Shown here: positions 1 through 64,000 of the stretch, one piece after another | Numbering within the stretch: position 1 is the stretch's first letter | Layout of the letters: each line of letters opens with the position of its first letter | Source: Chryseolinea lacunae | GTDB lineage: Bacteria > Bacteroidota > Bacteroidia > Cytophagales > Cyclobacteriaceae | DNA length: 64,000 bases | Assembly: GCF_016735595.1 (NCBI RefSeq) | Contig: NZ_JAERRB010000001.1 | Span: forward strand, 806,001-870,000 | Direction: 5' to 3' | Notes under the pieces: model-generated | The model's input: the letters and a program-made list of their open reading frames with translations, nothing else | What the model was told of the DNA's origin: nothing | Databases searched by the model: none | Made by a program: the position numbers and the translations under genes

Positions 1-1676
1 CTGGAAAAGAAGCGGCCCTCGGCCAGGGTGTAGCGCATGGTCTCCAGGTGGTCGGCATCCATTTCGTAGACCGCCAGCAAATATTCCGTCTTCGAATCGA
101 CTGGGCGAAACACCGACTGCCAGTCGACCTGAGGTGGCAGGCGGTTGGCGTAGCTGGCCGAGCTGATCTCGGGATAACTCATCAGCTCCCGCTTGAAGGT
201 GATGCCATTCTTGCGAAGGTTCTTGGTGTGGAGCAGGTTCACCACATTGGCTTTGTCAAAGCCCAACGCGGCGCGCTGAATGAAACGCAATTGTTCATAG
301 ACCGCCAGCGTGGCAATGATCAGCACCGTGGAAATAAAAAACTGGAACACCACCAGCACATTGCGCAGACTAAAACCCTTGCGGGGAATGCGCAGCTTGC
401 CCGTGAGCACTTCCACCGGGTTGAACCGCGACAGGTAGTAGGCCGGATAGCTTCCCGCCAGCAACCCCACCAACATCACAAATAGCACGAGGCTCGTAAA
501 AAACACCGGACGAAAAAGCGTTGTGACGTGAAGTTGTTTTTCGGTGAAATAATTGAGCACCGGCAACAACACCACAATACCAAAAAGCGACAGTCCAACC
601 GAAATCAACACATAACAATACGACTCCACCAAAAACTGTCCCACCAGTTTGCCATAGGGCGCACCCACTGTTTTGCGCACCCCCACTTCCTTGGCCCGCG
701 TAGACGACCGGGCCGTGGACAGGTTCATGAAGTTGATGCAGGCCAGCAACGTTACCAGCACGGCAATGGAGCCAAAGATGTAGATGTATTGAATGTCGCC
801 GTTGACTTCGATCTCGTCGCTCAGTTGCGAGTGGAGGTGAATGTCGGGCAAGGGTTGGGCAAAAAAGTGGAGACGGTTTCCCCGCGATGTGAACGCAACC
901 CAATCCTGGTGTGTGCCTTGTCCCACTTCGCGTCCCACATTCTTTTCGGTGAGCGCGTTAAACTTTGCCATCGCGCTGTCGGGCGAAGCGCCGGGTTTTA
1001 GTTTGGCATACGTCACCAGCTTGCGTGTCATCCAGTCGCCGGTGTTGGCTTCATCCCACGAAATGAGCGACAGCACAAGCGTGAACCGGAAATGCGAATT
1101 CAAGGGAGGGTCTTCGGCAATGCCCGACACTTTCACGATATAACCCTGCGCCAGCACCAACGATTTTCCGATGGGCGTTTTATCACCCTTGCCCTTATAG
1201 TCGAAGTAGCGGCGGGCAGCCGATTCGGTAATCACAACCTTGCCATCGCCGTGCAGCACCGAGTCGGGATGACCTTCCACGAGGTTGAAGTGAAAGAACC
1301 TGAAAAAATTTTCGTCGGCCAGCAACAGCTTGGCTTCGGTGAACACGCGATCCTGATACCGCACCGGAAACGTGGCCCAGCACGCCATGCGCAAGGTGCT
1401 TGCCACATCGGGAATTTCTTTTTGCAGCGCGGCTGCCACGGGGCCGCCGGTTTGGGCCGAGCTGAACGTGCGCCCTTCAATGGCGCCGCTAAAACCGATG
1501 CGGTAGGTGTCGTCTGCATCGGGATGAAAACGATCGTAGCTCAACTCGTCGCGTATGTAGAGAATGATCAGCAGCGTGCACGTGATGCCGATGGTGAGGC
1601 CGGCGATGTTGATCATGGAATACCCCTTGTGCCGGAGCATGAACCGAAGAACAATTTTCAGGTAATTCTTAACCAT
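1..1676 (-). CDS. FtsX/MacB-type ABC transporter permease, truncated by window edge
   Basis: The reading frame is open from an ATG at 1676 to the window's first base, giving 558 codons without a stop; the C-terminus lies outside. An N-terminal TM helix (about residues 18-37, after RHKGYSMINIAGLTIG) is followed by a periplasmic MacB-like domain (about 50-285). The first FtsX core follows, with TM helices near 293-315, 340-365, 385-410 and 432-455. The conserved FtsX run ACINFMNLSTARS and the EVGVRKTVGA coupling motif are visible. A second periplasmic domain starts near 460. Family members are usually about 780-800 residues with two such halves, so roughly 230 residues are missing. These permeases act in the inner membrane with a separate ATPase; in Bacteroidota they form large paralogous sets of unknown substrate. 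No ATPase gene is visible here. Confidence 0.93.
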   Translation of the reverse strand, partial: MVKNYLKIVLRFMLRHKGYSMINIAGLTIGITCTLLIILYIRDELSYDRFHPDADDTYRIGFSGAIEGRTFSSAQTGGPVAAALQKEIPDVASTLRMACWATFPVRYQDRVFTEAKLLLADENFFRFFHFNLVEGHPDSVLHGDGKVVITESAARRYFDYKGKGDKTPIGKSLVLAQGYIVKVSGIAEDPPLNSHFRFTLVLSLISWDEANTGDWMTRKLVTYAKLKPGASPDSAMAKFNALTEKNVGREVGQGTHQDWVAFTSRGNRLHFFAQPLPDIHLHSQLSDEIEVNGDIQYIYIFGSIAVLVTLLACINFMNLSTARSSTRAKEVGVRKTVGAPYGKLVGQFLVESYCYVLISVGLSLFGIVVLLPVLNYFTEKQLHVTTLFRPVFFTSLVLFVMLVGLLAGSYPAYYLSRFNPVEVLTGKLRIPRKGFSLRNVLVVFQFFISTVLIIATLAVYEQLRFIQRAALGFDKANVVNLLHTKNLRKNGITFKRELMSYPEISSASYANRLPPQVDWQSVFRPVDSKTEYLLAVYEMDADHLETMRYTLAEGRFFS

Positions 1677-1767
1677 TGTTTTTAAACGCTACCAATATAC
1701 TAGATTCATAGAGGTAGTCCACGGCTTGTCACTGCTTCGGTTTCATTTTCTACGCGATACACCATCA

Positions 1768-3357
1768 TCACGGTTTCGAGGTCGTAGCATAGCCCGGGCC
1801 GTGCAACACCACGCCGCTCCGCGTTCCGTTGTGTTTGCCGTCTTCAATCACCAGTTGTCCGTTCACGATCACATGGCGGAAGCCGGTCGAAAAAGAATGC
1901 GGCTGGCTAAACGTGCTCTTGTCGCCCACGGTCTTTTCATCGAACACCACGATGTCGGCGGCGAGGCCTTCGCGAATCATGCCGCGGTCGCGAAGCTGAA
2001 ATTTTTGGGCGGGTAAGGAGGTCATGCGCCGCACCGCTTCTTCGAGCGTGATCACATGGAGCTCGCGAACATATTGCCCCAGCACACGCGCATTGGTGCC
2101 ATAGGCACGCGGGTGTGGCACGCCCGAACCAAAGCGGGCAATGCCTGCGTCGGAGGCAAACATGTTGTAGGGGTATTGCATGATGTTCTTCAGGTCGCTT
2201 TCGTTCATGCTGAAGTACACCATTTGTGCGCTGCCTTTCGCCACCATTTCCAAAATGGTTTCGGCTTCGTCGGCGGCTTTGGGCTTGCGGCCTTTCAGCA
2301 CGTTCACTTCCGAAATGGTTTTGCCGTTCACGGTGGTGTCGGCACCATAGCGGGCCACCACGGCATAGCTATAGCTCTTCAGCAGTTTACGCTTCAGCGT
2401 TTCCAGCATTTCGGTTTTTATTTTGGCGCGGATGGCCGGTGTCTTCAAGCGATATTGCAACGAGTCGTCGCCACCGGAAAATGCCCATGAAGGCAACACG
2501 GTGTTCAGCGTGGTGCTGCTGGCCACATAGGGGTATTGATCGATGGTAACGTCGATGCCGTCGCGCCGGGCTTTCTCCACTTGCGCCAGGGTGTTCACCG
2601 ATTTCCCCCAGTTGGGTTTGTACGTCACTTTAAAGTGCGAGATCTCTACGGGCATGTTGGCTTGTCGCCCGATGTTGATGGCTTCTTCAATGGCCTCGGT
2701 CACATGGTCGCCTTCGTCGCGGATGTGTGAGGCATAGACGCCGTTGTATTGCGCGGCGGCTTTGGCCAGGCCAATCACCTCGGGTGTTTTAGAATACGTG
2801 CCCGGAACATAGATGAGTCCCGTTGAAAAACCCACGGCACCATCGCGCATGGCTTTTGCCACCAGCGCTTCCATTTGTTTTTGTTCATCGGCCGAAGGGT
2901 CGCGTTGTGCATCGCCCATCACCGCGCGGCGCACGCTGTTGTGACCCACAAGGGTAGCCACATTCACAGATGTTTTCACGCTGTCGAGTTGCATGAAGTA
3001 ATGATCGAGCGCCGTGTTGGATGAGCCACAGTTTCCCGTGACCACTGAGGTGACGCCATCAAAAACAAAATTGCCGGCCATGGGCACCTTCAGGTCGTTG
3101 CCTTCAATATGCGTGTGCACATCCACAAAGCCGGGAGCTACAATGAGTCCTTTCACATCCAGAACTTTGCGGGCGTCCGGAGAAACGATTTTTCCCACGG
3201 CCACAATTTTACCGTTGCGTATTGCCACATCGCCATAGAACCACGAGTTGCCCGAGCCATCCAGAATTTTTCCGTTTATCAACACCAGGTCATAGGGTTG
3301 GGCCAGCAGCGGATGGATCAATACCATAGCAAACAGCAGAACTAGGATGGCGCGCAT
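1768..3357 (-). CDS. Secreted D-aminoacylase / N-acyl-D-amino-acid deacylase family amidohydrolase
   Basis: This 529-residue protein has a signal peptide (residues 1-19, ending LLAQ) and an amidohydrolase fold. The beta-sandwich edge LINGKILDGSG leads to the metal motif DVHTHIEG (HxH, near residue 80). The Cys-containing metal-bridging segment TGNCGSS, typical of D-aminoacylases, follows. SHIRDEGD and EISHFKVT supply later His ligands, FASDAGIA the conserved Asp, and REGLAADIVVFDE the C-terminal sandwich return. The family hydrolyses N-acyl-D-amino acids or related dipeptide-like amides; export suggests use of peptidoglycan- or environment-derived D-amino acid conjugates, which is inference. 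A dihydropyrimidinase-like activity cannot be excluded. It stands alone, about 90 bp upstream of the ABC permease gene on the same strand. Confidence 0.88.
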   Translation of the reverse strand: MRAILVLLFAMVLIHPLLAQPYDLVLINGKILDGSGNSWFYGDVAIRNGKIVAVGKIVSPDARKVLDVKGLIVAPGFVDVHTHIEGNDLKVPMAGNFVFDGVTSVVTGNCGSSNTALDHYFMQLDSVKTSVNVATLVGHNSVRRAVMGDAQRDPSADEQKQMEALVAKAMRDGAVGFSTGLIYVPGTYSKTPEVIGLAKAAAQYNGVYASHIRDEGDHVTEAIEEAINIGRQANMPVEISHFKVTYKPNWGKSVNTLAQVEKARRDGIDVTIDQYPYVASSTTLNTVLPSWAFSGGDDSLQYRLKTPAIRAKIKTEMLETLKRKLLKSYSYAVVARYGADTTVNGKTISEVNVLKGRKPKAADEAETILEMVAKGSAQMVYFSMNESDLKNIMQYPYNMFASDAGIARFGSGVPHPRAYGTNARVLGQYVRELHVITLEEAVRRMTSLPAQKFQLRDRGMIREGLAADIVVFDEKTVGDKSTFSQPHSFSTGFRHVIVNGQLVIEDGKHNGTRSGVVLHGPGYATTSKP

Positions 3358-3508
3358 GACGGTGGAGGTTTAGGAATCTGAAAATAAAAAGAACAAACGC
3401 CATTCATCAAAAATACTTGATCAGTGGTAGAGGAATCGTGTGAGGCGGCGCGGATTGTTATACAAAACAAAAATGCGTGAACCCCGGCCAGGGTTGGTTG
3501 CCACAGGT

Positions 3509-3516
3509 TATCTTTG
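3509..3516 (+). promoter_or_regulatory. Bacteroidota -7 promoter box TATCTTTG for the SF1 helicase gene
   Basis: Exact match to TAnnTTTG, ending six bases before the ATG at 3523. This places the transcription start at or next to the start codon, so the mRNA is probably leaderless. No clear TTG-type -33 element is visible at the usual spacing. Confidence 0.6.
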
Positions 3517-3522
3517 CCGCGC

Positions 3523-5448
3523 ATGATGTCAACTCGCCAACAACTCCAGAAGACCCTCGAACTCATCAAACTCGAACGCCAGGCCGACCTGGAATACTAC
3601 CGGCAGAAAGTGTTGCTCCGCTCGCTCAACCAGCGCACACAGGATGGCACCACGTGGTATCCGGTGCGCCTCAAGCGCGACTACATCGGCACCGGCGAAC
3701 GGCTCATCATAGAGGTGGAACGCACGGGCCGTCACGAACAACCTCACGCCTTTCAGAGCGGCAAGTCGGTGAGCGTGTTTTCGAACAGTGCGGGCAAACC
3801 CGAACGCGACCACATTGGCGGCGTGGTGAACTACGTGCGCGACGACAACATGGTGATTACCCTCAACGCCGAAGAACTGCCCGAGTGGATCGAAGACGGT
3901 CTGCTGGGCGTAGACGTGATGTTTGAGGAAATGACCTATCGCGAAATGGAGTTCGCCCTCAAGGAAGTGATCAAAGCCGAAGACAACCGCGTGGCCGAAC
4001 TGCGCGAAATGTTGCTGGGCGATGCGCGCGCCAAACGCGACAGCGACTATGTGAGAAACAGCGTTACTGTGGCGGGCCTCAACGATCGCCAGCAACAAGC
4101 CCTCGACCGCATCGACGGCATGGACGTGGCCTTCATTCATGGCCCACCCGGAACCGGCAAAACCACCACGCTCGTGCAAGCCATCGTGCGCACGGTGGGC
4201 GTGGAGAAACAAGTGCTGGTGTGCGCCCCGAGCAACGCCGCAGTCGATCTGTTGACGGATAAACTCAGCGAACAAAATATCTCTGTAGTGCGCATCGGCC
4301 ACCCCGCGCGTGTCACGGAACAAACCCTCAGCAAAACACTGGATGCTCGCATCGCCGAACATCCACACTACCAGGAGCTGCGCACGCTCAGAAAAAAAAT
4401 GGAACAGGTGCGCAGCGCAGCGTTCAAATACAAGCGCGAGTTTGGCTACCAGGAACGCCAGCAACGCAAGATGCTGATGCAGGAATCGAAAGCGTTGAAA
4501 GCCGACGCCGACTTGCTGGAGTTTTATATTGTGAACGATCTGCTGCAAAACACGCAGGCCATCTGCTGCACCCTGGTGGGTTCGTCGCACGCGGTGTTGC
4601 GTGGAAAAAAATTCAGGACCGTGTTCATCGATGAAGCGGGACAGGCGTTGGAGCCTGCATGCTGGGTGCCCATTCTCCGCAGCCATCGCGTGGTGCTGGC
4701 GGGCGATCACCAGCAACTTCCGCCCACCATCAAATCAAATGAAGCGGCAAAGCAAGGGCTGGCCCAAACCCTTTTTGAAAAGGGCATGACACGGCAACCC
4801 CACACGACCACCATGCTCACGGTGCAGTATCGCATGCACGAAGCCATCATGAAATTTTCGTCGGCTTATTTTTATAGGGATGAGTTGGTGGCCGACGACA
4901 GCGTGAAGCACACGTTGCTGCGCCCCAACCAATCGCCCGTGGAGTTTATCGACACGGCGGGGTGTGGCTATACCGAAGCACAAGACAAAGAAACGCTGAG
5001 CCGCTTCAACGAAGAAGAAGCCCGTTTGCTGTTGCGCCAGGTGGAAGCATTGGTAGAAGAAATCGGAACCGACGTGTGGCTTGACCAGGGGATCACCATG
5101 GGCATCATCACACCCTATCGCGCGCAAGTGGACTACTTCCAAAAACTTGCCGAGGCTTCGGCCATTCTCGAACCATTACATCGTCTCGTGGCCATCAACA
5201 CCGTGGATGCTTTTCAGGGACAGGAGCGCGACGTGATCGCCATCAGCTTTGTGCGCAGCAACGACAAAAGCGAAGTGGGTTTTCTCGGCGACATCCGCCG
5301 CACCAATGTGGCCATGACCCGCGCCCGAAAAAAACTGATCATGATCGGCGACAGTGCCACGCTGGGTGCACACCCGTTTTATCTGGAGCTAATTGAGTAT
5401 GTACAGGCCGGAGGATTTTATAAAAGCGCATTCGAAATCATCTACTAA
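3523..5448 (+). CDS. Superfamily 1 DNA/RNA helicase, IGHMBP2/Upf1-like
   Basis: A cytoplasmic helicase of 641 residues. The N-terminal 180 residues form a beta-barrel-like region as in IGHMBP2. Motif I is GPPGTGKTTT (about 207-216) and motif Ia VLVCAPSNAAVDLL. Motif II is IDEAG (about 369-373), motif III LAGDHQQLPPT, motif IV/V AINTVDAFQGQERD and motif VI TNVAMTRARKKLIMIGD (about 591-607). A helical insertion (about 290-340) separates Ia from II. The family unwinds nucleic acid 5'-to-3'. A TTG nine bases upstream is in frame, but the -7 box lies over it, so the ATG at 3523 (or 3526) is chosen. The gene is monocistronic, divergent from the amidohydrolase. The bacterial role is unknown. Confidence 0.93.
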   Translation: MMSTRQQLQKTLELIKLERQADLEYYRQKVLLRSLNQRTQDGTTWYPVRLKRDYIGTGERLIIEVERTGRHEQPHAFQSGKSVSVFSNSAGKPERDHIGGVVNYVRDDNMVITLNAEELPEWIEDGLLGVDVMFEEMTYREMEFALKEVIKAEDNRVAELREMLLGDARAKRDSDYVRNSVTVAGLNDRQQQALDRIDGMDVAFIHGPPGTGKTTTLVQAIVRTVGVEKQVLVCAPSNAAVDLLTDKLSEQNISVVRIGHPARVTEQTLSKTLDARIAEHPHYQELRTLRKKMEQVRSAAFKYKREFGYQERQQRKMLMQESKALKADADLLEFYIVNDLLQNTQAICCTLVGSSHAVLRGKKFRTVFIDEAGQALEPACWVPILRSHRVVLAGDHQQLPPTIKSNEAAKQGLAQTLFEKGMTRQPHTTTMLTVQYRMHEAIMKFSSAYFYRDELVADDSVKHTLLRPNQSPVEFIDTAGCGYTEAQDKETLSRFNEEEARLLLRQVEALVEEIGTDVWLDQGITMGIITPYRAQVDYFQKLAEASAILEPLHRLVAINTVDAFQGQERDVIAISFVRSNDKSEVGFLGDIRRTNVAMTRARKKLIMIGDSATLGAHPFYLELIEYVQAGGFYKSAFEIIY

Positions 5449-5507
5449 ACCAACGCGCCATACGATTGAAAATTTTTATTTTGTATTTTCACTTTCAAAC
5501 GAACCTC

Positions 5508-7157
5508 ATGAAAACACTTTGTAGACCGATGATGCTGCTGGTCTTGTTGGCCCTCACCGCCTGCAAGCACGATGCCTACAACAGCGACGACGGCCTGGCC
5601 GCCATCACCCCCACCGGACTTGCCGCTACCATTCAATCGCTTGCCTCCGACGAGTTTCAAGGACGACGCCCCTTCACGGCCGGCGAAAAAACTACGTTGA
5701 CATACCTCGAAGAACAATTCAAAACCCTGGGGCTCGAACCCGGCAACGGCACAAGCTATTTGCAGGAAGTGCCCATGGTAGAAATTCTTCCCACGGCCGA
5801 CACCACCATGGCCGTGAAGAGCACAAAGAAAAACATCACCCTCTCCGGATTCAAAGACTACGTGCTCTGGTCGCAACGCACCGACTCGTTGCTTTCGTGG
5901 AAAGACGAAGAGCTTGTGTTTGCCGGCTTTGGCATTGTGGCACCGGAGTATAACTGGAACGATTACAAGGATCTTGACGTGAAAAATAAAATCGTGCTGG
6001 TGCTGGTGAACGATCCCGGCTTTGGCGGCGAAGACACCACGTTCTTCAAAGGCAACACCATGACCTACTATGGACGGTGGACCTATAAATTTGAAGAAGC
6101 GGCGCGCCAGGGTGCCAAGGGTTGTCTTGTGATTCATAACACCGTGCCGGCCGGCTATGGTTTTTGGGTGGTGCAAAACAGTTGGAATGCGCCCCACCTC
6201 TATCTCGACCCGCGTGGCAAGAATCAATACTTCTGCGAAGGTGTAGGATGGACATCGATGCCGGCCACCGAAAAACTTTTCGAAGCGGCAGGCCTGAACT
6301 TTGGCGAATGGCAATCGAAAGCACGACAGCCGGGCTTCAAAGGTTTTTCACTGAACACCAAGGTGAGCACACAGGTGAAACTGAAGACCACTTACAATAA
6401 ATCATACAACGCCATCGCCAAAATCACGGGCAGCGAGAAACCCGACGAATACATCATCTACACGGCGCACTGGGATCACTTCGGCATCGGCAAACCCAAC
6501 GACGCGGGCGACTCCATCTACAACGGCGCGGTAGACAACGCCGGCGGTGTGGCCACCATGATGGAAATTGCCAAAGGCTTTAAGGCACTGAAAAACAAAC
6601 CCAAACGCTCCATTGTGTTTCTCGCCGTGACAGCCGAAGAGCAGGGCCTGTGGGGCTCGGCCTACTATGCACAAAATCCGGTCTACCCCGTCGGGCAAAC
6701 CGTGGCCAACATCAACATCGATTTCACCAACGTGTATGGCCGCATGAAAGACATCACCGTGATCGGTCTTGGGCAATCGGAGTTAGATGACTATCTGAAA
6801 GAGGAAGCTACAAAGCAAGGTCGCTACCTCGCGCCCGATCCCAACCCCGTGGCCGGCATGTATTTCCGTTCCGACCACTTCAACTTTGCCAAGGTGGGCA
6901 TCCCCGCGTTGTTCTCCGGCAACGGCATCGACCATGTTGACAAGGGGAAAGATTTCGGACGCGAAGCCGAAGCCGAATACACGAAGAACCGCTATCACCA
7001 ACCCAACGACCAGTTCGATGCGCAGTGGGATCTGAGCGGCGCTGTGGAAGATGCCAAGCTCATGCTCCAGGTGGGCAAGCGCCTGTCGTTCGAAGAAAAA
7101 TGGCCGCAGTGGAAAAGCACATCGGAGTTTAAATCGCTTCGCGAACCCAAAAAATAA
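5508..7157 (+). CDS. M28 family metallopeptidase (aminopeptidase), lipoprotein
   Basis: 549 residues with a lipobox signal (LALTAC, Cys at about 16), so it is a predicted membrane-anchored lipoprotein. A PA-type protease-associated insert spans about residues 130-230 (FAGFGIVAPEYNWNDY to GAKGCLVIHN). The M28 zinc ligands are all present: AHWDHFG (His and Asp), VDNAGG (Asp), AEEQG (catalytic Glu plus ligand), FRSDHFN, and the late His in RYHQPNDQFD. The family removes N-terminal amino acids or dipeptides from peptides. An in-frame TTG at 5466 would add 14 residues ahead of the signal peptide; the ATG at 5508 gives a proper lipoprotein start. A strong hairpin follows the gene. Confidence 0.93.
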   Translation: MKTLCRPMMLLVLLALTACKHDAYNSDDGLAAITPTGLAATIQSLASDEFQGRRPFTAGEKTTLTYLEEQFKTLGLEPGNGTSYLQEVPMVEILPTADTTMAVKSTKKNITLSGFKDYVLWSQRTDSLLSWKDEELVFAGFGIVAPEYNWNDYKDLDVKNKIVLVLVNDPGFGGEDTTFFKGNTMTYYGRWTYKFEEAARQGAKGCLVIHNTVPAGYGFWVVQNSWNAPHLYLDPRGKNQYFCEGVGWTSMPATEKLFEAAGLNFGEWQSKARQPGFKGFSLNTKVSTQVKLKTTYNKSYNAIAKITGSEKPDEYIIYTAHWDHFGIGKPNDAGDSIYNGAVDNAGGVATMMEIAKGFKALKNKPKRSIVFLAVTAEEQGLWGSAYYAQNPVYPVGQTVANINIDFTNVYGRMKDITVIGLGQSELDDYLKEEATKQGRYLAPDPNPVAGMYFRSDHFNFAKVGIPALFSGNGIDHVDKGKDFGREAEAEYTKNRYHQPNDQFDAQWDLSGAVEDAKLMLQVGKRLSFEEKWPQWKSTSEFKSLREPKK

Positions 7158-7168
7158 AATCACATCAC

Positions 7169-7195
7169 AAACGTCCGGCCCACGCCGGACGTTTT
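7169..7195 (+). terminator. Rho-independent terminator after the M28 peptidase gene
   Basis: Perfect 11-bp stem AAACGTCCGGC / GCCGGACGTTT with loop CCAC, followed by T and C. It lies 11 bases beyond the peptidase stop and 14 bases before the next ATG. Confidence 0.75.
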
Positions 7196-7208
7196 CGCTA
7201 TCACTACC

Positions 7209-7877
7209 ATGACATTCTCCGAGCAGATTTTGAATTTCTATTCCACGCTGCACATCGCACAAAAACTTCCAAAGGGCGTGGAGGTGCTTCATCCCTACAA
7301 AGACGAAATGGCAATGGCGTTGTGTAAAACTTTTTATAACCAGTATTACGGCGATCAGAAAAAACGCTTCATCATCATGGGCATCAATCCGGGTCGGCTG
7401 GGCGGCGGGCTCACCGGCATTCCCTTTACCGACCCGGTGAAGCTTGAAAAATATTGTCACATCCCGAACGACCTCCCCAAAAAAGCAGAGTTGTCGGCCG
7501 ACTTCATCTACGCCATGATTGAAGCCTTTGGTGGTGCAAAAACATTCTACAAAAAATTCTACATCAGCGCCGTCAGCCCGCTGGGCTTTATGAAAGACGG
7601 AAAAAATCTGAACTACTACGACATTCCCAAACTTCAGGAAGTGTTGAAGCCCTTCATCGTAACATCCCTGCAAACCCAACTCCCGTTTGGCATCCACACC
7701 ACAACCTGCTTCTGTCTGGGCGAAGGGCAGAACTATAAATACCTGAAACGCCTCAACGACGAGCTACAGATTTTTGACACGGTGGTGCCTCTGCCCCACC
7801 CGCGCTTCATCATGCAGTATAAGCGAAAGAAGGTGGCTGAATATGTAGACCTCTATCTTGAAAAGTTGAGCGTCTAA
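7209..7877 (+). CDS. SMUG2-like uracil-DNA glycosylase family protein (DUF4918)
   Basis: 222 residues. The first uracil-DNA glycosylase motif appears as MGINPGRLGGGLTGIPFTDP (about residues 57-76), close to the GINPGP..GxxxTGVPFG of SMUG enzymes. The second, minor-groove motif appears as PLPHPRFIMQYKRKK near residue 197. A middle block FYISAVSPLGF is also family-like. Such enzymes excise uracil or oxidised pyrimidines and start base-excision repair. Which damaged base this branch removes is not evident from sequence. It sits between two terminator-like regions and is probably a single-gene unit. It is convergent with hrpB. Confidence 0.82.
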   Translation: MTFSEQILNFYSTLHIAQKLPKGVEVLHPYKDEMAMALCKTFYNQYYGDQKKRFIIMGINPGRLGGGLTGIPFTDPVKLEKYCHIPNDLPKKAELSADFIYAMIEAFGGAKTFYKKFYISAVSPLGFMKDGKNLNYYDIPKLQEVLKPFIVTSLQTQLPFGIHTTTCFCLGEGQNYKYLKRLNDELQIFDTVVPLPHPRFIMQYKRKKVAEYVDLYLEKLSV

Positions 7878-7899
7878 CGGGCCCTATAAAAAGCTTGGT

Positions 7900-10377
7900 C
7901 TATGTATTTCTGCGTTTCGCGCCGCGCACTGCTTCGGCCGTCCACGGATCTTCGGGCCAATGGTGGCGCGGGTAGCGCATGCGCATTTCCTTGCGCACTT
8001 CGTGATAGGTAGTTTGCCAGAAGCTTTTCAGGTCCTGCGTCACCTGCACGGGTTTGTAGCCTGGCGACAGCAGATGGAGAATGATTTTATTTCTGCCTTC
8101 GTTCACCGCGGGGGTTTCCTGCAAGCCAAACACTTCCTGCAAGCGCACTTCAATGAACGGCGGCCTGCCATCGGAAGCATAGTGAAGTTTTATCATGGAC
8201 CCGCTGGGCACGGATAGTTTAGGAGGAGCCAGCACATCGAGGCGACTGTTGAGGTTCCAGGGAATGAGGCCGGCCAAAATCTGATCGAGCGGAAGTTTGT
8301 TAAAATCCTGGCGGCGGGTCACGTTTTGTAAATAGGGCGCCAGCCACTCGTCGGTGGTTTGCAACAGATGTTCTGCGCTCACGTCGGGCCAGCCGTCGTC
8401 GGGGCGCCAGGTGCGCAGGCTCATCACGCGCGCTTGCCACGCGTCGTGTGTTTCTTCCCAGGGCAACATTTTCAGTCCTTCGGCCTGAACGGCCTCACAC
8501 AATATTTTTATGCGCAACGCCTCCGACACGTTGGTGAGCGGACGCGTGGCGAGCAATGCATTGCCAATGCGTCTTTCCAGCACCGCCGTGATCATACCTT
8601 TCTCAGCATTCCACGACACCACTTCTTTTTCTTCGGCGCGGTGCACAAGATCTTCTTCGTCGAGCGGGGCGGCGAGAAAAATTTTTCCTTCGCCCGTGCC
8701 GCTGTCCAGTTGGGCCACGGCAAGCCACGTTTCGCGCATCAGCGGGTCGTGGTCGGGCAGGCGCACCACGCGGCCGTTGGCAAGTTTATAGCGCACGCCC
8801 GATTTTTCCATTTGGCGGGCAATGCGTTCGGGATAGGCTTCGGCCAGCAAACGTCCCACATCCGAGTCGATGGGCATCGCGTTGTCGGCGGCAATCTTGA
8901 AGATCTTTCGCCACGACAAGGCTACACGCTCAACCCGTTCCAGCGACTGCCGGTCGGCATTGACGCGTTCGCCCGCGCGCCACTTTCTCAACACTTCCAC
9001 GCGCAGCGACACGTCTGCACCCGCGGTCTTTGCCATGGGGTCGCGTTCTTCCAGCAACGCGGCGATGTCGGTTGCCAGGGCCGTGAGTGTTCCACCTTCC
9101 AGCAACATGTGTGCTATGCGCGGATGGGTTGGCAGCCGAAGCATTTCACGACCACGCGCGGTGATCACGTTGCCCACAGTGGCACCAAGCTGCTGCAACA
9201 GTTCTTTTGCCTGATTGATGGCGCCCGCGGGTGGTGGCGTGATCCACGTGAGCTCATTGATATTCTGAACACCCCAGTTTGCCAGCTCCAGCATGAGTGG
9301 AGCAAGATCGGCTTCTAAAATTTCGGGTTGGCGATGTGGTTGCAAGGTGTGATGCAACGTCTCGGGCCACATCCTGTAGGCTATGCCCGGCCCAAGCCTG
9401 CCCGCACGGCCCGACCGTTGATCGGCCGCATCGCGTGTGACGCGAATGGTTTCCAATCGTGTCAGTCCACTGCGCGGATCAAATTTCGGGACGCGCGCAT
9501 AACCACTGTCCACCACGGTGGTGATGCCTTCGATGGTGAGCGAGGTTTCGGCAATGGATGTGGCCAGCACCACCTTGCGTTTTCCTTGTGGGTGTGGTGT
9601 GATGGCCTCCTGCTGTTTCTTGAACGGCAGGTCGCCATAGAGCGGGTTGATGCTCACGTCTGAGTTTTCGGTTTCCAGCAACTCGGCCACACGATGGATG
9701 TCGGCGGTGCCGGGTAGAAACGTGAGGATGTCGCCTTGTTGTTCGGTCAATGCCTTGCGAATCACGCGCGCGGTGGCGGGTGCGAGGTAGGTGTCTTTAT
9801 CGGGTGCGGCATAACGCAGCGACACGGGATATTGTCGTCCGAGGCTGGTGATGATGGGAGCGTTGCCAAGCAGCGACGAAATTTTTTCGCCGTCGAGAGT
9901 GGCCGACATGATGAGGATGCGCAGGTCGTCGCGCAGCACATTCTGGGCCTGAAGACAAAGCGCGAGGGCGAGGTCTGCATGGAGGCTGCGTTCGTGAAAC
10001 TCGTCGAAGATCACGAGGTTCACGCCTTCGAGGGCGTTGTCGTTTTGCAGCATGCGGGTCAGTATCCCCTCCGTTACCACCTCGCAGCGTGTGCGGCCGC
10101 TCACCACGCTCTCGAAGCGCACGCGGTAGCCAATGGTTTCGCCGGCGTCTTCGTTGCGCAGGGAGGCCATGCGGTGGGCTACCGAACGCGCGGCCAGTTT
10201 GCGCGGTTCCAGCATAATCATCTTGTTGCCCTGCAACCAGGGCTCATCCAGAAGCATCAACGGAAGCACTGTACTTTTTCCGGCACCGGGCGGCGCCTGC
10301 AAAATCACCACGCGGTGGTGCAGCAAGGCTTCTTTCAGTTGGGGAACAATTTCCTGGACGGGATATGAAACAGACAT
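7900..10377 (-). CDS. hrpB: ATP-dependent helicase HrpB (DEAH-box)
   Basis: 825 residues from the ATG at 10377. Motif I is APPGAGKST (28-36). Motif II is DEFHER, the HrpB variant of DEAH, and motif III is SATLDG. The helicase C-terminal lobe carries ATSIAETSLTIEG and motif VI DQRSGRAGRLGPG. A helicase-associated domain and the HrpB-specific C-terminal region (LAPPKLSVPSGS, ending RHHWPEDPWTAEA) follow. Length matches the family (about 800-840). HrpB is a putative RNA helicase whose physiological substrate is not settled. A second in-frame ATG at 10401 would put the start upstream of the -7 box at 10383-10390, so I prefer 10377. Confidence 0.94.
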   Translation of the reverse strand: MSVSYPVQEIVPQLKEALLHHRVVILQAPPGAGKSTVLPLMLLDEPWLQGNKMIMLEPRKLAARSVAHRMASLRNEDAGETIGYRVRFESVVSGRTRCEVVTEGILTRMLQNDNALEGVNLVIFDEFHERSLHADLALALCLQAQNVLRDDLRILIMSATLDGEKISSLLGNAPIITSLGRQYPVSLRYAAPDKDTYLAPATARVIRKALTEQQGDILTFLPGTADIHRVAELLETENSDVSINPLYGDLPFKKQQEAITPHPQGKRKVVLATSIAETSLTIEGITTVVDSGYARVPKFDPRSGLTRLETIRVTRDAADQRSGRAGRLGPGIAYRMWPETLHHTLQPHRQPEILEADLAPLMLELANWGVQNINELTWITPPPAGAINQAKELLQQLGATVGNVITARGREMLRLPTHPRIAHMLLEGGTLTALATDIAALLEERDPMAKTAGADVSLRVEVLRKWRAGERVNADRQSLERVERVALSWRKIFKIAADNAMPIDSDVGRLLAEAYPERIARQMEKSGVRYKLANGRVVRLPDHDPLMRETWLAVAQLDSGTGEGKIFLAAPLDEEDLVHRAEEKEVVSWNAEKGMITAVLERRIGNALLATRPLTNVSEALRIKILCEAVQAEGLKMLPWEETHDAWQARVMSLRTWRPDDGWPDVSAEHLLQTTDEWLAPYLQNVTRRQDFNKLPLDQILAGLIPWNLNSRLDVLAPPKLSVPSGSMIKLHYASDGRPPFIEVRLQEVFGLQETPAVNEGRNKIILHLLSPGYKPVQVTQDLKSFWQTTYHEVRKEMRMRYPRHHWPEDPWTAEAVRGAKRRNT

Positions 10378-10382
10378 GGGCG

Positions 10383-10390
10383 CAAAATAA
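10383..10390 (-). promoter_or_regulatory. Probable -7 box (TTATTTTG) for hrpB
   Basis: Seven of eight positions are compatible with TAnnTTTG, read on the minus strand. Only five bases separate it from the hrpB ATG at 10377. It lies inside the longer alternative frame, which argues against the ATG at 10401. Confidence 0.42.
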
Positions 10391-10435
10391 GCATTAATCA
10401 CCGCGCCATCGGCACGCTGAAAACAGAGGCAGGCG

Positions 10436-10882
10436 TTATTGCAAATCGATGTGATAGACGTCTTGCTGGTTGCGCTGGATGTTCTTCACGTGAAATCCTC
10501 CCGGCTGCGGAATTTCCTCGATCAGATCGAACACTTTGCACGACTTGGGCAGGCCCGAAAAAATGAGCAGGAAAGAATGGATGTGATGATCGGGAATGGC
10601 CGTCCACATGGGGGCGATGGTGATGTTTTCGGCGTGAAGCAATCCCGCTCTGGCACCCGACGTGTGGTCTACCAGAAACGTGGTCTTCCAGATTCTCACC
10701 AACGCGTCGCTATAGTGATTTTCGAAATAACAATGCACGTAGACATACGAATCTTCCAGCATGTTGGGTGAAATGGACAGCAACACCTCCGGATCGATGG
10801 CCGGCCTCGCAATGGCTGGCGCAGGTTTAACGATGGTTTTGGCCCGGCTCTCTGGTTTTGGGTGGTGTATGGAAGTGTCCAT
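10436..10882 (-). CDS. Conserved-looking hypothetical protein, unrecognised
   Basis: 148 residues when started at the ATG at 10882; an in-frame ATG at 10930 would add 16. The shorter start is preferred because a -7-like box (GAAATTTG) lies about 17 bases upstream of it. There is no signal peptide or TM helix. Residues 1-30 are basic and proline-rich (PKPESRAKTIVKPAPAIARP) and look disordered. Residues 35-148 look like a compact beta-rich domain with many aromatics (SYVYVHCYFENHY, RIWKTTFLVDH, IPDHHIHSFLLIFSGL). The PGGFHVKNIQRNQQDVYHIDL tail is distinctive. No family is recognised. Coding character is good, and it is transcribed on the same strand as hrpB, 58 bases upstream. Confidence 0.72.
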   Translation of the reverse strand: MDTSIHHPKPESRAKTIVKPAPAIARPAIDPEVLLSISPNMLEDSYVYVHCYFENHYSDALVRIWKTTFLVDHTSGARAGLLHAENITIAPMWTAIPDHHIHSFLLIFSGLPKSCKVFDLIEEIPQPGGFHVKNIQRNQQDVYHIDLQ

Positions 10883-11063
10883 GGAAAAGATTGTCGCTAC
10901 AAATTTCGCGTTCTTCCGGAAGGATGTCAACCGGGTTGGTGAAAGATTTGATATGAACCCGCCAAACGCTATTGCCAGCGAGGTTTTTTATGTATTGACG
11001 GCAGACATTCGGGTTTAGGATGAACTGAATAACCTCGATTACAAAGAGAATTTCAAACGCTGT

Positions 11064-11441
11064 TTAAGCATAAAAATCTGCCAGTGCCGAGAAATACACA
11101 TTGTCCCAGCCGTCGGTGATGTCGTTGTAGTCGCTGTCTGGGATGTTGGTGTGGCGCAGTTCCACAGACGTGCCCTGGGCGTGTGGATGAAGTTTGAGGG
11201 TGACGATAGACGGTTCGTCCTGCTCGCCAAAATACCACTGCTGCACAATTTTTTTGCCGGGTTCAAACTCCAGGTTTTTACCTACAATGCTGCCGTCCCA
11301 CAACGAAAATTCCGATTCGGGTTCTGTCGACATCTCGGCGGGTTCGCCCGACCACAGGTGTATGGTGGAGGCCGTGGTGAGGGCCAGGTATACTTCTTCG
11401 GGCGTGGCCGTGAGTGTGTAGTATTTTTTAAAGTCTTTCAT
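11064..11441 (-). CDS. SRPBCC / AHSA1-type domain protein
   Basis: 125 residues forming a single START-like helix-grip domain. The N-terminal strand-helix YYTLTATPEEVYLALTTAS is typical of AHSA1 proteins. WSGEPAEMS, FSLWDGSIVGKNLEFEPGKKI and VQQWYFGEQ match the central sheet, and the C-terminal helix WDNVYFSALADFYA closes the fold. Members bind hydrophobic ligands or contact Hsp90 in eukaryotes; the bacterial ligand is unknown. A -7-like GAAATTTG box lies 13 bases upstream of the ATG. It is monocistronic and divergent from the rhomboid gene. Confidence 0.86.
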   Translation of the reverse strand: MKDFKKYYTLTATPEEVYLALTTASTIHLWSGEPAEMSTEPESEFSLWDGSIVGKNLEFEPGKKIVQQWYFGEQDEPSIVTLKLHPHAQGTSVELRHTNIPDSDYNDITDGWDNVYFSALADFYA

Positions 11442-11558
11442 TTCTGTGGGCGCGCAAATTTCACGTATACTTGTGCCGAGTTCCGGCTTCGCATATTACA
11501 CAAGTTTATAACGAGCCCGGGATGAATCGTTAATTTTTTTTCTGCCGCCGTCAATTCT

Positions 11559-12212
11559 ATGAACGCCCAACCCGAAACCTACATCACCTACGTCATCATG
11601 GCCGTTACCATCGCGTTCAGCTTCTACGCCTTCAACCGCGCCGAAGTGTTGCGAAAGTTTATGATGACGCCCTATCTCATTCATAGTCGAAAACAATACT
11701 ACCGCTTTGTGTCGTCGGGCTTCATTCACAACGATCACATGCATTTGCTATTGAATATGTTTTCGTTCTACTTCTTTGGCAGAAACGTCGAGTTCATCTT
11801 CCGCGCGATCTTTGGGCCTGTGCTCGGTGGCGTCTACTTTGTGGCGCTCTACATCATGGCCATCGTGGTGTCGGACCTGCCTACCTTTCTCAAACAAAAA
11901 AACAATCCTGCCTACAGCGCCCTGGGTGCTTCGGGTGGTGTGGCCGCGATCATCTTCGCGTCCATCATCTTTCAGCCCCTCAACGACATCTGTCTCTATG
12001 CCGTTCTTTGTTTCCCTGGCTTCATTCTCGGAACGCTCTATGTGGTGTTTTCCTACTATCAGGGTCGTAAAGCCAACGACGGCATCAACCACGACGCACA
12101 CCTATACGGCGCGCTGTTCGGCCTGGTGTTTTGCATCGTGATGTATCCGGACTGCATTCCCTTCTTTATCGAGCAATTGAAAGGCTGGAAATACTTTCAA
12201 ATGTTTCAATAA
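11559..12212 (+). CDS. Rhomboid family intramembrane serine protease
   Basis: 217 residues with six predicted TM helices. The family features are all visible: HMHLLLNMFSFYFFGRNVE (conserved HxxxN in TM2), the nucleophile motif GASGG with Ser125, and the TM6 HxxGxxxG motif AHLYGALFG with His181. That gives a complete Ser-His dyad. Rhomboids cleave single-pass membrane proteins inside the inner membrane. The first TM is short and the L1 loop region is compact, as in many Bacteroidota rhomboids. The substrate is unknown, and no adjacent gene suggests one. Confidence 0.93.
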   Translation: MNAQPETYITYVIMAVTIAFSFYAFNRAEVLRKFMMTPYLIHSRKQYYRFVSSGFIHNDHMHLLLNMFSFYFFGRNVEFIFRAIFGPVLGGVYFVALYIMAIVVSDLPTFLKQKNNPAYSALGASGGVAAIIFASIIFQPLNDICLYAVLCFPGFILGTLYVVFSYYQGRKANDGINHDAHLYGALFGLVFCIVMYPDCIPFFIEQLKGWKYFQMFQ

Positions 12213-12296
12213 ACACCCGGCATAAAAATTCAGCCAACGCACCACGTTTGTTGCCGCGACAAGTATTATCTTGATTTACAAATCTTCTACATCGTT

Positions 12297-12656
12297 ATGA
12301 AAGCCGCATTTCACATTCTGTTCGGACTCGTTCTCCTCCTCACATTGTCCAACTGTTCCTCTTCCAAAAAGATGTCGACCGCTCAAGCCACCGACAGCAG
12401 TACGAGCGATGCAACAAACAGCACCGGCGATGGTTCAAGCTTTGAAAATGCGGTATTGATCAAACAGACAAGTTCCACGGCGGGTATCGAGGCGGAATAC
12501 AAATGGATTAAAGAACACTATCCCGGCAGCAGAGTGCTGGGGCAAAAACTGATATCAAAAGAAAAAACGCCCTACGATGTCATCATGATCGAAACGGCCA
12601 CCGGCGAGAAGAAGGATGTTCACTTCAACATCTCCAAATTCTTCGGGAAATTCTAG
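12297..12656 (+). CDS. Small hypothetical lipoprotein
   Basis: 119 residues. The signal peptide ends in a lipobox (LTLSNC, Cys about 20) followed by a Ser/Thr-rich linker to about residue 50. A folded C-terminal module of about 65 residues then begins ENAVLIKQTSST, followed by AEYKWIKEHYPGSRVLGQKLI and ending VHFNISKFFGKF. The IEAEYxWIxExYPGxxxxxQ pattern resembles small Bacteroidota proteins of unknown function. It is probably anchored in the inner leaflet of the outer membrane. It is convergent with the methyltransferase gene. Confidence 0.8.
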   Translation: MKAAFHILFGLVLLLTLSNCSSSKKMSTAQATDSSTSDATNSTGDGSSFENAVLIKQTSSTAGIEAEYKWIKEHYPGSRVLGQKLISKEKTPYDVIMIETATGEKKDVHFNISKFFGKF

Positions 12657-12680
12657 CGATGGATTGATTTACGTCAATCG

Positions 12681-13433
12681 TTACACTTTTCGCAACTCAA
12701 TCAACCAATCCCACGGATAGGGAGCTTTCATCCACTCGGGTGGCTCATTAAACTCCGTGGTCCATTCATATTCCACTTTCTCCAGCATGTTGATGCGAAC
12801 ATCGGTTTGCTGCATGATGAGCTCCAGCTCTGCTGGCGTATAGTGTTTGGTGGGCACGCGGTCGATGTGCACGATGCCCTGCACAAATTCGCGTTTGTTG
12901 TTTTTGAAATAGTCAATGTCAGAAGCGGGAATATCCTCAACACTCACGCCTTCGCTTTTATACCAGTCGATGAGGCGAAGCGACGACAGCAGCACCGAGT
13001 CGAGCGAGGGCACAATGACCACAGCCGTGCCGCCGGGGCGCAATGCGCGGGAAATGTTTTGAAACATTTTCACATTCTTGTCGCGTTCGGGAAGCATGAT
13101 CACGTTGCAGCAAAACACAAACTCCACTTCCGGAAGCTTCACACCGCGCTGGGTGAGGTCGGCGCGCTTGAACACAATGTTGCTGTGGTTGCGCTGTCGC
13201 GCGATGCCCAGGCACTCGGCCGAGATGTCGAGCGCGAGAATGTTTTTGAACCGGGGCGACAAATGGGGAAACGCTTTGCCTGTGCCGCAACCAAAATCGA
13301 TGGCGTGATGATGAAGGTTGGCATGCTTGTCGAAGTAGCGTGGCAGCACGCCATTCTTATCGCTTTTGAATACGTCGAAAATTTCGGTGTTGTAGTTCGA
13401 GGCAATCGTGTTCCAGTGCGATTCTTCGTTCAT
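12681..13433 (-). CDS. Class I SAM-dependent methyltransferase
   Basis: 250 residues. Motif I is AIDFGCGTGKAFPHL (about 44-58). Acidic motif II follows at ILALDISAECLGIARQR, then IVFKRADLTQ and VEFVFCCNVIMLPERD (motif IV region). ALRPGGTAVVIVPSLDS is the motif V/VI region. The C-terminal 90 residues are a substrate-specific cap ending EWMKAPYPWDWLIELRKV. The substrate cannot be read from sequence. The promoter region contains a perfect 11-bp inverted repeat at 13441-13478, discussed separately. Confidence 0.88.
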   Translation of the reverse strand: MNEESHWNTIASNYNTEIFDVFKSDKNGVLPRYFDKHANLHHHAIDFGCGTGKAFPHLSPRFKNILALDISAECLGIARQRNHSNIVFKRADLTQRGVKLPEVEFVFCCNVIMLPERDKNVKMFQNISRALRPGGTAVVIVPSLDSVLLSSLRLIDWYKSEGVSVEDIPASDIDYFKNNKREFVQGIVHIDRVPTKHYTPAELELIMQQTDVRINMLEKVEYEWTTEFNEPPEWMKAPYPWDWLIELRKV

Positions 13434-13440
13434 GCGTGCT

Positions 13441-13478
13441 TATTTTAGAATTTAGGGTTTTACTACGATTCTAAAATA
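13441..13478. repeat. Perfect 11-bp inverted repeat in the promoter of the methyltransferase gene
   Basis: TATTTTAGAAT (13441-13451) and ATTCTAAAATA (13468-13478) are exact inverses separated by 16 bases. The distal arm, read on the minus strand, contains TATTTTAG, a -7-like box. The repeat starts eight bases from the methyltransferase ATG at 13433. It could be an operator or an mRNA hairpin in a short leader. Confidence 0.55.
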
Positions 13479-13532
13479 ATACTTTATCGCGCATAACCCT
13501 AACACCGATGTCACACACGGCGCGCCGGGTTG

Positions 13533-13754
13533 TTATCCATGGAAGGTCTCCACATAAAAGTCCTCCACTTTTTTTCGGGCCCACGGTGTTTTGCGCAAAA
13601 ACGTGAGGCTCGATTTGATGCTGGGGTTGATGAGGAAACAATTCACAGGAATCACTTCTCCCAACGTGTCCCATCCGTAGCGATCTACCAGGTCGGTCAC
13701 GATGCGCTCCAGTGTTTTGCCGTGCAGGGGATTATTTTTTTGTTCTTCCGCCAT
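13533..13754 (-). CDS. VF530 family protein (DUF2132)
   Basis: 73 residues covering the whole family length. The diagnostic pattern is visible: [17 protein letters not shown], then [15 protein letters not shown], then [22 protein letters not shown]530 proteins are small helical proteins, structurally similar to DNA-binding folds, with no settled role. The start overlaps the end of the upstream unknown gene by 23 bases, so the two are almost certainly cotranscribed and translationally coupled. Confidence 0.92.
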
Positions 13755-14229
13755 AAGTTTTCAAAGGTTCCAGTTCATGATGAAAGTCGTATTGCAAATC
13801 TTCGGGCAGCTTCGCCAGGGCCGCATCAATTTTTTTCAGCTGCTGTGCAAACAGGTTTGCCAGCACCTGGCTGTTCTGCAACTTGATGCCCGATTTTTTC
13901 ACGTTCGCGCAAAAATGAATGCGCACCTCCACTTCCGTTTGTGCGAGGCCCGAGTAGCGAATTTGTTTGTTGGCAATGCGCAGAATTTTCCGCAGCACCT
14001 TCTTCACCAGATAGAGGTTGGTTTGTGGAACGGTTTCGAAGAGGTCGTCCATTTCCGTGTTCACGTTTGTCACAAAGGCGGCTTCATCGTCGGCTTCATA
14101 GAGCAGATAGGTGAGCAGCTCTTTGTTCTCTTTTTTGTATTTGGCCAGGCGAAGACACAGGTCGCGAAGCTGTTTGGATTCGAGCGATGCCAGTTCTTTC
14201 TTGATGTCGCTTAAGGATGCGGCGGTCAT
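13732..14229 (-). CDS. Hypothetical helical protein upstream of VF530
   Basis: 165 residues, no signal peptide, predicted largely alpha-helical. Blocks include [37 protein letters not shown] and [24 protein letters not shown] know no enzymatic motif for it. It lies 8 bases after the nitronate monooxygenase stop and overlaps VF530 by 23 bases, making a three-gene unit. Similar helical proteins recur in Bacteroidota, but I cannot assign a function. Confidence 0.82.
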
Positions 14230-14237
14230 GATCGTTT

Positions 14238-15227
14238 TTACAGGTTGTTCATTTTCTTGTTCGCTTCATCAAACTCCTTCTTGAAGTTCTGAATGATGCG
14301 TTCCAGCGGCTGAATGCTGTGGATGTTTTCGATGGCCGGTCCGGCGCACCAAACCGTTTTGTAGGTAGCCCCAAAGGCGGCGCGCTCCACGCTCTTCATG
14401 CCGCGCAAAGCGATGAGCATCTTCACATATTTTTTCAACGCCTTGTTCCGGTGAAGCAGCCATTCCAGAAAGTTTGCCTGCGTGCCCAACTGCTGAACAT
14501 AGGGCGTGTTGATGACCGTGAGCGGCGAGCCCGAAAGCTTCGACGTGCGCACGATGTCTTTTTCGCCATAGTCCACCAGGGCCTTTTTATATTCCGGCGA
14601 AATGTCGGCTTCGTCACAAGCCATAAAGAGTGTTCCCACTGACGCGCCGGCGGCGCCCCAGCGCATGGCCTCAGCCAAATCCTGCCCTTGCGCAATGCCG
14701 CCTGCCGTGATGATGGGTATGCTGCAATTTTCTTTCAACTCCGTGATCAACGCTTTTGGCGACAAATGTCCGGCATGTCCCCCGGCGCGATCGTTCACGG
14801 CGATGACGGCGTCGGCTCCCAGCCCTTCCACTTTCTGGGCATAGGCCAGATCCACCACGTCACAAAAAACTTTGATGCCCCGCGGCTTGCACTGCTCGAT
14901 CACTTCTTTGGGATTCCCCAGCGACGTGATGATGTAGGCCACATTCATCTCCAGCAACGTGGCGAGTTGTTTTTTGTATTTGGGGTTCGACCTGTTCACG
15001 ATGAGGTTCACTCCAAACGGTTTTGACGAAGCCTTCTGAATGTCGGTGATGGCTTCGCGCAAGGCCTGGTCGGTGCGATAGTTCAGCGCGGGAAACGCCG
15101 CGCTGATGCCCTCGCGCAACGCCACCTTCACCATGCGACTGTTGGAAATCAGAAACATGGGGGCCATGATGAAGGGATAGTCAATGCCCAGAAGTTTGTC
15201 GAGTGTTGGCGCTGGTGTCGTTTGCAT
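14238..15227 (-). CDS. Nitronate monooxygenase (NPD family, FMN-dependent)
   Basis: 329 residues in a TIM-barrel fold. N-terminal YPFIMAPMFLISN carries the conserved APM of the FMN-binding first strand. PFGVNLIVNRSNP, VDLAYAQKVEGLGADAVIAVNDRAGGHAGH and IITAGGIAQGQDLAEAMRWGAAGASVGTLFM are all NPD signatures, and the GGIAxG...GAxGxxxGT block is the FMN phosphate site. The catalytic His of class I enzymes corresponds to the GGHAGH segment. These enzymes oxidise alkyl nitronates such as propionate 3-nitronate using O2. It is first in a unit with the helical protein and VF530. Confidence 0.9.
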   Translation of the reverse strand: MQTTPAPTLDKLLGIDYPFIMAPMFLISNSRMVKVALREGISAAFPALNYRTDQALREAITDIQKASSKPFGVNLIVNRSNPKYKKQLATLLEMNVAYIITSLGNPKEVIEQCKPRGIKVFCDVVDLAYAQKVEGLGADAVIAVNDRAGGHAGHLSPKALITELKENCSIPIITAGGIAQGQDLAEAMRWGAAGASVGTLFMACDEADISPEYKKALVDYGEKDIVRTSKLSGSPLTVINTPYVQQLGTQANFLEWLLHRNKALKKYVKMLIALRGMKSVERAAFGATYKTVWCAGPAIENIHSIQPLERIIQNFKKEFDEANKKMNNL

Positions 15228-15344
15228 AGGCGAATCGAAACTAAAGATGCGGGGAATAACCTTAGTTTACAAGGCAGTGATTATTTTGCACCGCGCGCTC
15301 CGGGTCCACCAGCCCTATCAACGTGCGCAAGGCACATTTCCGCT

Positions 15345-16214
15345 ATGCACAAATTTTCGGCGCGTGATATTCTGACAGGCTTGCTTTTCTCCATGTTGTG
15401 GGCTTCGGCTTCCGTGGCTGGAAAATTCGGCTTGCGTGTTTCTGAACCACTCGTGTTGTTCACCGTGCGTTTTCTGCTGGCAGGGCTGCTGCTGCTGGCC
15501 TACGTCTATGGCGTGCAACGCAACCCTTTGCCTCGCGCACGCGAGTGGAAACAGATCACCATTTTCGGAACGTTCAACACCGCGCTCTACCTCGGCCTGT
15601 TCATCATTGCCCTGCAATATGTCACGCCGGGCATCACCACGTTGGCCATCGCACTAAATCCGTTGTTCATCAGCATCATGACGGCCGTGTGGATGAAGCG
15701 ACGTGTGCCCGCTGTGGAATGGACCAGCATTGCCCTGGGCATTGCCGGTGTGGTGGTGGCAGCCTATCCGTTGTTGCAAACCAGTCACGCCACGCCGGGT
15801 GGCCTCATGCTGCTCGCGTTGAGTATGCTCACCTATTCTTTTGGCGCGGTCTATTATGCGGCTGTGCGTTGGGAGTCGACACGCATCACCATCAACGCGT
15901 GGCAGGTGTTCATTGGCGGCCTGCTCATTTTGCCGCTGGCGTTTTTCATGCACGAAAAAGAAAATCATTTCACCGTCACCTTCTGGCTGTCGTTGGCGTG
16001 GCTCATTTTGCCAGTGTCCGTGGTGGCGGTTAACCTGTGGCTGCGCTTGCTGAAGTCGGACGCGGTGCGGGCTTCGTTGTGGCTCTACCTCTGCCCCATC
16101 TTTGGGTTTCTATATTCGTGGTTGTTGCTGGGCGAACCGCTCACGGTCTACACATGGGCTGGCACCATTCTGGTGATGACGGCGCTTTATATCGGGCAGC
16201 GAAAAGGAAAGTAA
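15345..16214 (+). CDS. EamA/DMT superfamily transporter
   Basis: 289 residues and about ten TM helices arranged as two EamA repeats. The first contains LLFSMLWASASVAGKFGL and ITTLAIALNPLFISIMTA; the second contains WQVFIGGLLILPLAFF, SLWLYLCPIFGFLYSWLLLGEPLT and YTWAGTILVMTALYIG. The GEPLT near the C-terminus is characteristic of the drug/metabolite exporter group. The substrate is unknown, possibly an amino acid or metabolite. An upstream in-frame start would add a hydrophilic stretch with no signal character. The ATG at 15345 begins directly before the first helix. Confidence 0.9.
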   Translation: MHKFSARDILTGLLFSMLWASASVAGKFGLRVSEPLVLFTVRFLLAGLLLLAYVYGVQRNPLPRAREWKQITIFGTFNTALYLGLFIIALQYVTPGITTLAIALNPLFISIMTAVWMKRRVPAVEWTSIALGIAGVVVAAYPLLQTSHATPGGLMLLALSMLTYSFGAVYYAAVRWESTRITINAWQVFIGGLLILPLAFFMHEKENHFTVTFWLSLAWLILPVSVVAVNLWLRLLKSDAVRASLWLYLCPIFGFLYSWLLLGEPLTVYTWAGTILVMTALYIGQRKGK

Positions 16215-16233
16215 TTTTTATTGGAACGCTAAA

Positions 16234-17583
16234 TCAGCGGCTCACGGCCTCGATCAATTCGGCCATGCATTGGGTCATGTATTCGCCATTGCCTTTGCCA
16301 TACCAGTTCATCAACTGGGTTTCATAATGATCCACGTCGTAGTAGCGTTCGGGTGTGACGTAGCCAATATAGCCACCGTTAAAGCTGGTCACCATGGCGC
16401 GCAGCCCATGACTGTGAGCAACCGAATCCAACGTGGCGTCAAACTGTCCGGAGAAATCGCAGGGTGTGCCCAGCATCACCAGGTCGCCAAGACGAAGCAC
16501 GGTGAGGTATTCGTCGTATTCGCCAAAGGCCGACTCAAACACACGCGGGCGAAGACACCAGTTCTTCAGCACTTTTACCTGCGGATCGCTCAGCAGCAAC
16601 GGCACGCGGTGCATGGCCAGCGCGCCACCTTTGAGCGGCGTGAGCTCGCCTTCGTGTTCCAGAAAATCGTTCGATACTTTTTCCGACATCCAGTCAACAC
16701 ATCCCTGCCCCGCTTCGGGTGCAGCACCCGAATGACTGCCCACGGCCCCCGCCATGAACATGGCGAACGTAAATTTTTTCTGCTCCAGCACATCCACCAG
16801 CTTGCCCGGATAGTCGCGCGACAGATTTAAATTATCATCGGGCAAACATGTGGCGTGCGCCGTATAGCTCAACAAGGCCAGTCGGCTGCTGTCGCTGCGA
16901 TGCACTTCAATGACGCGCAACAACGGGTCTACGGGTCCATTGTCGATGAGGCGGTTTGCCACGGCCGCCACAGGAATGAAACCCGCCTTGAGTGTAGAGG
17001 GCAACATGTTTTGTGATGCGCGTTGAATGCTGATTTTTATTTTGTCAACAATAAAATGAACGATTGAATCATTATAGGGACCATACAGCAGGGCCGTTGC
17101 ACCTTTGGCCCAGTTGCCAATGCTGTTGTGCGAATGGATGGCACCCATGTAGGTGTTGTTGAGGGTGAAGCCCACTTCGGACAATTCCTGCTCCAGCAAC
17201 AACGTGACGGTGGGGGGAACAATGAGCAGGTCGGTGCTCACAATGGCTACGCGACGCGCGCCGTTGCTCACCACCAGGGTGCGCACAAAAATGGAGTCGT
17301 GCACCGTGTCGAACAGTTTGCCACGCCGTGTGCCATAGCCGGCGGTGGCGGTGCGATGACAGGGGGTGATGCTCTCTTTGGCAAAGCCCACCGAAAAGGT
17401 AAGCGTGTCTTCCGGGCCGGTAGCCCGCAGGGTGTCGATACGGCCCTTCATGATGTTGCGCAGCGATTGACGGTCTATCGTGCGATCGACGGGCGCAATG
17501 CTAATGGCCAGAAACACAACGATCAGCCCCAAAAAAACGGCCAAGGCGAACAGTATAAAACGAAATAGCTTTTTTAGCCGCAT
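16234..17583 (-). CDS. Neutral/alkaline ceramidase-like protein, membrane-anchored
   Basis: 449 residues with an N-terminal TM anchor (about 9-30), so the body is predicted periplasmic or exposed. The N-terminal ceramidase domain is suggested by FSVGFAKESITP, GYGTRRGKLFDTVHDSIFVRTLVV and VAIVSTDLLIVPP. GAIHSHNSIGN corresponds to the zinc-binding HTHSxPGG region, and YTAHATCLP to the second His ligand. The canonical NxGDxSPN serine motif is not recognisable; FMAGAVGSHSGAAPE occupies its place. The immunoglobulin-like C-terminal domain of true ceramidases is missing. A role as an amidase on a lipid substrate is plausible but unproven. Confidence 0.72.
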   Translation of the reverse strand: MRLKKLFRFILFALAVFLGLIVVFLAISIAPVDRTIDRQSLRNIMKGRIDTLRATGPEDTLTFSVGFAKESITPCHRTATAGYGTRRGKLFDTVHDSIFVRTLVVSNGARRVAIVSTDLLIVPPTVTLLLEQELSEVGFTLNNTYMGAIHSHNSIGNWAKGATALLYGPYNDSIVHFIVDKIKISIQRASQNMLPSTLKAGFIPVAAVANRLIDNGPVDPLLRVIEVHRSDSSRLALLSYTAHATCLPDDNLNLSRDYPGKLVDVLEQKKFTFAMFMAGAVGSHSGAAPEAGQGCVDWMSEKVSNDFLEHEGELTPLKGGALAMHRVPLLLSDPQVKVLKNWCLRPRVFESAFGEYDEYLTVLRLGDLVMLGTPCDFSGQFDATLDSVAHSHGLRAMVTSFNGGYIGYVTPERYYDVDHYETQLMNWYGKGNGEYMTQCMAELIEAVSR

Positions 17584-17722
17584 AAGGCCGCAAGATAAGT
17601 TAACCCCGACGCTAATGCCTTACCGGTTATCAATAAAAGCCCACTCTAACCCCGATTCCTAATAAGTGTTAGCTAAATCATGGCCTTCTCCGTATTTTTA
17701 GCCCCTCTAAAACGACGAATGC

Positions 17723-20700
17723 ATGAGCACGCAAACGATGCAGGCAGCCTCGACCGATAAGAAACAAGCACTGGCCGGACACCAGGCCCCGGCCCCCTAT
17801 AAACCCAAACATAAAGTACGGATTGTGACGGCCGCCAGTCTTTTCGACGGGCACGACGCCGCCATCAACATCATGCGCCGGATCATTCAGGCCACGGGTG
17901 TGGAAGTGATTCATCTCGGGCACGACCGCAGCGTGGAAGAAGTGGTGAACACCGCCATCCAGGAAGATGCACAGGCCATTGCCCTCACCAGCTACCAGGG
18001 CGGCCACACAGAATATTTCAAATACATGTTCGACCTGCTCCGCGAAAAAGGAGCAAGCCACATCAAAATTTTTGGCGGTGGCGGCGGTGTGATTCTGCCC
18101 GAAGAAATAAAGGAGCTGATGGATTATGGCATAACCCGCATTTATTCTCCAGACGATGGCCGCGCCCTCGGCCTGCAAGGCATGATAAACGACCTGGTGG
18201 AACAAAGCGATTTTCCGACCGGCGAAAAATTAACAAACGAAATTGATCTGCTTCCCGCGAAAAATCCGTTGGCCATTGCCCGGTTGATTTCGGCAGCAGA
18301 AAATTTTCACGACCGCCACGAAGCCACGCTGGCCAAAGTGAAGACGCTGGCCGATGCTTCCACGGCACCGGTGCTGGGCATCACGGGCACAGGTGGTGCG
18401 GGCAAGTCGTCGATGGTAGATGAAATTGTGAGACGCTTTCTCATCGACTTCAAAGACAAAACCATCGGCCTCATCTCTGTCGATCCATCCAAACGGAAAA
18501 CCGGTGGGGCGTTGCTGGGCGATCGCATCCGCATGAATGCCATCAACCATCCGCGTGTGTTCATGCGCTCGCTGGCCACGCGCCAGAGCAACCTCGCGCT
18601 CTCGGTCTATGTGCGCGAAGCCATCCAGATCCTGAAAGCTGCAAACTACGACCTCATCATTCTCGAAACTTCCGGCATCGGCCAAAGCGATACGGAAATC
18701 CTCGACCACAGCAACGTGTCGTTGTATGTGATGACACCCGAGTATGGCGCTGCCACCCAGCTTGAAAAAATAGACATGCTGGATTTTGCCGACATCATTG
18801 CCCTGAACAAGTTCGACAAACGCGGCGCCCTCGACGCGTTGCGCGATGTCAAAAAACAATATCAACGCAACCACCAGCTGTGGGATAAAAAAGCGGAAGA
18901 CATGCCCGTGTTTGGCACCATCGCGTCGCAGTTCAACGACCCCGGCACCAACCAGCTCTATAAGCATGTGATGGACAAGATCGTGGAGAAGACCGGCTCG
19001 GCGTTGGCGTCGGCGTTCGAGATCACACGCGAAATGTCGGAGAAGATTTTTGTGATTCCGCCCAGCCGCACACGCTACATGAGCGAGATCGCCGAAGGTA
19101 ACCGCGCCTACGATGCCTGGGTGAACGCGCAGGCCGAAGTGGCCGAGAAATATTATGCCATCCAAAAAACACGCGAAACAATCGGCAAGGAACACGACGA
19201 TGTTCAGAAGGTGTTGCTTGCCGAAGCCGACCGCCTCAAGCTGAACCTCGATCCACGCAACCTGAAGTTGCTGGAAGCGTGGCCCGAGAAGGTGAAGCAA
19301 TACAAAGCACCGGAATTCACATTCAATGTGCGCGACAAAGTGATCGCCATTCAAACCCATAGCGAATCGCTGTCGCACACACAGATTCCCAAAGTATCAC
19401 TCCCCCGCTACACCTCGTGGGGCGATTTGCTGCGGTGGAACCTGCAGGAAAATGTGCCGGGAGAATTTCCCTACACCGCGGGCATCTATCCGTTCAAACG
19501 CGAAGGCGAAGATCCCACGCGCATGTTTGCGGGCGAAGGCGGACCCGAGCGCACCAACCGTCGCTTCCACTATGTGAGCCAGACCATGCCAGCCAAGCGT
19601 CTCTCTACCGCCTTCGATTCGGTGACGCTCTATGGCAACGACCCCGACTATCGCCCCGACATCTATGGCAAAATCGGCAACTCGGGTGTGAGCATCTGCT
19701 GCCTCGACGATGCCAAAAAACTTTATAGCGGTTTTGATCTCGCCGATCCCAAGACCTCGGTGTCCATGACCATCAACGGCCCCGCGCCCATGTTGCTGGC
19801 CTACTTCATGAACGCCGCCATCGACCAGCAATGCGAGCGCTACATCCGCGCCAACAATCTTGAAGCGGATGTCAACGCAAAAATTGCCGCTCTCTACAAA
19901 GGGCGCGAAGCACAACGGCCGGCCTATCAGGGCCCGCTGCCCAAAGGAAACGACGGCCTTGGCCTCATGCTGCTGGGTGTGACCGGCGACCAGGTGCTGC
20001 CCGCCGACGTGTATGAAACCATTAAAGCCTCCACCCTCACCCAGGTGCGCGGCACGGTGCAAGCCGACATTCTGAAAGAAGACCAGGCACAAAACACCTG
20101 CATCTTCTCTACCGAGTTTGCGTTGCGCCTCATGGGCGATGTGCAGCAATATTTCATCGACCACAACGTGCGCAATTTCTATTCGGTGTCCATCTCCGGC
20201 TATCACATTGCGGAAGCGGGTGCCAATCCCATCACACAACTGGCATTCACGCTGGCCAATGGTTTCACTTACGTGGAATATTACCTGAGCCGCGGCATGG
20301 ACATCAACGAGTTCGCCCCCAACCTTTCGTTCTTCTTCAGCAACGGCATTGATCCTGAATATGCGGTGATCGGTCGCGTGGCCCGGCGCATCTGGGCCAA
20401 GGCCATGAAGAACAAATACGGTGCAAACGCGCGGGCCCAAATGTTGAAGTATCACATTCAAACATCAGGTCGCTCACTCCACGCACAGGAGATCGACTTC
20501 AACGACATCCGCACCACCCTGCAGGCGTTGTATGCCTTGTATGACAACTGCAATTCGCTACACACCAACGCCTACGACGAAGCCATCACCACACCCACCG
20601 AAGAATCGGTGCGCCGGGCCATGGCCATTCAGCTCATCATCAACAAAGAGTTGGGTCTTGCGAAAAACGAAAACCCGTTGCAGGGTTCGTTCATCATCGA

Positions 20701-21148
20701 AGAGTTGACCGACCTGGTGGAAGACGCTGTACTGGCGGAGTTCGATCGCATCACCGAACGCGGTGGTGTGCTGGGCGCTATGGAAACCATGTATCAGCGC
20801 GGCAAGATCCAGGAAGAGAGTTTGTATTATGAAACGCTGAAACACACGGGCGAATATCCCATCATCGGTGTGAACACGTTTCTGAGCTCGAAAGGATCGC
20901 CCACGGTCATTCCGCAGGAAGTGATTCGCGCCACCCCCGAAGAAAAAGAATACCAGATCAACATGCTGCGCAACCTCCACGGTTTTCAAAACGATGGTGG
21001 CAGCGAAACACTTCGCGTGGTGCAGGAAACGGCCATTCAAAACCGGAATATATTCGAAGCGTTGATGGAAGCCGGAAAAACGTGTAGCCTCGGCCAAATA
21101 ACAAAAGCGTTGTTTGAAGTGGGCGGCCAATACCGGCGCAACATGTAA
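17723..21148 (+). CDS. icmF: Fused isobutyryl-CoA mutase IcmF (B12-dependent mutase with G-protein chaperone)
   Basis: 1141 residues with all three fused parts. The cobalamin-binding domain is about 30-155, with [14 protein letters not shown] and ligand His44. The MeaB-like GTPase carries P-loop GTGGAGKSS near 221-229, then [20 protein letters not shown] and NKFD. The acyl-CoA mutase barrel is about 560-1141, including [20 protein letters not shown] and [10 protein letters not shown]. IcmF interconverts isobutyryl-CoA and n-butyryl-CoA (some members act on pivalyl- or isovaleryl-CoA) using adenosylcobalamin, and the G domain loads and protects the cofactor. Length agrees with known IcmF (about 1090-1140). 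The gene stands alone, and I see no B12 riboswitch in its short upstream region. Confidence 0.95.
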
Positions 21149-21203
21149 GCTAGTGCACGGGCAGAAATGCCGGATGCCACGCACATCGTTGTGCAGATAT
21201 TTG

Positions 21204-21211
21204 TATCTTAG
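21204..21211 (+). promoter_or_regulatory. Probable -7 box TATCTTAG for the TPR histidine kinase
   Basis: TAnnTTnG match with one difference (A for T). Only five bases separate it from the ATG at 21217, another candidate leaderless start. Confidence 0.42.
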
Positions 21212-21216
21212 TTGGT

Positions 21217-23331
21217 ATGCACCGCCTACTGTTTCTGCTTGCTTTTGTTTTTGGCATTTGCATGTTTGCACACGGGCAGGTCACGCCCGCACAGGCCGAC
21301 AGCCTGGAAGCCATCTTAAAAAAGCCGGCCGGCAACATCGAACGCGCCGTCATTCTAAACAAGCTCGCCACCTACTACTGGCAAACCAATCCGAAACAAA
21401 GTCTTGCGCTCATCAAGACCGGGCTCGCACTGCCGCTGCCCGACTCGCTTCAACGCGATCTGCACGAAACCATGGCCGTGGCGTATGCCATTCTCGCGAT
21501 AACCGATTCATCGTTTCTCCACTATCACCAGGCACTCGACCTCTCGTGGGTGCTACACGACACGGTGCGCATTGTGCGAACCAATACCAATCTGGCAAAC
21601 ACCTATTGGGTGCAGGGCCAGGTGGAAACTTCGCTCGCCACACTCCTCGAAACCATCGCGCTCTTCGACAGCAAAAAACTGAAACCACAACAGAAGGCCG
21701 GCACCTATGGCACACTCGGTGTGGTCTATTCGCTGCTGGCCAATCACGACCTCGCCCTGCACTACGACTCCCTTGCCATCGACATGCTGATCGATGTGCC
21801 GTCGCGGCGCACAACGTTGAACACCATCAAATCAAACATGGCAAACCACCTTATCGACGCGGGCAAACCAGAAAAGGCTGAAGTGGTGCTAAAAGAAGTG
21901 ATTGTTCTTGAGAAAGAACTTGGACGGGCGTTGATCCTCGGCAACAGTTATGTCACGTATTCATTGCTGATGGGCAAACTCAACCGGATCGACGAAGCCT
22001 ACGAGTCTCTGAGTGAGGCGCTGGCTATATTTCAAAAGGGCAACTTTGCGCGCGAAGAAGCACAGGCCTTGTCGGAACTGTCGGGCATTGAGTTCAAGCG
22101 CAAACATTTTGAATCGGCCGAGCAACTCGCGCAAAAGGGACTGAAGCAAAGCGAAGACGTGAAAGACTGGACAGGTCAAAAAAATGCCACGTTCACACTC
22201 ATGCAGGTGGCGCTTGTGAAACAAAAATTTGATGACGCGGCGCGCTACGAACTGAAATACCGCGTAGCCAGCGACTCGGTGGTGAAGGGCAAGAACGTGG
22301 AAGCCACCACCGCCATGCGCATCAAGTTCGACACACAACAAAAAGAAAAAGAAAACGAAATTCTGAAACGCGATCAGCTCATCAACGAAAGCAAACTGCG
22401 AACCCGAAACGCGTTGCTGATCATGGGTGCTGCCATCGTGGTGCTGCTGGGCACACTGTTGTTTATTTCGATGCGCCTGCGAAACAAAATAAAAAAAGTG
22501 AACCTGGCCCTTAAGCGACGAAACCTGGAAATTGAACGGAAGAATATGGAGATCAGCAAGCAGAATAACGTGCTGGAACATACGCTGCGTGAACTCAACG
22601 AAACACAACTGCAACTGATCCACTCCGAAAAAATGGCATCGCTGGGACAGTTCACGGCCGGCATCGCCCACGAAATCAACAACCCCCTAAACTTCATCAT
22701 GGGCGGGCTGCAGGGCATAACCCACACGTTGAAAAATGCAGACAGCGTTCCGCACACGGAATTGAGCCAGGATCTGGGCGACCTGATTGCGCCACTGGAA
22801 AAAGGCGCCTTTCGTGTAAAGAAAATTGTAGACAGCATGCTGGCCATCACACGCCATTCGCTGAACGACATTTCATCGTGCGACCTCGCCGAAAACATGA
22901 AGCTGGCCCTGATGCTGGTGAGCACCATGCCCGAAATGAAAAACATCACCATCAACATGGCCACAGAAAACGCGCCCGTGGTGGAGTGTAACGCGGGCGA
23001 AATAAACCAGGTGTTCATCAATCTGCTCACCAACGCCGTGCACGCCACGCAAGGTGCCGGCATGATCGGCATCATCTTCCTCCTCGATCATCATGGACAT
23101 GCCGTTGTGAAGGTGAAGGACAATGGGAAGGGTATACGCCCTGAAGATCTTCCAAAAATTTACGATCCTTTCTTCACTACAAAACCTGCGGGCCAAGGCA
23201 CCGGCCTCGGCTTGTCTATCTGCCGCAAGATCATTGAGCGACATTCCGGCACGATGAAAATTGAAAGCACGTTTTCGGTGGGCACAACGGTCACGATAAC
23301 CCTACCGGTTGTGCAGCACCAGTTGATGTGA
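21217..23331 (+). CDS. TPR-domain sensor histidine kinase
   Basis: 704 residues. A signal peptide (1-21, ending FAHGQ) precedes a periplasmic region of tetratricopeptide-like repeats (about 30-380). One TM helix lies at about 395-418 (ALLIMGAAIVVLLGTLLFIS), followed by a coiled coil (about 420-465). The HisKA-type dimerisation helix contains GIAHEINNPLNF, phosphoacceptor His near 485. The HATPase domain has INLLTNAVHATQ (N box), KVKDNGKGIRPED (G1), FFTTKPAGQGTGLGLSI (F/G2) and VGTTVTITLP. This HEINNPL type phosphorylates a separate receiver protein; none is adjacent. The stimulus is unknown, and TPRs suggest a protein partner outside the inner membrane. Confidence 0.94.
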   Translation: MHRLLFLLAFVFGICMFAHGQVTPAQADSLEAILKKPAGNIERAVILNKLATYYWQTNPKQSLALIKTGLALPLPDSLQRDLHETMAVAYAILAITDSSFLHYHQALDLSWVLHDTVRIVRTNTNLANTYWVQGQVETSLATLLETIALFDSKKLKPQQKAGTYGTLGVVYSLLANHDLALHYDSLAIDMLIDVPSRRTTLNTIKSNMANHLIDAGKPEKAEVVLKEVIVLEKELGRALILGNSYVTYSLLMGKLNRIDEAYESLSEALAIFQKGNFAREEAQALSELSGIEFKRKHFESAEQLAQKGLKQSEDVKDWTGQKNATFTLMQVALVKQKFDDAARYELKYRVASDSVVKGKNVEATTAMRIKFDTQQKEKENEILKRDQLINESKLRTRNALLIMGAAIVVLLGTLLFISMRLRNKIKKVNLALKRRNLEIERKNMEISKQNNVLEHTLRELNETQLQLIHSEKMASLGQFTAGIAHEINNPLNFIMGGLQGITHTLKNADSVPHTELSQDLGDLIAPLEKGAFRVKKIVDSMLAITRHSLNDISSCDLAENMKLALMLVSTMPEMKNITINMATENAPVVECNAGEINQVFINLLTNAVHATQGAGMIGIIFLLDHHGHAVVKVKDNGKGIRPEDLPKIYDPFFTTKPAGQGTGLGLSICRKIIERHSGTMKIESTFSVGTTVTITLPVVQHQLM

Positions 23332-23349
23332 TCCGTACTGTCGGGAATG

Positions 23350-24186
23350 TTATGCTTTTTTATTCATGGCATAGGTCCAGATCGCGCAGTCGACGCGATT
23401 CACCACATCTTCGGCCACGCTTCCGCTTAGCAGATGATTGAGACCATGGCGGCCGTGGGTTCCCATAGCAATGATGTTTCCGTTGATGCTGTGGGTGAAG
23501 TTGATGATGCCGGCGGCTTCGCTCTTGTCGTTGTAGACGTGCAACGTAAAATCTTTCAGCATGTGGTGAGTGGCAAAGGCCTGCAGGCGGTCCTGCGTCA
23601 CGGCATCGCTCACAAAATGATCGGGCGTATTGATGCGAACCACGTGAAGGCGGGCGCCTAAAAAATGTTGCAGGGCTTTCACATGCAGCACCAGATCTTC
23701 CTGGCCCTCTTCCAGCGCATTCGGAAACACGATGTCGCGCATCGTGGCGAGCACCTCGTGCTTTTTCACCGCCACCACCGGACAGGGTGAGTCGCGCACA
23801 ATTTTTTCGGCGTGGGTACCCACCAAAAACGCGGTGATGCCGTGCGCGCCTTTTGTGCCCAGCACCACCAGGTCGATGTGTTCCGTTCTGATATAATCTT
23901 GAATGACGCCAAACACGGGACCAAAATCAGTCTTGGTCACAAACCGGTTGTTGCCATGTTTCGAGAGGAGTTCCGCAAAATAATTTTCCGACTGATCCTG
24001 CAATTCGGTGAGCAGTGCGGCGTCGAAGGTGAGCGAGGGGGTCACAAGGGTGTCGTGCATGAGGGGCGGTTCCACCACGTGCAGCAAGTGCACCTGACCA
24101 CCCGAACGTTGCTTCAGTTCCAGCGCCAGTGCAACGGCGGGGTGTGTTTGCTCCGAAAAATCGCAGGGCACGAGTATCTTTTGCAT
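23350..24186 (-). CDS. Tandem universal stress protein (UspA family)
   Basis: 278 residues with two Usp domains, about 1-142 and 150-278. Domain 1 starts ILVPCDFSEQTHPAV. Both domains keep the nucleotide-binding G-2x-G-9x-G(S/T) pattern: GTKGAHGITAFLVGTHAEK in the first and GTHGRHGLNHLLSGSVAED in the second. Binding of ATP or a related nucleotide is therefore likely. Two-domain UspA proteins are common in Bacteroidota and are linked to stress survival. The ATG at 24186 is preferred over an in-frame GTG two codons upstream, because it gives the standard MQKILVP start. Confidence 0.92.
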   Translation of the reverse strand: MQKILVPCDFSEQTHPAVALALELKQRSGGQVHLLHVVEPPLMHDTLVTPSLTFDAALLTELQDQSENYFAELLSKHGNNRFVTKTDFGPVFGVIQDYIRTEHIDLVVLGTKGAHGITAFLVGTHAEKIVRDSPCPVVAVKKHEVLATMRDIVFPNALEEGQEDLVLHVKALQHFLGARLHVVRINTPDHFVSDAVTQDRLQAFATHHMLKDFTLHVYNDKSEAAGIINFTHSINGNIIAMGTHGRHGLNHLLSGSVAEDVVNRVDCAIWTYAMNKKA

Positions 24187-24279
24187 AGCCACGGGTTTAA
24201 ACGTCTATCCCAAACCTTCCTTTCCGAAGATACGGCATCACGTGGGAATAGAAAAAAAAAATCGCGCGAAAGAAGAACG

Positions 24280-25131
24280 CTACTCGCTGCCGTAGCAGTA
24301 TTGTTTCAGGTATTGCCCGGCATCGTCGAGACCGGCGGCAAACGCTTTGGAAAGACACCGGCAACCGTCTTTCACATTGTCTTTTTCCACCAGCGCAATG
24401 CCCCGGTAGAACAACAGGGTGTTGTTTGACGGTTCCTGTTTCAGGCCTTTGTCGATGTAGAACAAGGCGGCGTCATATTGCTCTTCGTCGAGACACAACG
24501 AGCCGGCGTAGAGGTAGGTTTGAACAATTTCAGGATTGGATGCAATCACCTCGTCGAACGTGGCCAGTGCGCTGTCGATGTTGTGTTCATAGAAATAGCA
24601 AAGGCCCAGATACGACTTCAGCTCGGGTCCCGGCTGGTAGGCCATCAGTTGGCGGATGTCGCGCCGGGCATCGTCATAGCGTTCTGCTTCCATCAGCACC
24701 GACGCACGCCAGCGCAACAGGTCTGTGTTGGCCGGGTTGGCCGCGAGGAAGGCATTGAGATCTTCGAGTTGGGCTTCGGTGTTGCCCAGGCCCTGGTTGA
24801 TGTATGTGCGCAGGAGCTTCGCCTGATCGTCGGGAAATTTTTCGAGGTATTGATTCACATCCTTCAGCGCTTCGGCATAATGCTCCAGGCCATAGTGTGA
24901 AAAGGCGCGTTTGTAATACACCTTGTAGTCGTCGGGCGATTTGAATTTCGAAGCCTGCACAATCTTGTCATACAGCGCCAGTGCGCCGGCATAGTCCTCC
25001 TTGCCCATCAGGGTGTCGGCTTGTGCCTCGAGGACTGCGGGATCGGATTTGGATTGGGCGGCTACAAAAAAAGAACTCATCACCAGTGCGGCGATGAGTC
25101 CTGAAGAATATACACGAAAGTTCATTGGCAT
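24280..25131 (-). CDS. Secreted tetratricopeptide-repeat protein
   Basis: 283 residues. The signal peptide is about 1-25 (AALVMSSFFVAAQ). At least six TPR units fill the rest: DTLMGKEDYAGALALYDKIV, YKRAFSHYGLEHYAEALKDV, LRWRASVLMEAERYDDARRDI, YLGLCYFYEHNIDSALATFDEV, YLYAGSLCLDEEQYDAALFYI and LLFYRGIALVEKDNVKDGCRCL. The last unit carries the CRCLSKAF ending seen in many Bacteroidota TPR proteins. It probably scaffolds periplasmic protein contacts. It begins 9 bases after the typA stop and shares that operon. The alternative ATG two codons in (25125) is equally good. Confidence 0.9.
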   Translation of the reverse strand: MPMNFRVYSSGLIAALVMSSFFVAAQSKSDPAVLEAQADTLMGKEDYAGALALYDKIVQASKFKSPDDYKVYYKRAFSHYGLEHYAEALKDVNQYLEKFPDDQAKLLRTYINQGLGNTEAQLEDLNAFLAANPANTDLLRWRASVLMEAERYDDARRDIRQLMAYQPGPELKSYLGLCYFYEHNIDSALATFDEVIASNPEIVQTYLYAGSLCLDEEQYDAALFYIDKGLKQEPSNNTLLFYRGIALVEKDNVKDGCRCLSKAFAAGLDDAGQYLKQYCYGSE

Positions 25132-25140
25132 TTCGCCAGC

Positions 25141-26946
25141 TTATTTACTGTTTCGCTTACGATCGGTTTCGTTGAGATAAATCTTCCGGAGGCGGATCGA
25201 TTTCGGTGTCACTTCCACATACTCGTCGGATTGGATGTATTCCAATGCTTCTTCGAGCGAGAAGATGATAGGAGGTGCGATACGCATTTTTTCGTCGGCA
25301 CCCGAAGCACGCATGTTGGTGAGCTTTTTGGTTTTCGTTACGTTGATCACCAGGTCACCGCTGCGGCTGTGTTCGCCAATTACTTGTCCTTCGTATACGG
25401 CCTCGCCTTCGTTGATGAAGAACTTGCCGCGGTCTTGCAGGTTGTGCAAGCTGTAGGCAATAGCTTCGCCTTGTTCCATCACGATGAGCGAACCGTTGAT
25501 ACGTCCGGGGATTTCGCCGCGGTACGGTTGGTATTCTTTGTAGCGGTGGGTCACGATGGCCTCACCTGCCGTTACGTTCAACAAATAGTTACGCAAGCCG
25601 ATGATACCGCGTGAAGGGATCATGAACTTCAGGATCATGCGATCGCCTTTCGGTTCCATGTTCAACATTTCGCCTTTGCGCTGCGACACGGTTTCGATGG
25701 CTTTGCCAGCGTCGGTTTCAGGAAGGTCGATCGTCAACTCTTCCATAGGCTCGGATTTCGCGCCGTCAATTTCTTTGAAGATTACCTGAGGCTGTCCGAT
25801 CTGCAACTCATAGCCTTCGCGGCGCATGGTTTCGATCAGCACCGACAAGTGAAGAACACCACGGCCAAACACCATGAAGCTATCGGCCGAACCGGTTTCG
25901 CCTACGCGCAACGCGAGGTTCTTCTCCAATTCTTTTTCGAGACGTTCTTTGATGTGGCGCGAAGTCACAAACTTACCTTCTTTACCATAGAAAGGTGAGT
26001 TGTTGATGGTGAACAACATGCTCATGGTAGGCTCGTCGATAGTGATCGACTTCATGCCTTCGGGCTTTTCGATGTCGGCCACAGTGTCGCCGATGTCGAA
26101 GCCTTCCAGACCCACCAGGGCACAGATTTCTCCGGCCTTCACTTCGTCAACTTTCAGTTTGTCGAAGCCTTCGAACACGTAAAGATCTTTGATGCGGGCT
26201 TTCACCACAGCGCGGGTTTCGCGTTTCACCAGGGCAATTTGCTGACCGGTTTTGATGGAGCCTCTGTGCACACGGCCAATGGCCACACGGCCGATGTAGG
26301 CCGAGTATTCGAGGGAAGTGATCAGCATTTGCGTTGATCCTTCTTCCACTTTCGGTGCAGGAATATATTGGATGATGCCGTCCAGCAAAGGGGTGATGCT
26401 ATCGGTTGGAACTTTCCAATCCGTGCTCATCCAGCCTTGTTTGGCCGAACCGTAGAACGTGGGGAAATCCAGCTGTTCTTCGGTTCCGTCGAGTTGGAAC
26501 ATGAGTTCGAAAACCTGCTCATGCACTTCGTCGGGCGTACAGTTCTTTTTGTCTACTTTATTAACAACCACGATTGGCTTCAGACCCAGTTGCAGGGCTT
26601 TTTGAAGCACAAAGCGAGTTTGGGGCATCGGGCCTTCAAAGGCATCGACCAGCAAAAGACAGCCGTCGGCCATGTTCAGCACGCGTTCCACTTCACCACC
26701 AAAGTCGCTGTGACCAGGGGTGTCGATTACGTTGATCTTATAGTCTTTGTATCGAACCGATACGTTCTTTGCCAAAATGGTGATGCCGCGCTCGCGTTCC
26801 AGGTCATTGCTGTCCATGATCAGCTCACCGGGCGTTTCGTGGTCTTTGAAAAGCTTGCCGGCCATGAGCAATTTGTCCACCAGGGTAGTTTTACCGTGAT
26901 CGACGTGGGCAATGATAGCGATGTTCCTGATCTTGTTAACCTCCAT
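25141..26946 (-). CDS. typA: Ribosome-associated GTPase TypA/BipA
   Basis: 601 residues, the usual length. G1 is [10 protein letters not shown] (13-22), G2 RERGITI, G3 [12 protein letters not shown] and G4 NKVDKK. Translation-factor domain II is followed by the EF-G-like domains III and V and the BipA-specific C-terminal domain ([43 protein letters not shown]-like MRIAPP). TypA assists 50S subunit assembly and growth at low temperature or stress. A perfect -7 box (TATCTTTG) lies 39 bases upstream of the ATG, and the downstream TPR gene is cotranscribed. Confidence 0.97.
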
Positions 26947-27305
26947 AATAACTCGAAATCCTCTTTATTTTTGTCAATTGAGCCGCAAAGATATGACTTT
27001 TAATCGGGTATTGGTTATCGCATTGTAAAGGTTTCTGAAGGAGGATGTTATTGAAGGACAACAAACGTGTGATTTCCACCGGCAACAGCATGAACAGTGT
27101 TCATTGAACGCCCTAAACCAGCGTTTTTGCTGTGTTTCTGATAAATCCCGTTAATTTCTTTTGTGGAGGGATGTGATGCTTATTTTCGGACCCGGAGCAG
27201 TGTTTTCCACCGTGGGCTTCATTTGGAGCCCGATTTTCAGCCAATGTGGCCATTCGGAAGCTTTTTGATGCTTCCACACCTGCCGATGGGATGGGGCCTC
27301 ATTTT
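26947..27305. other. Intergenic region (359 bp), typA promoter side
   Basis: Bases 26947-27000 hold the typA leader and -7 box. From 27001 to 27305 I see no credible gene: the short open frames lack coding character. There is no clear hairpin terminator for the Uma2 gene, which ends at 27306. It looks like plain spacer, possibly with decayed coding sequence. Confidence 0.5.
26986..26993 (-). promoter_or_regulatory. -7 promoter box TATCTTTG for typA
   Basis: Exact TAnnTTTG match on the minus strand, 39 bases before the typA ATG. The leader is AT-rich with an AGAGGA-type purine stretch about 13 bases before the start. Confidence 0.6.
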
Positions 27306-27839
27306 TCAAAACTCGACCGTATGTCCATTCAGTATGGACAGGCGCATTTTGCCGGTCATATGAATCGGTGCATCATATTTGAGCGCCTTCCACACGTAAC
27401 CTGTAGCCTCTTTTGTATCCGGGTTCACGATCCAATACTCACGTACGCCAAACGTTTCGTACAATGCTTTTTTTCGCACCAGATCGTGCAAGGTGTTTCC
27501 GGAAAGTATTTCGATGAGCAGATCAGGAGTACCGTGAATGCCGTCGCGGTGAAGGATGTGTTTATTTTCATCCGACACATAGATGATGTCGGGTTGCACC
27601 GCGTTGGCGTGTTCATCAAAATAAACGTCGGTAGGCGCGTAGAATATTTCCCCGTTTTTGTTGCCCGAAATATAGGCGTCGAGGGCGTGAGAAATAATAC
27701 GCGAAACGCGTTGATGCTCCAACGATGGTGCGGGCGACATAAAGAGTTCTCCGTTTATAAGTTCAGCCAACGTGCCTTCCGGAAGCATTTTAAAATCTTC
27801 CATGCTGGTTTGCAGGGGTTTTCTTCCGGATCGCATCAC
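27306..27839 (-). CDS. Uma2 family endonuclease-like protein (DUF820)
   Basis: 177 residues. The PD-(D/E)xK-type core is recognisable: LAELINGELFMSPAPS (Glu of the first helix), AVQPDIIYVSDE (Asp), PDLLIEILSGNT (ExL strand), then DLVRKKALYETFGVREYWIVNP (Lys/Tyr helix). Uma2 proteins are abundant in cyanobacteria and scattered in Bacteroidota; nuclease activity is predicted from the fold. It is a singleton here with no transposase nearby. Start choice is the first ATG; ATG two is adjacent. Confidence 0.9.
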   Translation of the reverse strand: MMRSGRKPLQTSMEDFKMLPEGTLAELINGELFMSPAPSLEHQRVSRIISHALDAYISGNKNGEIFYAPTDVYFDEHANAVQPDIIYVSDENKHILHRDGIHGTPDLLIEILSGNTLHDLVRKKALYETFGVREYWIVNPDTKEATGYVWKALKYDAPIHMTGKMRLSILNGHTVEF

Positions 27840-27871
27840 TCAATATACAACGAATCTCCGTGCCGTTCCAC

Positions 27872-28765
27872 TCATTCGCGGAATCTTAAAAACGTGCCCA
27901 TCGGCAAGTCTTTTCCTTGTGCCGATTTCAGGAAAAACTCTCCGTATTCAGGTTCTTTCATGTCGAAATGCGTGCGCGCCACATTCAGCCCCACAAGGGG
28001 AGAAAGCCCCGCAGCATACATACTGAGGATAAAAAAATGATTTTTCTTTTCCAGCAACGCACTGGCCATATGCAACAGCTCGTCGAGCTGCTCCTGAAGG
28101 GTCCACTTCTCGCCTTCGGGCCCGCGGCCATAGGGTGGCGGGTCCATGATGAGCCCGTGGTATTTGTTGCCGCGTTTCACTTCGCGCTTCACAAACTTGA
28201 ACGCGTCTTCATATACCCAGCGAATGTCTTGTAAATTATTTTGCTGCATGTTCTGACTGGCCCAGTTCAACCCGGGACGCGAGGCATCGCAGTGGGTCAC
28301 GTCGGCGCCCACAGACTTTGCCACCACCGATGCCGCGCCGGTGTAGGCAAACAGGTTCAGCACTTTGGGTTTCTGCAACGCCCAGCCCGAAAGTGTATCG
28401 TATATAAAATTCCAGTTGCTGCCTTGCTCGGGGAAAATGCCCACGTGGCCAAAGCCCGTAAGTGCGAGGCGCAGCGTGAGGCGGAGGCCGTTGTAGTTGT
28501 ATTGCACGTTCCAGCTTTCGGGCATCGACGGTTGTTTGGACCAGCCGCCTTTCACGTCGTCGGTGAACCGGAACTTGTCGGTTTGCTCGCGCACAAATTT
28601 GGCGTGGGCTGTTTTTTTCCACACGTCTTCGTCAAGCGATTTGCTCCACAGCGCCTGCGGCTCGGGGCGGATCAGGACAAATTTTCCAAAGCGTTCCAGT
28701 TTTTCGAAGTTGCCCGAGTCGAGCAGTTCATAGTCTTGCCAGGATGCAGGGTGTAGCAGTTTCAT
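27872..28765 (-). CDS. SAM-dependent methyltransferase, RlmI/COG1092-like
   Basis: 297 residues from the ATG at 28765. The start MKLLHPASWQDYELLDSG is followed by a PUA-less N-terminal segment with KFVLIRPEPQALWSK. The Rossmann motifs are VLNLFAYTGAASVVAKSVGADVTHCDASR (motif I and II) and GLIMDPPPYGRGPEGEKW (DPP-Y catalytic loop). LSPLVGLN and GTFLRFRE end the protein. The DPPPYGRG loop suggests base methylation of RNA, as in 23S rRNA m5C1962-type enzymes, but the exact target is unknown. The frame extends upstream without a stop, but the added 93 residues look non-coding. A TAGTTTTG -7 box at 28823-28830 supports the inner start. Confidence 0.88.
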   Translation of the reverse strand: MKLLHPASWQDYELLDSGNFEKLERFGKFVLIRPEPQALWSKSLDEDVWKKTAHAKFVREQTDKFRFTDDVKGGWSKQPSMPESWNVQYNYNGLRLTLRLALTGFGHVGIFPEQGSNWNFIYDTLSGWALQKPKVLNLFAYTGAASVVAKSVGADVTHCDASRPGLNWASQNMQQNNLQDIRWVYEDAFKFVKREVKRGNKYHGLIMDPPPYGRGPEGEKWTLQEQLDELLHMASALLEKKNHFFILSMYAAGLSPLVGLNVARTHFDMKEPEYGEFFLKSAQGKDLPMGTFLRFRE

Positions 28766-28822
28766 GCGGTTTGCGAGTGGCGACGGCCGGGTACGTTCCC
28801 TGGCGCCGGCCTTTGTGCGGCT

Positions 28823-28830
28823 CAAAACTA
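28823..28830 (-). promoter_or_regulatory. -7 promoter box TAGTTTTG for the methyltransferase gene
   Basis: Exact TAnnTTTG match on the minus strand, 57 bases before the ATG at 28765. It implies a leader of about 50 bases and sits inside the upstream extension of the frame, which therefore is not translated from that promoter. Confidence 0.45.
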
Positions 28831-28933
28831 TTAAAAAAACAGATGCCCCCGGTTGCCGCCATTCCGAAAAGCCGTGCAGGCCTGGGGTGGGCGATGGTTT
28901 TCTTTCATCGTGGGAAAGGAGTAACATTACGCG

Positions 28934-28941
28934 CAAATTTG
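28934..28941 (+). promoter_or_regulatory. Probable -7 box CAAATTTG for the SpoU-type methyltransferase
   Basis: Seven of eight positions fit TAnnTTTG, and the ATG follows after only five bases at 28947. Confidence 0.4.
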
Positions 28942-28946
28942 CCCGC

Positions 28947-29744
28947 ATGCATCCCCTCATCACCAGCCCGCAGAATCCGAAAATAAAAAATGTGCTTGCC
29001 CTGGAAAAAGTACGGGAGCGCCGCGAGCAAAACGTGTTTGTCATCGAAGGCCTGAAAGAGCTTTCGCTGGCGGTGGCGGGAAACTATACCCTTCACAGCG
29101 TGTTCTTTTGTCCTGACATCATCGCTGCCGAACAGGTGCTAAAAATCGTGGGCGACGAACGCCTGCTGCTGCCCGTTCAACAAAGCGTGTTCGAGAAAAT
29201 GGCCTATCGCGAAGGCACCGGCGGTGTGCTGGCCGTGGCCGAACAAAAAAAACACAGCCTGAACGTTATCACACTCCGCAGCACACCGCTGGTGCTGGTG
29301 CTGGAGAGCGTAGAAAAACCCGGCAATCTCGGCGCCCTGCTCCGCACCGCCGACGCCGCAGCACTTGATGCCGTCATCATTTGCGATCCCCAAACCGACT
29401 TCTATAACCCCAACGTTATCCGCTCCAGCGTGGGCTGCCTGTTCACCACGCCGGTGGCCTCGGCCACGTCGGCCGACACCGTTGCCTGGCTCCGGAAACA
29501 CAACATTCACATCTTTGCCACCTATTTACAGGCGTCGCGCCCCTATCACGAAATGGACTTCACCCAGCCCGCCGCCATTGTGATGGGCACGGAAGCAACG
29601 GGGCTGTCGGACCTCTGGGTGCAGGAGGCCGACGTGAACATCATCATTCCCATGCAGGGCAAAATCGACTCTATGAATGTGTCGACGGCCGCGGCGGTGG
29701 TGGTGTTCGAAGCCACACGCCAGCGCGGGTTCGTGCGATTGTAG
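28947..29744 (+). CDS. TrmH/SpoU family RNA 2'-O-ribose methyltransferase
   Basis: 265 residues. An N-terminal RNA-binding substrate domain (about 1-90; SPQNPKIKNVLALEKVRERREQ and FVIEGLKE are classic RlmB/TrmH-like openings) precedes the knotted SPOUT domain. SPOUT motif 1 is VLESVEKPGNLGALLRTADA, motif 2 IVMGTEATGLSDLW and motif 3 IPMQGKIDSMNVSTAAAVVVFE. The enzyme methylates the 2'-OH of a ribose in rRNA or tRNA; the target nucleotide is not evident. Translation could start as far upstream as 28764, but the -7 box six bases before the ATG at 28947 fixes this start. Confidence 0.93.
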   Translation: MHPLITSPQNPKIKNVLALEKVRERREQNVFVIEGLKELSLAVAGNYTLHSVFFCPDIIAAEQVLKIVGDERLLLPVQQSVFEKMAYREGTGGVLAVAEQKKHSLNVITLRSTPLVLVLESVEKPGNLGALLRTADAAALDAVIICDPQTDFYNPNVIRSSVGCLFTTPVASATSADTVAWLRKHNIHIFATYLQASRPYHEMDFTQPAAIVMGTEATGLSDLWVQEADVNIIIPMQGKIDSMNVSTAAAVVVFEATRQRGFVRL

Positions 29745-29794
29745 TAGCAACAATATTTTTACCTCCTCTCATCCTAATCTAGCGGCAAAAGCCG

Positions 29795-29802
29795 TAACTT
29801 AG
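29795..29802 (+). promoter_or_regulatory. Probable -7 box TAACTTAG for the PAS histidine kinase
   Basis: TAnnTTnG match, 25 bases before the ATG at 29828; gives a leader of about 20 bases. Confidence 0.35.
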
Positions 29803-29827
29803 CCGTCGAGCCCACAGTCTTTTCCCT

Positions 29828-32155
29828 ATGGATAAGATTCCGTTTAAAAAAAAATACGTGCAAGACGATACATTTCTCAACGCTCTGGCGGATGCCTACA
29901 GGTTGCAAGAATCGATTATCAGCACGACTGAATTGGCGGTGATTTCCACCACCACCGAAGGGCTCATCACCAGTTTTAACCGCGCGGCCGAAGTGCTTTC
30001 GGGCTACACCGCCGAAGAAATGATCGGCAAAGCCACCCCCATGGTGCTGCACGACAACATCCAGCTCATTGAGCGGGCCGACGAGATTTCGACCGAGATG
30101 GGCGTGGAAATAGAACCGAATTTCGATGTGCTCACCGCCAAGGCCAGGCTGAAAAAAACAGCCGACCGCCGCGAGTGGACCTATATCCATAAAAATGGCC
30201 ATCGCTTTCCCGTACTGGTTTCGTTCACCGGTCTGTTCGACGAAAAAGGCCACCTCACCGGTTTTGCCAGCATCGCCACCGACATCACCGAAAGCAAAGC
30301 GGCCGAAAAAAAAATACGCGACTCCGAAGCCCACCTCCAGGCCCTCCTCCACTCCATCGACGACATCGCCTTTGAAGTGAGCCGCGACGGCGTGTATACC
30401 AACATCTGGACGCGCAAAGATTATTTGTTGCTGGTGACCCCGCGCAACGAATATGTGGGCAAAAAAATGAAAGACGTGTTGCCTCCCGAATTGCTCCAGC
30501 AATATATGACGGCGATCGAAAAAGTTTTTCACACGCAAAAATCAGAGTCAATCGAATATCCGCTGCCCAACCACAACCGGTGGAGCTCGGGCAAAATTTC
30601 ATACATCGACGAGAACCGGGTGCTCATTCTGGTGCGCGACATCACCGCCAAGAAGAAGTCGGAGTTGTTGCTCGCGCAGAGCGAACAGAAGTTCAGGACG
30701 CTCACCGAAAACATACCCGGGGTCATCTACCTGCGCCAGGCCGATGCCAGCCAGGGCGTGGTGTATATAAATCAGCAGGTGCGTGAAATCGTGGGCCACG
30801 AACCCGACGATTTTGTGTCGGGCAAAATCAGCTTCATGGACCTTTGCCATCCGGAAGACCGCGAACCGGTTTCGTTGGCCATCGACAAAGCCCTGGCGGC
30901 AAAAGAAACATTTCACATCAAATACCGCGTGCTCCACAAAAGCGGCTTGTGGCGTTGGGTAGAAGAAATCGGAAGCGCCATTCAACCCGTTGACGGCGCG
31001 GCGCCGATGATCGAGGGCTTTATCAGCGACATCACCCGGCAAAAAGAAGCGGAAGCGCAGCTCGAAAAAATTGCAGAAGAAAATCAGCTCATATTCAACA
31101 ACGCCCTCAACCTTATTGTCATCGCCAGCTTCAAAGGCTATTTTCTGAAGGTCAATCAATACTGGACTGCCTTACTGGGCTGGTCGGAAGAAGAGCTGAA
31201 GGCGCGGAAGTTTATTGAGTTTATTCACCCTGACGACCAGAAGGCCACTGAAAATGCCGTGGTGCACCTTCGCGGCGGCCATCACATTGCCACGTTCGAA
31301 AACCGTTACCGCCGCAAAGACGGAACCTACCGCTGGCTGTTGTGGACGTCGGCCACCGACGTGAAAAACCAACGTATCTATGCCTCGGCAGTAGACATTA
31401 CCGAACGAAAAAAATCGGAAGACGAGTTGCTTCGCTCCAAACAAAACGTGGAGGCCATCGCCATGAAACTGCAGGAACAAAACCGGCAGCTCGACGAGTT
31501 TGCGCACATCATCTCGCACAACCTGCGGTCGCCCGTGGGCAACATCAAAGCGCTTATTGGCCTGCTCAGTCCTTCGAGCAGCGTGGAGGAATACAAACAG
31601 ATTTTCGAAAAGCTGCGCCACGTGGCCAACAACCTGGGCGAAACCATGAACGAACTCATGGAAACGCTGCGGGCCAAAAAAGAAACCGACATCGAACAGG
31701 TCGACATTCGCTTCGCGGAAATCTTCGACAAGGTAGTGCAGTCGCTGCAAGGCGAACTGCTTCAAACCGGCGCCACCATCACCCACGATTTCAACGACGC
31801 ACCGGCCATTCACTACTCCCGTCCTTACCTGGAAAGCATTTTCCAGAACCTGCTGAGCAACGCCATCAAATACCGGTCGCCCGACCGCCCACCTCACGTG
31901 CATGCCACCACGCGGTGGCACAACGATTCCATCGAGCTCATCGTGCGCGACAACGGCCTGGGCATTGAAATGGATAAATTTGGTGACAAGCTTTTTGGCC
32001 TGCACAAAACCTTTCACGACCACAAGGATGCGCGGGGTGTGGGGCTGTTTTTGATAAAGACACAAATTGAAGCGTTGGGAGGATCGATCAGCGCCGAAAG
32101 CCAGGCAGGCATGGGCTCAACGTTTACCGTGAGGTTCGGTGTGGGGCAGAAATAA
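29828..32155 (+). CDS. Cytoplasmic multi-PAS sensor histidine kinase
   Basis: 775 residues with no TM helix, so cytoplasmic. It has four successive PAS/PAC modules at about 22-150, 155-275, 285-405 and 410-530; PAC signatures include GHRFPVLVSFTGLF, HIKYRVLHKSGLWRWVEEIGS and FENRYRRKDGTYRWLLWTS. The dimerisation domain has FAHIISHNLRSPVGNI with phosphoacceptor His near 563. The HATPase has ESIFQNLLSNAIKYRSP (N box), LIVRDNGLGIEMD (G1), DARGVGLFLIKTQIEALGG (G2) and GSTFTVRFG. The SHNLRSP H-box is the type common in Bacteroidota kinases. PAS ligands cannot be told. No response regulator is adjacent. Confidence 0.93.
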   Translation: MDKIPFKKKYVQDDTFLNALADAYRLQESIISTTELAVISTTTEGLITSFNRAAEVLSGYTAEEMIGKATPMVLHDNIQLIERADEISTEMGVEIEPNFDVLTAKARLKKTADRREWTYIHKNGHRFPVLVSFTGLFDEKGHLTGFASIATDITESKAAEKKIRDSEAHLQALLHSIDDIAFEVSRDGVYTNIWTRKDYLLLVTPRNEYVGKKMKDVLPPELLQQYMTAIEKVFHTQKSESIEYPLPNHNRWSSGKISYIDENRVLILVRDITAKKKSELLLAQSEQKFRTLTENIPGVIYLRQADASQGVVYINQQVREIVGHEPDDFVSGKISFMDLCHPEDREPVSLAIDKALAAKETFHIKYRVLHKSGLWRWVEEIGSAIQPVDGAAPMIEGFISDITRQKEAEAQLEKIAEENQLIFNNALNLIVIASFKGYFLKVNQYWTALLGWSEEELKARKFIEFIHPDDQKATENAVVHLRGGHHIATFENRYRRKDGTYRWLLWTSATDVKNQRIYASAVDITERKKSEDELLRSKQNVEAIAMKLQEQNRQLDEFAHIISHNLRSPVGNIKALIGLLSPSSSVEEYKQIFEKLRHVANNLGETMNELMETLRAKKETDIEQVDIRFAEIFDKVVQSLQGELLQTGATITHDFNDAPAIHYSRPYLESIFQNLLSNAIKYRSPDRPPHVHATTRWHNDSIELIVRDNGLGIEMDKFGDKLFGLHKTFHDHKDARGVGLFLIKTQIEALGGSISAESQAGMGSTFTVRFGVGQK

Positions 32156-32687
32156 ATTCCAGAGATCTAGTTGTCAAATCCGAAAGGGCAAAAAAAGGGT
32201 CCAACCAAGACCTTAACCTAAACCTATGAGTTAAAAAGCTGGCTGAACCCCAAGGATCGGAAACCTTGCGAACCGTCTGTTCTGCTGTTTCCGGGTATAA
32301 AAATGAGTTTAAACGTTTTCTTGCGTAACCCATTTTACACGAATGGCGCCGCATCTGGCAACCGCCATCGTTTGAAAAGCACATGATTGTGAAAGGTCTT
32401 GCCTTCGATTGGTCGTATACGCATCACAATTCCCCCATCAACATCTTCTATCCGCCGTTCGCCCTCTGTTCCTCCCCAAGGTGAATGAGGCACGAACGCG
32501 ACCACATCGTGTTTTTTGTTTTTTGTGCCGGCGTTGTTCGGCGGCAGCGAATAGGTTATGAATGGCAACTAGCCTGGGGGTTGATGCTTTTACACTGCTG
32601 TTCCATGCATTCAAAGGTTGTCGTGTTTTCCACGCTGGGTCTGTTTCAGAGCTCGTTGCCCAACGGAGCTTCATCACGTCATGCCGA
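32156..32687. other. Gene-poor intergenic region (532 bp)
   Basis: No convincing gene in any frame; the short open frames (for example 32335-32568 minus) have no family resemblance and odd composition. It holds one copy of AACCTAAACC at 32215-32224 and a (TGTTTTT)2 run near 32510. There is a weak CAAGG/CCTTG hairpin near 32251, but no T-tract terminator for the PAS kinase. Confidence 0.5.
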
Positions 32688-33224
32688 CTATGCGTTAGCG
32701 GGCAGGACCTCCTTCTTTCGCAGCAACGCCGCCGCGAGCAGGGAGATGAGTATCCCAACGGGGAAAATTTCGGTGATCGTCATCCCGAACCGAATGAGCG
32801 GATTCTCATAGAGTGCTGCCAACTCCGCCATCGACTTCCGTTCTTCCTCGATCACGGCCGGCGTGGCGCCTTCGCGGGCCAGCTTGTCGAGTTCATATTG
32901 TGTATACTTGGCCATGAAGTCGTGGGCGGTTGTGTTGTAGTAGACTTCCCACGTGATGGCATAGAGCAACGACGCGATAAGCGTGATGAACAGGCCGATC
33001 TTCAGGCCTTGTCCAAACGTGATTCTGCCCTTGCCGTGTTGATCGCGGTAGGTCTTGATTCCAAAAAAGATCACCGACAGGGCGATCACCATGGACGTGT
33101 AGCCCACAACCATACCCATGTCGTAGTTGATAACTCCTTTGTCGAACAACGGATGTGTCAGCACCATGATGGTCGACACGATGATGCCGGCGATGATGCC
33201 GTAGGTAATGATGATTTTTTGCAT
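32688..33224 (-). CDS. DUF4199 family membrane protein
   Basis: 178 residues, four predicted TM helices: about 5-25, 38-58, 76-96 and 150-170. DUF4199 features are GMVVGYTSMVIALSVIFFGIKTYRDQHGKGRITFGQGLKIGL and the membrane-proximal FMAKYTQ loop. The charged stretch KLAREGATPAVIEEERK faces the loop before the last helix. Function is unknown for this Bacteroidota-specific family. The ATG at 33224 is chosen over an in-frame GTG nine codons upstream. It follows the membrane-tethered LuxR gene by 85 bases, same strand. Confidence 0.9.
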   Translation of the reverse strand: MQKIIITYGIIAGIIVSTIMVLTHPLFDKGVINYDMGMVVGYTSMVIALSVIFFGIKTYRDQHGKGRITFGQGLKIGLFITLIASLLYAITWEVYYNTTAHDFMAKYTQYELDKLAREGATPAVIEEERKSMAELAALYENPLIRFGMTITEIFPVGILISLLAAALLRKKEVLPANA

Positions 33225-33309
33225 AGCCCTTTTATTTTTTTCCGAAATCACGGCATCACGCCCCGAATGGCCTTCGCCCGAAAGTATGATTCTTCTGAAA
33301 GCAGTACCT

Positions 33310-33741
33310 TCAGGGGATAAGCCCCATAGATTTGCCTTTTTGAATGGCCTGTGTGCGACGCTTCACATCCAGTTTCACAAAAAGATTGGAGGTGTGAGTT
33401 TTCACGGTGTTGAGCGACACAAAAAGTTTGTCGGCAATTTCCTGGTTAGACAAACCATTGGCCATGGCATCGAGCACATCGTGCTCGCGGGGGCTGATGC
33501 CCGTTTCTTTGAGGGCTGCTTCGTTCAGCACAAACCGCCCGGACGGCATCACCACAAACGCTGTTTTTTTCCGGGTCAGGCGCAGCCCCACCCACACGCC
33601 CAGGGCGGTGAACAAAACAGCCACCACGCCCACATAAAACTCAAGCGAAAAATCGCGCACAAAGAAGCGATACTCCAGCACCTTCATGAGGAACACCAGC
33701 GCGGCCAGCGAGAGGCCGTAGAAAAGAATGGTTTTGCGCAC
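33310..33741 (-). CDS. Membrane-tethered LuxR-type transcriptional regulator
   Basis: 143 residues. Two TM helices, about 5-22 and 36-55, are followed directly by a short linker (RKKTAFVVMPSGRFVLNE). The GerE/LuxR helix-turn-helix (about 80-140) includes ISPREHDVLDAMANGLSNQEIADKLFVSLNTVKTHTSNLFVKLDV. There is no receiver or autoinducer domain. The DNA-binding domain would face the cytoplasm while anchored in the inner membrane, so it may sense an envelope signal or bind a membrane partner. The DUF4199 gene just downstream is the obvious candidate partner; that is inference. Confidence 0.9.
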   Translation of the reverse strand: MRKTILFYGLSLAALVFLMKVLEYRFFVRDFSLEFYVGVVAVLFTALGVWVGLRLTRKKTAFVVMPSGRFVLNEAALKETGISPREHDVLDAMANGLSNQEIADKLFVSLNTVKTHTSNLFVKLDVKRRTQAIQKGKSMGLIP

Positions 33742-33791
33742 AACACAAAGCTAATGCGCTGCGCGAACTTGTGCCAGCAGAAAATATTTGG

Positions 33792-35330
33792 TTAACCCGC
33801 CCATCCGTCGCGGTCGAGGCTGCGGTATTGAATGGCTTCGGCCAAATGTTCGGTGGCGATGTTTTCCTTGCCGTCGAGGTCGGCAATGGTGCGCGACACT
33901 TTCAGGATGCGGTCATAGGCGCGCGCCGAAAGGCCGATGCGTTCCATGGCCAGCTTCAGCATGGTTCGGCCAGTGTCGTCGATGGCACAGATGTCTTTCA
34001 CCATGTTCGACGGCATCATGGCGTTGCAGTGAATGCCTTCGTGGGCCGCAAAGCGCAGGGCCTGACGTTCGCGGGCGCGCACCACGCGTAGCCGGATCTC
34101 TTCGCTGGTTTCCGATTTCCGGTTGGCCGTCATCTCATCAAAGCTCACGGGCACCACCTCCACATGCAGGTCGATGCGGTCGAGCAACGGGCCGCTGATT
34201 TTGCTTAGGTAGCGCTGCACAACGCCCGCCCCACACACACATTCTTTTTCCGGATGATTGAAGTAACCACACGGACACGGGTTCATGCTGGCGATGAGCA
34301 TGAAGTTGGCCGGATATTCCATCGACACCTTGGCGCGCGATATGGTGACACGCCGCTCTTCCATGGGTTGCCGCATCACCTCCAGCACGGTGCGCTTAAA
34401 CTCGGGCAGCTCATCGAGAAACAACACGCCGTTGTTGGCCAGCGAAATTTCTCCGGGTTGTGGATTGCCTCCACCGCCCACAAGGGCCACGTCGCTGATG
34501 GTGTGATGCGGCGCGCGAAACGGTCGCGTGGTGAGCAACGAAGTTTGCTTGCCCAGACGCCCTGCCACAGAGTGTATCTTGGTGGTCTCCAGCGCCTCGT
34601 GCAAGGTGAGTGGCGGCAGAATGGTGGGCAGGCGTTTGGCCAGCATGGTTTTGCCCGCGCCGGGTGGTCCGATCATGATCACGTTGTGGCCTCCGGCAGC
34701 AGCGATCTCTAAGGCGCGTTTAATATTTTCCTGTCCTTGCACGTCGCGGAAGTCAGTGTCGTAGTGGTTCAGCTGCGTGGCAAACACTTCGTTGGCATCG
34801 ATGTGCACCGAAGGGATGGCGAGCTTTTCTTCGAGGAAGTCTACGGCTTCGCGCAGGGTGGCCACCGGATACACTTCGAGGCCGCTCACGATGGCCGCTT
34901 CGGGGGCGTTGTCGGTGGGGAGTATAAATCCTTTGAATCCTTCCTTGCGTGCCTGAAGCGCGATGGGCAACACGCCGCGGATGGGGCGCAGCGTGCCGTC
35001 GAGGGTGAGCTCGCCCATGATGATGTAGTCTTCCAGTTTTTCGGTGACGAGTTGCTGCGAGGCCTTCATCACGCACAGGGCGATGGGCAGATCGTAAGCT
35101 GCGCCTTCCTTGCGGATGTCGGCCGGGGCCAGGTTCACCACGGTTTTGTTGCGGGGCATGAAATAGCGGGCATGCTTCAGGGCCGATTCCACACGGTGCT
35201 GGCTTTCCTTCACGGCGTTGTCGGGCAGGCCACTCATAAAAAACTTGGTTCCCTGGCCTACGTTCACTTCAACCATGATGGTTCTGGCATCTACACCGTG
35301 CACGGCTCCGCCAAATGTTTTAGCGACCAT
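33792..35330 (-). CDS. YifB/ComM family Mg-chelatase-like AAA+ ATPase
   Basis: 512 residues. The N-terminal Lon-substrate-like domain (about 1-180, GVDARTIMVEVNVGQGTKFFMSGLPDNAVKESQ) precedes the AAA+ core. Walker A is GPPGAGKTMLAKRLP, sensor-adjacent RPFRAPHHTISDVALVGGG, Walker B region GVLFLDELPEF, and SMNPCPCGYFNHPEKEC with its Cys set. The Mg-chelatase C-terminal domain ends IQYRSLDRDGW. ComM helicases drive branch migration during natural transformation; many non-competent bacteria keep YifB with unclear role. The gene is monocistronic, with the 104-residue membrane protein gene upstream. Confidence 0.96.
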   Translation of the reverse strand: MVAKTFGGAVHGVDARTIMVEVNVGQGTKFFMSGLPDNAVKESQHRVESALKHARYFMPRNKTVVNLAPADIRKEGAAYDLPIALCVMKASQQLVTEKLEDYIIMGELTLDGTLRPIRGVLPIALQARKEGFKGFILPTDNAPEAAIVSGLEVYPVATLREAVDFLEEKLAIPSVHIDANEVFATQLNHYDTDFRDVQGQENIKRALEIAAAGGHNVIMIGPPGAGKTMLAKRLPTILPPLTLHEALETTKIHSVAGRLGKQTSLLTTRPFRAPHHTISDVALVGGGGNPQPGEISLANNGVLFLDELPEFKRTVLEVMRQPMEERRVTISRAKVSMEYPANFMLIASMNPCPCGYFNHPEKECVCGAGVVQRYLSKISGPLLDRIDLHVEVVPVSFDEMTANRKSETSEEIRLRVVRARERQALRFAAHEGIHCNAMMPSNMVKDICAIDDTGRTMLKLAMERIGLSARAYDRILKVSRTIADLDGKENIATEHLAEAIQYRSLDRDGWAG

Positions 35331-35379
35331 ACACTTTGTTGATTAAGAAAAACTACCGAGGGACTGAGGGGGACTTCTG

Positions 35380-35694
35380 TTACTGCTTGGGTGCTGGTTT
35401 TGCCGCGCTTGAACTTTTGGCGGTTTCCTGGAGATCGAAAAGTTTTGCCTTCAACATGTTCAGTTCGTGGGTCAATGCACCTTTCTCTTTTTCATTATCG
35501 CGGTTAACCCTCCACGACCAAACAACGTCTGCTATGATCAGCAGTATTCCAAAAAAGGTGATGTACTTAAACAAGCCGATGTAGTTGTAGATTTTCGTCA
35601 GAAAACCAAAATCCTGAATGAGCAGTGTGAAAATAAACGCGCCAATATGAAATATGGCAAACACACTGTAGAAAATGATCCTGGTTTTATTCAT
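35380..35694 (-). CDS. Small hypothetical membrane protein
   Basis: 104 residues. Two TM helices (about 6-26 and 40-60) are followed by a charged coiled-coil segment (about 65-92, REKEKGALTHELNMLKAKLFDLQE-like heptads) and an Ala/Lys/Pro tail. It may be a small inner-membrane scaffold. A -7-like TAGATTTA lies 12 bases upstream of the ATG. I do not recognise a named family. Confidence 0.78.
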   Translation of the reverse strand: MNKTRIIFYSVFAIFHIGAFIFTLLIQDFGFLTKIYNYIGLFKYITFFGILLIIADVVWSWRVNRDNEKEKGALTHELNMLKAKLFDLQETAKSSSAAKPAPKQ

Positions 35695-35815
35695 GCGGGG
35701 TCTGGTTAAATCTAACCGGCTACAACATTATTGTTGTTTAAAGGTAATCGAAAAAAATTAAAATGGGCAATCTGCGTCACCTTATTCAAGCAAAAGGTTT
35801 CCGGCGCAGGTGTTC

Positions 35816-37642
35816 CTACTTCACTTTTTGAATCTCGATAAGTTTTTTATAAAGTCCGTCGCCGGCCATCAGCAATTCGTGGCGTCCTTTTTCGAGGATC
35901 TGCCCTTGCTGGATCACCACAATCTCGTCGGCATGCTGAATGGTGCTGAGACGGTGGGCAATCACCACCGACGTACGGTTTTGCATGAGCTTGGTCAACG
36001 CATCCTGCACAAGCCGTTCCGATTCCGAGTCGAGGGCCGATGTGGCTTCGTCGAGGATGAGGATGGGCGGGTTCTTCAGCACGGCGCGGGCAATGCTGAG
36101 ACGCTGGCGCTGGCCTCCCGAAAGTTTGGAGCCGCGCTCGCCAATCACCGTGTCATAGCCATGCTCGGTTTGCATGATGAAGTCGTGTGCGTTGGCCACC
36201 TGGGCCGCGTGGATCACCGCTTCCTTGCTCGGGTTCTCGATGCCAAACGCAATGTTGTTGAAAATGGAATCATTGAACAGGATCGACTCCTGTGTCACCA
36301 CCCCGATTTGCTTGCGCAACGACTCAAGCTCATAGTCGCGCAGCGAAATGCCATCGAGCAAAATGTCGCCACCGGTCGGATCATAAAATCGTGGGATGAG
36401 GTCGGCCAGTGTCGACTTGCCGCCACCCGACGAACCTACCAGCGCAATGGTTTTGCCTTTGCCGATTTTGAGGTTGATATCTTTCAACACCGGCTCGCGG
36501 TCATAGGCAAACGACATGTTCCGGAATTCAATTTCCGTTTCAAACGACGTCAACACCGTGGCGTTGGGCTTGCTTTTCACGGCAGGTTCTTTATCAATCA
36601 ATTCAAAAATGCGTTGTGCCGACACCATGCCTTTTTGCAAAGACGTGATGCCGTTGGAGAAATTTTTTGCGGGTTGAATAATGGATGCAAAAATCCCGAT
36701 GAAGGCCAGGAAAGCACCCGGTGTGAGCGGCGAGTCCTCGGCCAAAACCAACGTCCCGCCAAAGTAGAGAATTGCAGCCACAATGAGCACACCCAATATT
36801 TCAGACATCGGCGATGCCAGTTCGTTTTTGCGGGCAATGGAAAGATTGACACGACGATGATAGTCGGTTTCCTGATCCATTTTCTTCAGTATAAAACCAC
36901 GCGCATTAAAGGCCTGCACCACACGCATGCCGCCAAGTGTCTCGTCGAGTATGTTCACAATTCTACCCAGCGACTCCTGGCTTTGCACGGCTTTAAGTTT
37001 CAAACGCTTGATGATCTCCGCCACCACACCACCCACAATGGGCAACAACACCAGCGAGAAAAGTGTGAGCTTGGCCGAGATAAAGAACAGGGCAACAAAG
37101 GAAATGATGATGGTGATAGGCTCTTTCCAAACAAACTTCAGACTGTTCACCACAGCATTTTCCACTTCCGAAACATCGTTGGTGAACCGCGATATGAGAT
37201 CGCCCTTGCGCTGGTCGTTAAAGTAGCCGATGTGAAGGTTTGTGGCGTTTCTGAAAATGTGCATGCGCATGTTTCGCACCACATCCACCTTAATGCGTGA
37301 TGCCGCCATACGCTCCAGGTAGGTGAACACATTGCCCAGAAAGCGGGCCGCCACCATGGAGATACAAACAAACAAAAGTGCACGCAGGGCGCCTTCTTCA
37401 AAAAGTGTGCGTTGCAGATAGTAGTTATACAAGTTTGTGGCATAGTCAATCGAAAGCGCGAACTCGGGTTTGGCTCCGGGTTCAACAACTTTCACATGGC
37501 TGAACAACGAGTTCAGCAACGGCGCCACCAACCCCATGCTCACCACCTGGAACACACTGCCGGGAAAAGAATACAGAAAAAATTCAACAAGACGTCGCGC
37601 GAGGCGAGGCGCATAGTGAAGTATACGAAAGTAAATTTTCAT
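35816..37642 (-). CDS. ABC transporter, fused permease-ATPase (MsbA/lipid exporter type)
   Basis: 608 residues, a half-transporter with about six TM helices in the first 340 residues and a C-terminal ATPase. Walker A is GSSGGGKSTL, the signature is LSGGQRQRLSIARA, Walker B is ILILDEATSALDSES, and the H-loop is VIAHRLSTIQHADEI. The order and length match MsbA-type exporters of lipids or lipid-linked glycans. It starts 8 bases after the stop of the Wzi/RemB-like gene, so the two are cotranscribed. This pairing suggests a shared role in surface polysaccharide or lipid export, which is inference. Confidence 0.93.
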   Translation of the reverse strand: MKIYFRILHYAPRLARRLVEFFLYSFPGSVFQVVSMGLVAPLLNSLFSHVKVVEPGAKPEFALSIDYATNLYNYYLQRTLFEEGALRALLFVCISMVAARFLGNVFTYLERMAASRIKVDVVRNMRMHIFRNATNLHIGYFNDQRKGDLISRFTNDVSEVENAVVNSLKFVWKEPITIIISFVALFFISAKLTLFSLVLLPIVGGVVAEIIKRLKLKAVQSQESLGRIVNILDETLGGMRVVQAFNARGFILKKMDQETDYHRRVNLSIARKNELASPMSEILGVLIVAAILYFGGTLVLAEDSPLTPGAFLAFIGIFASIIQPAKNFSNGITSLQKGMVSAQRIFELIDKEPAVKSKPNATVLTSFETEIEFRNMSFAYDREPVLKDINLKIGKGKTIALVGSSGGGKSTLADLIPRFYDPTGGDILLDGISLRDYELESLRKQIGVVTQESILFNDSIFNNIAFGIENPSKEAVIHAAQVANAHDFIMQTEHGYDTVIGERGSKLSGGQRQRLSIARAVLKNPPILILDEATSALDSESERLVQDALTKLMQNRTSVVIAHRLSTIQHADEIVVIQQGQILEKGRHELLMAGDGLYKKLIEIQKVK

Positions 37643-37650
37643 GAATCAGT

Positions 37651-39342
37651 TTAAAACTCGTAAAGCCTTCGCGGCAAATTCCACCGCAGCGCAAGCGATC
37701 CGATGGTGGTGTCGTTGTTATAGCGTGCCAGGTCCGACTTGCTCTTGCGAACAATAAGGTTGGCGTCGATGAACAGGTTGTGCTTCAGCATCCACGTGGC
37801 TGTGAACGTGCCAAACACAATGTCGTTGGCAATGCCCTGCCCGATGGTGTTGCCCAGTTCCTGCTGACGCGTGGTGTTGTTCTTCAGCACATCGCTTCCC
37901 CAGTTCACACCCGTGGTGTCGCGGCCGATGCGGCTCACGATGAGCTTGCCCACCAGGTTCAGTCTTCGCAGGGGCTGGTAACGCAGCACGCCCACCACTT
38001 CGTTGAAGTTTGCTCCCAGCGGGTGGGCAATGGGTTGCCGGTAGCTGGAATAGTTGGCGTAGTTCGTGTTGTGCGAATAGGTGTAGGGCCGCACGATGTT
38101 CACTTCACCCTGCAAGTCAAGATTAGGGACGCCAAACGCGTCAATATATTTTGCACCACCCTGAATGGCAAACTTGTTTGCCCACCAACCGTCGCCCGCT
38201 TTGATGTGGCTCAGCACAAATTCGTCGAGCACAAACTGTCCATAGAACGAAAGTTTGCGCACCGCATTCCATTTAAAGTCAAACCCCAGCAACACATTGT
38301 CGCTGCTGCCGTTTTGCTGTTCGATGGCGCGGTAGAAAATGATGGGATTGAGATAGTCGAGCCGGAAGTTGTCGGTGCCCGTGGAGTCGTCAACACTAAA
38401 CATGACAGACTCGAAAACGCCAAGGTTCAGTTTCTTGCCCACGTTGATGCTCAGGTGGTGCATGGCGTTGAATTTTGTGGGGTAGCCTCCATTGGTTGCT
38501 TTGAGGCCGCTGAGTGCGCCATCCACATCGGCCGTCATCTGGTTGAGCAGGAACATGTAGTTCAGCTTCCACACTTTCACGGTGCCTTTCAAAAACCAAG
38601 TGGGCGGCGAAAAGTCAGAGAAGATGAGCGAGCGATAGCCGTTGCCCACAAACACGCGATCGTGACCAAACTGCACGTTGATGTGGCGGGTGGCTTCAAA
38701 GGTGATGTAGCCCCGGGCCTGCAAAAAGTCAACACCCTTGCCTTTCTTGAATTCTTTCCAGAAGCCTTCGTGGGGGATAACGGGGTTGGTGGCCATCTGC
38801 TCCCAGACATAAGAAGGCAGCACGGCCTGGTTGTCTGTGAGGTAGGTATAGAATCCCACTTTTTTATCGACCATGCCGCGCACTTCCACGCCGCGGGTGT
38901 TGATGAACAACATGTCGTCGCGATGCGAATCGTTGCCGGCGCCAACATAAAGCACGGGGTTGATATGCAGGTCAAACGCATCTTCGTCCACCTTGAACAT
39001 GTCGGACTTTTTCTTGTAGAGGGCTTTCAGGATGGGCTTGCGGCTGTCGCTGGTTTCGGCGCGCGACCATTCCCAGCTGTCGTTGCGCAGGTATTCGTAG
39101 GTAAATTCGTCGGCGCGTGACGTGAACTGGCCGTTGGCATGCAGGGTGTCTACAAAGGCCACAATGTCGGACCGTTTATAGGGCTTCACCCCCGTGAAAA
39201 TGGTGGGCGATATACGTCCCGATTTCACTTCATAGCGGTCGATGCTGTGATAATAGTCCTCGTTGAGCGGGGCATAGCTGCTTTGGGCCAGCAACCCCAG
39301 GGGAAAACTGCAAAACAGAAAAGCCAGTAGCCGTGTCTTCAT
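37651..39342 (-). CDS. Wzi/RemB-like outer-membrane capsule-assembly protein
   Basis: 563 residues with a signal peptide (1-19, LGLLAQ). The body alternates short amphipathic strands typical of an outer-membrane beta barrel, ending in an aromatic C-terminus (RRLYEF). The Wzi family block NVQFGHDRVFVGNGYRSLIFSDFSPPTWFLK is clear, as is the LDYLNPIIFYRAIEQQNGSSDN block. Wzi proteins help attach capsule to the surface; related Bacteroidota proteins such as RemB take part in gliding. A -7 box TATTTTTG lies 18 bases upstream. It leads an operon with the ABC exporter. Confidence 0.86.
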   Translation of the reverse strand: MKTRLLAFLFCSFPLGLLAQSSYAPLNEDYYHSIDRYEVKSGRISPTIFTGVKPYKRSDIVAFVDTLHANGQFTSRADEFTYEYLRNDSWEWSRAETSDSRKPILKALYKKKSDMFKVDEDAFDLHINPVLYVGAGNDSHRDDMLFINTRGVEVRGMVDKKVGFYTYLTDNQAVLPSYVWEQMATNPVIPHEGFWKEFKKGKGVDFLQARGYITFEATRHINVQFGHDRVFVGNGYRSLIFSDFSPPTWFLKGTVKVWKLNYMFLLNQMTADVDGALSGLKATNGGYPTKFNAMHHLSINVGKKLNLGVFESVMFSVDDSTGTDNFRLDYLNPIIFYRAIEQQNGSSDNVLLGFDFKWNAVRKLSFYGQFVLDEFVLSHIKAGDGWWANKFAIQGGAKYIDAFGVPNLDLQGEVNIVRPYTYSHNTNYANYSSYRQPIAHPLGANFNEVVGVLRYQPLRRLNLVGKLIVSRIGRDTTGVNWGSDVLKNNTTRQQELGNTIGQGIANDIVFGTFTATWMLKHNLFIDANLIVRKSKSDLARYNNDTTIGSLALRWNLPRRLYEF

Positions 39343-39360
39343 GAAAGAAAATTAAGTGGG

Positions 39361-39368
39361 CAAAAATA
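39361..39368 (-). promoter_or_regulatory. -7 promoter box TATTTTTG for the Wzi/ABC operon
   Basis: Exact TAnnTTTG match on the minus strand, 18 bases from the ATG at 39342; short leader of about 13 bases. Confidence 0.55.
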
Positions 39369-39528
39369 CAGTATTTGCTGCAATCTGAAGTTTTGGGGAC
39401 GGGCATGGCCGGTTTTAGGGTCAAGGGTGCAGGATTTCACTTTTTTTCAAACCGGGCTGAAGAAGGGTTCACAGCGGTTTTTAGAGCAAATTTTTACGAC
39501 GGCACCTTGTATATCTCTTCCCGGCCCG

Positions 39529-39536
39529 TATATTTG
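39529..39536 (+). promoter_or_regulatory. -33/-7 promoter for ribosomal protein L31 (TTG 19 bp TATATTTG)
   Basis: TATATTTG is an exact -7 box; a TTG at 39507-39509 lies 19 bases upstream, the expected spacing. The leader of about 29 bases holds AAGGAG at 39548-39553, unusually far (16 bases) from the ATG. Confidence 0.65.
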
Positions 39537-39569
39537 CAGTCCTTTTTAAGGAGAAAACAAAGAATTGAT

Positions 39570-39818
39570 ATGAAAAAAGGCATTCATCCCGAGTACAGAG
39601 AGGTAGTTTTTTGGGACACCTCCAGCGACACGAAATTCATAAGCCGTTCTACTTCGAACACGAAAGAAACCATTAAGTTGGAAGATGGCAAGGAATATCC
39701 CGTCATCAAAGTCGAAGTTAGCTCTGCTTCACATCCATTTTTCACTGGCAAAAAGCTGTTCGTTGACACAGCCGGCCGTGTTGAGAAATTCAAGAACAAG
39801 TATCAGAAGAAAGCTTAA
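39570..39818 (+). CDS. rpmE2: 50S ribosomal protein L31 type B
   Basis: 82 residues, the type B length. The start [15 protein letters not shown] is diagnostic. The Cys pairs of zinc-binding type A L31 are absent ([16 protein letters not shown] takes that place), and [32 protein letters not shown] completes the family pattern. It forms part of the 50S central protuberance and intersubunit bridge and does not need zinc. A longer upstream frame exists, but the promoter and family length fix the ATG at 39570. A strong terminator follows. Confidence 0.97.
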
Positions 39819-39842
39819 TACTTCTTTTTTTAACATGGAGAG

Positions 39843-39872
39843 AAAAGCCCCGACTCGTCGGGGCTTTTTTTA
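39843..39872 (+). terminator. Rho-independent terminator after rpmE2
   Basis: Perfect 12-bp stem AAAAGCCCCGAC / GTCGGGGCTTTT with a 2-base TC loop at the apex, ending in a seven-T run. It lies 25 bases past the L31 stop. Confidence 0.9.
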
Positions 39873-39939
39873 TTGTCCTTTTGTGTGTGCGAAAGCGACA
39901 TTTAATCCGGCAATCCCTTTATCATACCGGATCTGACGC

Positions 39940-39947
39940 TATTTTTG
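39940..39947 (+). promoter_or_regulatory. -7 promoter box TATTTTTG for the GlmU-like/holB/hemC operon
   Basis: Exact TAnnTTTG match ending four bases before the ATG at 39952, which implies an essentially leaderless operon mRNA. Confidence 0.6.
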
Positions 39948-39951
39948 GAAC

Positions 39952-41130
39952 ATGAATCTGATCCTCTTCGATGACCCGTCCATCCGCATAGAACTCCTCC
40001 CCTTCACCTTCACCCGCCCCGTGGCCGCCATCCGGGTGGGCATTCTCACCCTCGCGGAGAAATGGGAAAAATACCTCAACGTCACCGCGTCCTATAAAAC
40101 CGAAGCCTATCTCCAACAAAAATATCCCATCGTTTCCACACCCGACAACCTGCTGGTAAACGGCGCGCTGTGTGCCGACCCCGCCCTGGCGGCAGCCGTG
40201 AAGGCTTTGCCCGACGGCTATTTCCTCGTAAAAGATTCGCTGCTCCTGGCGGCCCGCAACCCCACGCAGGACATGAGCAGCCGCAACACCATTGAATATC
40301 CGGAGTCGCTCACCGTGATCGACAAACCCTGGAGAATATTCCGTGAGAACGGCGCACAGATACGCGCCGATTTCAAACTCATCACCGCCGGTCGCACGTC
40401 TGCGCGCATCGACGACCGCCACACCCGCGTGTATGGCGAAGAAAACCTTTTTGTGGAAGAGGGCGTCTATATCCGCGCCGCCGTGCTCAACGCCGAAAAC
40501 GGCCCCATCTATCTCGGCAAGGGAAGCCAGATACACGAAGGCTCGCTGGTGCGCGGCGCCTTTGCATTGGGCGAAGGCTCACAACTGAACATGGGCGCCA
40601 AGATCCGGGGCGACGTCACCATCGGTCCGCACTCCAAGGTGGGCGGCGAGGTGAGCAACTCCATCCTGTTTGCCTACAGCAACAAAGCACACGACGGTTT
40701 CCTGGGCAACTCCGTGATTGGCGAGTGGTGCAACTTTGGCGCCGACTCCAACACCTCCAACATGAAGAACAACTATGACGTGGTGAAAATCTGGCGTCAT
40801 GGCGAGCAACGTTTCGTGCCGACCGAACTCAATTTTTGTGGGCTCATGATGGGCGACCACAGCAAATGTTCCATCAACACCATGTTCAACACCGGCACCG
40901 TGGTGGACGTGAGCGCCAGCATTTTTGGCGAGGGCTTTCCCAGCAACTATGTGCCATCCTTTTCCTGGGGTGGCGGCGCAGGCTTCACCACCTATCAGGT
41001 AGACAAAGCGCTGGAAACCGCCGCGCGGGTGATGGGCCGCCGCAATGTGGAGCTGACGCGCACCGACGCCGACATCCTGCTACACGTCTATAACACCACC
41101 GCACACAGCAGAACGTGGGAAACCAAATGA
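39952..41130 (+). CDS. GlmU-like sugar nucleotidyltransferase family protein
   Basis: 392 residues. The N-terminal part (about 1-175) is the divergent NTP-transferase domain of Bacteroidota GlmU-like proteins (ILFDDPSIRIELLPFTFTRPVAAIRVG). The C-terminal part is a left-handed beta helix of hexapeptide repeats (about 190-350), with VYIRAAVLNAENGPIYLGKGSQIHEG, GAKIRGDVTIGPHSKVGGEVSNS and GNSVIGEWCNFGADSNTSNMKNNY. The classic GxGTRM nucleotide loop of GlmU is not seen at the N-terminus. A sugar-1-phosphate uridylyl or acyl transfer role is plausible, not shown. It leads a tight operon: 1 base to holB, then 3 bases to hemC. Confidence 0.86.
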   Translation: MNLILFDDPSIRIELLPFTFTRPVAAIRVGILTLAEKWEKYLNVTASYKTEAYLQQKYPIVSTPDNLLVNGALCADPALAAAVKALPDGYFLVKDSLLLAARNPTQDMSSRNTIEYPESLTVIDKPWRIFRENGAQIRADFKLITAGRTSARIDDRHTRVYGEENLFVEEGVYIRAAVLNAENGPIYLGKGSQIHEGSLVRGAFALGEGSQLNMGAKIRGDVTIGPHSKVGGEVSNSILFAYSNKAHDGFLGNSVIGEWCNFGADSNTSNMKNNYDVVKIWRHGEQRFVPTELNFCGLMMGDHSKCSINTMFNTGTVVDVSASIFGEGFPSNYVPSFSWGGGAGFTTYQVDKALETAARVMGRRNVELTRTDADILLHVYNTTAHSRTWETK

Positions 41131-41131
41131 T

Positions 41132-42253
41132 ATGAAGTTTGCATCCATTCCAGGCCTGAACGACGTGAAGACCATGCTGGTGGCCGCCGCCAAAAGCAAT
41201 CACATTGCGCACGCCCAACTTTTTGTAGGCGCCAACGGCGCATTGAATTTGCCGATGGCCCTCGCCTATGCCACCTACCTGCATTGTGAAAACAAAGGCG
41301 ACGACTCCTGCGGTGTGTGTGCAGCCTGTTCCAAGAACAGCAAGTTCATTCACCCCGACACACACTTTGTGTTTCCGCTCAGCAACGTGAAGGGCGATAA
41401 AGACGAAGACCGTTTCAAAGCCGACATCCTCAAGTCGTGGCGTTCGTTCCTGCTCGAACAACCCTATGGCAACCTGAACGACTGGACAAACTACTATGGC
41501 GGCGAAGACAAAGCGGCGCTCATCTCGCGCGAAGAAAGCCGCGAGATCATCAAGACCCTTTCGCTCAAACCGTTCGAAAGCCCCAACAAGGTGATGATCA
41601 TCTGGCAACCCGAGCTGATGCACCCCTCGGCGGCCAATGGCATTTTGAAAATATTGGAAGAGCCGGCGCCGCACACCTTCTTCATTCTGGTGACCAACGC
41701 CGCCGACCGCCTGTTGCCCACCATCATTTCGCGAACACAGATTGTGACCGTGCCCCTGTTGCACGACGAAGAAGTGGAATCCTTTCTGGTGAACCAGCGC
41801 AGCATCGAACCGACGCGCGCCGAAAAAATAACATCGCTTGCCGAAGGCAGCCTGAACCAGGCCCTGAGGCTCACCGAAAGCGAAGAAGACAACAACACCC
41901 AACGCTTCACCGAGTGGATGCGCCACTGCTTTCGCAAGAGCTATGGCCCGCTGGTGTTCACCGCCGACGAGTTTCACGCCCTGGACAAGCTGAGTCAGAA
42001 AAACCTGCTGGCCTACAGCCTGCTGGTGATGCGCGAAACGCTGCTGTTCATTTCGGGTGCCAACACCATGAACCGTTCGCGCGGCGAAGAGCTGAAATTT
42101 ATACAAGGCTTCAGCAAAGTGATGACGGTGGAAAAAATAGAAAAATCCTTTACATTGATTAACGATGCCAGCTACCACCTGGAGCGAAACGGAAGTGCCA
42201 AGATGATTTTCCTGGACCTTTCGCTAAAGCTGGCCAAGATCATCAACCCGTAG
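41132..42253 (+). CDS. holB: DNA polymerase III delta' subunit
   Basis: 373 residues in the delta'/AAA+ clamp-loader fold. The opening IPGLNDVKTMLVAAAKSNHIAHAQLF is family-like. The P-loop is degenerate: VGANGALNLPMA lacks the Lys of Walker A, so no ATP binding is expected, as in delta'. A four-Cys zinc module (CENKGDDSCGVCAACSKN) follows. KVMIIWQPELMHPSAANGILKILEEPAPHTFFIL and SRTQ are classic delta' blocks. The subunit loads the beta clamp with gamma/tau and delta. It starts one base after the GlmU-like gene. Confidence 0.92.
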   Translation: MKFASIPGLNDVKTMLVAAAKSNHIAHAQLFVGANGALNLPMALAYATYLHCENKGDDSCGVCAACSKNSKFIHPDTHFVFPLSNVKGDKDEDRFKADILKSWRSFLLEQPYGNLNDWTNYYGGEDKAALISREESREIIKTLSLKPFESPNKVMIIWQPELMHPSAANGILKILEEPAPHTFFILVTNAADRLLPTIISRTQIVTVPLLHDEEVESFLVNQRSIEPTRAEKITSLAEGSLNQALRLTESEEDNNTQRFTEWMRHCFRKSYGPLVFTADEFHALDKLSQKNLLAYSLLVMRETLLFISGANTMNRSRGEELKFIQGFSKVMTVEKIEKSFTLINDASYHLERNGSAKMIFLDLSLKLAKIINP

Positions 42254-42256
42254 ACT

Positions 42257-43192
42257 ATGAACAAACTCATTCGCATTGGTACCCGCGGAAGCAAGCTCGC
42301 CTTGTGGCAGGCCGAACATATCGCCGGCCTCATCAAGCCCTCGGGCTATCGAACCGAAATTGTACCCATCGAAACACGGGGCGACAAAATTCTGGACGTC
42401 AGCATTTCCAAGATCGGCAGCAAGGGCGTGTTCACCGAAGAAATTGAAGCGGGCCTGCTCAACGGCACCATCGACATCGCCGTGCACAGCGCCAAAGACC
42501 TCGCGTCCGAAATTCCGGACGAGCTGGAACTGGTGGCCTTCACCGAACGCGAACAAGCCAACGATGTGATTGTGAGCTATCGCAAAGACATCAACCTCGC
42601 CAAAGACAAACTGAAGATCGGAACATCGGCCACACGCCGGGTTGCCTTCCTCAAACATTTCTATCCACACGTGGAAGCCGCCACCATTCGCGGCAATCTT
42701 CAAACCCGGTTTGCAAAACTGGAAGCGGGCGAATACGACGCGTTGCTACTGGCCTATGCCGGCGTGTATCGCATGGGCTTCGAGCACCTGATCGTTGAGA
42801 AAATTGAAACCAGCTATTTCGTGCCTGCAGTAGGACAGGGAAGCATTGCCATTGAATGTCATAAGAAATTAAGTTTTGATAAAAAGGAAATCCTGGAGCG
42901 CTGGGTCAATCACCCGGAAACGGAACATTGCATTCGCGCAGAGCGGGCTTTCCTTCGCACCTTGCAAGGCGGCTGCAGCATTCCGGCGTTTGGCTATGCT
43001 CACACCGAAGGCAACATGATCACGCTGAAAGGCGGCATCATCTCGCTCGACGGCCAGCAGATTGTGAAGGCCAAACACTCCGCACCTCCCGCCGACTTCA
43101 AAGCGCTGGGCGAACGCGTGGGCGACGAAGTGCTCATCAACGGGGGCTCCACCATTTTGAGCGACATCAAAAGCTACGCCAGCACCACGTAA
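42257..43192 (+). CDS. hemC: Hydroxymethylbilane synthase (porphobilinogen deaminase)
   Basis: 311 residues. The start IRIGTRGSKLALWQAE, then VPIETRGDKILDVSISKIGSKGVFTEEIE and VHSAKDL are diagnostic. The catalytic Asp lies within the SAKDLAS region, and the dipyrromethane-cofactor Cys is Cys240 in LQGGCSIPAFG. The enzyme polymerises four porphobilinogen units to hydroxymethylbilane on the way to haem, sirohaem and B12. It lies three bases after holB, an unusual partner. No other tetrapyrrole gene is in the window. Confidence 0.97.
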   Translation: MNKLIRIGTRGSKLALWQAEHIAGLIKPSGYRTEIVPIETRGDKILDVSISKIGSKGVFTEEIEAGLLNGTIDIAVHSAKDLASEIPDELELVAFTEREQANDVIVSYRKDINLAKDKLKIGTSATRRVAFLKHFYPHVEAATIRGNLQTRFAKLEAGEYDALLLAYAGVYRMGFEHLIVEKIETSYFVPAVGQGSIAIECHKKLSFDKKEILERWVNHPETEHCIRAERAFLRTLQGGCSIPAFGYAHTEGNMITLKGGIISLDGQQIVKAKHSAPPADFKALGERVGDEVLINGGSTILSDIKSYASTT

Positions 43193-43237
43193 TTTTTTCG
43201 TAACCGTATCTGATCAATCTTTAATAAAACTTTCCCC

Positions 43238-44107
43238 ATGAAGCGAGTTTCCAGTATAGTTGTGCTTTTCCTCTGTTCTCTTTTTGTGACCAGCTGTGCC
43301 CAAAAGAAAGACTACGTTGTGACCATCGAAACCAAGTATGGCAAAATGGTGGCCATCCTCTATGACGAAACACCAAAACACAAAGCCAACTTCATTAAGC
43401 TAGCCAAAGAACATTACTACGACAGCACCCTGTTTCACCGGGTCATCTCAGGCTTCATGATTCAGGGCGGCGATCCGGATTCCAAAAAAGCAACGGCCGG
43501 CCAACGCCTCGGCACCGGCGGCCCGGGCTACACGGTGGATGCGGAAATCAATCCAAAATTCATCCACGAAAAAGGAGCACTCTCGGCCGCCCGCCTTTCC
43601 GACTTTCAAAATCCATCCAAGGCCAGCAGTGGCAGCCAGTTCTACATCGTGCAAGGCACCAAGCTGACGGAAGAAGAATTAAAAACAGACTTCGAAAAAA
43701 TGAACGGCGTGATGGGCCAGTTCTTTCAAAACCCTGCCAACAAATCGGCCTACGACTCGGTGATGACCGCCTACCAGGCACAAGACATGAAAGCCTTTCA
43801 GGCTTTGTTGCTGAAGCTGAAGCCACGCGTTGAAAAACAATTGGGCGTTGCCCTCAGCAAGGAAGTGTCGCCCGAAAAATTGAAAATCTATACCACCGTG
43901 GGCGGCACACCCAACCTCGATGATCAGTATACCGTGTTTGGCAAAGTGATCAGCGGACTGGACGTGATCGACAAGATTGCCGCAGTGGCTAAAGATCCCT
44001 CTGAACGCCCCGTAGAAGATGTGCGTATGAAGGTGACCGTGGAAGAACTCTCGGTAAAAAAAATCGAGAAGCTTTACGGCTATCACGTTCCTGAAAAAGT
44101 GAAATAA
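43238..44107 (+). CDS. Cyclophilin-type peptidyl-prolyl isomerase, lipoprotein, with large insertion
   Basis: 289 residues. The lipobox signal (FVTSC, Cys about 20) makes it a predicted lipoprotein. The cyclophilin fold is split: the first half has YYDSTLFHRVISGFMIQGGDP (FHR, QGGD of the active site) and SSGSQFYIVQG, and the second half has NLDDQYTVFGKVISGLDVID. Between them sits an extra helical segment of about 75-80 residues (about 145-225) not found in ordinary cyclophilins. The enzyme isomerises proline bonds in the periplasm. The insertion sits in the loop after the active-site strand, near the substrate groove, so it may bring substrates or a partner; that is inference. Confidence 0.92.
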   Translation: MKRVSSIVVLFLCSLFVTSCAQKKDYVVTIETKYGKMVAILYDETPKHKANFIKLAKEHYYDSTLFHRVISGFMIQGGDPDSKKATAGQRLGTGGPGYTVDAEINPKFIHEKGALSAARLSDFQNPSKASSGSQFYIVQGTKLTEEELKTDFEKMNGVMGQFFQNPANKSAYDSVMTAYQAQDMKAFQALLLKLKPRVEKQLGVALSKEVSPEKLKIYTTVGGTPNLDDQYTVFGKVISGLDVIDKIAAVAKDPSERPVEDVRMKVTVEELSVKKIEKLYGYHVPEKVK

Positions 44108-44167
44108 ACGGAAGGCCCAAACGTCTCCGACTACATTTAGTATTACCCTCTACTCCCGCTACCCCTC

Positions 44168-45064
44168 ATGAAAATTCTTGTCACCGGTGCCAATGGTCTG
44201 TTAGGTCAAAAATTAATAGAACGCTGGCAAGGTGATCCTTCCATCGACCTCTATACCACCGCGCGAAGAGCCGCTGTGTTGCCGGTCGATCCCGATAAAT
44301 TTTTCCTGGCCGACCTAACCGACCCGCACGCCGTGGAGGCGTTGGTTGACCGCATCAAACCCGACACCATTGTGCACACTGCCGCCATGACGCAGGTAGA
44401 TCAATGCGAGCAGGACAAGGCCGGCTGCTGGAAAGTGAATGTCGATGCTGTAGATTATCTCATCCAGGCCTCGCGAAAAAACAACGCACACCTGGTGCAC
44501 CTTTCCACAGACTTCATTTTCGATGGAAGTCATGGCCCCCTGCAAGAATCGGATCAACCCAACCCGGTGAACTATTACGGCGAAAGCAAAGTAGCCGCCG
44601 AGAAGCTGGTGATGGAAAGCGGACTGACGTGGAGCATTGTGCGCACGGTGCTGGTCTATGGCATCACGCAGGATATGAGCCGCTCCAACATCATTACGTG
44701 GGTGAAGAAAAATCTGGAAGCGGGCAGCGTCATCAAAGTAGTGACCGATCAGTGGCGCACGCCCACGCTTGCCGAAGACCTGGCCGAAGGTTGCCACCTG
44801 GTGGCTGTGCAACGCGCTACGGGTGTGTATCACATCTCGGGAAAAGATTTTCTCACACCGCACCAGATGGCGTTGCAGACCGCCGACTTCTTTCAGTTGG
44901 ACGCGTCGCTTATTCAAGAAACCAATGCCGCAATTTTTAAAGAAACAGCACGTCGCCCGCTGCGCACGGGGTTCATCATAGACAAAGCCGTGCGCGAACT
45001 TGGCTACGCACCCCACTCCTTTCGCGAAGGCATGGCACTCGTTTCGTCGCAGTTGAAAAAGTAG
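44168..45064 (+). CDS. NAD(P)-dependent sugar epimerase/reductase, dTDP-4-dehydrorhamnose reductase-like
   Basis: 298 residues, extended SDR fold. ILVTGANGLLGQKL gives the GxxGxxG cofactor motif (about 6-15). DTIVHTAAMTQVDQCE, VHLSTDFIFDGSHGPLQESD and the catalytic YYGESKVAAEKLV (YxxxK) match RfbD. The enzyme type reduces dTDP-4-keto-rhamnose in the rhamnose pathway. The other rml genes are absent here, so a generic sugar-nucleotide reductase is equally possible. The TACATTTA segment 28 bases upstream may be its -7 box. Confidence 0.85.
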   Translation: MKILVTGANGLLGQKLIERWQGDPSIDLYTTARRAAVLPVDPDKFFLADLTDPHAVEALVDRIKPDTIVHTAAMTQVDQCEQDKAGCWKVNVDAVDYLIQASRKNNAHLVHLSTDFIFDGSHGPLQESDQPNPVNYYGESKVAAEKLVMESGLTWSIVRTVLVYGITQDMSRSNIITWVKKNLEAGSVIKVVTDQWRTPTLAEDLAEGCHLVAVQRATGVYHISGKDFLTPHQMALQTADFFQLDASLIQETNAAIFKETARRPLRTGFIIDKAVRELGYAPHSFREGMALVSSQLKK

Positions 45065-45065
45065 A

Positions 45066-46469
45066 CTACGCCTTCCTTTTTTGCCGCAGGGCAATGTAAT
45101 ACAACGGCACACCGATCAACGTGATGATCAGTCCCGGCCACGTATAGCCTGGTTTATAGGTGATGAGCAATGTGCAAAACGTGGTGCCCATCAGTATGTA
45201 GATTAACGGCAGCACCGGGTAGCCAAACGCTTTATAGGGTCTTGGCGCATCCGGCATTTTTTTACGGAGAATGAAGATGCCGACGATGGTGAGCATGTAG
45301 AACAACACCACAACAAACGACACCATGTCGAGCAGGTCGCCATATTTTCCACTGAGACACCACAACGAAGCAAGAACGGCCTGCACCCACAACGCGCGCT
45401 GCGGCACAGCAAACCGATTGAGTTCGCCCACCTGACGGAAGAACACACCGTCTTTGGCCATGGTGTAGTAAACACGCGCGCCCGCCAGAATCAACCCGTT
45501 GTTACAGCCAAACGTCGACACCATAATCATGAGGGCGATAATGATCGTGCCCCCGTTTCCAAAGATCATGTTCGAAGCCGCCACACCCACTCTGTCTTTT
45601 TCGGCAAACGCAATGTCGTGCATGGGCAGCACGGCCGTGTACATGAGGTTGGCGCTTACATAGATGATGGTGACGATGAGCGTTCCCAGAAAGAGGCTGA
45701 GCCCAATGTTGCGCTGGGGATTTTTCATTTCGCCGGCAATGAACGTCACGTTGTTCCAGGCATCGCTGCTGAAGATGGAGCCCACCATGGCCGCCGCAAT
45801 TGCGCCAATGGCCGCGATGGAAGTATAGGTTTCTATGCTGTTGTCGGCGTTGAGTTTGTGAAGGTCCCACGCGTTGGTCCAGTTCGCGGTCCACACGTCG
45901 CCATTCATCATGATGAAGCCAAACACAATGAGGCCAAAGAGGCTCAGCAGTTTTGTGACGGTAAACGTTGTTTGAATGGCCTTGCCCCCCTGCACACCGC
46001 GGCTGTTGATGAAGGTGAGCACCACGATGATGAAGATGGACACAAGCTGCGCCGGCGAAACTTTCATGAAGGTCAGGTCCAGCAACACGATGTCTTCGCT
46101 CACGCCGGGCACAATGTAGGCCATGAATTTCGAGAAGGCCACGCCCACCGCTGCGATAGTGCCCGTTTGAATGACGGCAAAGAAACTCCAGCCGTAGAGA
46201 AAAGCAACCAGGGGATTATAAGCTTCCTTGAGGTATACATATTGGCCACCGGCCTTGGGGAACATGCCACTCAGCTCGCCATAGCTCACGGCGGCTGTCA
46301 CGGTCATGAAGCCGGTGATGAGCCACACGGCAATCAACCATCCCGATCCTCCCACATTGCGCAGGATGTCGGCGCTCACAATAAAAATTCCCGATCCTAT
46401 CATTGAACCGGCCACCAGCATGGTGCCGTCCCACAAGCCTAGCACAGGCTTAAACTTTGTCTCACTCAT
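45066..46469 (-). CDS. APC-family amino-acid permease
   Basis: 467 residues, about 12 TM helices. Helix 1 carries the signature GSMIGSGIFIV, next to LGLWDGTMLVAG. GMFPKAGGQYVYLKEAYNP, SSDAWNNVTFIAGEMKNPQRNI and LILAGARVYYTMAKDG are LAT/APC blocks. C-terminal RPYKAFGYPVLPLIYI is also typical. It would exchange or import amino acids by proton symport; the specific amino acid is unknown. A longer TTG start at 46487 is possible, but the ATG at 46469 gives the usual short N-terminus. Confidence 0.92.
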   Translation of the reverse strand: MSETKFKPVLGLWDGTMLVAGSMIGSGIFIVSADILRNVGGSGWLIAVWLITGFMTVTAAVSYGELSGMFPKAGGQYVYLKEAYNPLVAFLYGWSFFAVIQTGTIAAVGVAFSKFMAYIVPGVSEDIVLLDLTFMKVSPAQLVSIFIIVVLTFINSRGVQGGKAIQTTFTVTKLLSLFGLIVFGFIMMNGDVWTANWTNAWDLHKLNADNSIETYTSIAAIGAIAAAMVGSIFSSDAWNNVTFIAGEMKNPQRNIGLSLFLGTLIVTIIYVSANLMYTAVLPMHDIAFAEKDRVGVAASNMIFGNGGTIIIALMIMVSTFGCNNGLILAGARVYYTMAKDGVFFRQVGELNRFAVPQRALWVQAVLASLWCLSGKYGDLLDMVSFVVVLFYMLTIVGIFILRKKMPDAPRPYKAFGYPVLPLIYILMGTTFCTLLITYKPGYTWPGLIITLIGVPLYYIALRQKRKA

Positions 46470-46591
46470 CAGCGATTCCGTTATCAATAAGTTTTGAATA
46501 TAGGGAAATCGCCCGAATCTGCCAGCAAGGTTTTTTTTATGTCACACCACACCCTAACCCCGCCAGTAAACCCCATTGATGGCTATAGCCA

Positions 46592-47749
46592 CTATACCAT
46601 GTCTTCACCCAATTCTTCGGCCAGTTTCATGTTGGGGATCTCGAACTTGAACATCGTGCCCTCGCCAAAGGTGGATTGCACCGTGATCTGACCCCTCAGT
46701 TTTTCCACGGTCTCCTTCACAATGTAGAGCCCCAGCCCGGCACCCTCGCTGCGGTCGGTGGCCCGGAAAAACATATCGAACACGCGGGGAAGCAGGTCGG
46801 CCGTGATGCCGATGCCGTTGTCGTGAAAATGGAAGGTGGCTTTGCGTTCATCTACCGTGATGAGAAAACGCACAAACGATTCGTCCTTTTGCAGGTCGCG
46901 ATATTTGATAGCGTTAGAAAGCAGGTTGTTAAAAATCACCGAGAGGCGATAACCATCGGCGTATAGTGGAATGGTCTCGTCTATTTTGATTTCCTTGATG
47001 ATCTGATCCGATCCCTCCATGTATTGCAGACGCTCCACGCTGTCGCTCACAATTTCGGCGAGGTTCACCTTTTTCACATTCAGGTTGTTCCGGGCGTTGC
47101 GCGAATAGTCCAGGATTTCTTTCAGCGTGTCGTCGAGCTTCTGGATGCTGTGCTCCATCATGTTGAAATAGTGATCGAAGATGTTGTCGCGTTGCTGGTC
47201 GTTCATCTTGGCCAGGTTCAACAAGCCCAGCACCGACATGAGGGGTGCGCGCAGATTATGCGACACACTGTAGACAAAGCTGTCGAGCTCCTTGTTGATC
47301 TTCACCAGTTCTTCGTTCTGCTTGCGCAGTTCGCCATCGGAACGTTTCCGTTCTTTCTCCAGCGCTTTTTGTTTTAGCGAATTGACGATGGCCGCGGGAA
47401 GGCGGATCAGGTTTGACTTCAGCACATAGTCGTCGGCCCCTTGCTTGAGACAGCTCACGGCAAATTCTTCCGACACCGATCCGGTCACCAGGATGAAGGG
47501 AATCTGCACGCCCGCACGGCGACACAACTTCAGTGCATCAAAGGAGTTGAACTGGGGCAGACGGTGGTCCGACAAAATCACATCGGCCTCGTAGGTGCGC
47601 AGCGCATCCACAAATTCCTGTCGGCTGTCTACACGGTTGGTCTCAAACGTGATCCCTTCCTTCTGCAACACGCGCTCGATCAGTCCTACATCGTCCTCCA
47701 CGTCTTCTAGCACGAGGATCCTCAACGGTTTATCATTCATAAAAGACAT
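46592..47749 (-). CDS. Receiver-histidine kinase hybrid protein
   Basis: 385 residues. N-terminal receiver domain (8-125) with acidic ILVLEDVEDD and phosphoacceptor Asp61 (ILSDHRLP); the Lys appears in DYVLKS. A coiled coil leads to the dimerisation helix YSVSHNLRAPLMSV with His163. The HATPase contains NNLLSNAIKYRD, DNGIGITADLLPRVFDMFFRAT and GAGLGLYIVKETVEK. With receiver first and kinase second, it likely relays phosphate from the upstream CHASE3 kinase. It is the last gene of a three-gene unit (gap 14 bases). Confidence 0.93.
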   Translation of the reverse strand: MSFMNDKPLRILVLEDVEDDVGLIERVLQKEGITFETNRVDSRQEFVDALRTYEADVILSDHRLPQFNSFDALKLCRRAGVQIPFILVTGSVSEEFAVSCLKQGADDYVLKSNLIRLPAAIVNSLKQKALEKERKRSDGELRKQNEELVKINKELDSFVYSVSHNLRAPLMSVLGLLNLAKMNDQQRDNIFDHYFNMMEHSIQKLDDTLKEILDYSRNARNNLNVKKVNLAEIVSDSVERLQYMEGSDQIIKEIKIDETIPLYADGYRLSVIFNNLLSNAIKYRDLQKDESFVRFLITVDERKATFHFHDNGIGITADLLPRVFDMFFRATDRSEGAGLGLYIVKETVEKLRGQITVQSTFGEGTMFKFEIPNMKLAEELGEDMV

Positions 47750-47763
47750 CAGTTTACTTGTTC

Positions 47764-48189
47764 CTACCTGGGCGGTTCGTTCAACAGCAGCCAGAACAAA
47801 CCCAGCTGCGCCACCGCTTCCATAAATTTGTCGAATTCAACGGGTTTCACCACGTAGGCATTCACCCCTAGTTTATAAGACTCCACGATATCGCGTTCTT
47901 CTTTCGACGATGTGAGCACCACCACGGGAATGACCTTCCGCACGGGATCACTTTTTATTTTTCGCAACACTTCGATACCATCCACTTTCGGCATCTTCAG
48001 GTCCAACAAGATTATCTTCGGAATGTTCGAAGCTTCTTCATTAAACAAAAACCGAAGGGCTTCCTCGCCATCCTGCAAATGCACGAGGTTGTTGGCCAGG
48101 TTATGTTTTTTCAAAACGCGGATGGTCAATTCTGCGTCGTCCGGGTTGTCTTCAATCAATAGTATTTCAACGGCTGCACTGGTTGTCAT
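47764..48189 (-). CDS. Stand-alone response regulator (CheY/Rcp1-like)
   Basis: 141 residues, receiver domain only. Acidic pocket [11 protein letters not shown], phosphoacceptor Asp63 in [11 protein letters not shown], Thr in VVLTSSKEE, and Lys in [30 protein letters not shown] and FLFNEE mark the Rcp1-like group that pairs with PAS or phytochrome-type kinases. There is no output domain, so it acts by protein contact or as a phosphate shuttle. It lies between two kinases, 12 bases after the first. Confidence 0.94.
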
Positions 48190-48201
48190 GACGGCTATAG
48201 G

Positions 48202-49920
48202 TTATCGGGTTTCAGAAGGAATGTAAAACGAAAATGTGGCACCGGCGTCCACTGCGGCCTCTGCCCAGATTTTGCCGCCGTGACGCGATATGATTCTGTG
48301 CACCAACGCCAGGCCCACACCCGTGCCTTCAAAGTCCTGCACTTTGTGGAGGCGCTGAAACACACCAAAAAGTTTATTGGCATATTTCATGTCGAAGCCC
48401 ACGCCATTGTCGCGAATGGAGTAGATGGTTTTGTCTTCTTCGGTTGTGCAGGTGATTTCAATTTCGGTGAGGGGCTTTTTGCTGGAATATTTCAGTGCGT
48501 TGGAGATCAGGTTTTCCCACACCTGCCGCAGCATGTTGTTGTCGCCTTCGACCAGGGCAAGCGGATGCACCACAAAGTTGATAACGCGTTCTTTCTCCTG
48601 TTCCATCAACTCGCGGCGGAGATTGTTCACCATGGTGTTGAAGTCTACACGACTGTGCGAAAGTTCCTTGCGGCCGACGCGCGAAAAATCCAGCAAGTCG
48701 TCAATAAGTTTGCCCATACGCCTGGCGTTGCGCACCACAATATCGATCACGCGGTTGGCTTCTGGATCGAGTTTGGGCCCATAGTCTTCCTTCAAAATCC
48801 GCGCATAGCCATCGATGGAGCGCAGCGGCGCGCGAAGGTCGTGCGACACCGAGTAGGTGAAGGCCTCCAGCTCGTTGTTGAGTTGCATTATTTTCGCTTC
48901 GGATTTCTTGCGTTCGGTGAGGTTGAACACGGTGGAGCGGCTTCGCACAAAATCGCCCTGCTCGTTTTTCACTGCCGTGCTGTTGAGTATGACCGGGAGC
49001 CCTTCGCCGTTTTTCCGAACCAGGTTAAACTCCAGGTTGCTCACCGAGCCCGTGGTTTTGAATTTCTCAAAGTTATTTTCGAAGAGCGATTTACTCTCTG
49101 CCGTAAGCAAGTCTATGAACCTTTTTTTACCCACAATTTCGTCGCGCGTATACCCCAGCCATTGCAACCACATGTTGTTCATTTCGCTGATGTAGCCTTC
49201 GGCGTTCAGGGAGTGATAGCCGCAAGGCGCATTGTTGTAGAGGTCACGGATTTCTTCCGACACTTCCCGCAATGATTGTTCAGCCAACACCCGCCTCCGG
49301 AACGAAGCATGAATGGCATAAAACACCAACACCAGGATAACGGCACCCGAAAACTGCATCAACAAAAACGTTCTCATAAATTTCGATTCGCCCAGCACGC
49401 TGGCTTCGGTGCGGTGCTGCAACAGCACTTTTTCACGTTGCTGCATCTGCATGATGGCTGCCGTGAGTTCTTTCGTGATGGCATCGTTCGCTGCCGACGG
49501 CACCAGCCTGCGCGCCGCCAACACGGACTGGCTACGGGCCAGCATCACTTCCTGTATAAATTTCACTTTTTTGCGACCCGTCATACGCATGCTGTCCAAG
49601 GTCCTGAGTTGTGCGGGATTGTCGTGCACAAGCGCTCCCAGAATTCGGGTATGCTCGGCGGCCATGCGCAATTCTCCACGGTAGAAGGACGCAAAAGATG
49701 TGTCGCCCGTTTCGATGAATTGATATAGTCCAACTTCAAGTCTCAAGGCCGCAGAATAAAGTTGCTCGACATGATACAACACTTCATTAGTGTGTGTAAC
49801 CTGTCGCGTGGTAACCGTAGATTCCTTGAAATAACGATAGGTATATATGCCCAGCGAGGCCAGTATGGCAAAGGCAACAATGCAACCCAACAGTATTCTT
49901 CTCTCGAAATATACCTTCAT
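48202..49920 (-). CDS. CHASE3-PAS sensor histidine kinase
   Basis: 572 residues. An N-terminal TM (about 8-27) and a second TM (about 190-210) bracket a periplasmic all-helical CHASE3 domain (about 35-185). A PAS/PAC module (about 225-345) with NNAPCGYHSLNAEGYISEMNN follows. The dimerisation helix has FTYSVSHDLRAPLRSIDGY (His about 359). The HATPase has ENLISNALKYSSKKP, IRDNGVGFDMKYANKLFGVFQRLH and FEGTGVGLALVHRIISRHGGKIW. This HDLRAPL layout is close to phytochrome-like kinases that pair with Rcp1 regulators, and an Rcp1-like gene follows by 12 bases. The periplasmic CHASE3 signal is unknown. Confidence 0.94.
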   Translation of the reverse strand: MKVYFERRILLGCIVAFAILASLGIYTYRYFKESTVTTRQVTHTNEVLYHVEQLYSAALRLEVGLYQFIETGDTSFASFYRGELRMAAEHTRILGALVHDNPAQLRTLDSMRMTGRKKVKFIQEVMLARSQSVLAARRLVPSAANDAITKELTAAIMQMQQREKVLLQHRTEASVLGESKFMRTFLLMQFSGAVILVLVFYAIHASFRRRVLAEQSLREVSEEIRDLYNNAPCGYHSLNAEGYISEMNNMWLQWLGYTRDEIVGKKRFIDLLTAESKSLFENNFEKFKTTGSVSNLEFNLVRKNGEGLPVILNSTAVKNEQGDFVRSRSTVFNLTERKKSEAKIMQLNNELEAFTYSVSHDLRAPLRSIDGYARILKEDYGPKLDPEANRVIDIVVRNARRMGKLIDDLLDFSRVGRKELSHSRVDFNTMVNNLRRELMEQEKERVINFVVHPLALVEGDNNMLRQVWENLISNALKYSSKKPLTEIEITCTTEEDKTIYSIRDNGVGFDMKYANKLFGVFQRLHKVQDFEGTGVGLALVHRIISRHGGKIWAEAAVDAGATFSFYIPSETR

Positions 49921-50218
49921 ACACTTTCCTGTCCGTTAATAATACGCTTCACCGATGCTTTATTGCGTTCGGCTACTACTTCGATATACCCGTGCGGGAC
50001 ATACCCTACCTGACACGTTGCGACAAAGTGTGATGGTCAGGCATTCATCTACACTTCACTGGATGGGCTCCGTAAAAATAAATATACGACCTAGATTCGT
50101 ATCCAAAATTTATTCTTCGAAAAGAATTTTGGGCACCGTGAGCGACGGGGATTTTTGCAGGTTTAACGGCGGGAATGCTTCCCTGTCCAACCTAAACCTT
50201 CATGCGACGTGAGGCCGT

Positions 50219-51880
50219 TTATTCAAATATTTCAACAATGGGTTGCCCGGTGCTGCCGCTGGGGTATTTAATTTTCAACAATGCCGAAATAGTGGGCGCT
50301 ATGTCGGTGATGGGATGATAGTGATAAGAAGTGCCCTTCTTCACACCATAGCCATAGAACAGCGCCGGCACGTGTGTATCGTATTTGTAGGGCGAGCCGT
50401 GCGTAGTGCCCTGCACCGATGCCGATTCGAACCAGCCGGGCTCCAGGGCAATGAGTATGTCGCCCGAACGCTTGGGATGAAAACCACGAATAAACATTCC
50501 CTTCACACCGCCTTCGTCATAGTTGGCCTGACGCAATTGGGATTCTGTGTAATAGTTTGCCACACCGTCTACCGTCATCAGGTATTTGCCGATGAGCTCG
50601 GTCACGATGATCATGTCGATTCCCGAAGTTTTGGGGTCCCGCTGAAAAGCTGCCTGGTTCAAAAAGATCTGCTCGTTGCTGATGTTCTCGATGAAGTCGC
50701 GCCCCGGATAATAGGTGGCCAGAAATTCGTTCAGTTTTGCTTTCACATAGCTTTCATTGAAATATCCCGCCGGCATCTTGCTGTCTTTCATATACTGCGG
50801 CACATCGGCCACGGCGTGATCGGCCGTAAGGAACACCGTATAGTTTCCGGCGCCCACTTGCTTGTCGAGGTTCTTCAACAAATCGTCGATGTTGCGATCA
50901 AGGCGCAGATAAATATCTTCTACCTCCACAGCATTGGGGCCCATCATGTGGCCCACCAGGTCGGTGGTGGAATAGGAGATGCACAGAAAATCGGTGACCT
51001 CGTGTTTTCCCATTTGCTCGTTCAGCACGGCGGTCTTCGCCATCTCGGTGAGGTAGTCGTTGGCAAAGGGCGTGTAGGGCAACAGTTCGAAGTTGTTATT
51101 TTTTCCGCGAAGCTGACTCAATGCATACGGAAACACCGAGCGGTCTTTGCCGTTCATTTTGCGTTCGTAGGGGCTGCTGTCGGGTCCGCTCTCGGTATAT
51201 TGTTCGATGGGATACAAGGTCTTCCATTCCTGGTTGAGGTATTGATTGGCGAGGTTCTGCCCGTTGAACTTGACGAGCCAATCCGGAAGCTTGCTCATGT
51301 AGTAAGTGCTGGTGATAAATTTTCCCGATTGTGAATCATACCAATATGCCGCATCGGCCATGTGTCCGGCAGGCAACGAGGCACCGCGGTCTTTCATGGA
51401 CACGCCAATCACTTTGGCCCGCTTCTGTGTGAACAGCTTCAGCTCGTCGGTGACGGTAGACGACAACATGCGCCAGGGCGACACATCGCCATTGCCCGCG
51501 TCGTTGCCCACCGGTTTTTGCAGCGGATCCTGAACGCAGTTCACATATTGTTTGGCTTGTTTGTCATAAAAATCATTGCCGATGATGCCGTGAATGGCCG
51601 GCGTGGAACCCGTGTAGACCGAGGCGTGGCCCGGGCCGGTCACCGTGGGTGCGTAGTTATAGTGCGCATTGCGCAGCATAAAGCCGTCGTTCATCAAACG
51701 GCGAAAGCCAGCCTCGCCAAATTTTTCATAGAATCTATAAAGGTACTCCTGCCGCATCTGGTCCACCACAATGCCCACCACCAGCTTCGGGCGGTCGGGG
51801 GCGGCCGTTTGTGCATAGAGAGACACGGTGGCTAACGAAAGGATAATGCAAGTGAAGAAGGCGATGATAAAGCGCTGCAT
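50219..51880 (-). CDS. PafA-like alkaline phosphatase family protein
   Basis: 553 residues with a signal peptide (1-23, LYAQ). VGIVVDQMRQEYLYRFYEKFG gives the first metal Asp. The nucleophile segment YAPTVTGPGHASVYTGS has Thr81 at the position equivalent to the phosphodiesterase/PafA threonine. TTDLVGHMMGP (Asp, His) and FLTADHAVADVP (Asp-His) supply the remaining zinc ligands, and YDTHVPALFYG the last His. The Thr nucleophile sets PafA apart from Ser-type PhoA. PafA-like enzymes release phosphate from broad monoesters in the periplasm. I see no Pho-box analogue. Confidence 0.9.
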   Translation of the reverse strand: MQRFIIAFFTCIILSLATVSLYAQTAAPDRPKLVVGIVVDQMRQEYLYRFYEKFGEAGFRRLMNDGFMLRNAHYNYAPTVTGPGHASVYTGSTPAIHGIIGNDFYDKQAKQYVNCVQDPLQKPVGNDAGNGDVSPWRMLSSTVTDELKLFTQKRAKVIGVSMKDRGASLPAGHMADAAYWYDSQSGKFITSTYYMSKLPDWLVKFNGQNLANQYLNQEWKTLYPIEQYTESGPDSSPYERKMNGKDRSVFPYALSQLRGKNNNFELLPYTPFANDYLTEMAKTAVLNEQMGKHEVTDFLCISYSTTDLVGHMMGPNAVEVEDIYLRLDRNIDDLLKNLDKQVGAGNYTVFLTADHAVADVPQYMKDSKMPAGYFNESYVKAKLNEFLATYYPGRDFIENISNEQIFLNQAAFQRDPKTSGIDMIIVTELIGKYLMTVDGVANYYTESQLRQANYDEGGVKGMFIRGFHPKRSGDILIALEPGWFESASVQGTTHGSPYKYDTHVPALFYGYGVKKGTSYHYHPITDIAPTISALLKIKYPSGSTGQPIVEIFE

Positions 51881-51950
51881 ACGGCCGGATTTTAGAATCG
51901 CAAGTTAACGATTAGGCCGGTTTGTCTATAAAATCTTGCTGAACGGTATG

Positions 51951-54545
51951 TTAATTTTGTGCGCAGTAGATCTTATCATAATCTTCCTGCTCATAAACCT
52001 CCTTGCGCAGCATTTTGCCCTCCCGGCTGTAATAAATCACCACAAAAATGTCCGCTTCCGCCACATGCTTTTCCGTGAAATAGAGCGGATATTCAGCGGA
52101 ACCCACGTTGATGACGTCGCTGAACGTCATGGGAATGACGGTGCCCATGCGACTGTTGATCACCCCATAGCGGTGATCGCTTACCACAATGGCCAGCTTC
52201 TCGCCTGCAGTGTCGCGGATCAATTTGTAGCCGTCGAGCTTGTCGAGCAGCACCTGTTTGGTGTTCAGGGCATACACCTTCCATTGTTTGTCTTTCTTCA
52301 CAAAGGCAGCCGTGTCGTTCCAGTATTTCACATCGCTGAATTCGATGCCGCTCAACGGCTTGCCGTCCCACCCCACAAAGCCATACAAACCATCCTTGTA
52401 GGCAACCACGGTAGACGCGTTGTAGGGCGTCAGGTTTTTGGTGTATTCGGGTTTGATAAGTTTTTTCTTCTCGCACTGAAACAGCCCGAATTTTGCGCCC
52501 TTCAGCATCGACACCACGCCGCCGCTCACGGCACCAATGGCATCATATTCCATCGGTAGCAAGGGTTTCCCTTCGGCGTTCACGAGGCCTTTCTTGTCGC
52601 GCTTCTGCACCACAAAACAGTTCTCGCCTGCATATTGAATCTTGTCTGCCGCAAGGGTGAAGAGTCGCCTAGCCTCGTGGTTATACAACGTTTTTTTGTC
52701 GCCCTGCTCTACCCACAAAAAAACGGCAACGCCCTGGCCGGTCACAAATTCAACACGCACCGGTTGTGGCAACGAGATGGTCCGTGTGGGCGTGAAGTGT
52801 ATGCGCATGCTGTCGGCCTTCACACCCAACGCGAAAGGACCGGCAAACAGGATGGAATCATAGGCGCGGCTTTGATACGCTTGTGTTGCCGGATCATAAA
52901 GACGCCATCCCTTTTCATGGCCCACGGCCGTCCACGCTTCCTTCACCACGATGCGGCCAAACGGCACCGACCGCTCGCCGGCATGATTAACGGCAACGGT
53001 ACCGGCCGCGTCCGACACGGTGGCGCCGAAGTAGGCCGGCGCGATCGTGTGATGCCCCGCCGGTATATAGATATTGAGTGATTGATCTACCACCCCCCGA
53101 CCTCGGGTGTCCTTTGTTGCGATCAGGTCGCGGGGCCAGGCTTTTACTTCTTCGATTTCATTTTCAGGAAGCGTTTGTTGCTGTGCCGCGCACTGGGCAA
53201 TGGTGCTCATGGTCGCCAATGTAATTTTGCCGTGCTTCTTCAACACCACCACATCCTTCAGGGTGGTCACATCGTCCCATACCGCCGGCAACAACGGGCG
53301 GCCTGTCAACGTGAATAATGACCAGTGCTCCTCTTTCTTTACAGCGATCATCTTGCCGTTGAGGACGCGGGCATCGTCTACACAGCGGTCGCCCACCGTG
53401 AATCCGGATTTGTGAAGGACCTGCGTGCAGTGCTCCTTCTCCACCAATAAAAATCCTGCACCAAGGTCGTCGACCGACAACACTTCTTCCGGCAGCACCA
53501 CGGCACCGTTCTGCGCCACCAGCCGGTGAGGCAACGCCACGACATCTTCCGAAATATTGCCACAGCGATAGTCGGGTTCCAACGCATCGTTGTCGGGGGC
53601 GATGATTTGATTTCCGTCTTTGTCCATGAACCCAAAGCGACCGTCGTGCAGAAAGGGCGCGAGGTAGCCATGCTCAAGGTTCATGATGGTCATAAGCGAA
53701 TCGCCGATGGGGAATTTCCACCTCAGCTGGCGTTGGTCTTCGGGCAGCAGATGAAAAAGAATGTCGCCGGCCACCTTGGCGGATGCGCTGGCAGGATAGG
53801 TTGTTAGAAAATCTTCGTAGCTTTCAAGGGTACCCGACGCGGTCTTGAGTTCGAAGATCTGCCGCTCGGCCTCGCGCCGGTGTGATGTTGATGGATATTC
53901 TTTGAGAAAATTTTCGTAGCTGATCAGCTGTTTATCGCGTGTCTTGTTTTCAAAGAGTAATCGTTCATAGTAAGTTTGCGCCTCGGAGGCACGGGCTGCC
54001 TTCGGATATCGTTCGAGGTATGCGGCGAAGGCAAGATAGCTGTCTTGCATCTTTGCATCCTGAAACGCGGCCTCATCGCGCAGTGCAGCCGCTTCGTCGC
54101 GCTGTGCGGCGGTGGTGAAACTGGCGAGGAAGGCCATGTAAGATTGTTCGGTGTTTTGGTGACGGGCCCGGGCAAACGCGGCACTGTCGATGCGCGCACC
54201 GAGGTGGTGGAGCAGGAGGCTGTCAACAGGAATGCGCTTCAAACGTTCCCGTTGCTTTGCCGAACTCTGCCGAAATCCGGTGCGCGACTTCTCGGCATAG
54301 GCATGGGCGGAGTCGATTTGAAAACCCGGGTTGGCCGGCTCAAAAAAATAGCGGGCCATCATGTAGGCAGCACCGGTGTTGACAGTGTCTTTGGTGAGGG
54401 CCTTGCGGAGTTGACCGTACGCTTTGTCCCACTTCTGCTTCCGGATGTTGCTCTCCGCCTGGTGCTCAACACCCTGCGCGATGACCCCGGATGACAGCAA
54501 CAGCAGCGTCGTGATGCTCGTAGTAAATTTGTAGATCAACCTCAT
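51951..54545 (-). CDS. WG-repeat protein with N-terminal helical repeats, secreted
   Basis: 864 residues from the ATG at 54545; a signal peptide follows (TLLLLSSGVIAQG). Residues about 30-250 hold imperfect helical repeats of about 33 residues with the core xxYxxFLxxYPxSxxxxEA (for example SYENFLKEYPSTSHRREAE and SYEDFLTTYPASASAKVAG), similar to BamD/YbgF-type TPRs. Residues about 290-850 are a chain of WG-like beta repeats (FLHDGRFGFMDKDGNQIIAPD, GLYGFVGWDGKPL, YGVINSRMGTVIPMTFSD). WG repeats usually mediate contacts. The protein is predicted periplasmic or surface-exposed. A -7-like GAAGTTTG lies upstream. Confidence 0.84.
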   Translation of the reverse strand: MRLIYKFTTSITTLLLLSSGVIAQGVEHQAESNIRKQKWDKAYGQLRKALTKDTVNTGAAYMMARYFFEPANPGFQIDSAHAYAEKSRTGFRQSSAKQRERLKRIPVDSLLLHHLGARIDSAAFARARHQNTEQSYMAFLASFTTAAQRDEAAALRDEAAFQDAKMQDSYLAFAAYLERYPKAARASEAQTYYERLLFENKTRDKQLISYENFLKEYPSTSHRREAERQIFELKTASGTLESYEDFLTTYPASASAKVAGDILFHLLPEDQRQLRWKFPIGDSLMTIMNLEHGYLAPFLHDGRFGFMDKDGNQIIAPDNDALEPDYRCGNISEDVVALPHRLVAQNGAVVLPEEVLSVDDLGAGFLLVEKEHCTQVLHKSGFTVGDRCVDDARVLNGKMIAVKKEEHWSLFTLTGRPLLPAVWDDVTTLKDVVVLKKHGKITLATMSTIAQCAAQQQTLPENEIEEVKAWPRDLIATKDTRGRGVVDQSLNIYIPAGHHTIAPAYFGATVSDAAGTVAVNHAGERSVPFGRIVVKEAWTAVGHEKGWRLYDPATQAYQSRAYDSILFAGPFALGVKADSMRIHFTPTRTISLPQPVRVEFVTGQGVAVFLWVEQGDKKTLYNHEARRLFTLAADKIQYAGENCFVVQKRDKKGLVNAEGKPLLPMEYDAIGAVSGGVVSMLKGAKFGLFQCEKKKLIKPEYTKNLTPYNASTVVAYKDGLYGFVGWDGKPLSGIEFSDVKYWNDTAAFVKKDKQWKVYALNTKQVLLDKLDGYKLIRDTAGEKLAIVVSDHRYGVINSRMGTVIPMTFSDVINVGSAEYPLYFTEKHVAEADIFVVIYYSREGKMLRKEVYEQEDYDKIYCAQN

Positions 54546-54665
54546 GAACGATGTGGGTGGATGTAAAACTACAAACTTCACCGCAAGATTTATCCCTAAC
54601 TAGGGCAAAGGCTGTTGTATCATGTAATAAATTTTGTAAATTTTCAGATTGTTAAAAGCGTACAC

Positions 54666-56111
54666 ATGGCAAAGCTTAAGAACATCATAAAGCAACTTTC
54701 AGAAAAAGATTTCAAAGCGATCTACGACTCCCTCATCGAGAGCAACGCCGAGAAATCTGCATACCTGCTCCGCTCCCTCCGCGAGCGACAGCTTTCGGAC
54801 AACAAGATCATGACCGAACTGGACGTCAACGCCAATGCTTACTACACCCTCCGTTCGCGCCTCAACCTCAAGATCGAAGAATATCTCATGGGCCAGTTGG
54901 AGAGTCCGCGAACCGATGTGCTGCGCAAAGTAGCCAACATCAACGAAGTGCTCTTCACCAAAAAGAAAGCCATCTCGGTGGCCACCCTCAAAAAACTGGA
55001 GAAGGAACTCCTCGACTATGACCTGGCCAACGAACTGACCATCATCTACAAGTCGCTCAAAAAACTCAACATCAACTCGCCCGACTACTTCCAATATTCA
55101 CAGCTCTACAACCGTCACGTGGCCTACATGCTCGCGGTGGATAAGGCTGAGGACTTATTGGCGGACTATTTCAAAAAATACGGCGACTTCCTGCTCAACG
55201 GCGGCGAAGTAGAAAAGCTCGGCCTCGGACTGTTGATGAAGGAAATGCTGAACGTGGCCAAGCTCTACGAATCGCATCGCCTCTATGTGTACCAAAGCTG
55301 CATGTACATCTTCCACCGCCTGTTTGTGGAAGTGGACGACAACATGCAACAAGACGGCGAGTCGATCGAAGACATCTTTGACAAAGTGCAGAAGATCTTC
55401 GAAAGCTATCACCTCGATTCCATCTACTACCACATGAATCTGGTGTTCGAGTTTTTGAAACTGGAATACTACAACCACTACAAAGTATACCGCCAGGCCG
55501 AAAAGTATTTCGAAGAAGTGAACGACGCCTGCGCCAACCTGCTGGTGAACTATTCCACCTTCACCTTCCCCACGCAATTCCTCATCTCGAAGATCGAACG
55601 CCACCTGCGCAACGGCACCGAAGTGGAACTGTATGCCGAGAACGAAGGCATCTTCCTCGACTATGAAGTGGACATGATGGACATCCCCAAACACATCGTG
55701 TATGTGGTGTACCGCGCCATCTCGTGCTATTATTCAGGCAAGTTTGAAGAATCGGCCAAGCTCATCAACGGCTTGCTCAACGACGTGAGCCTGAAGAAAT
55801 ATCCGTATGCCCAGCTGGAAATAAAATCACTGCTGGCCCTGCAATACACGCTGCTCCGCGACTTCGAATTGTTCAACCAGCTCTCCAACAGCATTCAGCG
55901 CCAGATACGCTTGTCGGGCAAAGACAACTGCGAGAATATCCAGCTCTTCCTCAAGATCCTGAAGATTGCCACCAGCGAAGCCAAGAAAGAAAAAGCAAAG
56001 AAGATACAGAGTGTTATCCCCCGTCTGTCCAGCCTCAAGGTGGACTACTTCGCGCCCACCATGCTCATCAAGCTGGACGAAAAATTTGTGGAGCTATTGA
56101 CGGATTTCTAA
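54666..56111 (+). CDS. Large hypothetical cytoplasmic helical protein
   Basis: 481 residues from the ATG at 54666, no signal peptide or TM. It appears nearly all-helical: an N-terminal domain (about 1-110; NIIKQLSEKDFKAIYDSLIE, AYLLRSLRERQLSDNKIM) is followed by TPR-like helical pairs to the end (YFEEVNDACANLLVNYSTF, YVVYRAISCYYSGKFEESAKLINGLL, LLALQYTLLRDFELFNQLSN). The RSLRERQLSDNKIMTEL region recalls a helix-turn-helix-like start, but I cannot assign it. Codons favour C-ending AAC, ATC and AAG more strongly than its neighbours, which suggests high expression. It is divergent from the WG-repeat gene. Confidence 0.85.
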   Translation: MAKLKNIIKQLSEKDFKAIYDSLIESNAEKSAYLLRSLRERQLSDNKIMTELDVNANAYYTLRSRLNLKIEEYLMGQLESPRTDVLRKVANINEVLFTKKKAISVATLKKLEKELLDYDLANELTIIYKSLKKLNINSPDYFQYSQLYNRHVAYMLAVDKAEDLLADYFKKYGDFLLNGGEVEKLGLGLLMKEMLNVAKLYESHRLYVYQSCMYIFHRLFVEVDDNMQQDGESIEDIFDKVQKIFESYHLDSIYYHMNLVFEFLKLEYYNHYKVYRQAEKYFEEVNDACANLLVNYSTFTFPTQFLISKIERHLRNGTEVELYAENEGIFLDYEVDMMDIPKHIVYVVYRAISCYYSGKFEESAKLINGLLNDVSLKKYPYAQLEIKSLLALQYTLLRDFELFNQLSNSIQRQIRLSGKDNCENIQLFLKILKIATSEAKKEKAKKIQSVIPRLSSLKVDYFAPTMLIKLDEKFVELLTDF

Positions 56112-56274
56112 GCGACGGCCAGACTAACGAAAGCACAACGCGCCTACGAAGCGCGGTCATGCTTCAACACGTCGGCATGCTCAGCGTAGCGACATGCAAC
56201 TTCCGCCCACGTGCATCACGTCTGCGGAAATTTCAGAAATGTGTGTTTGATTTTTTAAAGGCCCGAAGTAAAGA

Positions 56275-56682
56275 TCACACTTCGAGTTTCACAATGCTTT
56301 CGTGCGACAGGGGCTTGTTGAGATACAGCCTCACGTTTTCATATTTCTTTGAACGGTTGAAATCCTGCGGATTGATAGAGGACGTCAACATCACGATTTT
56401 GCATTTCTTTTTGGCAATGTTGGTGAGCTTTTCGAACTCATCCAGAAACTGAAAACCATCCATCAGCGGCATGTCGATGTCGAGGAAGATCACATCCGGC
56501 AATACCTGATCAGCCACATCCAGCTTCTCCATGTTTTTCAAAAACTCGATTGCGCTTTTTGCACCGGTGTGCGTGTAGATGTTGTCAGTAACGGCTGCCG
56601 CTTCAATCATCTTCTGGTTAATCAGGTTGTCAATTTCATTATCGTCAATGAGCATGACAGTTCTATATTTTCGTGCGGCCAT
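56275..56682 (-). CDS. Stand-alone response regulator
   Basis: 135 residues, one receiver domain. The acidic pocket is MLIDDNEIDN, phosphoacceptor Asp68 in FLDIDMPLMDG, Thr/Ser in MLTSSINPQD, and Lys in YLNKPLSHESI. The NEIDNLINQKMIE helix is the Bacteroidota type often linked to hybrid kinases. No output domain is present. The ATG at 56682 is preferred; an upstream start adds 24 residues overlapping the aldehyde dehydrogenase stop. It lies 61 bases after the dehydrogenase gene. Confidence 0.93.
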   Translation of the reverse strand: MAARKYRTVMLIDDNEIDNLINQKMIEAAAVTDNIYTHTGAKSAIEFLKNMEKLDVADQVLPDVIFLDIDMPLMDGFQFLDEFEKLTNIAKKKCKIVMLTSSINPQDFNRSKKYENVRLYLNKPLSHESIVKLEV

Positions 56683-56743
56683 AGTGATTTTTAGTGTGAA
56701 TGGTTTATAAAAATAAGCCTTTGCTCCTGATTTGCAAACATCT

Positions 56744-58285
<1,542 letters not shown>

Positions 58286-58404
58286 GCAAAGTCTGGTTTA
58301 CGGAACAGGCGATTTTGTTCCAAAAGTGCGTAAAGCTAATAAAATGTTTAATATGAGGGTTTCGCGGAAGTTCCGCGGGGTGTTGGTCTAGGATGGACGG
58401 CCCA

Positions 58405-59838
58405 TCACCAATCCACGCCGTAAGTGCCCTTCTGGCCGCCGGGATAGAACCCTTCGATGAGGATGCCCCCGCGCTTGAACTCCAGGATACGATTCAAATC
58501 TTCCACATTGTCGACCGGCACTTTGTCGATGTAGGCAATCACAAATCCTTTTTTGATGCCGGTATCTTTCCATTTGTCGGTGGCCACCGAAATGACCCGC
58601 ACGCCACCTTCCAGTTGCAGCGACGCCAGCTCCTTGTAGGGAATGTCTTCGATCTGCACACCGCTCAGGTCATATTTCACTTCTTTCTTTGTCACCGTTT
58701 CGTTGCCCTCGTTGTTTCGCAGCCGCGCCTTCACTTCGCGACGACCACCTTCGCGCAAATACGCCACACGGATTTCCTTACCCGGACGATTTCGCGCCAC
58801 CCACTCCTGCAATTCCGAAACCGAGTTCACCGCGTGACCATCAATGCCCACAATCACATCGCCACTCGACAGGCCCGATTGCTCGGCCGCGCTTCCGGTG
58901 TTGACGCGGTTCACCAGCACGCCCTGGTTCACATTCAGGTGCAGGTCTTCGGCAATGGAGGCGTTCACATCGGTGATCTGAATGCCCAGCAAGCCCCGTT
59001 GCACTTGTCCGAATTCCAACAAGTCGTCCATCACTTTTTTGGCGAGGCTCACGGGTATTGCAAACGAATAGCCCTGATAACTTCCCGACGATGTGGCGAT
59101 GGCCGAGTTGATGCCAATCAGTTCTCCTCTAAGATTCACAAGGGCGCCACCGCTGTTGCCGGGATTCACGGCAGCATCGGTCTGGATAAAAGCTTCTACC
59201 TGGAGATTGTTACGGTCGCGCAGAATGCCGATGTTCCGCGCCTTGGCACTCACAATGCCCGCAGTGACGGTGGAGTTCAGATCGAAAGGATTTCCCACGG
59301 CCAGCACCCATTCGCCCGGGGTGATTTTGTCGGAGTCGCCGTATTTCAGAAAGGGTAAATGTTGTGCGCGGATTTTCAATAAGGCCAGGTCGGTGGTGGG
59401 ATCGGCGCCGATCAGTTTGGCGTAGAAGCGCTGGTTGTTGTTCATCACCACTTCGATGTTGCTGGCATCTTCCACCACGTGATTGTTGGTAACAATGTAG
59501 CCGTCGTCAGATATGATGACACCCGAGCCCGACGAGCGCGCGGGAGAGTCCATGTAGAACTCCAGCGGGTTGACGCTGAAGTCGCCAGGACCATAGGAGG
59601 TGCGGATGTGCACTACACCGGGCGTGACTTTCTGGGCCACGCTCAAAAAATTCATGCCTTCGGAAATGTTATAGGCGGTGTCGCGACCGTAGGCTGTTTG
59701 CACAGACTGCTGACGTTGTTCGATGGAGGAATAGGATGCGGTGGTGACGTCGAGAAATTTCAGCGTGAAAATGGCACCGAGAATTCCCCCGATGCACGCT
59801 GTTAACATAACGATGAGAATGAGGATGGATCGCTTCAT
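58405..59838 (-). CDS. HtrA/DegQ-type periplasmic serine protease with two PDZ domains
   Basis: 477 residues with an N-terminal TM/signal anchor (about 5-27). The trypsin-like domain has the full triad: His120 (VTNNHVVED), Asp150 (PTTDLALLK) and Ser229 (NPGNSGGALV). PDZ1 spans about 280-370 (GVLVNRVNTGSAAEQSGLSSGDVIVGIDGHAV), and a shorter PDZ2 is about 385-470. It degrades or holds misfolded periplasmic proteins. Its gene lies next to an Hsp20 gene, but with a terminator between them, so shared control is not shown. Confidence 0.95.
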   Translation of the reverse strand: MKRSILILIVMLTACIGGILGAIFTLKFLDVTTASYSSIEQRQQSVQTAYGRDTAYNISEGMNFLSVAQKVTPGVVHIRTSYGPGDFSVNPLEFYMDSPARSSGSGVIISDDGYIVTNNHVVEDASNIEVVMNNNQRFYAKLIGADPTTDLALLKIRAQHLPFLKYGDSDKITPGEWVLAVGNPFDLNSTVTAGIVSAKARNIGILRDRNNLQVEAFIQTDAAVNPGNSGGALVNLRGELIGINSAIATSSGSYQGYSFAIPVSLAKKVMDDLLEFGQVQRGLLGIQITDVNASIAEDLHLNVNQGVLVNRVNTGSAAEQSGLSSGDVIVGIDGHAVNSVSELQEWVARNRPGKEIRVAYLREGGRREVKARLRNNEGNETVTKKEVKYDLSGVQIEDIPYKELASLQLEGGVRVISVATDKWKDTGIKKGFVIAYIDKVPVDNVEDLNRILEFKRGGILIEGFYPGGQKGTYGVDW

Positions 59839-60010
59839 ACCGGGCCCTTTCTTTAAACACTTCCTTTGGAGAGGCTTAGAAAGTTAACGTTTCTTTTCCG
59901 AAAATGATTGAAGGCCCAAGCGCCAGCCCAAGATTTTCTTTGAGGTGAACTTTTCCCCCGTCCATCACGCATCCTAAGTCATAAAAAACGGCTGGTGGTA
60001 GGGCGGAAAA

Positions 60011-60040
60011 GAAAAAAGGCGCCCCTTGCGGGAGCGCCTT
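60011..60040 (-). terminator. Rho-independent terminator after hsp20
   Basis: Read on the minus strand: stem of seven (AAGGCGC / GCGCCTT) plus three G-C pairs around a one-base bulge, GCAA loop, then a T run. It lies 26 bases past the hsp20 stop. Confidence 0.8.
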
Positions 60041-60066
60041 AACCACCTAACCTAAACCCTTTACCC

Positions 60067-60504
60067 TTAGTTAACTTTGATGGTTGTCTTTACGATCTTC
60101 TTCTCATCCTTGGGCACGGTTATCTCCAGGATGCCATTGTTGTATTTTGCTTCGATCTTCGTCGCGTCAATGTTTTCGGGCAACGAGAACGAACGGTTGA
60201 AATTGCCATACTGCGATTCCACCACATGCAGGGTCGCTTCTTTTCTCTCCTTCGAGAATTTGCGCTCGCCGCTGATGGTTAAAAAGTTGTCGTTCAAATC
60301 GATCTTGAAATCTTCTTTGCTAAGACCAGGAACGGCCACGTGAACCTCATAAGCCTTGTCGGTTTCCACGATGTCGACTTTGGGAACGAACGAGTACGAA
60401 GAACCTCCGCCGCGGGTCAGCGAATCGTTGAAAAACCGGTCGATCAAATTGCTGAATGATGTGGGTGTGTAATCATTCGCGGTGCTATAACGTACGATAC
60501 TCAT
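60067..60504 (-). CDS. Small heat-shock protein, Hsp20/alpha-crystallin family
   Basis: 145 residues from the ATG at 60504. The alpha-crystallin domain begins at about residue 40 (FVPKVDIVETDKAYEVHVAVPGLSKEDFKIDL). FLTISGERKF and the C-terminal NGILEITVPK (the GxLxxxxP motif) followed by the IxV-like IKVN tail complete it. It is an ATP-independent holdase oligomer in the cytoplasm. A 21-residue longer frame exists upstream, but the short start fits the family. No HrcA-type CIRCE repeat is visible in the leader. Confidence 0.95.
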   Translation of the reverse strand: MSIVRYSTANDYTPTSFSNLIDRFFNDSLTRGGGSSYSFVPKVDIVETDKAYEVHVAVPGLSKEDFKIDLNDNFLTISGERKFSKERKEATLHVVESQYGNFNRSFSLPENIDATKIEAKYNNGILEITVPKDEKKIVKTTIKVN

Positions 60505-61051
60505 ATGATTTTTATTTTTTTGTTGAACATGTTTTCGTGTTACAGATACCCTATAAGGGAAAAGCATGCCGGCACGATTTTGAGCTCATTTTAATGTCAT
60601 TATGGCTTGTTTTGAAAGAAATAGCACTTAAAATAAGACAGCATGGCAGTTTTATCCTGTTAAATGGTCATTCTTTGACGGTCCGTTTATCCGAGCACGA
60701 GTGAGTTTCTCTGAGAAGATTCTGAGTTCAGAAATGGTCGTATCCATTCCCAGGACAAAAGGGTCGTTTATCCATTGTCCCTTCACATGGTATAGCATTG
60801 GGGAAGACATAACGCCATGGCTACCCGTCGATGTGAATATCGGACACATGACGTTGCCTCTATCGATTGTCTGGAGCTTCAAGAAAAAACAATTCTGAAA
60901 AAACGGAGACGATGTGCTGGCTCGTTTCGATAGGCGTCACCGCATTTTCCCTGGGGAAATCGACTTATTTAAGTTTCCATTGATTTTTTGCAGGTTCTCA
61001 AAGTCGGCTCTAAAAAGAGTAAACAACATGGGTGATGGAAGAGCAAAAAAC
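60505..61051. other. AT-richer gene-poor region between hsp20 and tRNA-Asn
   Basis: About 550 bp with lower GC than its surroundings, as judged by eye. Two short antisense-overlapping frames (60652-60882 minus, 76 codons; 60701-60898 plus, 65 codons) have no recognisable family, and neither has a convincing start context. The hsp20 promoter lies at its left end. It may be a decayed gene or foreign remnant beside the tRNA. Confidence 0.5.
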
Positions 61052-61090
61052 AAAAAGCCACTTACCGGTTTTGGTAAGTGGCCTGCTTTT
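61052..61090 (-). terminator. Rho-independent terminator after tRNA-Asn
   Basis: Perfect 10-bp stem GCCACTTACC / GGTAAGTGGC (61057-61066 and 61073-61082) with a six-base loop. Read on the minus strand it is followed by TTTTTGTTTTTTG. A T run on the other side suggests it can also act in the plus direction. Confidence 0.85.
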
Positions 61091-61093
61091 TTG

Positions 61094-61167
61094 CTCCTCC
61101 TCTTGGACTTGAACCAAGGACCCTCTGATTAACAGTCAGATGCTCTAACCAGCTGAGCTAAGGAGGA
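61094..61167 (-). tRNA. tRNA-Asn (anticodon GTT)
   Basis: 74 bases. Acceptor TCCTCCT pairs with AGGAGGA, discriminator G. D arm GCTC / GAGC; anticodon arm TCTGA-CTGTTAA-TCAGA; variable GGGTC; T arm CTTGG-TTCAAGT-CCAAG. Anticodon GTT reads Asn codons. The CCA end is not encoded. The terminator lies just downstream. Confidence 0.97.
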
Positions 61168-61318
61168 ATGCTTAAAAAGGAGTGCAATATTAAGGACTTG
61201 TGAGGCAAAGTTCCAACCCTGGACTAAAAAAATTTTAAGAGAATATTTCAGCGTGAGATAATGCTCAAAAACATTCTCCAAACACGTCGTGCAACCTTGC
61301 GGGAATGGATACGTTGAC

Positions 61319-61326
61319 TAACTTTG
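61319..61326 (+). promoter_or_regulatory. -33/-7 promoter (TTG 19 bp TAACTTTG) of the 6-TM/regulator operon
   Basis: TAACTTTG is an exact -7 box; TTG at 61297-61299 lies 19 bases upstream, the same spacing as at rpmE2. The palindrome AAAGTACTTT begins six bases further on. Confidence 0.65.
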
Positions 61327-61332
61327 CAACTC

Positions 61333-61342
61333 AAAGTACTTT
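61333..61342. promoter_or_regulatory. Putative operator 1: palindrome AAAGTACTTT
   Basis: Perfect 10-bp palindrome six bases after the -7 box and three bases before the ATG at 61346, so it covers the transcript start. The 17 bases from the palindrome through ATGA are identical to those at 62293-62309. Confidence 0.6.
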
Positions 61343-61345
61343 CAG

Positions 61346-61969
61346 ATGAAAGAAATCCAGGAATACGAAAAAGACCTCGCCTCCATTCGCACCATGATGG
61401 AGCGCTCTGCGAAATTCATTTCCCTCAGCGGTCTCTCGGGCGTGTTGGCCGGCCTCTATGCCCTGGCAGGCGCAGCAGCTGCCTATTTCACCGCACACTA
61501 TCCCATCTCGCCCCTCAAGTTCCGAATCTTCTCCATACGCGAAACCGACACCCTATTGAAATTGGTCATCATTGCCAGTCTCGTGTTGGGCGCATCGCTG
61601 GCCACCGGGTTCTGGCTCAGTGCCAAGAAAGCAAAAAAACAAGGGTTGAAATTGTGGACCTCGTCGAGCAAACGCATGCTGGTGAACATCGCCATTCCAC
61701 TGGTGTCCGGCGGTCTCTTCATTCTTATACTATTGTATACCGATCACTTCGGATTGGCCGCGCCGGCCAGCCTCATCTTCTATGGCCTCGCCCTCATTCA
61801 AGGCAGCGCCAACACGTTTGACGAGATCCGGTATCTGGGCTTTTCCGAAATCATTCTCGGTCTGGTTTCAGCACTCATCCCAGGCTATGGCCTCATCTTC
61901 TGGTCGCTTGGATTCGGTGTGCTGCACATCGTGTACGGCACGATCATGTATAACAAATACGACAAGTGA
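61346..61969 (+). CDS. Hypothetical 6-TM membrane protein paired with winged-helix regulator
   Basis: 207 residues. A soluble N-terminal helix (1-24, EIQEYEKDLASIRTMMERS) is followed by about six TM helices from residue 25 (SLSGLSGVLAGLYALAGAAAAYF) to the end (IFWSLGFGVLHIVYGTIMY). A positively charged loop (LSAKKAKKQGLKLWTSSSKR) lies in the middle. No catalytic motif is visible. Its stop overlaps the regulator's GTG start (GTGA), so translation is coupled. Paired genes of this kind are common in Bacteroidota; the membrane protein may modulate the regulator, which is inference. Confidence 0.88.
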   Translation: MKEIQEYEKDLASIRTMMERSAKFISLSGLSGVLAGLYALAGAAAAYFTAHYPISPLKFRIFSIRETDTLLKLVIIASLVLGASLATGFWLSAKKAKKQGLKLWTSSSKRMLVNIAIPLVSGGLFILILLYTDHFGLAAPASLIFYGLALIQGSANTFDEIRYLGFSEIILGLVSALIPGYGLIFWSLGFGVLHIVYGTIMYNKYDK

Positions 61970-62265
61970 AGAACCCGTTCGAAAATTTAGACAAAGCGCT
62001 TGAGCATCGCATCCGCCTTCAGATCATGTCGGTGCTGGTGACCAACGACGCGTTTGAATTCAACGCGCTGAAAGAAATGCTGGGCGTGACCGACGGCAAC
62101 CTTGCCTCGCACATCAAAGCACTCGAACGCGAAAAATACCTCACCATTTCCAAATCGTTTGTCGATAAAAAGCCAAACACAAAATACAAAGCCACCGAAC
62201 GCGGGCGAACGGCGTTCAAAAAACACCTCGATGCCCTGGAGGCCGTGGTGAAACAACAAAAATAA
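61966..62265 (+). CDS. Winged-helix transcriptional regulator (HTH_34 type)
   Basis: 99 residues, starting at GTG within the upstream gene's stop (GTGA overlap). The start NPFENLDKALEHRIRLQIMSVL is followed by the recognition part FNALKEMLGVTDGNLASHIKALEREKYLTI and the wing SFVDKKPNTKYKATERGRTAF. This is the winged-helix family close to MarR/ArsR without effector-binding extension. Two palindromes at the starts of the flanking transcription units are the natural candidates for its binding sites. Confidence 0.93.
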   Translation: MKNPFENLDKALEHRIRLQIMSVLVTNDAFEFNALKEMLGVTDGNLASHIKALEREKYLTISKSFVDKKPNTKYKATERGRTAFKKHLDALEAVVKQQK

Positions 62266-62292
62266 TTTTTTTATCCATTCACTTTGAAATTG

Positions 62293-62302
62293 AAAGTACT
62301 TT
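62293..62302. promoter_or_regulatory. Putative operator 2: palindrome AAAGTACTTT
   Basis: Same perfect palindrome, six bases after a -7-like TCACTTTG (62279-62286) and three bases before the ATG at 62306. Position, spacing and flanks (CAGATGA) match operator 1. Confidence 0.6.
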
Positions 62303-62305
62303 CAG

Positions 62306-62815
62306 ATGATTTATAAGATTCACTCCCGACTGTTGGCCATTAAAGTTCTCTTGTTGTGGCTTGCCTTGCTGAATGTTGTCACCGTTGGCCTGGACTATGG
62401 ACAGCGTCTGTTGTTGTGGCTTTGGGACAGACTTCGAAGCCTTGGTGTGAAAACATTTCTCCGCAGCCTGGTGTCGCGCTACCTGCTCTATGTCACGTTG
62501 ATCAACAGCGTGCCCGTGGCCGTGTTGGGATGGCTCTACTTTGGCAACTACGTGGTGCTGGCTGCCATCATCTCGCTGCATCAATCGAAGTGGTGGGCGA
62601 TCTATAAACTGCTGGCTCTAGTGGTCGCGTTGTGCCACGCGGCATACTCGATTGTGTTGCTGCGGCGAAGAAGCATTCCGCTGCTCTATTTTGTTTCGTT
62701 GCTGGTGGCGTTCATGCCGTTTGTCTATGCCTACTGGATGTATCAGGACCAGGTGCTCGCCTATCAGTTCCATCCCTATCCGCTCAATGTGTTGTCGATC
62801 CTCATTCATCATTAA
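62306..62815 (+). CDS. Hypothetical membrane protein, second unit of the palindrome regulon
   Basis: 169 residues with about four to five TM helices: near 12-32, 55-72, 76-92, 98-118 and 124-145. It has a basic loop (LWDRLRSLGVKTFLRS) after the first helix and a hydrophilic C-terminal tail rich in His, Pro and Tyr (VLAYQFHPYPLNVLSILIHH). I do not recognise a family. It shares the operator with the regulator operon and is followed 12 bases later by the radical SAM gene, so the two are cotranscribed. Confidence 0.82.
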   Translation: MIYKIHSRLLAIKVLLLWLALLNVVTVGLDYGQRLLLWLWDRLRSLGVKTFLRSLVSRYLLYVTLINSVPVAVLGWLYFGNYVVLAAIISLHQSKWWAIYKLLALVVALCHAAYSIVLLRRRSIPLLYFVSLLVAFMPFVYAYWMYQDQVLAYQFHPYPLNVLSILIHH

Positions 62816-62827
62816 TGCAAATCGCTT

Positions 62828-64000
62828 ATGAATGTAAAAATGATTTTACCCGCCCTCACCGAAGCCGAAAGTCCGTTTTGGAGGCCCATCAAGTATTCGC
62901 TCTTCCCGCCCTTGGGACTGGCCACGCTGGCCGCCTATCTCTCACCCGACGACACCGTATGTCTTCAGGACCAGCACGTCGAAAAAGTTGATCTCAGCGA
63001 CACACCCGACCTGGTGGTGATTCAGGTCTACATCACCAACGCCTATCGAGCCTATTCGTTTGCCGACCACTATCGTGCAAAGGGTGTTTATGTTATTCTC
63101 GGCGGCCTGCACGTCACATCGCTTCCCGAAGAAGCTGCGCAACACGCCGATTCTATTTTTCTTGGACCGGGCGAAGAAACGTTTCCGCAGTTCCTGAAAG
63201 ACTTCCGCGCAAAGCGGCCACAGAAAAGATATTTTTCGGCCACACGTTCGCTGGTACACGTTCCGCCCATTCGCCGCGAGTTCATCAAACGAAATCTCTA
63301 CCTGGTGCCCAACTCCATCGTGGTCACACGGGGCTGTCCGCACCATTGCAACTTCTGCTATAAGGATGCCTTCTTTGAAGGGGGCAAGTCGTTCTATACC
63401 CAAACCGTTGACGCTGCGCTCGCGGAGATCGACCGGCTGCCCGGACGTCATCTTTATTTTCTGGATGACCATTTGTTGGGCAACGTGAAATTTGCATCGG
63501 CCCTGTTCGAAGGCATGAAGGGTATGAACCGCGTGTTTCAATCGGCGGCCACAGTCGACTCCATTTTGCGCGGTAACCTCATTGAACAAGCTGCCGAAGC
63601 CGGCCTGCGAAGTTTGTTTGTGGGCTTCGAAACCTTCTCGCCCGAAAATCTAAAACAAAGCAACAAAAAACAGAACCTTCTCAAAGACTATGAACGCGCC
63701 GTGAAGCGCCTCCACAGTCTTGGCATCATGATCAACGGCTCCTTTGTGTTCGGACTCGACGACGACGACCAGGATGTTTTTAAGCGAACCGTCGCGTGGG
63801 GTGTTGAGAACAGCATCACCACCTCCACCTATCACATCCTGACACCCTATCCCGGCACCTCGCTCTATGCAGACCTGAAACGCGAAGGAAGAATAATGAC
63901 CGACAACTGGGATTTGTACGACACCCGGCACGTGGTTTACAAAACCAGAAAGCTTTCGCCTCAACAATTGGAAGAAGGTTATCACTGGGCCTACCGCGAA
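62828..64000 (+). CDS. B12-binding radical SAM protein, truncated by window edge
   Basis: 391 codons from the ATG at 62828 to the last base, with no stop; the end lies outside. An N-terminal cobalamin-binding-like Rossmann region (about 1-135) has FPPLGLATLAAYLS, VVIQVYITNAYRAYSFAD and VILGGLHVTSLPEEA. The radical SAM core starts at about residue 160 with RGCPHHCNFCY, the CxxxCxxC [4Fe-4S] motif; HLYFLDDHLLGN and GLRSLFVGFETF follow. INGSFVFGLDDDD and TPYPGTSLYADLKREGRI are later core elements. Such enzymes carry out methylations or rearrangements of unreactive carbons. The substrate is unknown. It is the second gene after operator 2. Confidence 0.9.
   Translation, partial: MNVKMILPALTEAESPFWRPIKYSLFPPLGLATLAAYLSPDDTVCLQDQHVEKVDLSDTPDLVVIQVYITNAYRAYSFADHYRAKGVYVILGGLHVTSLPEEAAQHADSIFLGPGEETFPQFLKDFRAKRPQKRYFSATRSLVHVPPIRREFIKRNLYLVPNSIVVTRGCPHHCNFCYKDAFFEGGKSFYTQTVDAALAEIDRLPGRHLYFLDDHLLGNVKFASALFEGMKGMNRVFQSAATVDSILRGNLIEQAAEAGLRSLFVGFETFSPENLKQSNKKQNLLKDYERAVKRLHSLGIMINGSFVFGLDDDDQDVFKRTVAWGVENSITTSTYHILTPYPGTSLYADLKREGRIMTDNWDLYDTRHVVYKTRKLSPQQLEEGYHWAYRE

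Follow-up and report, generated by a model that had tools for sequence, protein, structure and literature searches.

A putative winged-helix switch of inner-membrane genes in Bacteroidota, with an operator that overlaps the -7 box

In many bacteria of the phylum Bacteroidota, the same sequence boxes occur at the same two places around the same gene, which encodes a small winged-helix protein, and this points to a widespread switch of inner-membrane genes. We describe it from a window of 64,000 nucleotides of Chryseolinea lacunae (contig NZ_JAERRB010000001.1, positions 806,001 to 870,000), the window being the whole stretch of DNA that was analyzed, and from comparison with related genomes. The switch is apparently undescribed: We found no account of its operator or regulon among the papers listed in searches of the open-licence PubMed Central literature.

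Four genes of the locus lie on the plus strand of the window. A 207-aa hydrophobic membrane protein (61346-61969; here "6-TM protein," the presumed partner of the winged helix) is followed by the putative 99-aa HTH_34 winged-helix regulator (61966-62265), whose GTG start is overlapped by the last 4 bases of the 6-TM gene. Behind these lie a 169-aa hydrophobic protein with no family match (62306-62815) and a B12-binding radical SAM protein of 471 aa (62828-64000; PF04055 and PF02310), which ends beyond the window at L040:10243. CreD comes after the radical SAM gene, past the window end (L040:10288-11718; NF008712, 476.5 bits). The gene content is as the original prediction had it, with a hydrophobic protein and a winged helix in one unit and a membrane protein and a B12-binding radical SAM protein in the other.

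Two sites on the plus strand precede these units. Sequence and conservation place a putative operator of three half-sites, ACTTTG-N5-CAAAGT-ACTTT, ahead of the 6-TM gene (the U site, ACTTTGCAACTCAAAGTACTTT, 61321-61342), and a second putative operator, identified from its sequence, lies behind the regulator gene (the D site, ACTTTGAAATTGAAAGTACTTT, 62281-62302), its inner half reading GAAAGT with G for C. The -7 box of the U promoter, TAACTTTG, occupies 61319-61326 and contains ACTTTG, the left of these half-sites; the corresponding box of the D site, TCACTTTG, begins at 62279. Ten-base palindromes lie at 61333-61342 (U) and 62293-62302 (D), and 17 identical bases, AAAGTACTTTCAGATGA, lead into the ATGs at 61346 and 62306. 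Both boxes and the 17 common bases leading into the start codon had been reported in the original prediction and were confirmed.

The ten-base palindrome taken by itself is unenriched in the host genome (11 places in 7.9 Mb vs. 25 for the reversed control), and in the window it gives three matches at up to one mismatch vs. 1.25 expected. Palindrome and left box together occur at three places in the 7.9 Mb, vs. none for the reversed control. These comprise the reported pair and one site before an XrtN-system VIT gene: This third putative operator lies on a different contig and stops 21 bases short of that gene (TIGR04477, 905 bits), and exosortase N (TIGR04476, 329.8 bits) comes next (the pair at L037:4836-8783). 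When the composite is allowed up to three mismatches, the signal is lost (31/40 matches by strand vs. 77/60 for the control). A relaxed three-half pattern yields 4/1 by strand vs. 4/5, including two weak extras that do not rise over the control, and the exact dyad alone yields two places, both already known, vs. six for the control. The strict regulon of the host genome is small, with three putative operators; the two-unit regulon first proposed is in this way extended by the third operator and by CreD.

Across genomes, the boxes accompany the winged-helix gene. The pattern ACTTTG-N4..7-AAAGTACTTT is found in 146 of 291 genomes of the host's order, and its reversed control, among the matches listed, once each in nine genomes; in the phylum set of 395 genomes, ACTTTG-N5-CAAAGTACTTT is found in 80, with zero reversed-control matches among those listed. 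We searched for the winged-helix protein in the phylum set (395 genomes) and in 194 genomes of the host's order. Phylum orthologues, defined as matches listed at about E 5e-19 or better plus 15 genomes of the host's order, are present in 142 of the 395 genomes; in the order, 113 genomes matched at E 1e-10, three of which have only weak matches and were not called orthologues. Motif and orthologue occur together in 79 phylum genomes, the motif alone in one (G496), the orthologue alone in 63, and neither in 252 (P = 3e-42, Fisher's test); the same four counts for the order are 79, five, 31, and 79 (P = 3e-22), both P-values overstating independence, since the genomes are related. The comparative data strongly support the proposal of a regulon with autoregulation, far more so than the window alone: The winged-helix gene accompanies the motif in 79 of the 80 phylum motif genomes. 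The original prediction would have been undercut by boxes that are frequent where the regulator family is missing. For the composite this is not seen, as few motif genomes are without the orthologue (1/80 in the phylum and 5/84 in the order); the bare palindrome does occur at eight other places in the host genome.

The linkage extends to position. Outside the host's order, 94 of the 115 listed sites lie within 1.4 kb of the winged-helix gene, and every one of these is on the same strand as the gene. Relative to the regulator gene, 38 are 620-750 bases before it, in front of the 6-TM gene, 43 follow the regulator gene by 14-40 bases, and 13 are placed elsewhere. Within the host's order, 59 of the 98 listed sites in searched genomes are near the winged-helix gene, again all on its strand. 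The 6-TM and winged-helix genes themselves occur together at many loci. We also picked 80 loci by protein alignment alone, not by the motif (the best 80 of at least 575 relatives, including Ohtaekwangia, Pedobacter, Mucilaginibacter, Sphingobacterium, Flavobacterium, Aquimarina, Gramella, and Balneola). With up to two mismatches, the U site is present in 79 of the 80 and the D site in 73 (one locus not scorable), and the reversed motif never has fewer than three mismatches at either place. The strict motif is absent in 63 of the 142 phylum orthologue genomes. The order has 31 genomes with an orthologue and no strict motif, and loci were fetched from 20 of these and from 10 such phylum genomes (L316-L325); sites with one to three mismatches are present in 10 of the 11 fetched order genomes that also have the 6-TM gene and in all 10 from the phylum. 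Both genes occur without a recognizable site in L277 (best, seven mismatches).

In profiles of the 79 U and 73 D sites, CTTTG, AAAG, and CTTT are nearly invariant, the spacers are A/T, and C precedes AAAG in 90-91%. The 51 imperfect sites (one to four mismatches) hold 63 substitutions, of which 24 affect the two bases at the junction of the inner and third halves and 14 the C that opens the inner half. Nine of the fetched genomes of the host's order have the winged helix without a 6-TM gene (absence judged within stretches of 5-6 kb). Seven of these carry the dyad with one or two mismatches no more than 90 bases before the regulator (reversed control, three to five mismatches at best), with no third half-site beside it; L273 and L276 have no dyad within those 90 bases. 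The third half-site is also absent in L279 and L281, where the 6-TM gene is present. Because the substitutions cluster on the junction and the C, and because 6-TM-less lineages keep the dyad without the third half, the core of the predicted operator is most likely the dyad ACTTTG-N5-CAAAGT, with half-site centers 11 bp apart, and the AAAGTACTTT palindrome would most likely be the inner (right) half of this dyad plus an extra third half-site. The bare palindrome was rejected as the whole operator: At eight of its 11 genome places there is no left box at the spacing of the composite, and the 6-TM-less lineages with the dyad minus the third half also speak against it. What stands of the palindromic operator of the original prediction is its place within a larger element, in which the -7 box forms one half of the dyad and a third half-site is added. 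Since the -7 box by itself constrains ACTTTG to some extent, the regulator does not account for all of its conservation.

Promoters recognized by the main sigma factor of Bacteroidota have a TTG element at -33. Their -7 box is TAnnTTTG (PMC9723704). The U site of the window has this pattern, with TTG at 61297-61299 on the plus strand, in line with the profile of 79 U sites, and the TAnnTTTG-type TAACTTTG. The D site of the window does not: Its box reads TCACTTTG, and TTG is missing where it would be expected; it has an AnTm tract, AATTTTTTTA, at 62264-62273 on the plus strand. The same division runs through the comparative set. Among U sites, TTG lies within -27..-21 in 71 of 79 (the -24..-22 profile being T90/G54 or T41/G49) and T is at -2 in 78; one of the 73 D sites has the TTG, 41 have T at -2, and 71 have an AnTm 8-mer without a TpA step at -16..-9. 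The 8-mer is found in two of 79 U sites, nine of 57 detached sites, and 14 of 15 further D sites. The detached sites, drawn from the matches listed in 61 fetched loci, some of them sharing one locus, exclude sites that lie within 1.5 kb of a 6-TM or regulator gene or no more than 50 bases from the start of a locus; they are nearer the U type (TTG in 35 of 57, T at -2 in 51). By these elements, the predicted U promoter is the canonical one of the phylum, and the predicted D promoter is of another type, with the AnTm tract and without the -33 TTG. The two boxes had been proposed as a matching pair; both sites are real, but the promoters are not equivalent, the D site also having a weak -7 box.

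The tract of the D site is a strongly conserved promoter-proximal element without a settled explanation. D sites displaced by roughly 40-830 bp from the regulator stop keep it, and it alternates between forms such as ATTTTTTTTA and AAAAAAATTTA, the latter with only three U's. Because the tract moves with the operator and switches form, the selected feature seems to be DNA shape, as judged from these sequences, and not an RNA U-tract. No hairpin precedes the D tract on average (mean z 0.12; minimum free energy [MFE] of -6 or lower in three of 73). A U-tract terminator at the D site is weakened by the displacement and the three-U forms and is kept as a rival below. The gene behind the D site is co-directional in 71 of 73 cases, and the other two may be simple gene-caller faults. 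At seven detached sites of one family (f26; L289, L291-L294, L296, and L297), a conserved hairpin with a T-run directly adjoins the operator; it resembles an intrinsic terminator (MFE -9.3 to -13.6) and overlaps the expected -33 region.

Many of the predicted targets are inner-membrane proteins, among them CreD, DUF4153, DUF1361, and exosortases. At 78 loci, the first gene of the co-directional run behind the regulator is CreD in 27 and, in 18, a member of a 152-aa family whose Coq4 match falls below the cut-off; a hydrophobic family of 94-188 aa (six), DUF1361 (five), a 104-aa family (five), and DUF4153 (three) also occur. CreD is among the first four co-directional genes at 53 of the 78. At detached sites, one of the next three genes belongs to a family also found behind D sites in 43 of 57 cases, a count for which the reference proteins come partly from the same sites; the families include CreD, DUF4153, DUF1361, XrtN-VIT, exosortases, DUF2809, and MPAB-like proteins. 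Five of the 57 are unlabeled. One of these (L101) precedes a DUF1361 gene overlooked by the gene caller, and two form a pair in L103 before an ABC-transporter-like ATPase; in this pair (L103:4515-4814), operators lie close together on both strands. Exosortase O or its kin stand behind the same operator in L119, L123, and L125. Since exosortases N and O or kin are found behind the operator, the regulator may control exosortase sorting.

The regulator matches HTH_34 (PF13601) over profile positions 1-80 of 80 (99.2 bits, cut-off 27); its score for the PadR family is 17.2 bits, under the cut-off of 27. A monomer structure model (pLDDT 92.9) has 1ub9 as its best fold match (TM 0.85), followed by the PadR protein Rv3488, and by sequence 1ub9 is the sole match in the PDB at E 0.001 (E 4.6e-12). 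The segment TDGNLASH, in which each position is invariant or at least 90% conserved among 34 orthologues, is probably the recognition helix; its conservation is consistent with the nearly invariant operator. The AlphaFold2 model of the 6-TM protein, of good confidence (pLDDT 87), has an N-terminal helix (2-28) and then six helices (30-51, 67-98, 106-131, 135-154, 160-177, and 179-206). Its fold has no PDB match under E 0.001, and the window's own protein has no Pfam family at E 0.1. The 47 members of its family show scattered weak Pfam matches and no convincing family, DUF308 being the commonest (10 of 47, best E 0.0018). Among the best-conserved parts of the protein is the start region, with consensus EIRxxMERSSRFxSLSGLSG.

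From the positions and conservation of the sites, the co-occurrence of motif and gene, the promoter elements, and the shared target families, we infer binding, dimerization, repression, a direction of signaling, and a role for the 6-TM protein as follows. The regulator, probably a dimer, would bind the two half-sites of ACTTTG-N5-CAAAGT, which are spaced by about one turn of the helix and are abutted by the third half-site ACTTT. The left half-site would lie on the -7 box and the remainder over the expected transcription start, so that the bound regulator would shut the promoter. It would repress its own unit of 6-TM protein and regulator (negative autoregulation), the unit that follows (the 169-aa membrane protein with the radical SAM enzyme and CreD), and the third unit on the other contig (XrtN-system VIT protein and exosortase N). 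The 6-TM protein is most likely a sensor, as its gene linkage suggests, and would hold or release the regulator according to the state of the inner membrane. We consider this whole reading, a winged-helix repressor on the dyad with a three-unit regulon and a 6-TM sensor, to be likely. Counting against it are the one mismatch in the inner half of the host D site, the orthologue genomes without the strict motif, L277, the few motif genomes without the orthologue, the share of ACTTTG conservation owed to the -7 box, and the relaxed three-half pattern of the host genome, which does not exceed its control. The sites could also be bound by a different factor of equal phylogenetic distribution. A broader version is more tentative, and we lean slightly away from it: a two-protein envelope-sensing system throughout the Bacteroidota with about a dozen mobile target families, inner-membrane proteins in many cases, an operator on the -7 box, two promoter types, and maybe a conditional roadblock. 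That the canonical promoter would then serve the regulator and the AnTm-tract type its neighbors is held with the same reserve.

The D site might instead be chiefly a roadblock, at which the bound regulator stops read-through from the 6-TM and regulator genes on the tract, the downstream genes being reached only when the operator is free. The -33 TTG is missing from all but one of the 73 D sites, the -7 box begins with its T in 41 of them, and the tract is mostly right behind the regulator stop with no hairpin before it (mean z 0.12). The tract also sits about where a blocked polymerase would presumably hold the RNA end, and repressor roadblocks are known in bacteria (PMC10310618). We nevertheless find this account unlikely: Displaced D sites (roughly 40-830 bp) keep the tract, several as AAAAAAATTTA with three U's; the conserved property is an AnTm run free of TpA steps, a feature of DNA shape; and downstream start codons often come a short way past the operator, just as they do at the U site.

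It is more doubtful still that the winged helix activates these promoters, or that it is simply one more target of some other factor that occupies the sites. Two further HTH_34 genes of the host genome score over the Pfam cut-off (G000:C29:195104 and G000:C23:74817), a point in its favor, but both lie on other contigs, their proteins are only 32-36% identical to the locus regulator, and the co-occurrence tracks the orthologue of the locus; the overlap of the dyad with the -7 box and the expected start fits repression. Chance sharing of a common promoter shape of the phylum has some basis in that TAnnTTTG is itself the main-sigma -7 box (PMC9723704). This we regard as a negligible prospect, given that reversed-motif counts are zero among the matches listed and that the motif is tied to one gene at fixed positions.

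Among known systems, the closest parallel is the HAAS-PadR dyad, proposed to handle membrane stress in place of a two-component system, in an account that mentions uncharacterized 6-TM partners (PMC11237479). In both cases a stand-alone winged helix is encoded beside a membrane-protein gene, here with a 4-base overlap, and by analogy the 6-TM/winged-helix pair may work like such a dyad, although a HAAS domain was not found in the partner: DUF1700, DUF1129, and DUF1048 are absent among the 25 of 37 Pfam families listed for the 47 members. The winged helix here also differs in belonging to HTH_34, its PadR score of 17.2 lying below the cut-off of 27 despite the fold match to Rv3488, and the available part of the HAAS-PadR account (PMC11237479) gives no operator, whereas one is proposed here. 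In Proteobacteria, activation of CreBC raises creD expression (PMC4689548). CreD is likewise a main predicted target here, but the putative regulator is a winged helix whose operator would cover the -7 box. The best match to the regulator in both sequence and fold, 1ub9 (PH1061, an HTH_34 protein of Pyrococcus horikoshii), is archaeal. We know of no targets of PH1061; for the locus regulator, a target set and an operator are proposed.

To our knowledge, an operator has been defined for few regulators of the Bacteroidota, an abundant phylum. In this case, a single winged helix, its putative operator, and a target set can be named together for many genomes. The candidate targets include families of unknown function (DUF4153, DUF1361, and the 188-aa, 414-aa, and 104-aa families) as well as CreD, B12-radical SAM enzymes, and exosortases N and O. 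A shared regulon would give these families a common context and, with it, a testable question: which membrane condition they answer. Shortly before the U promoter of the window, on the minus strand, lies a tRNA-Asn (GTT) gene (61093-61167), and a small heat-shock (Hsp20-like) gene, judged by eye from its translation, lies at 60067-60567 on the same strand.
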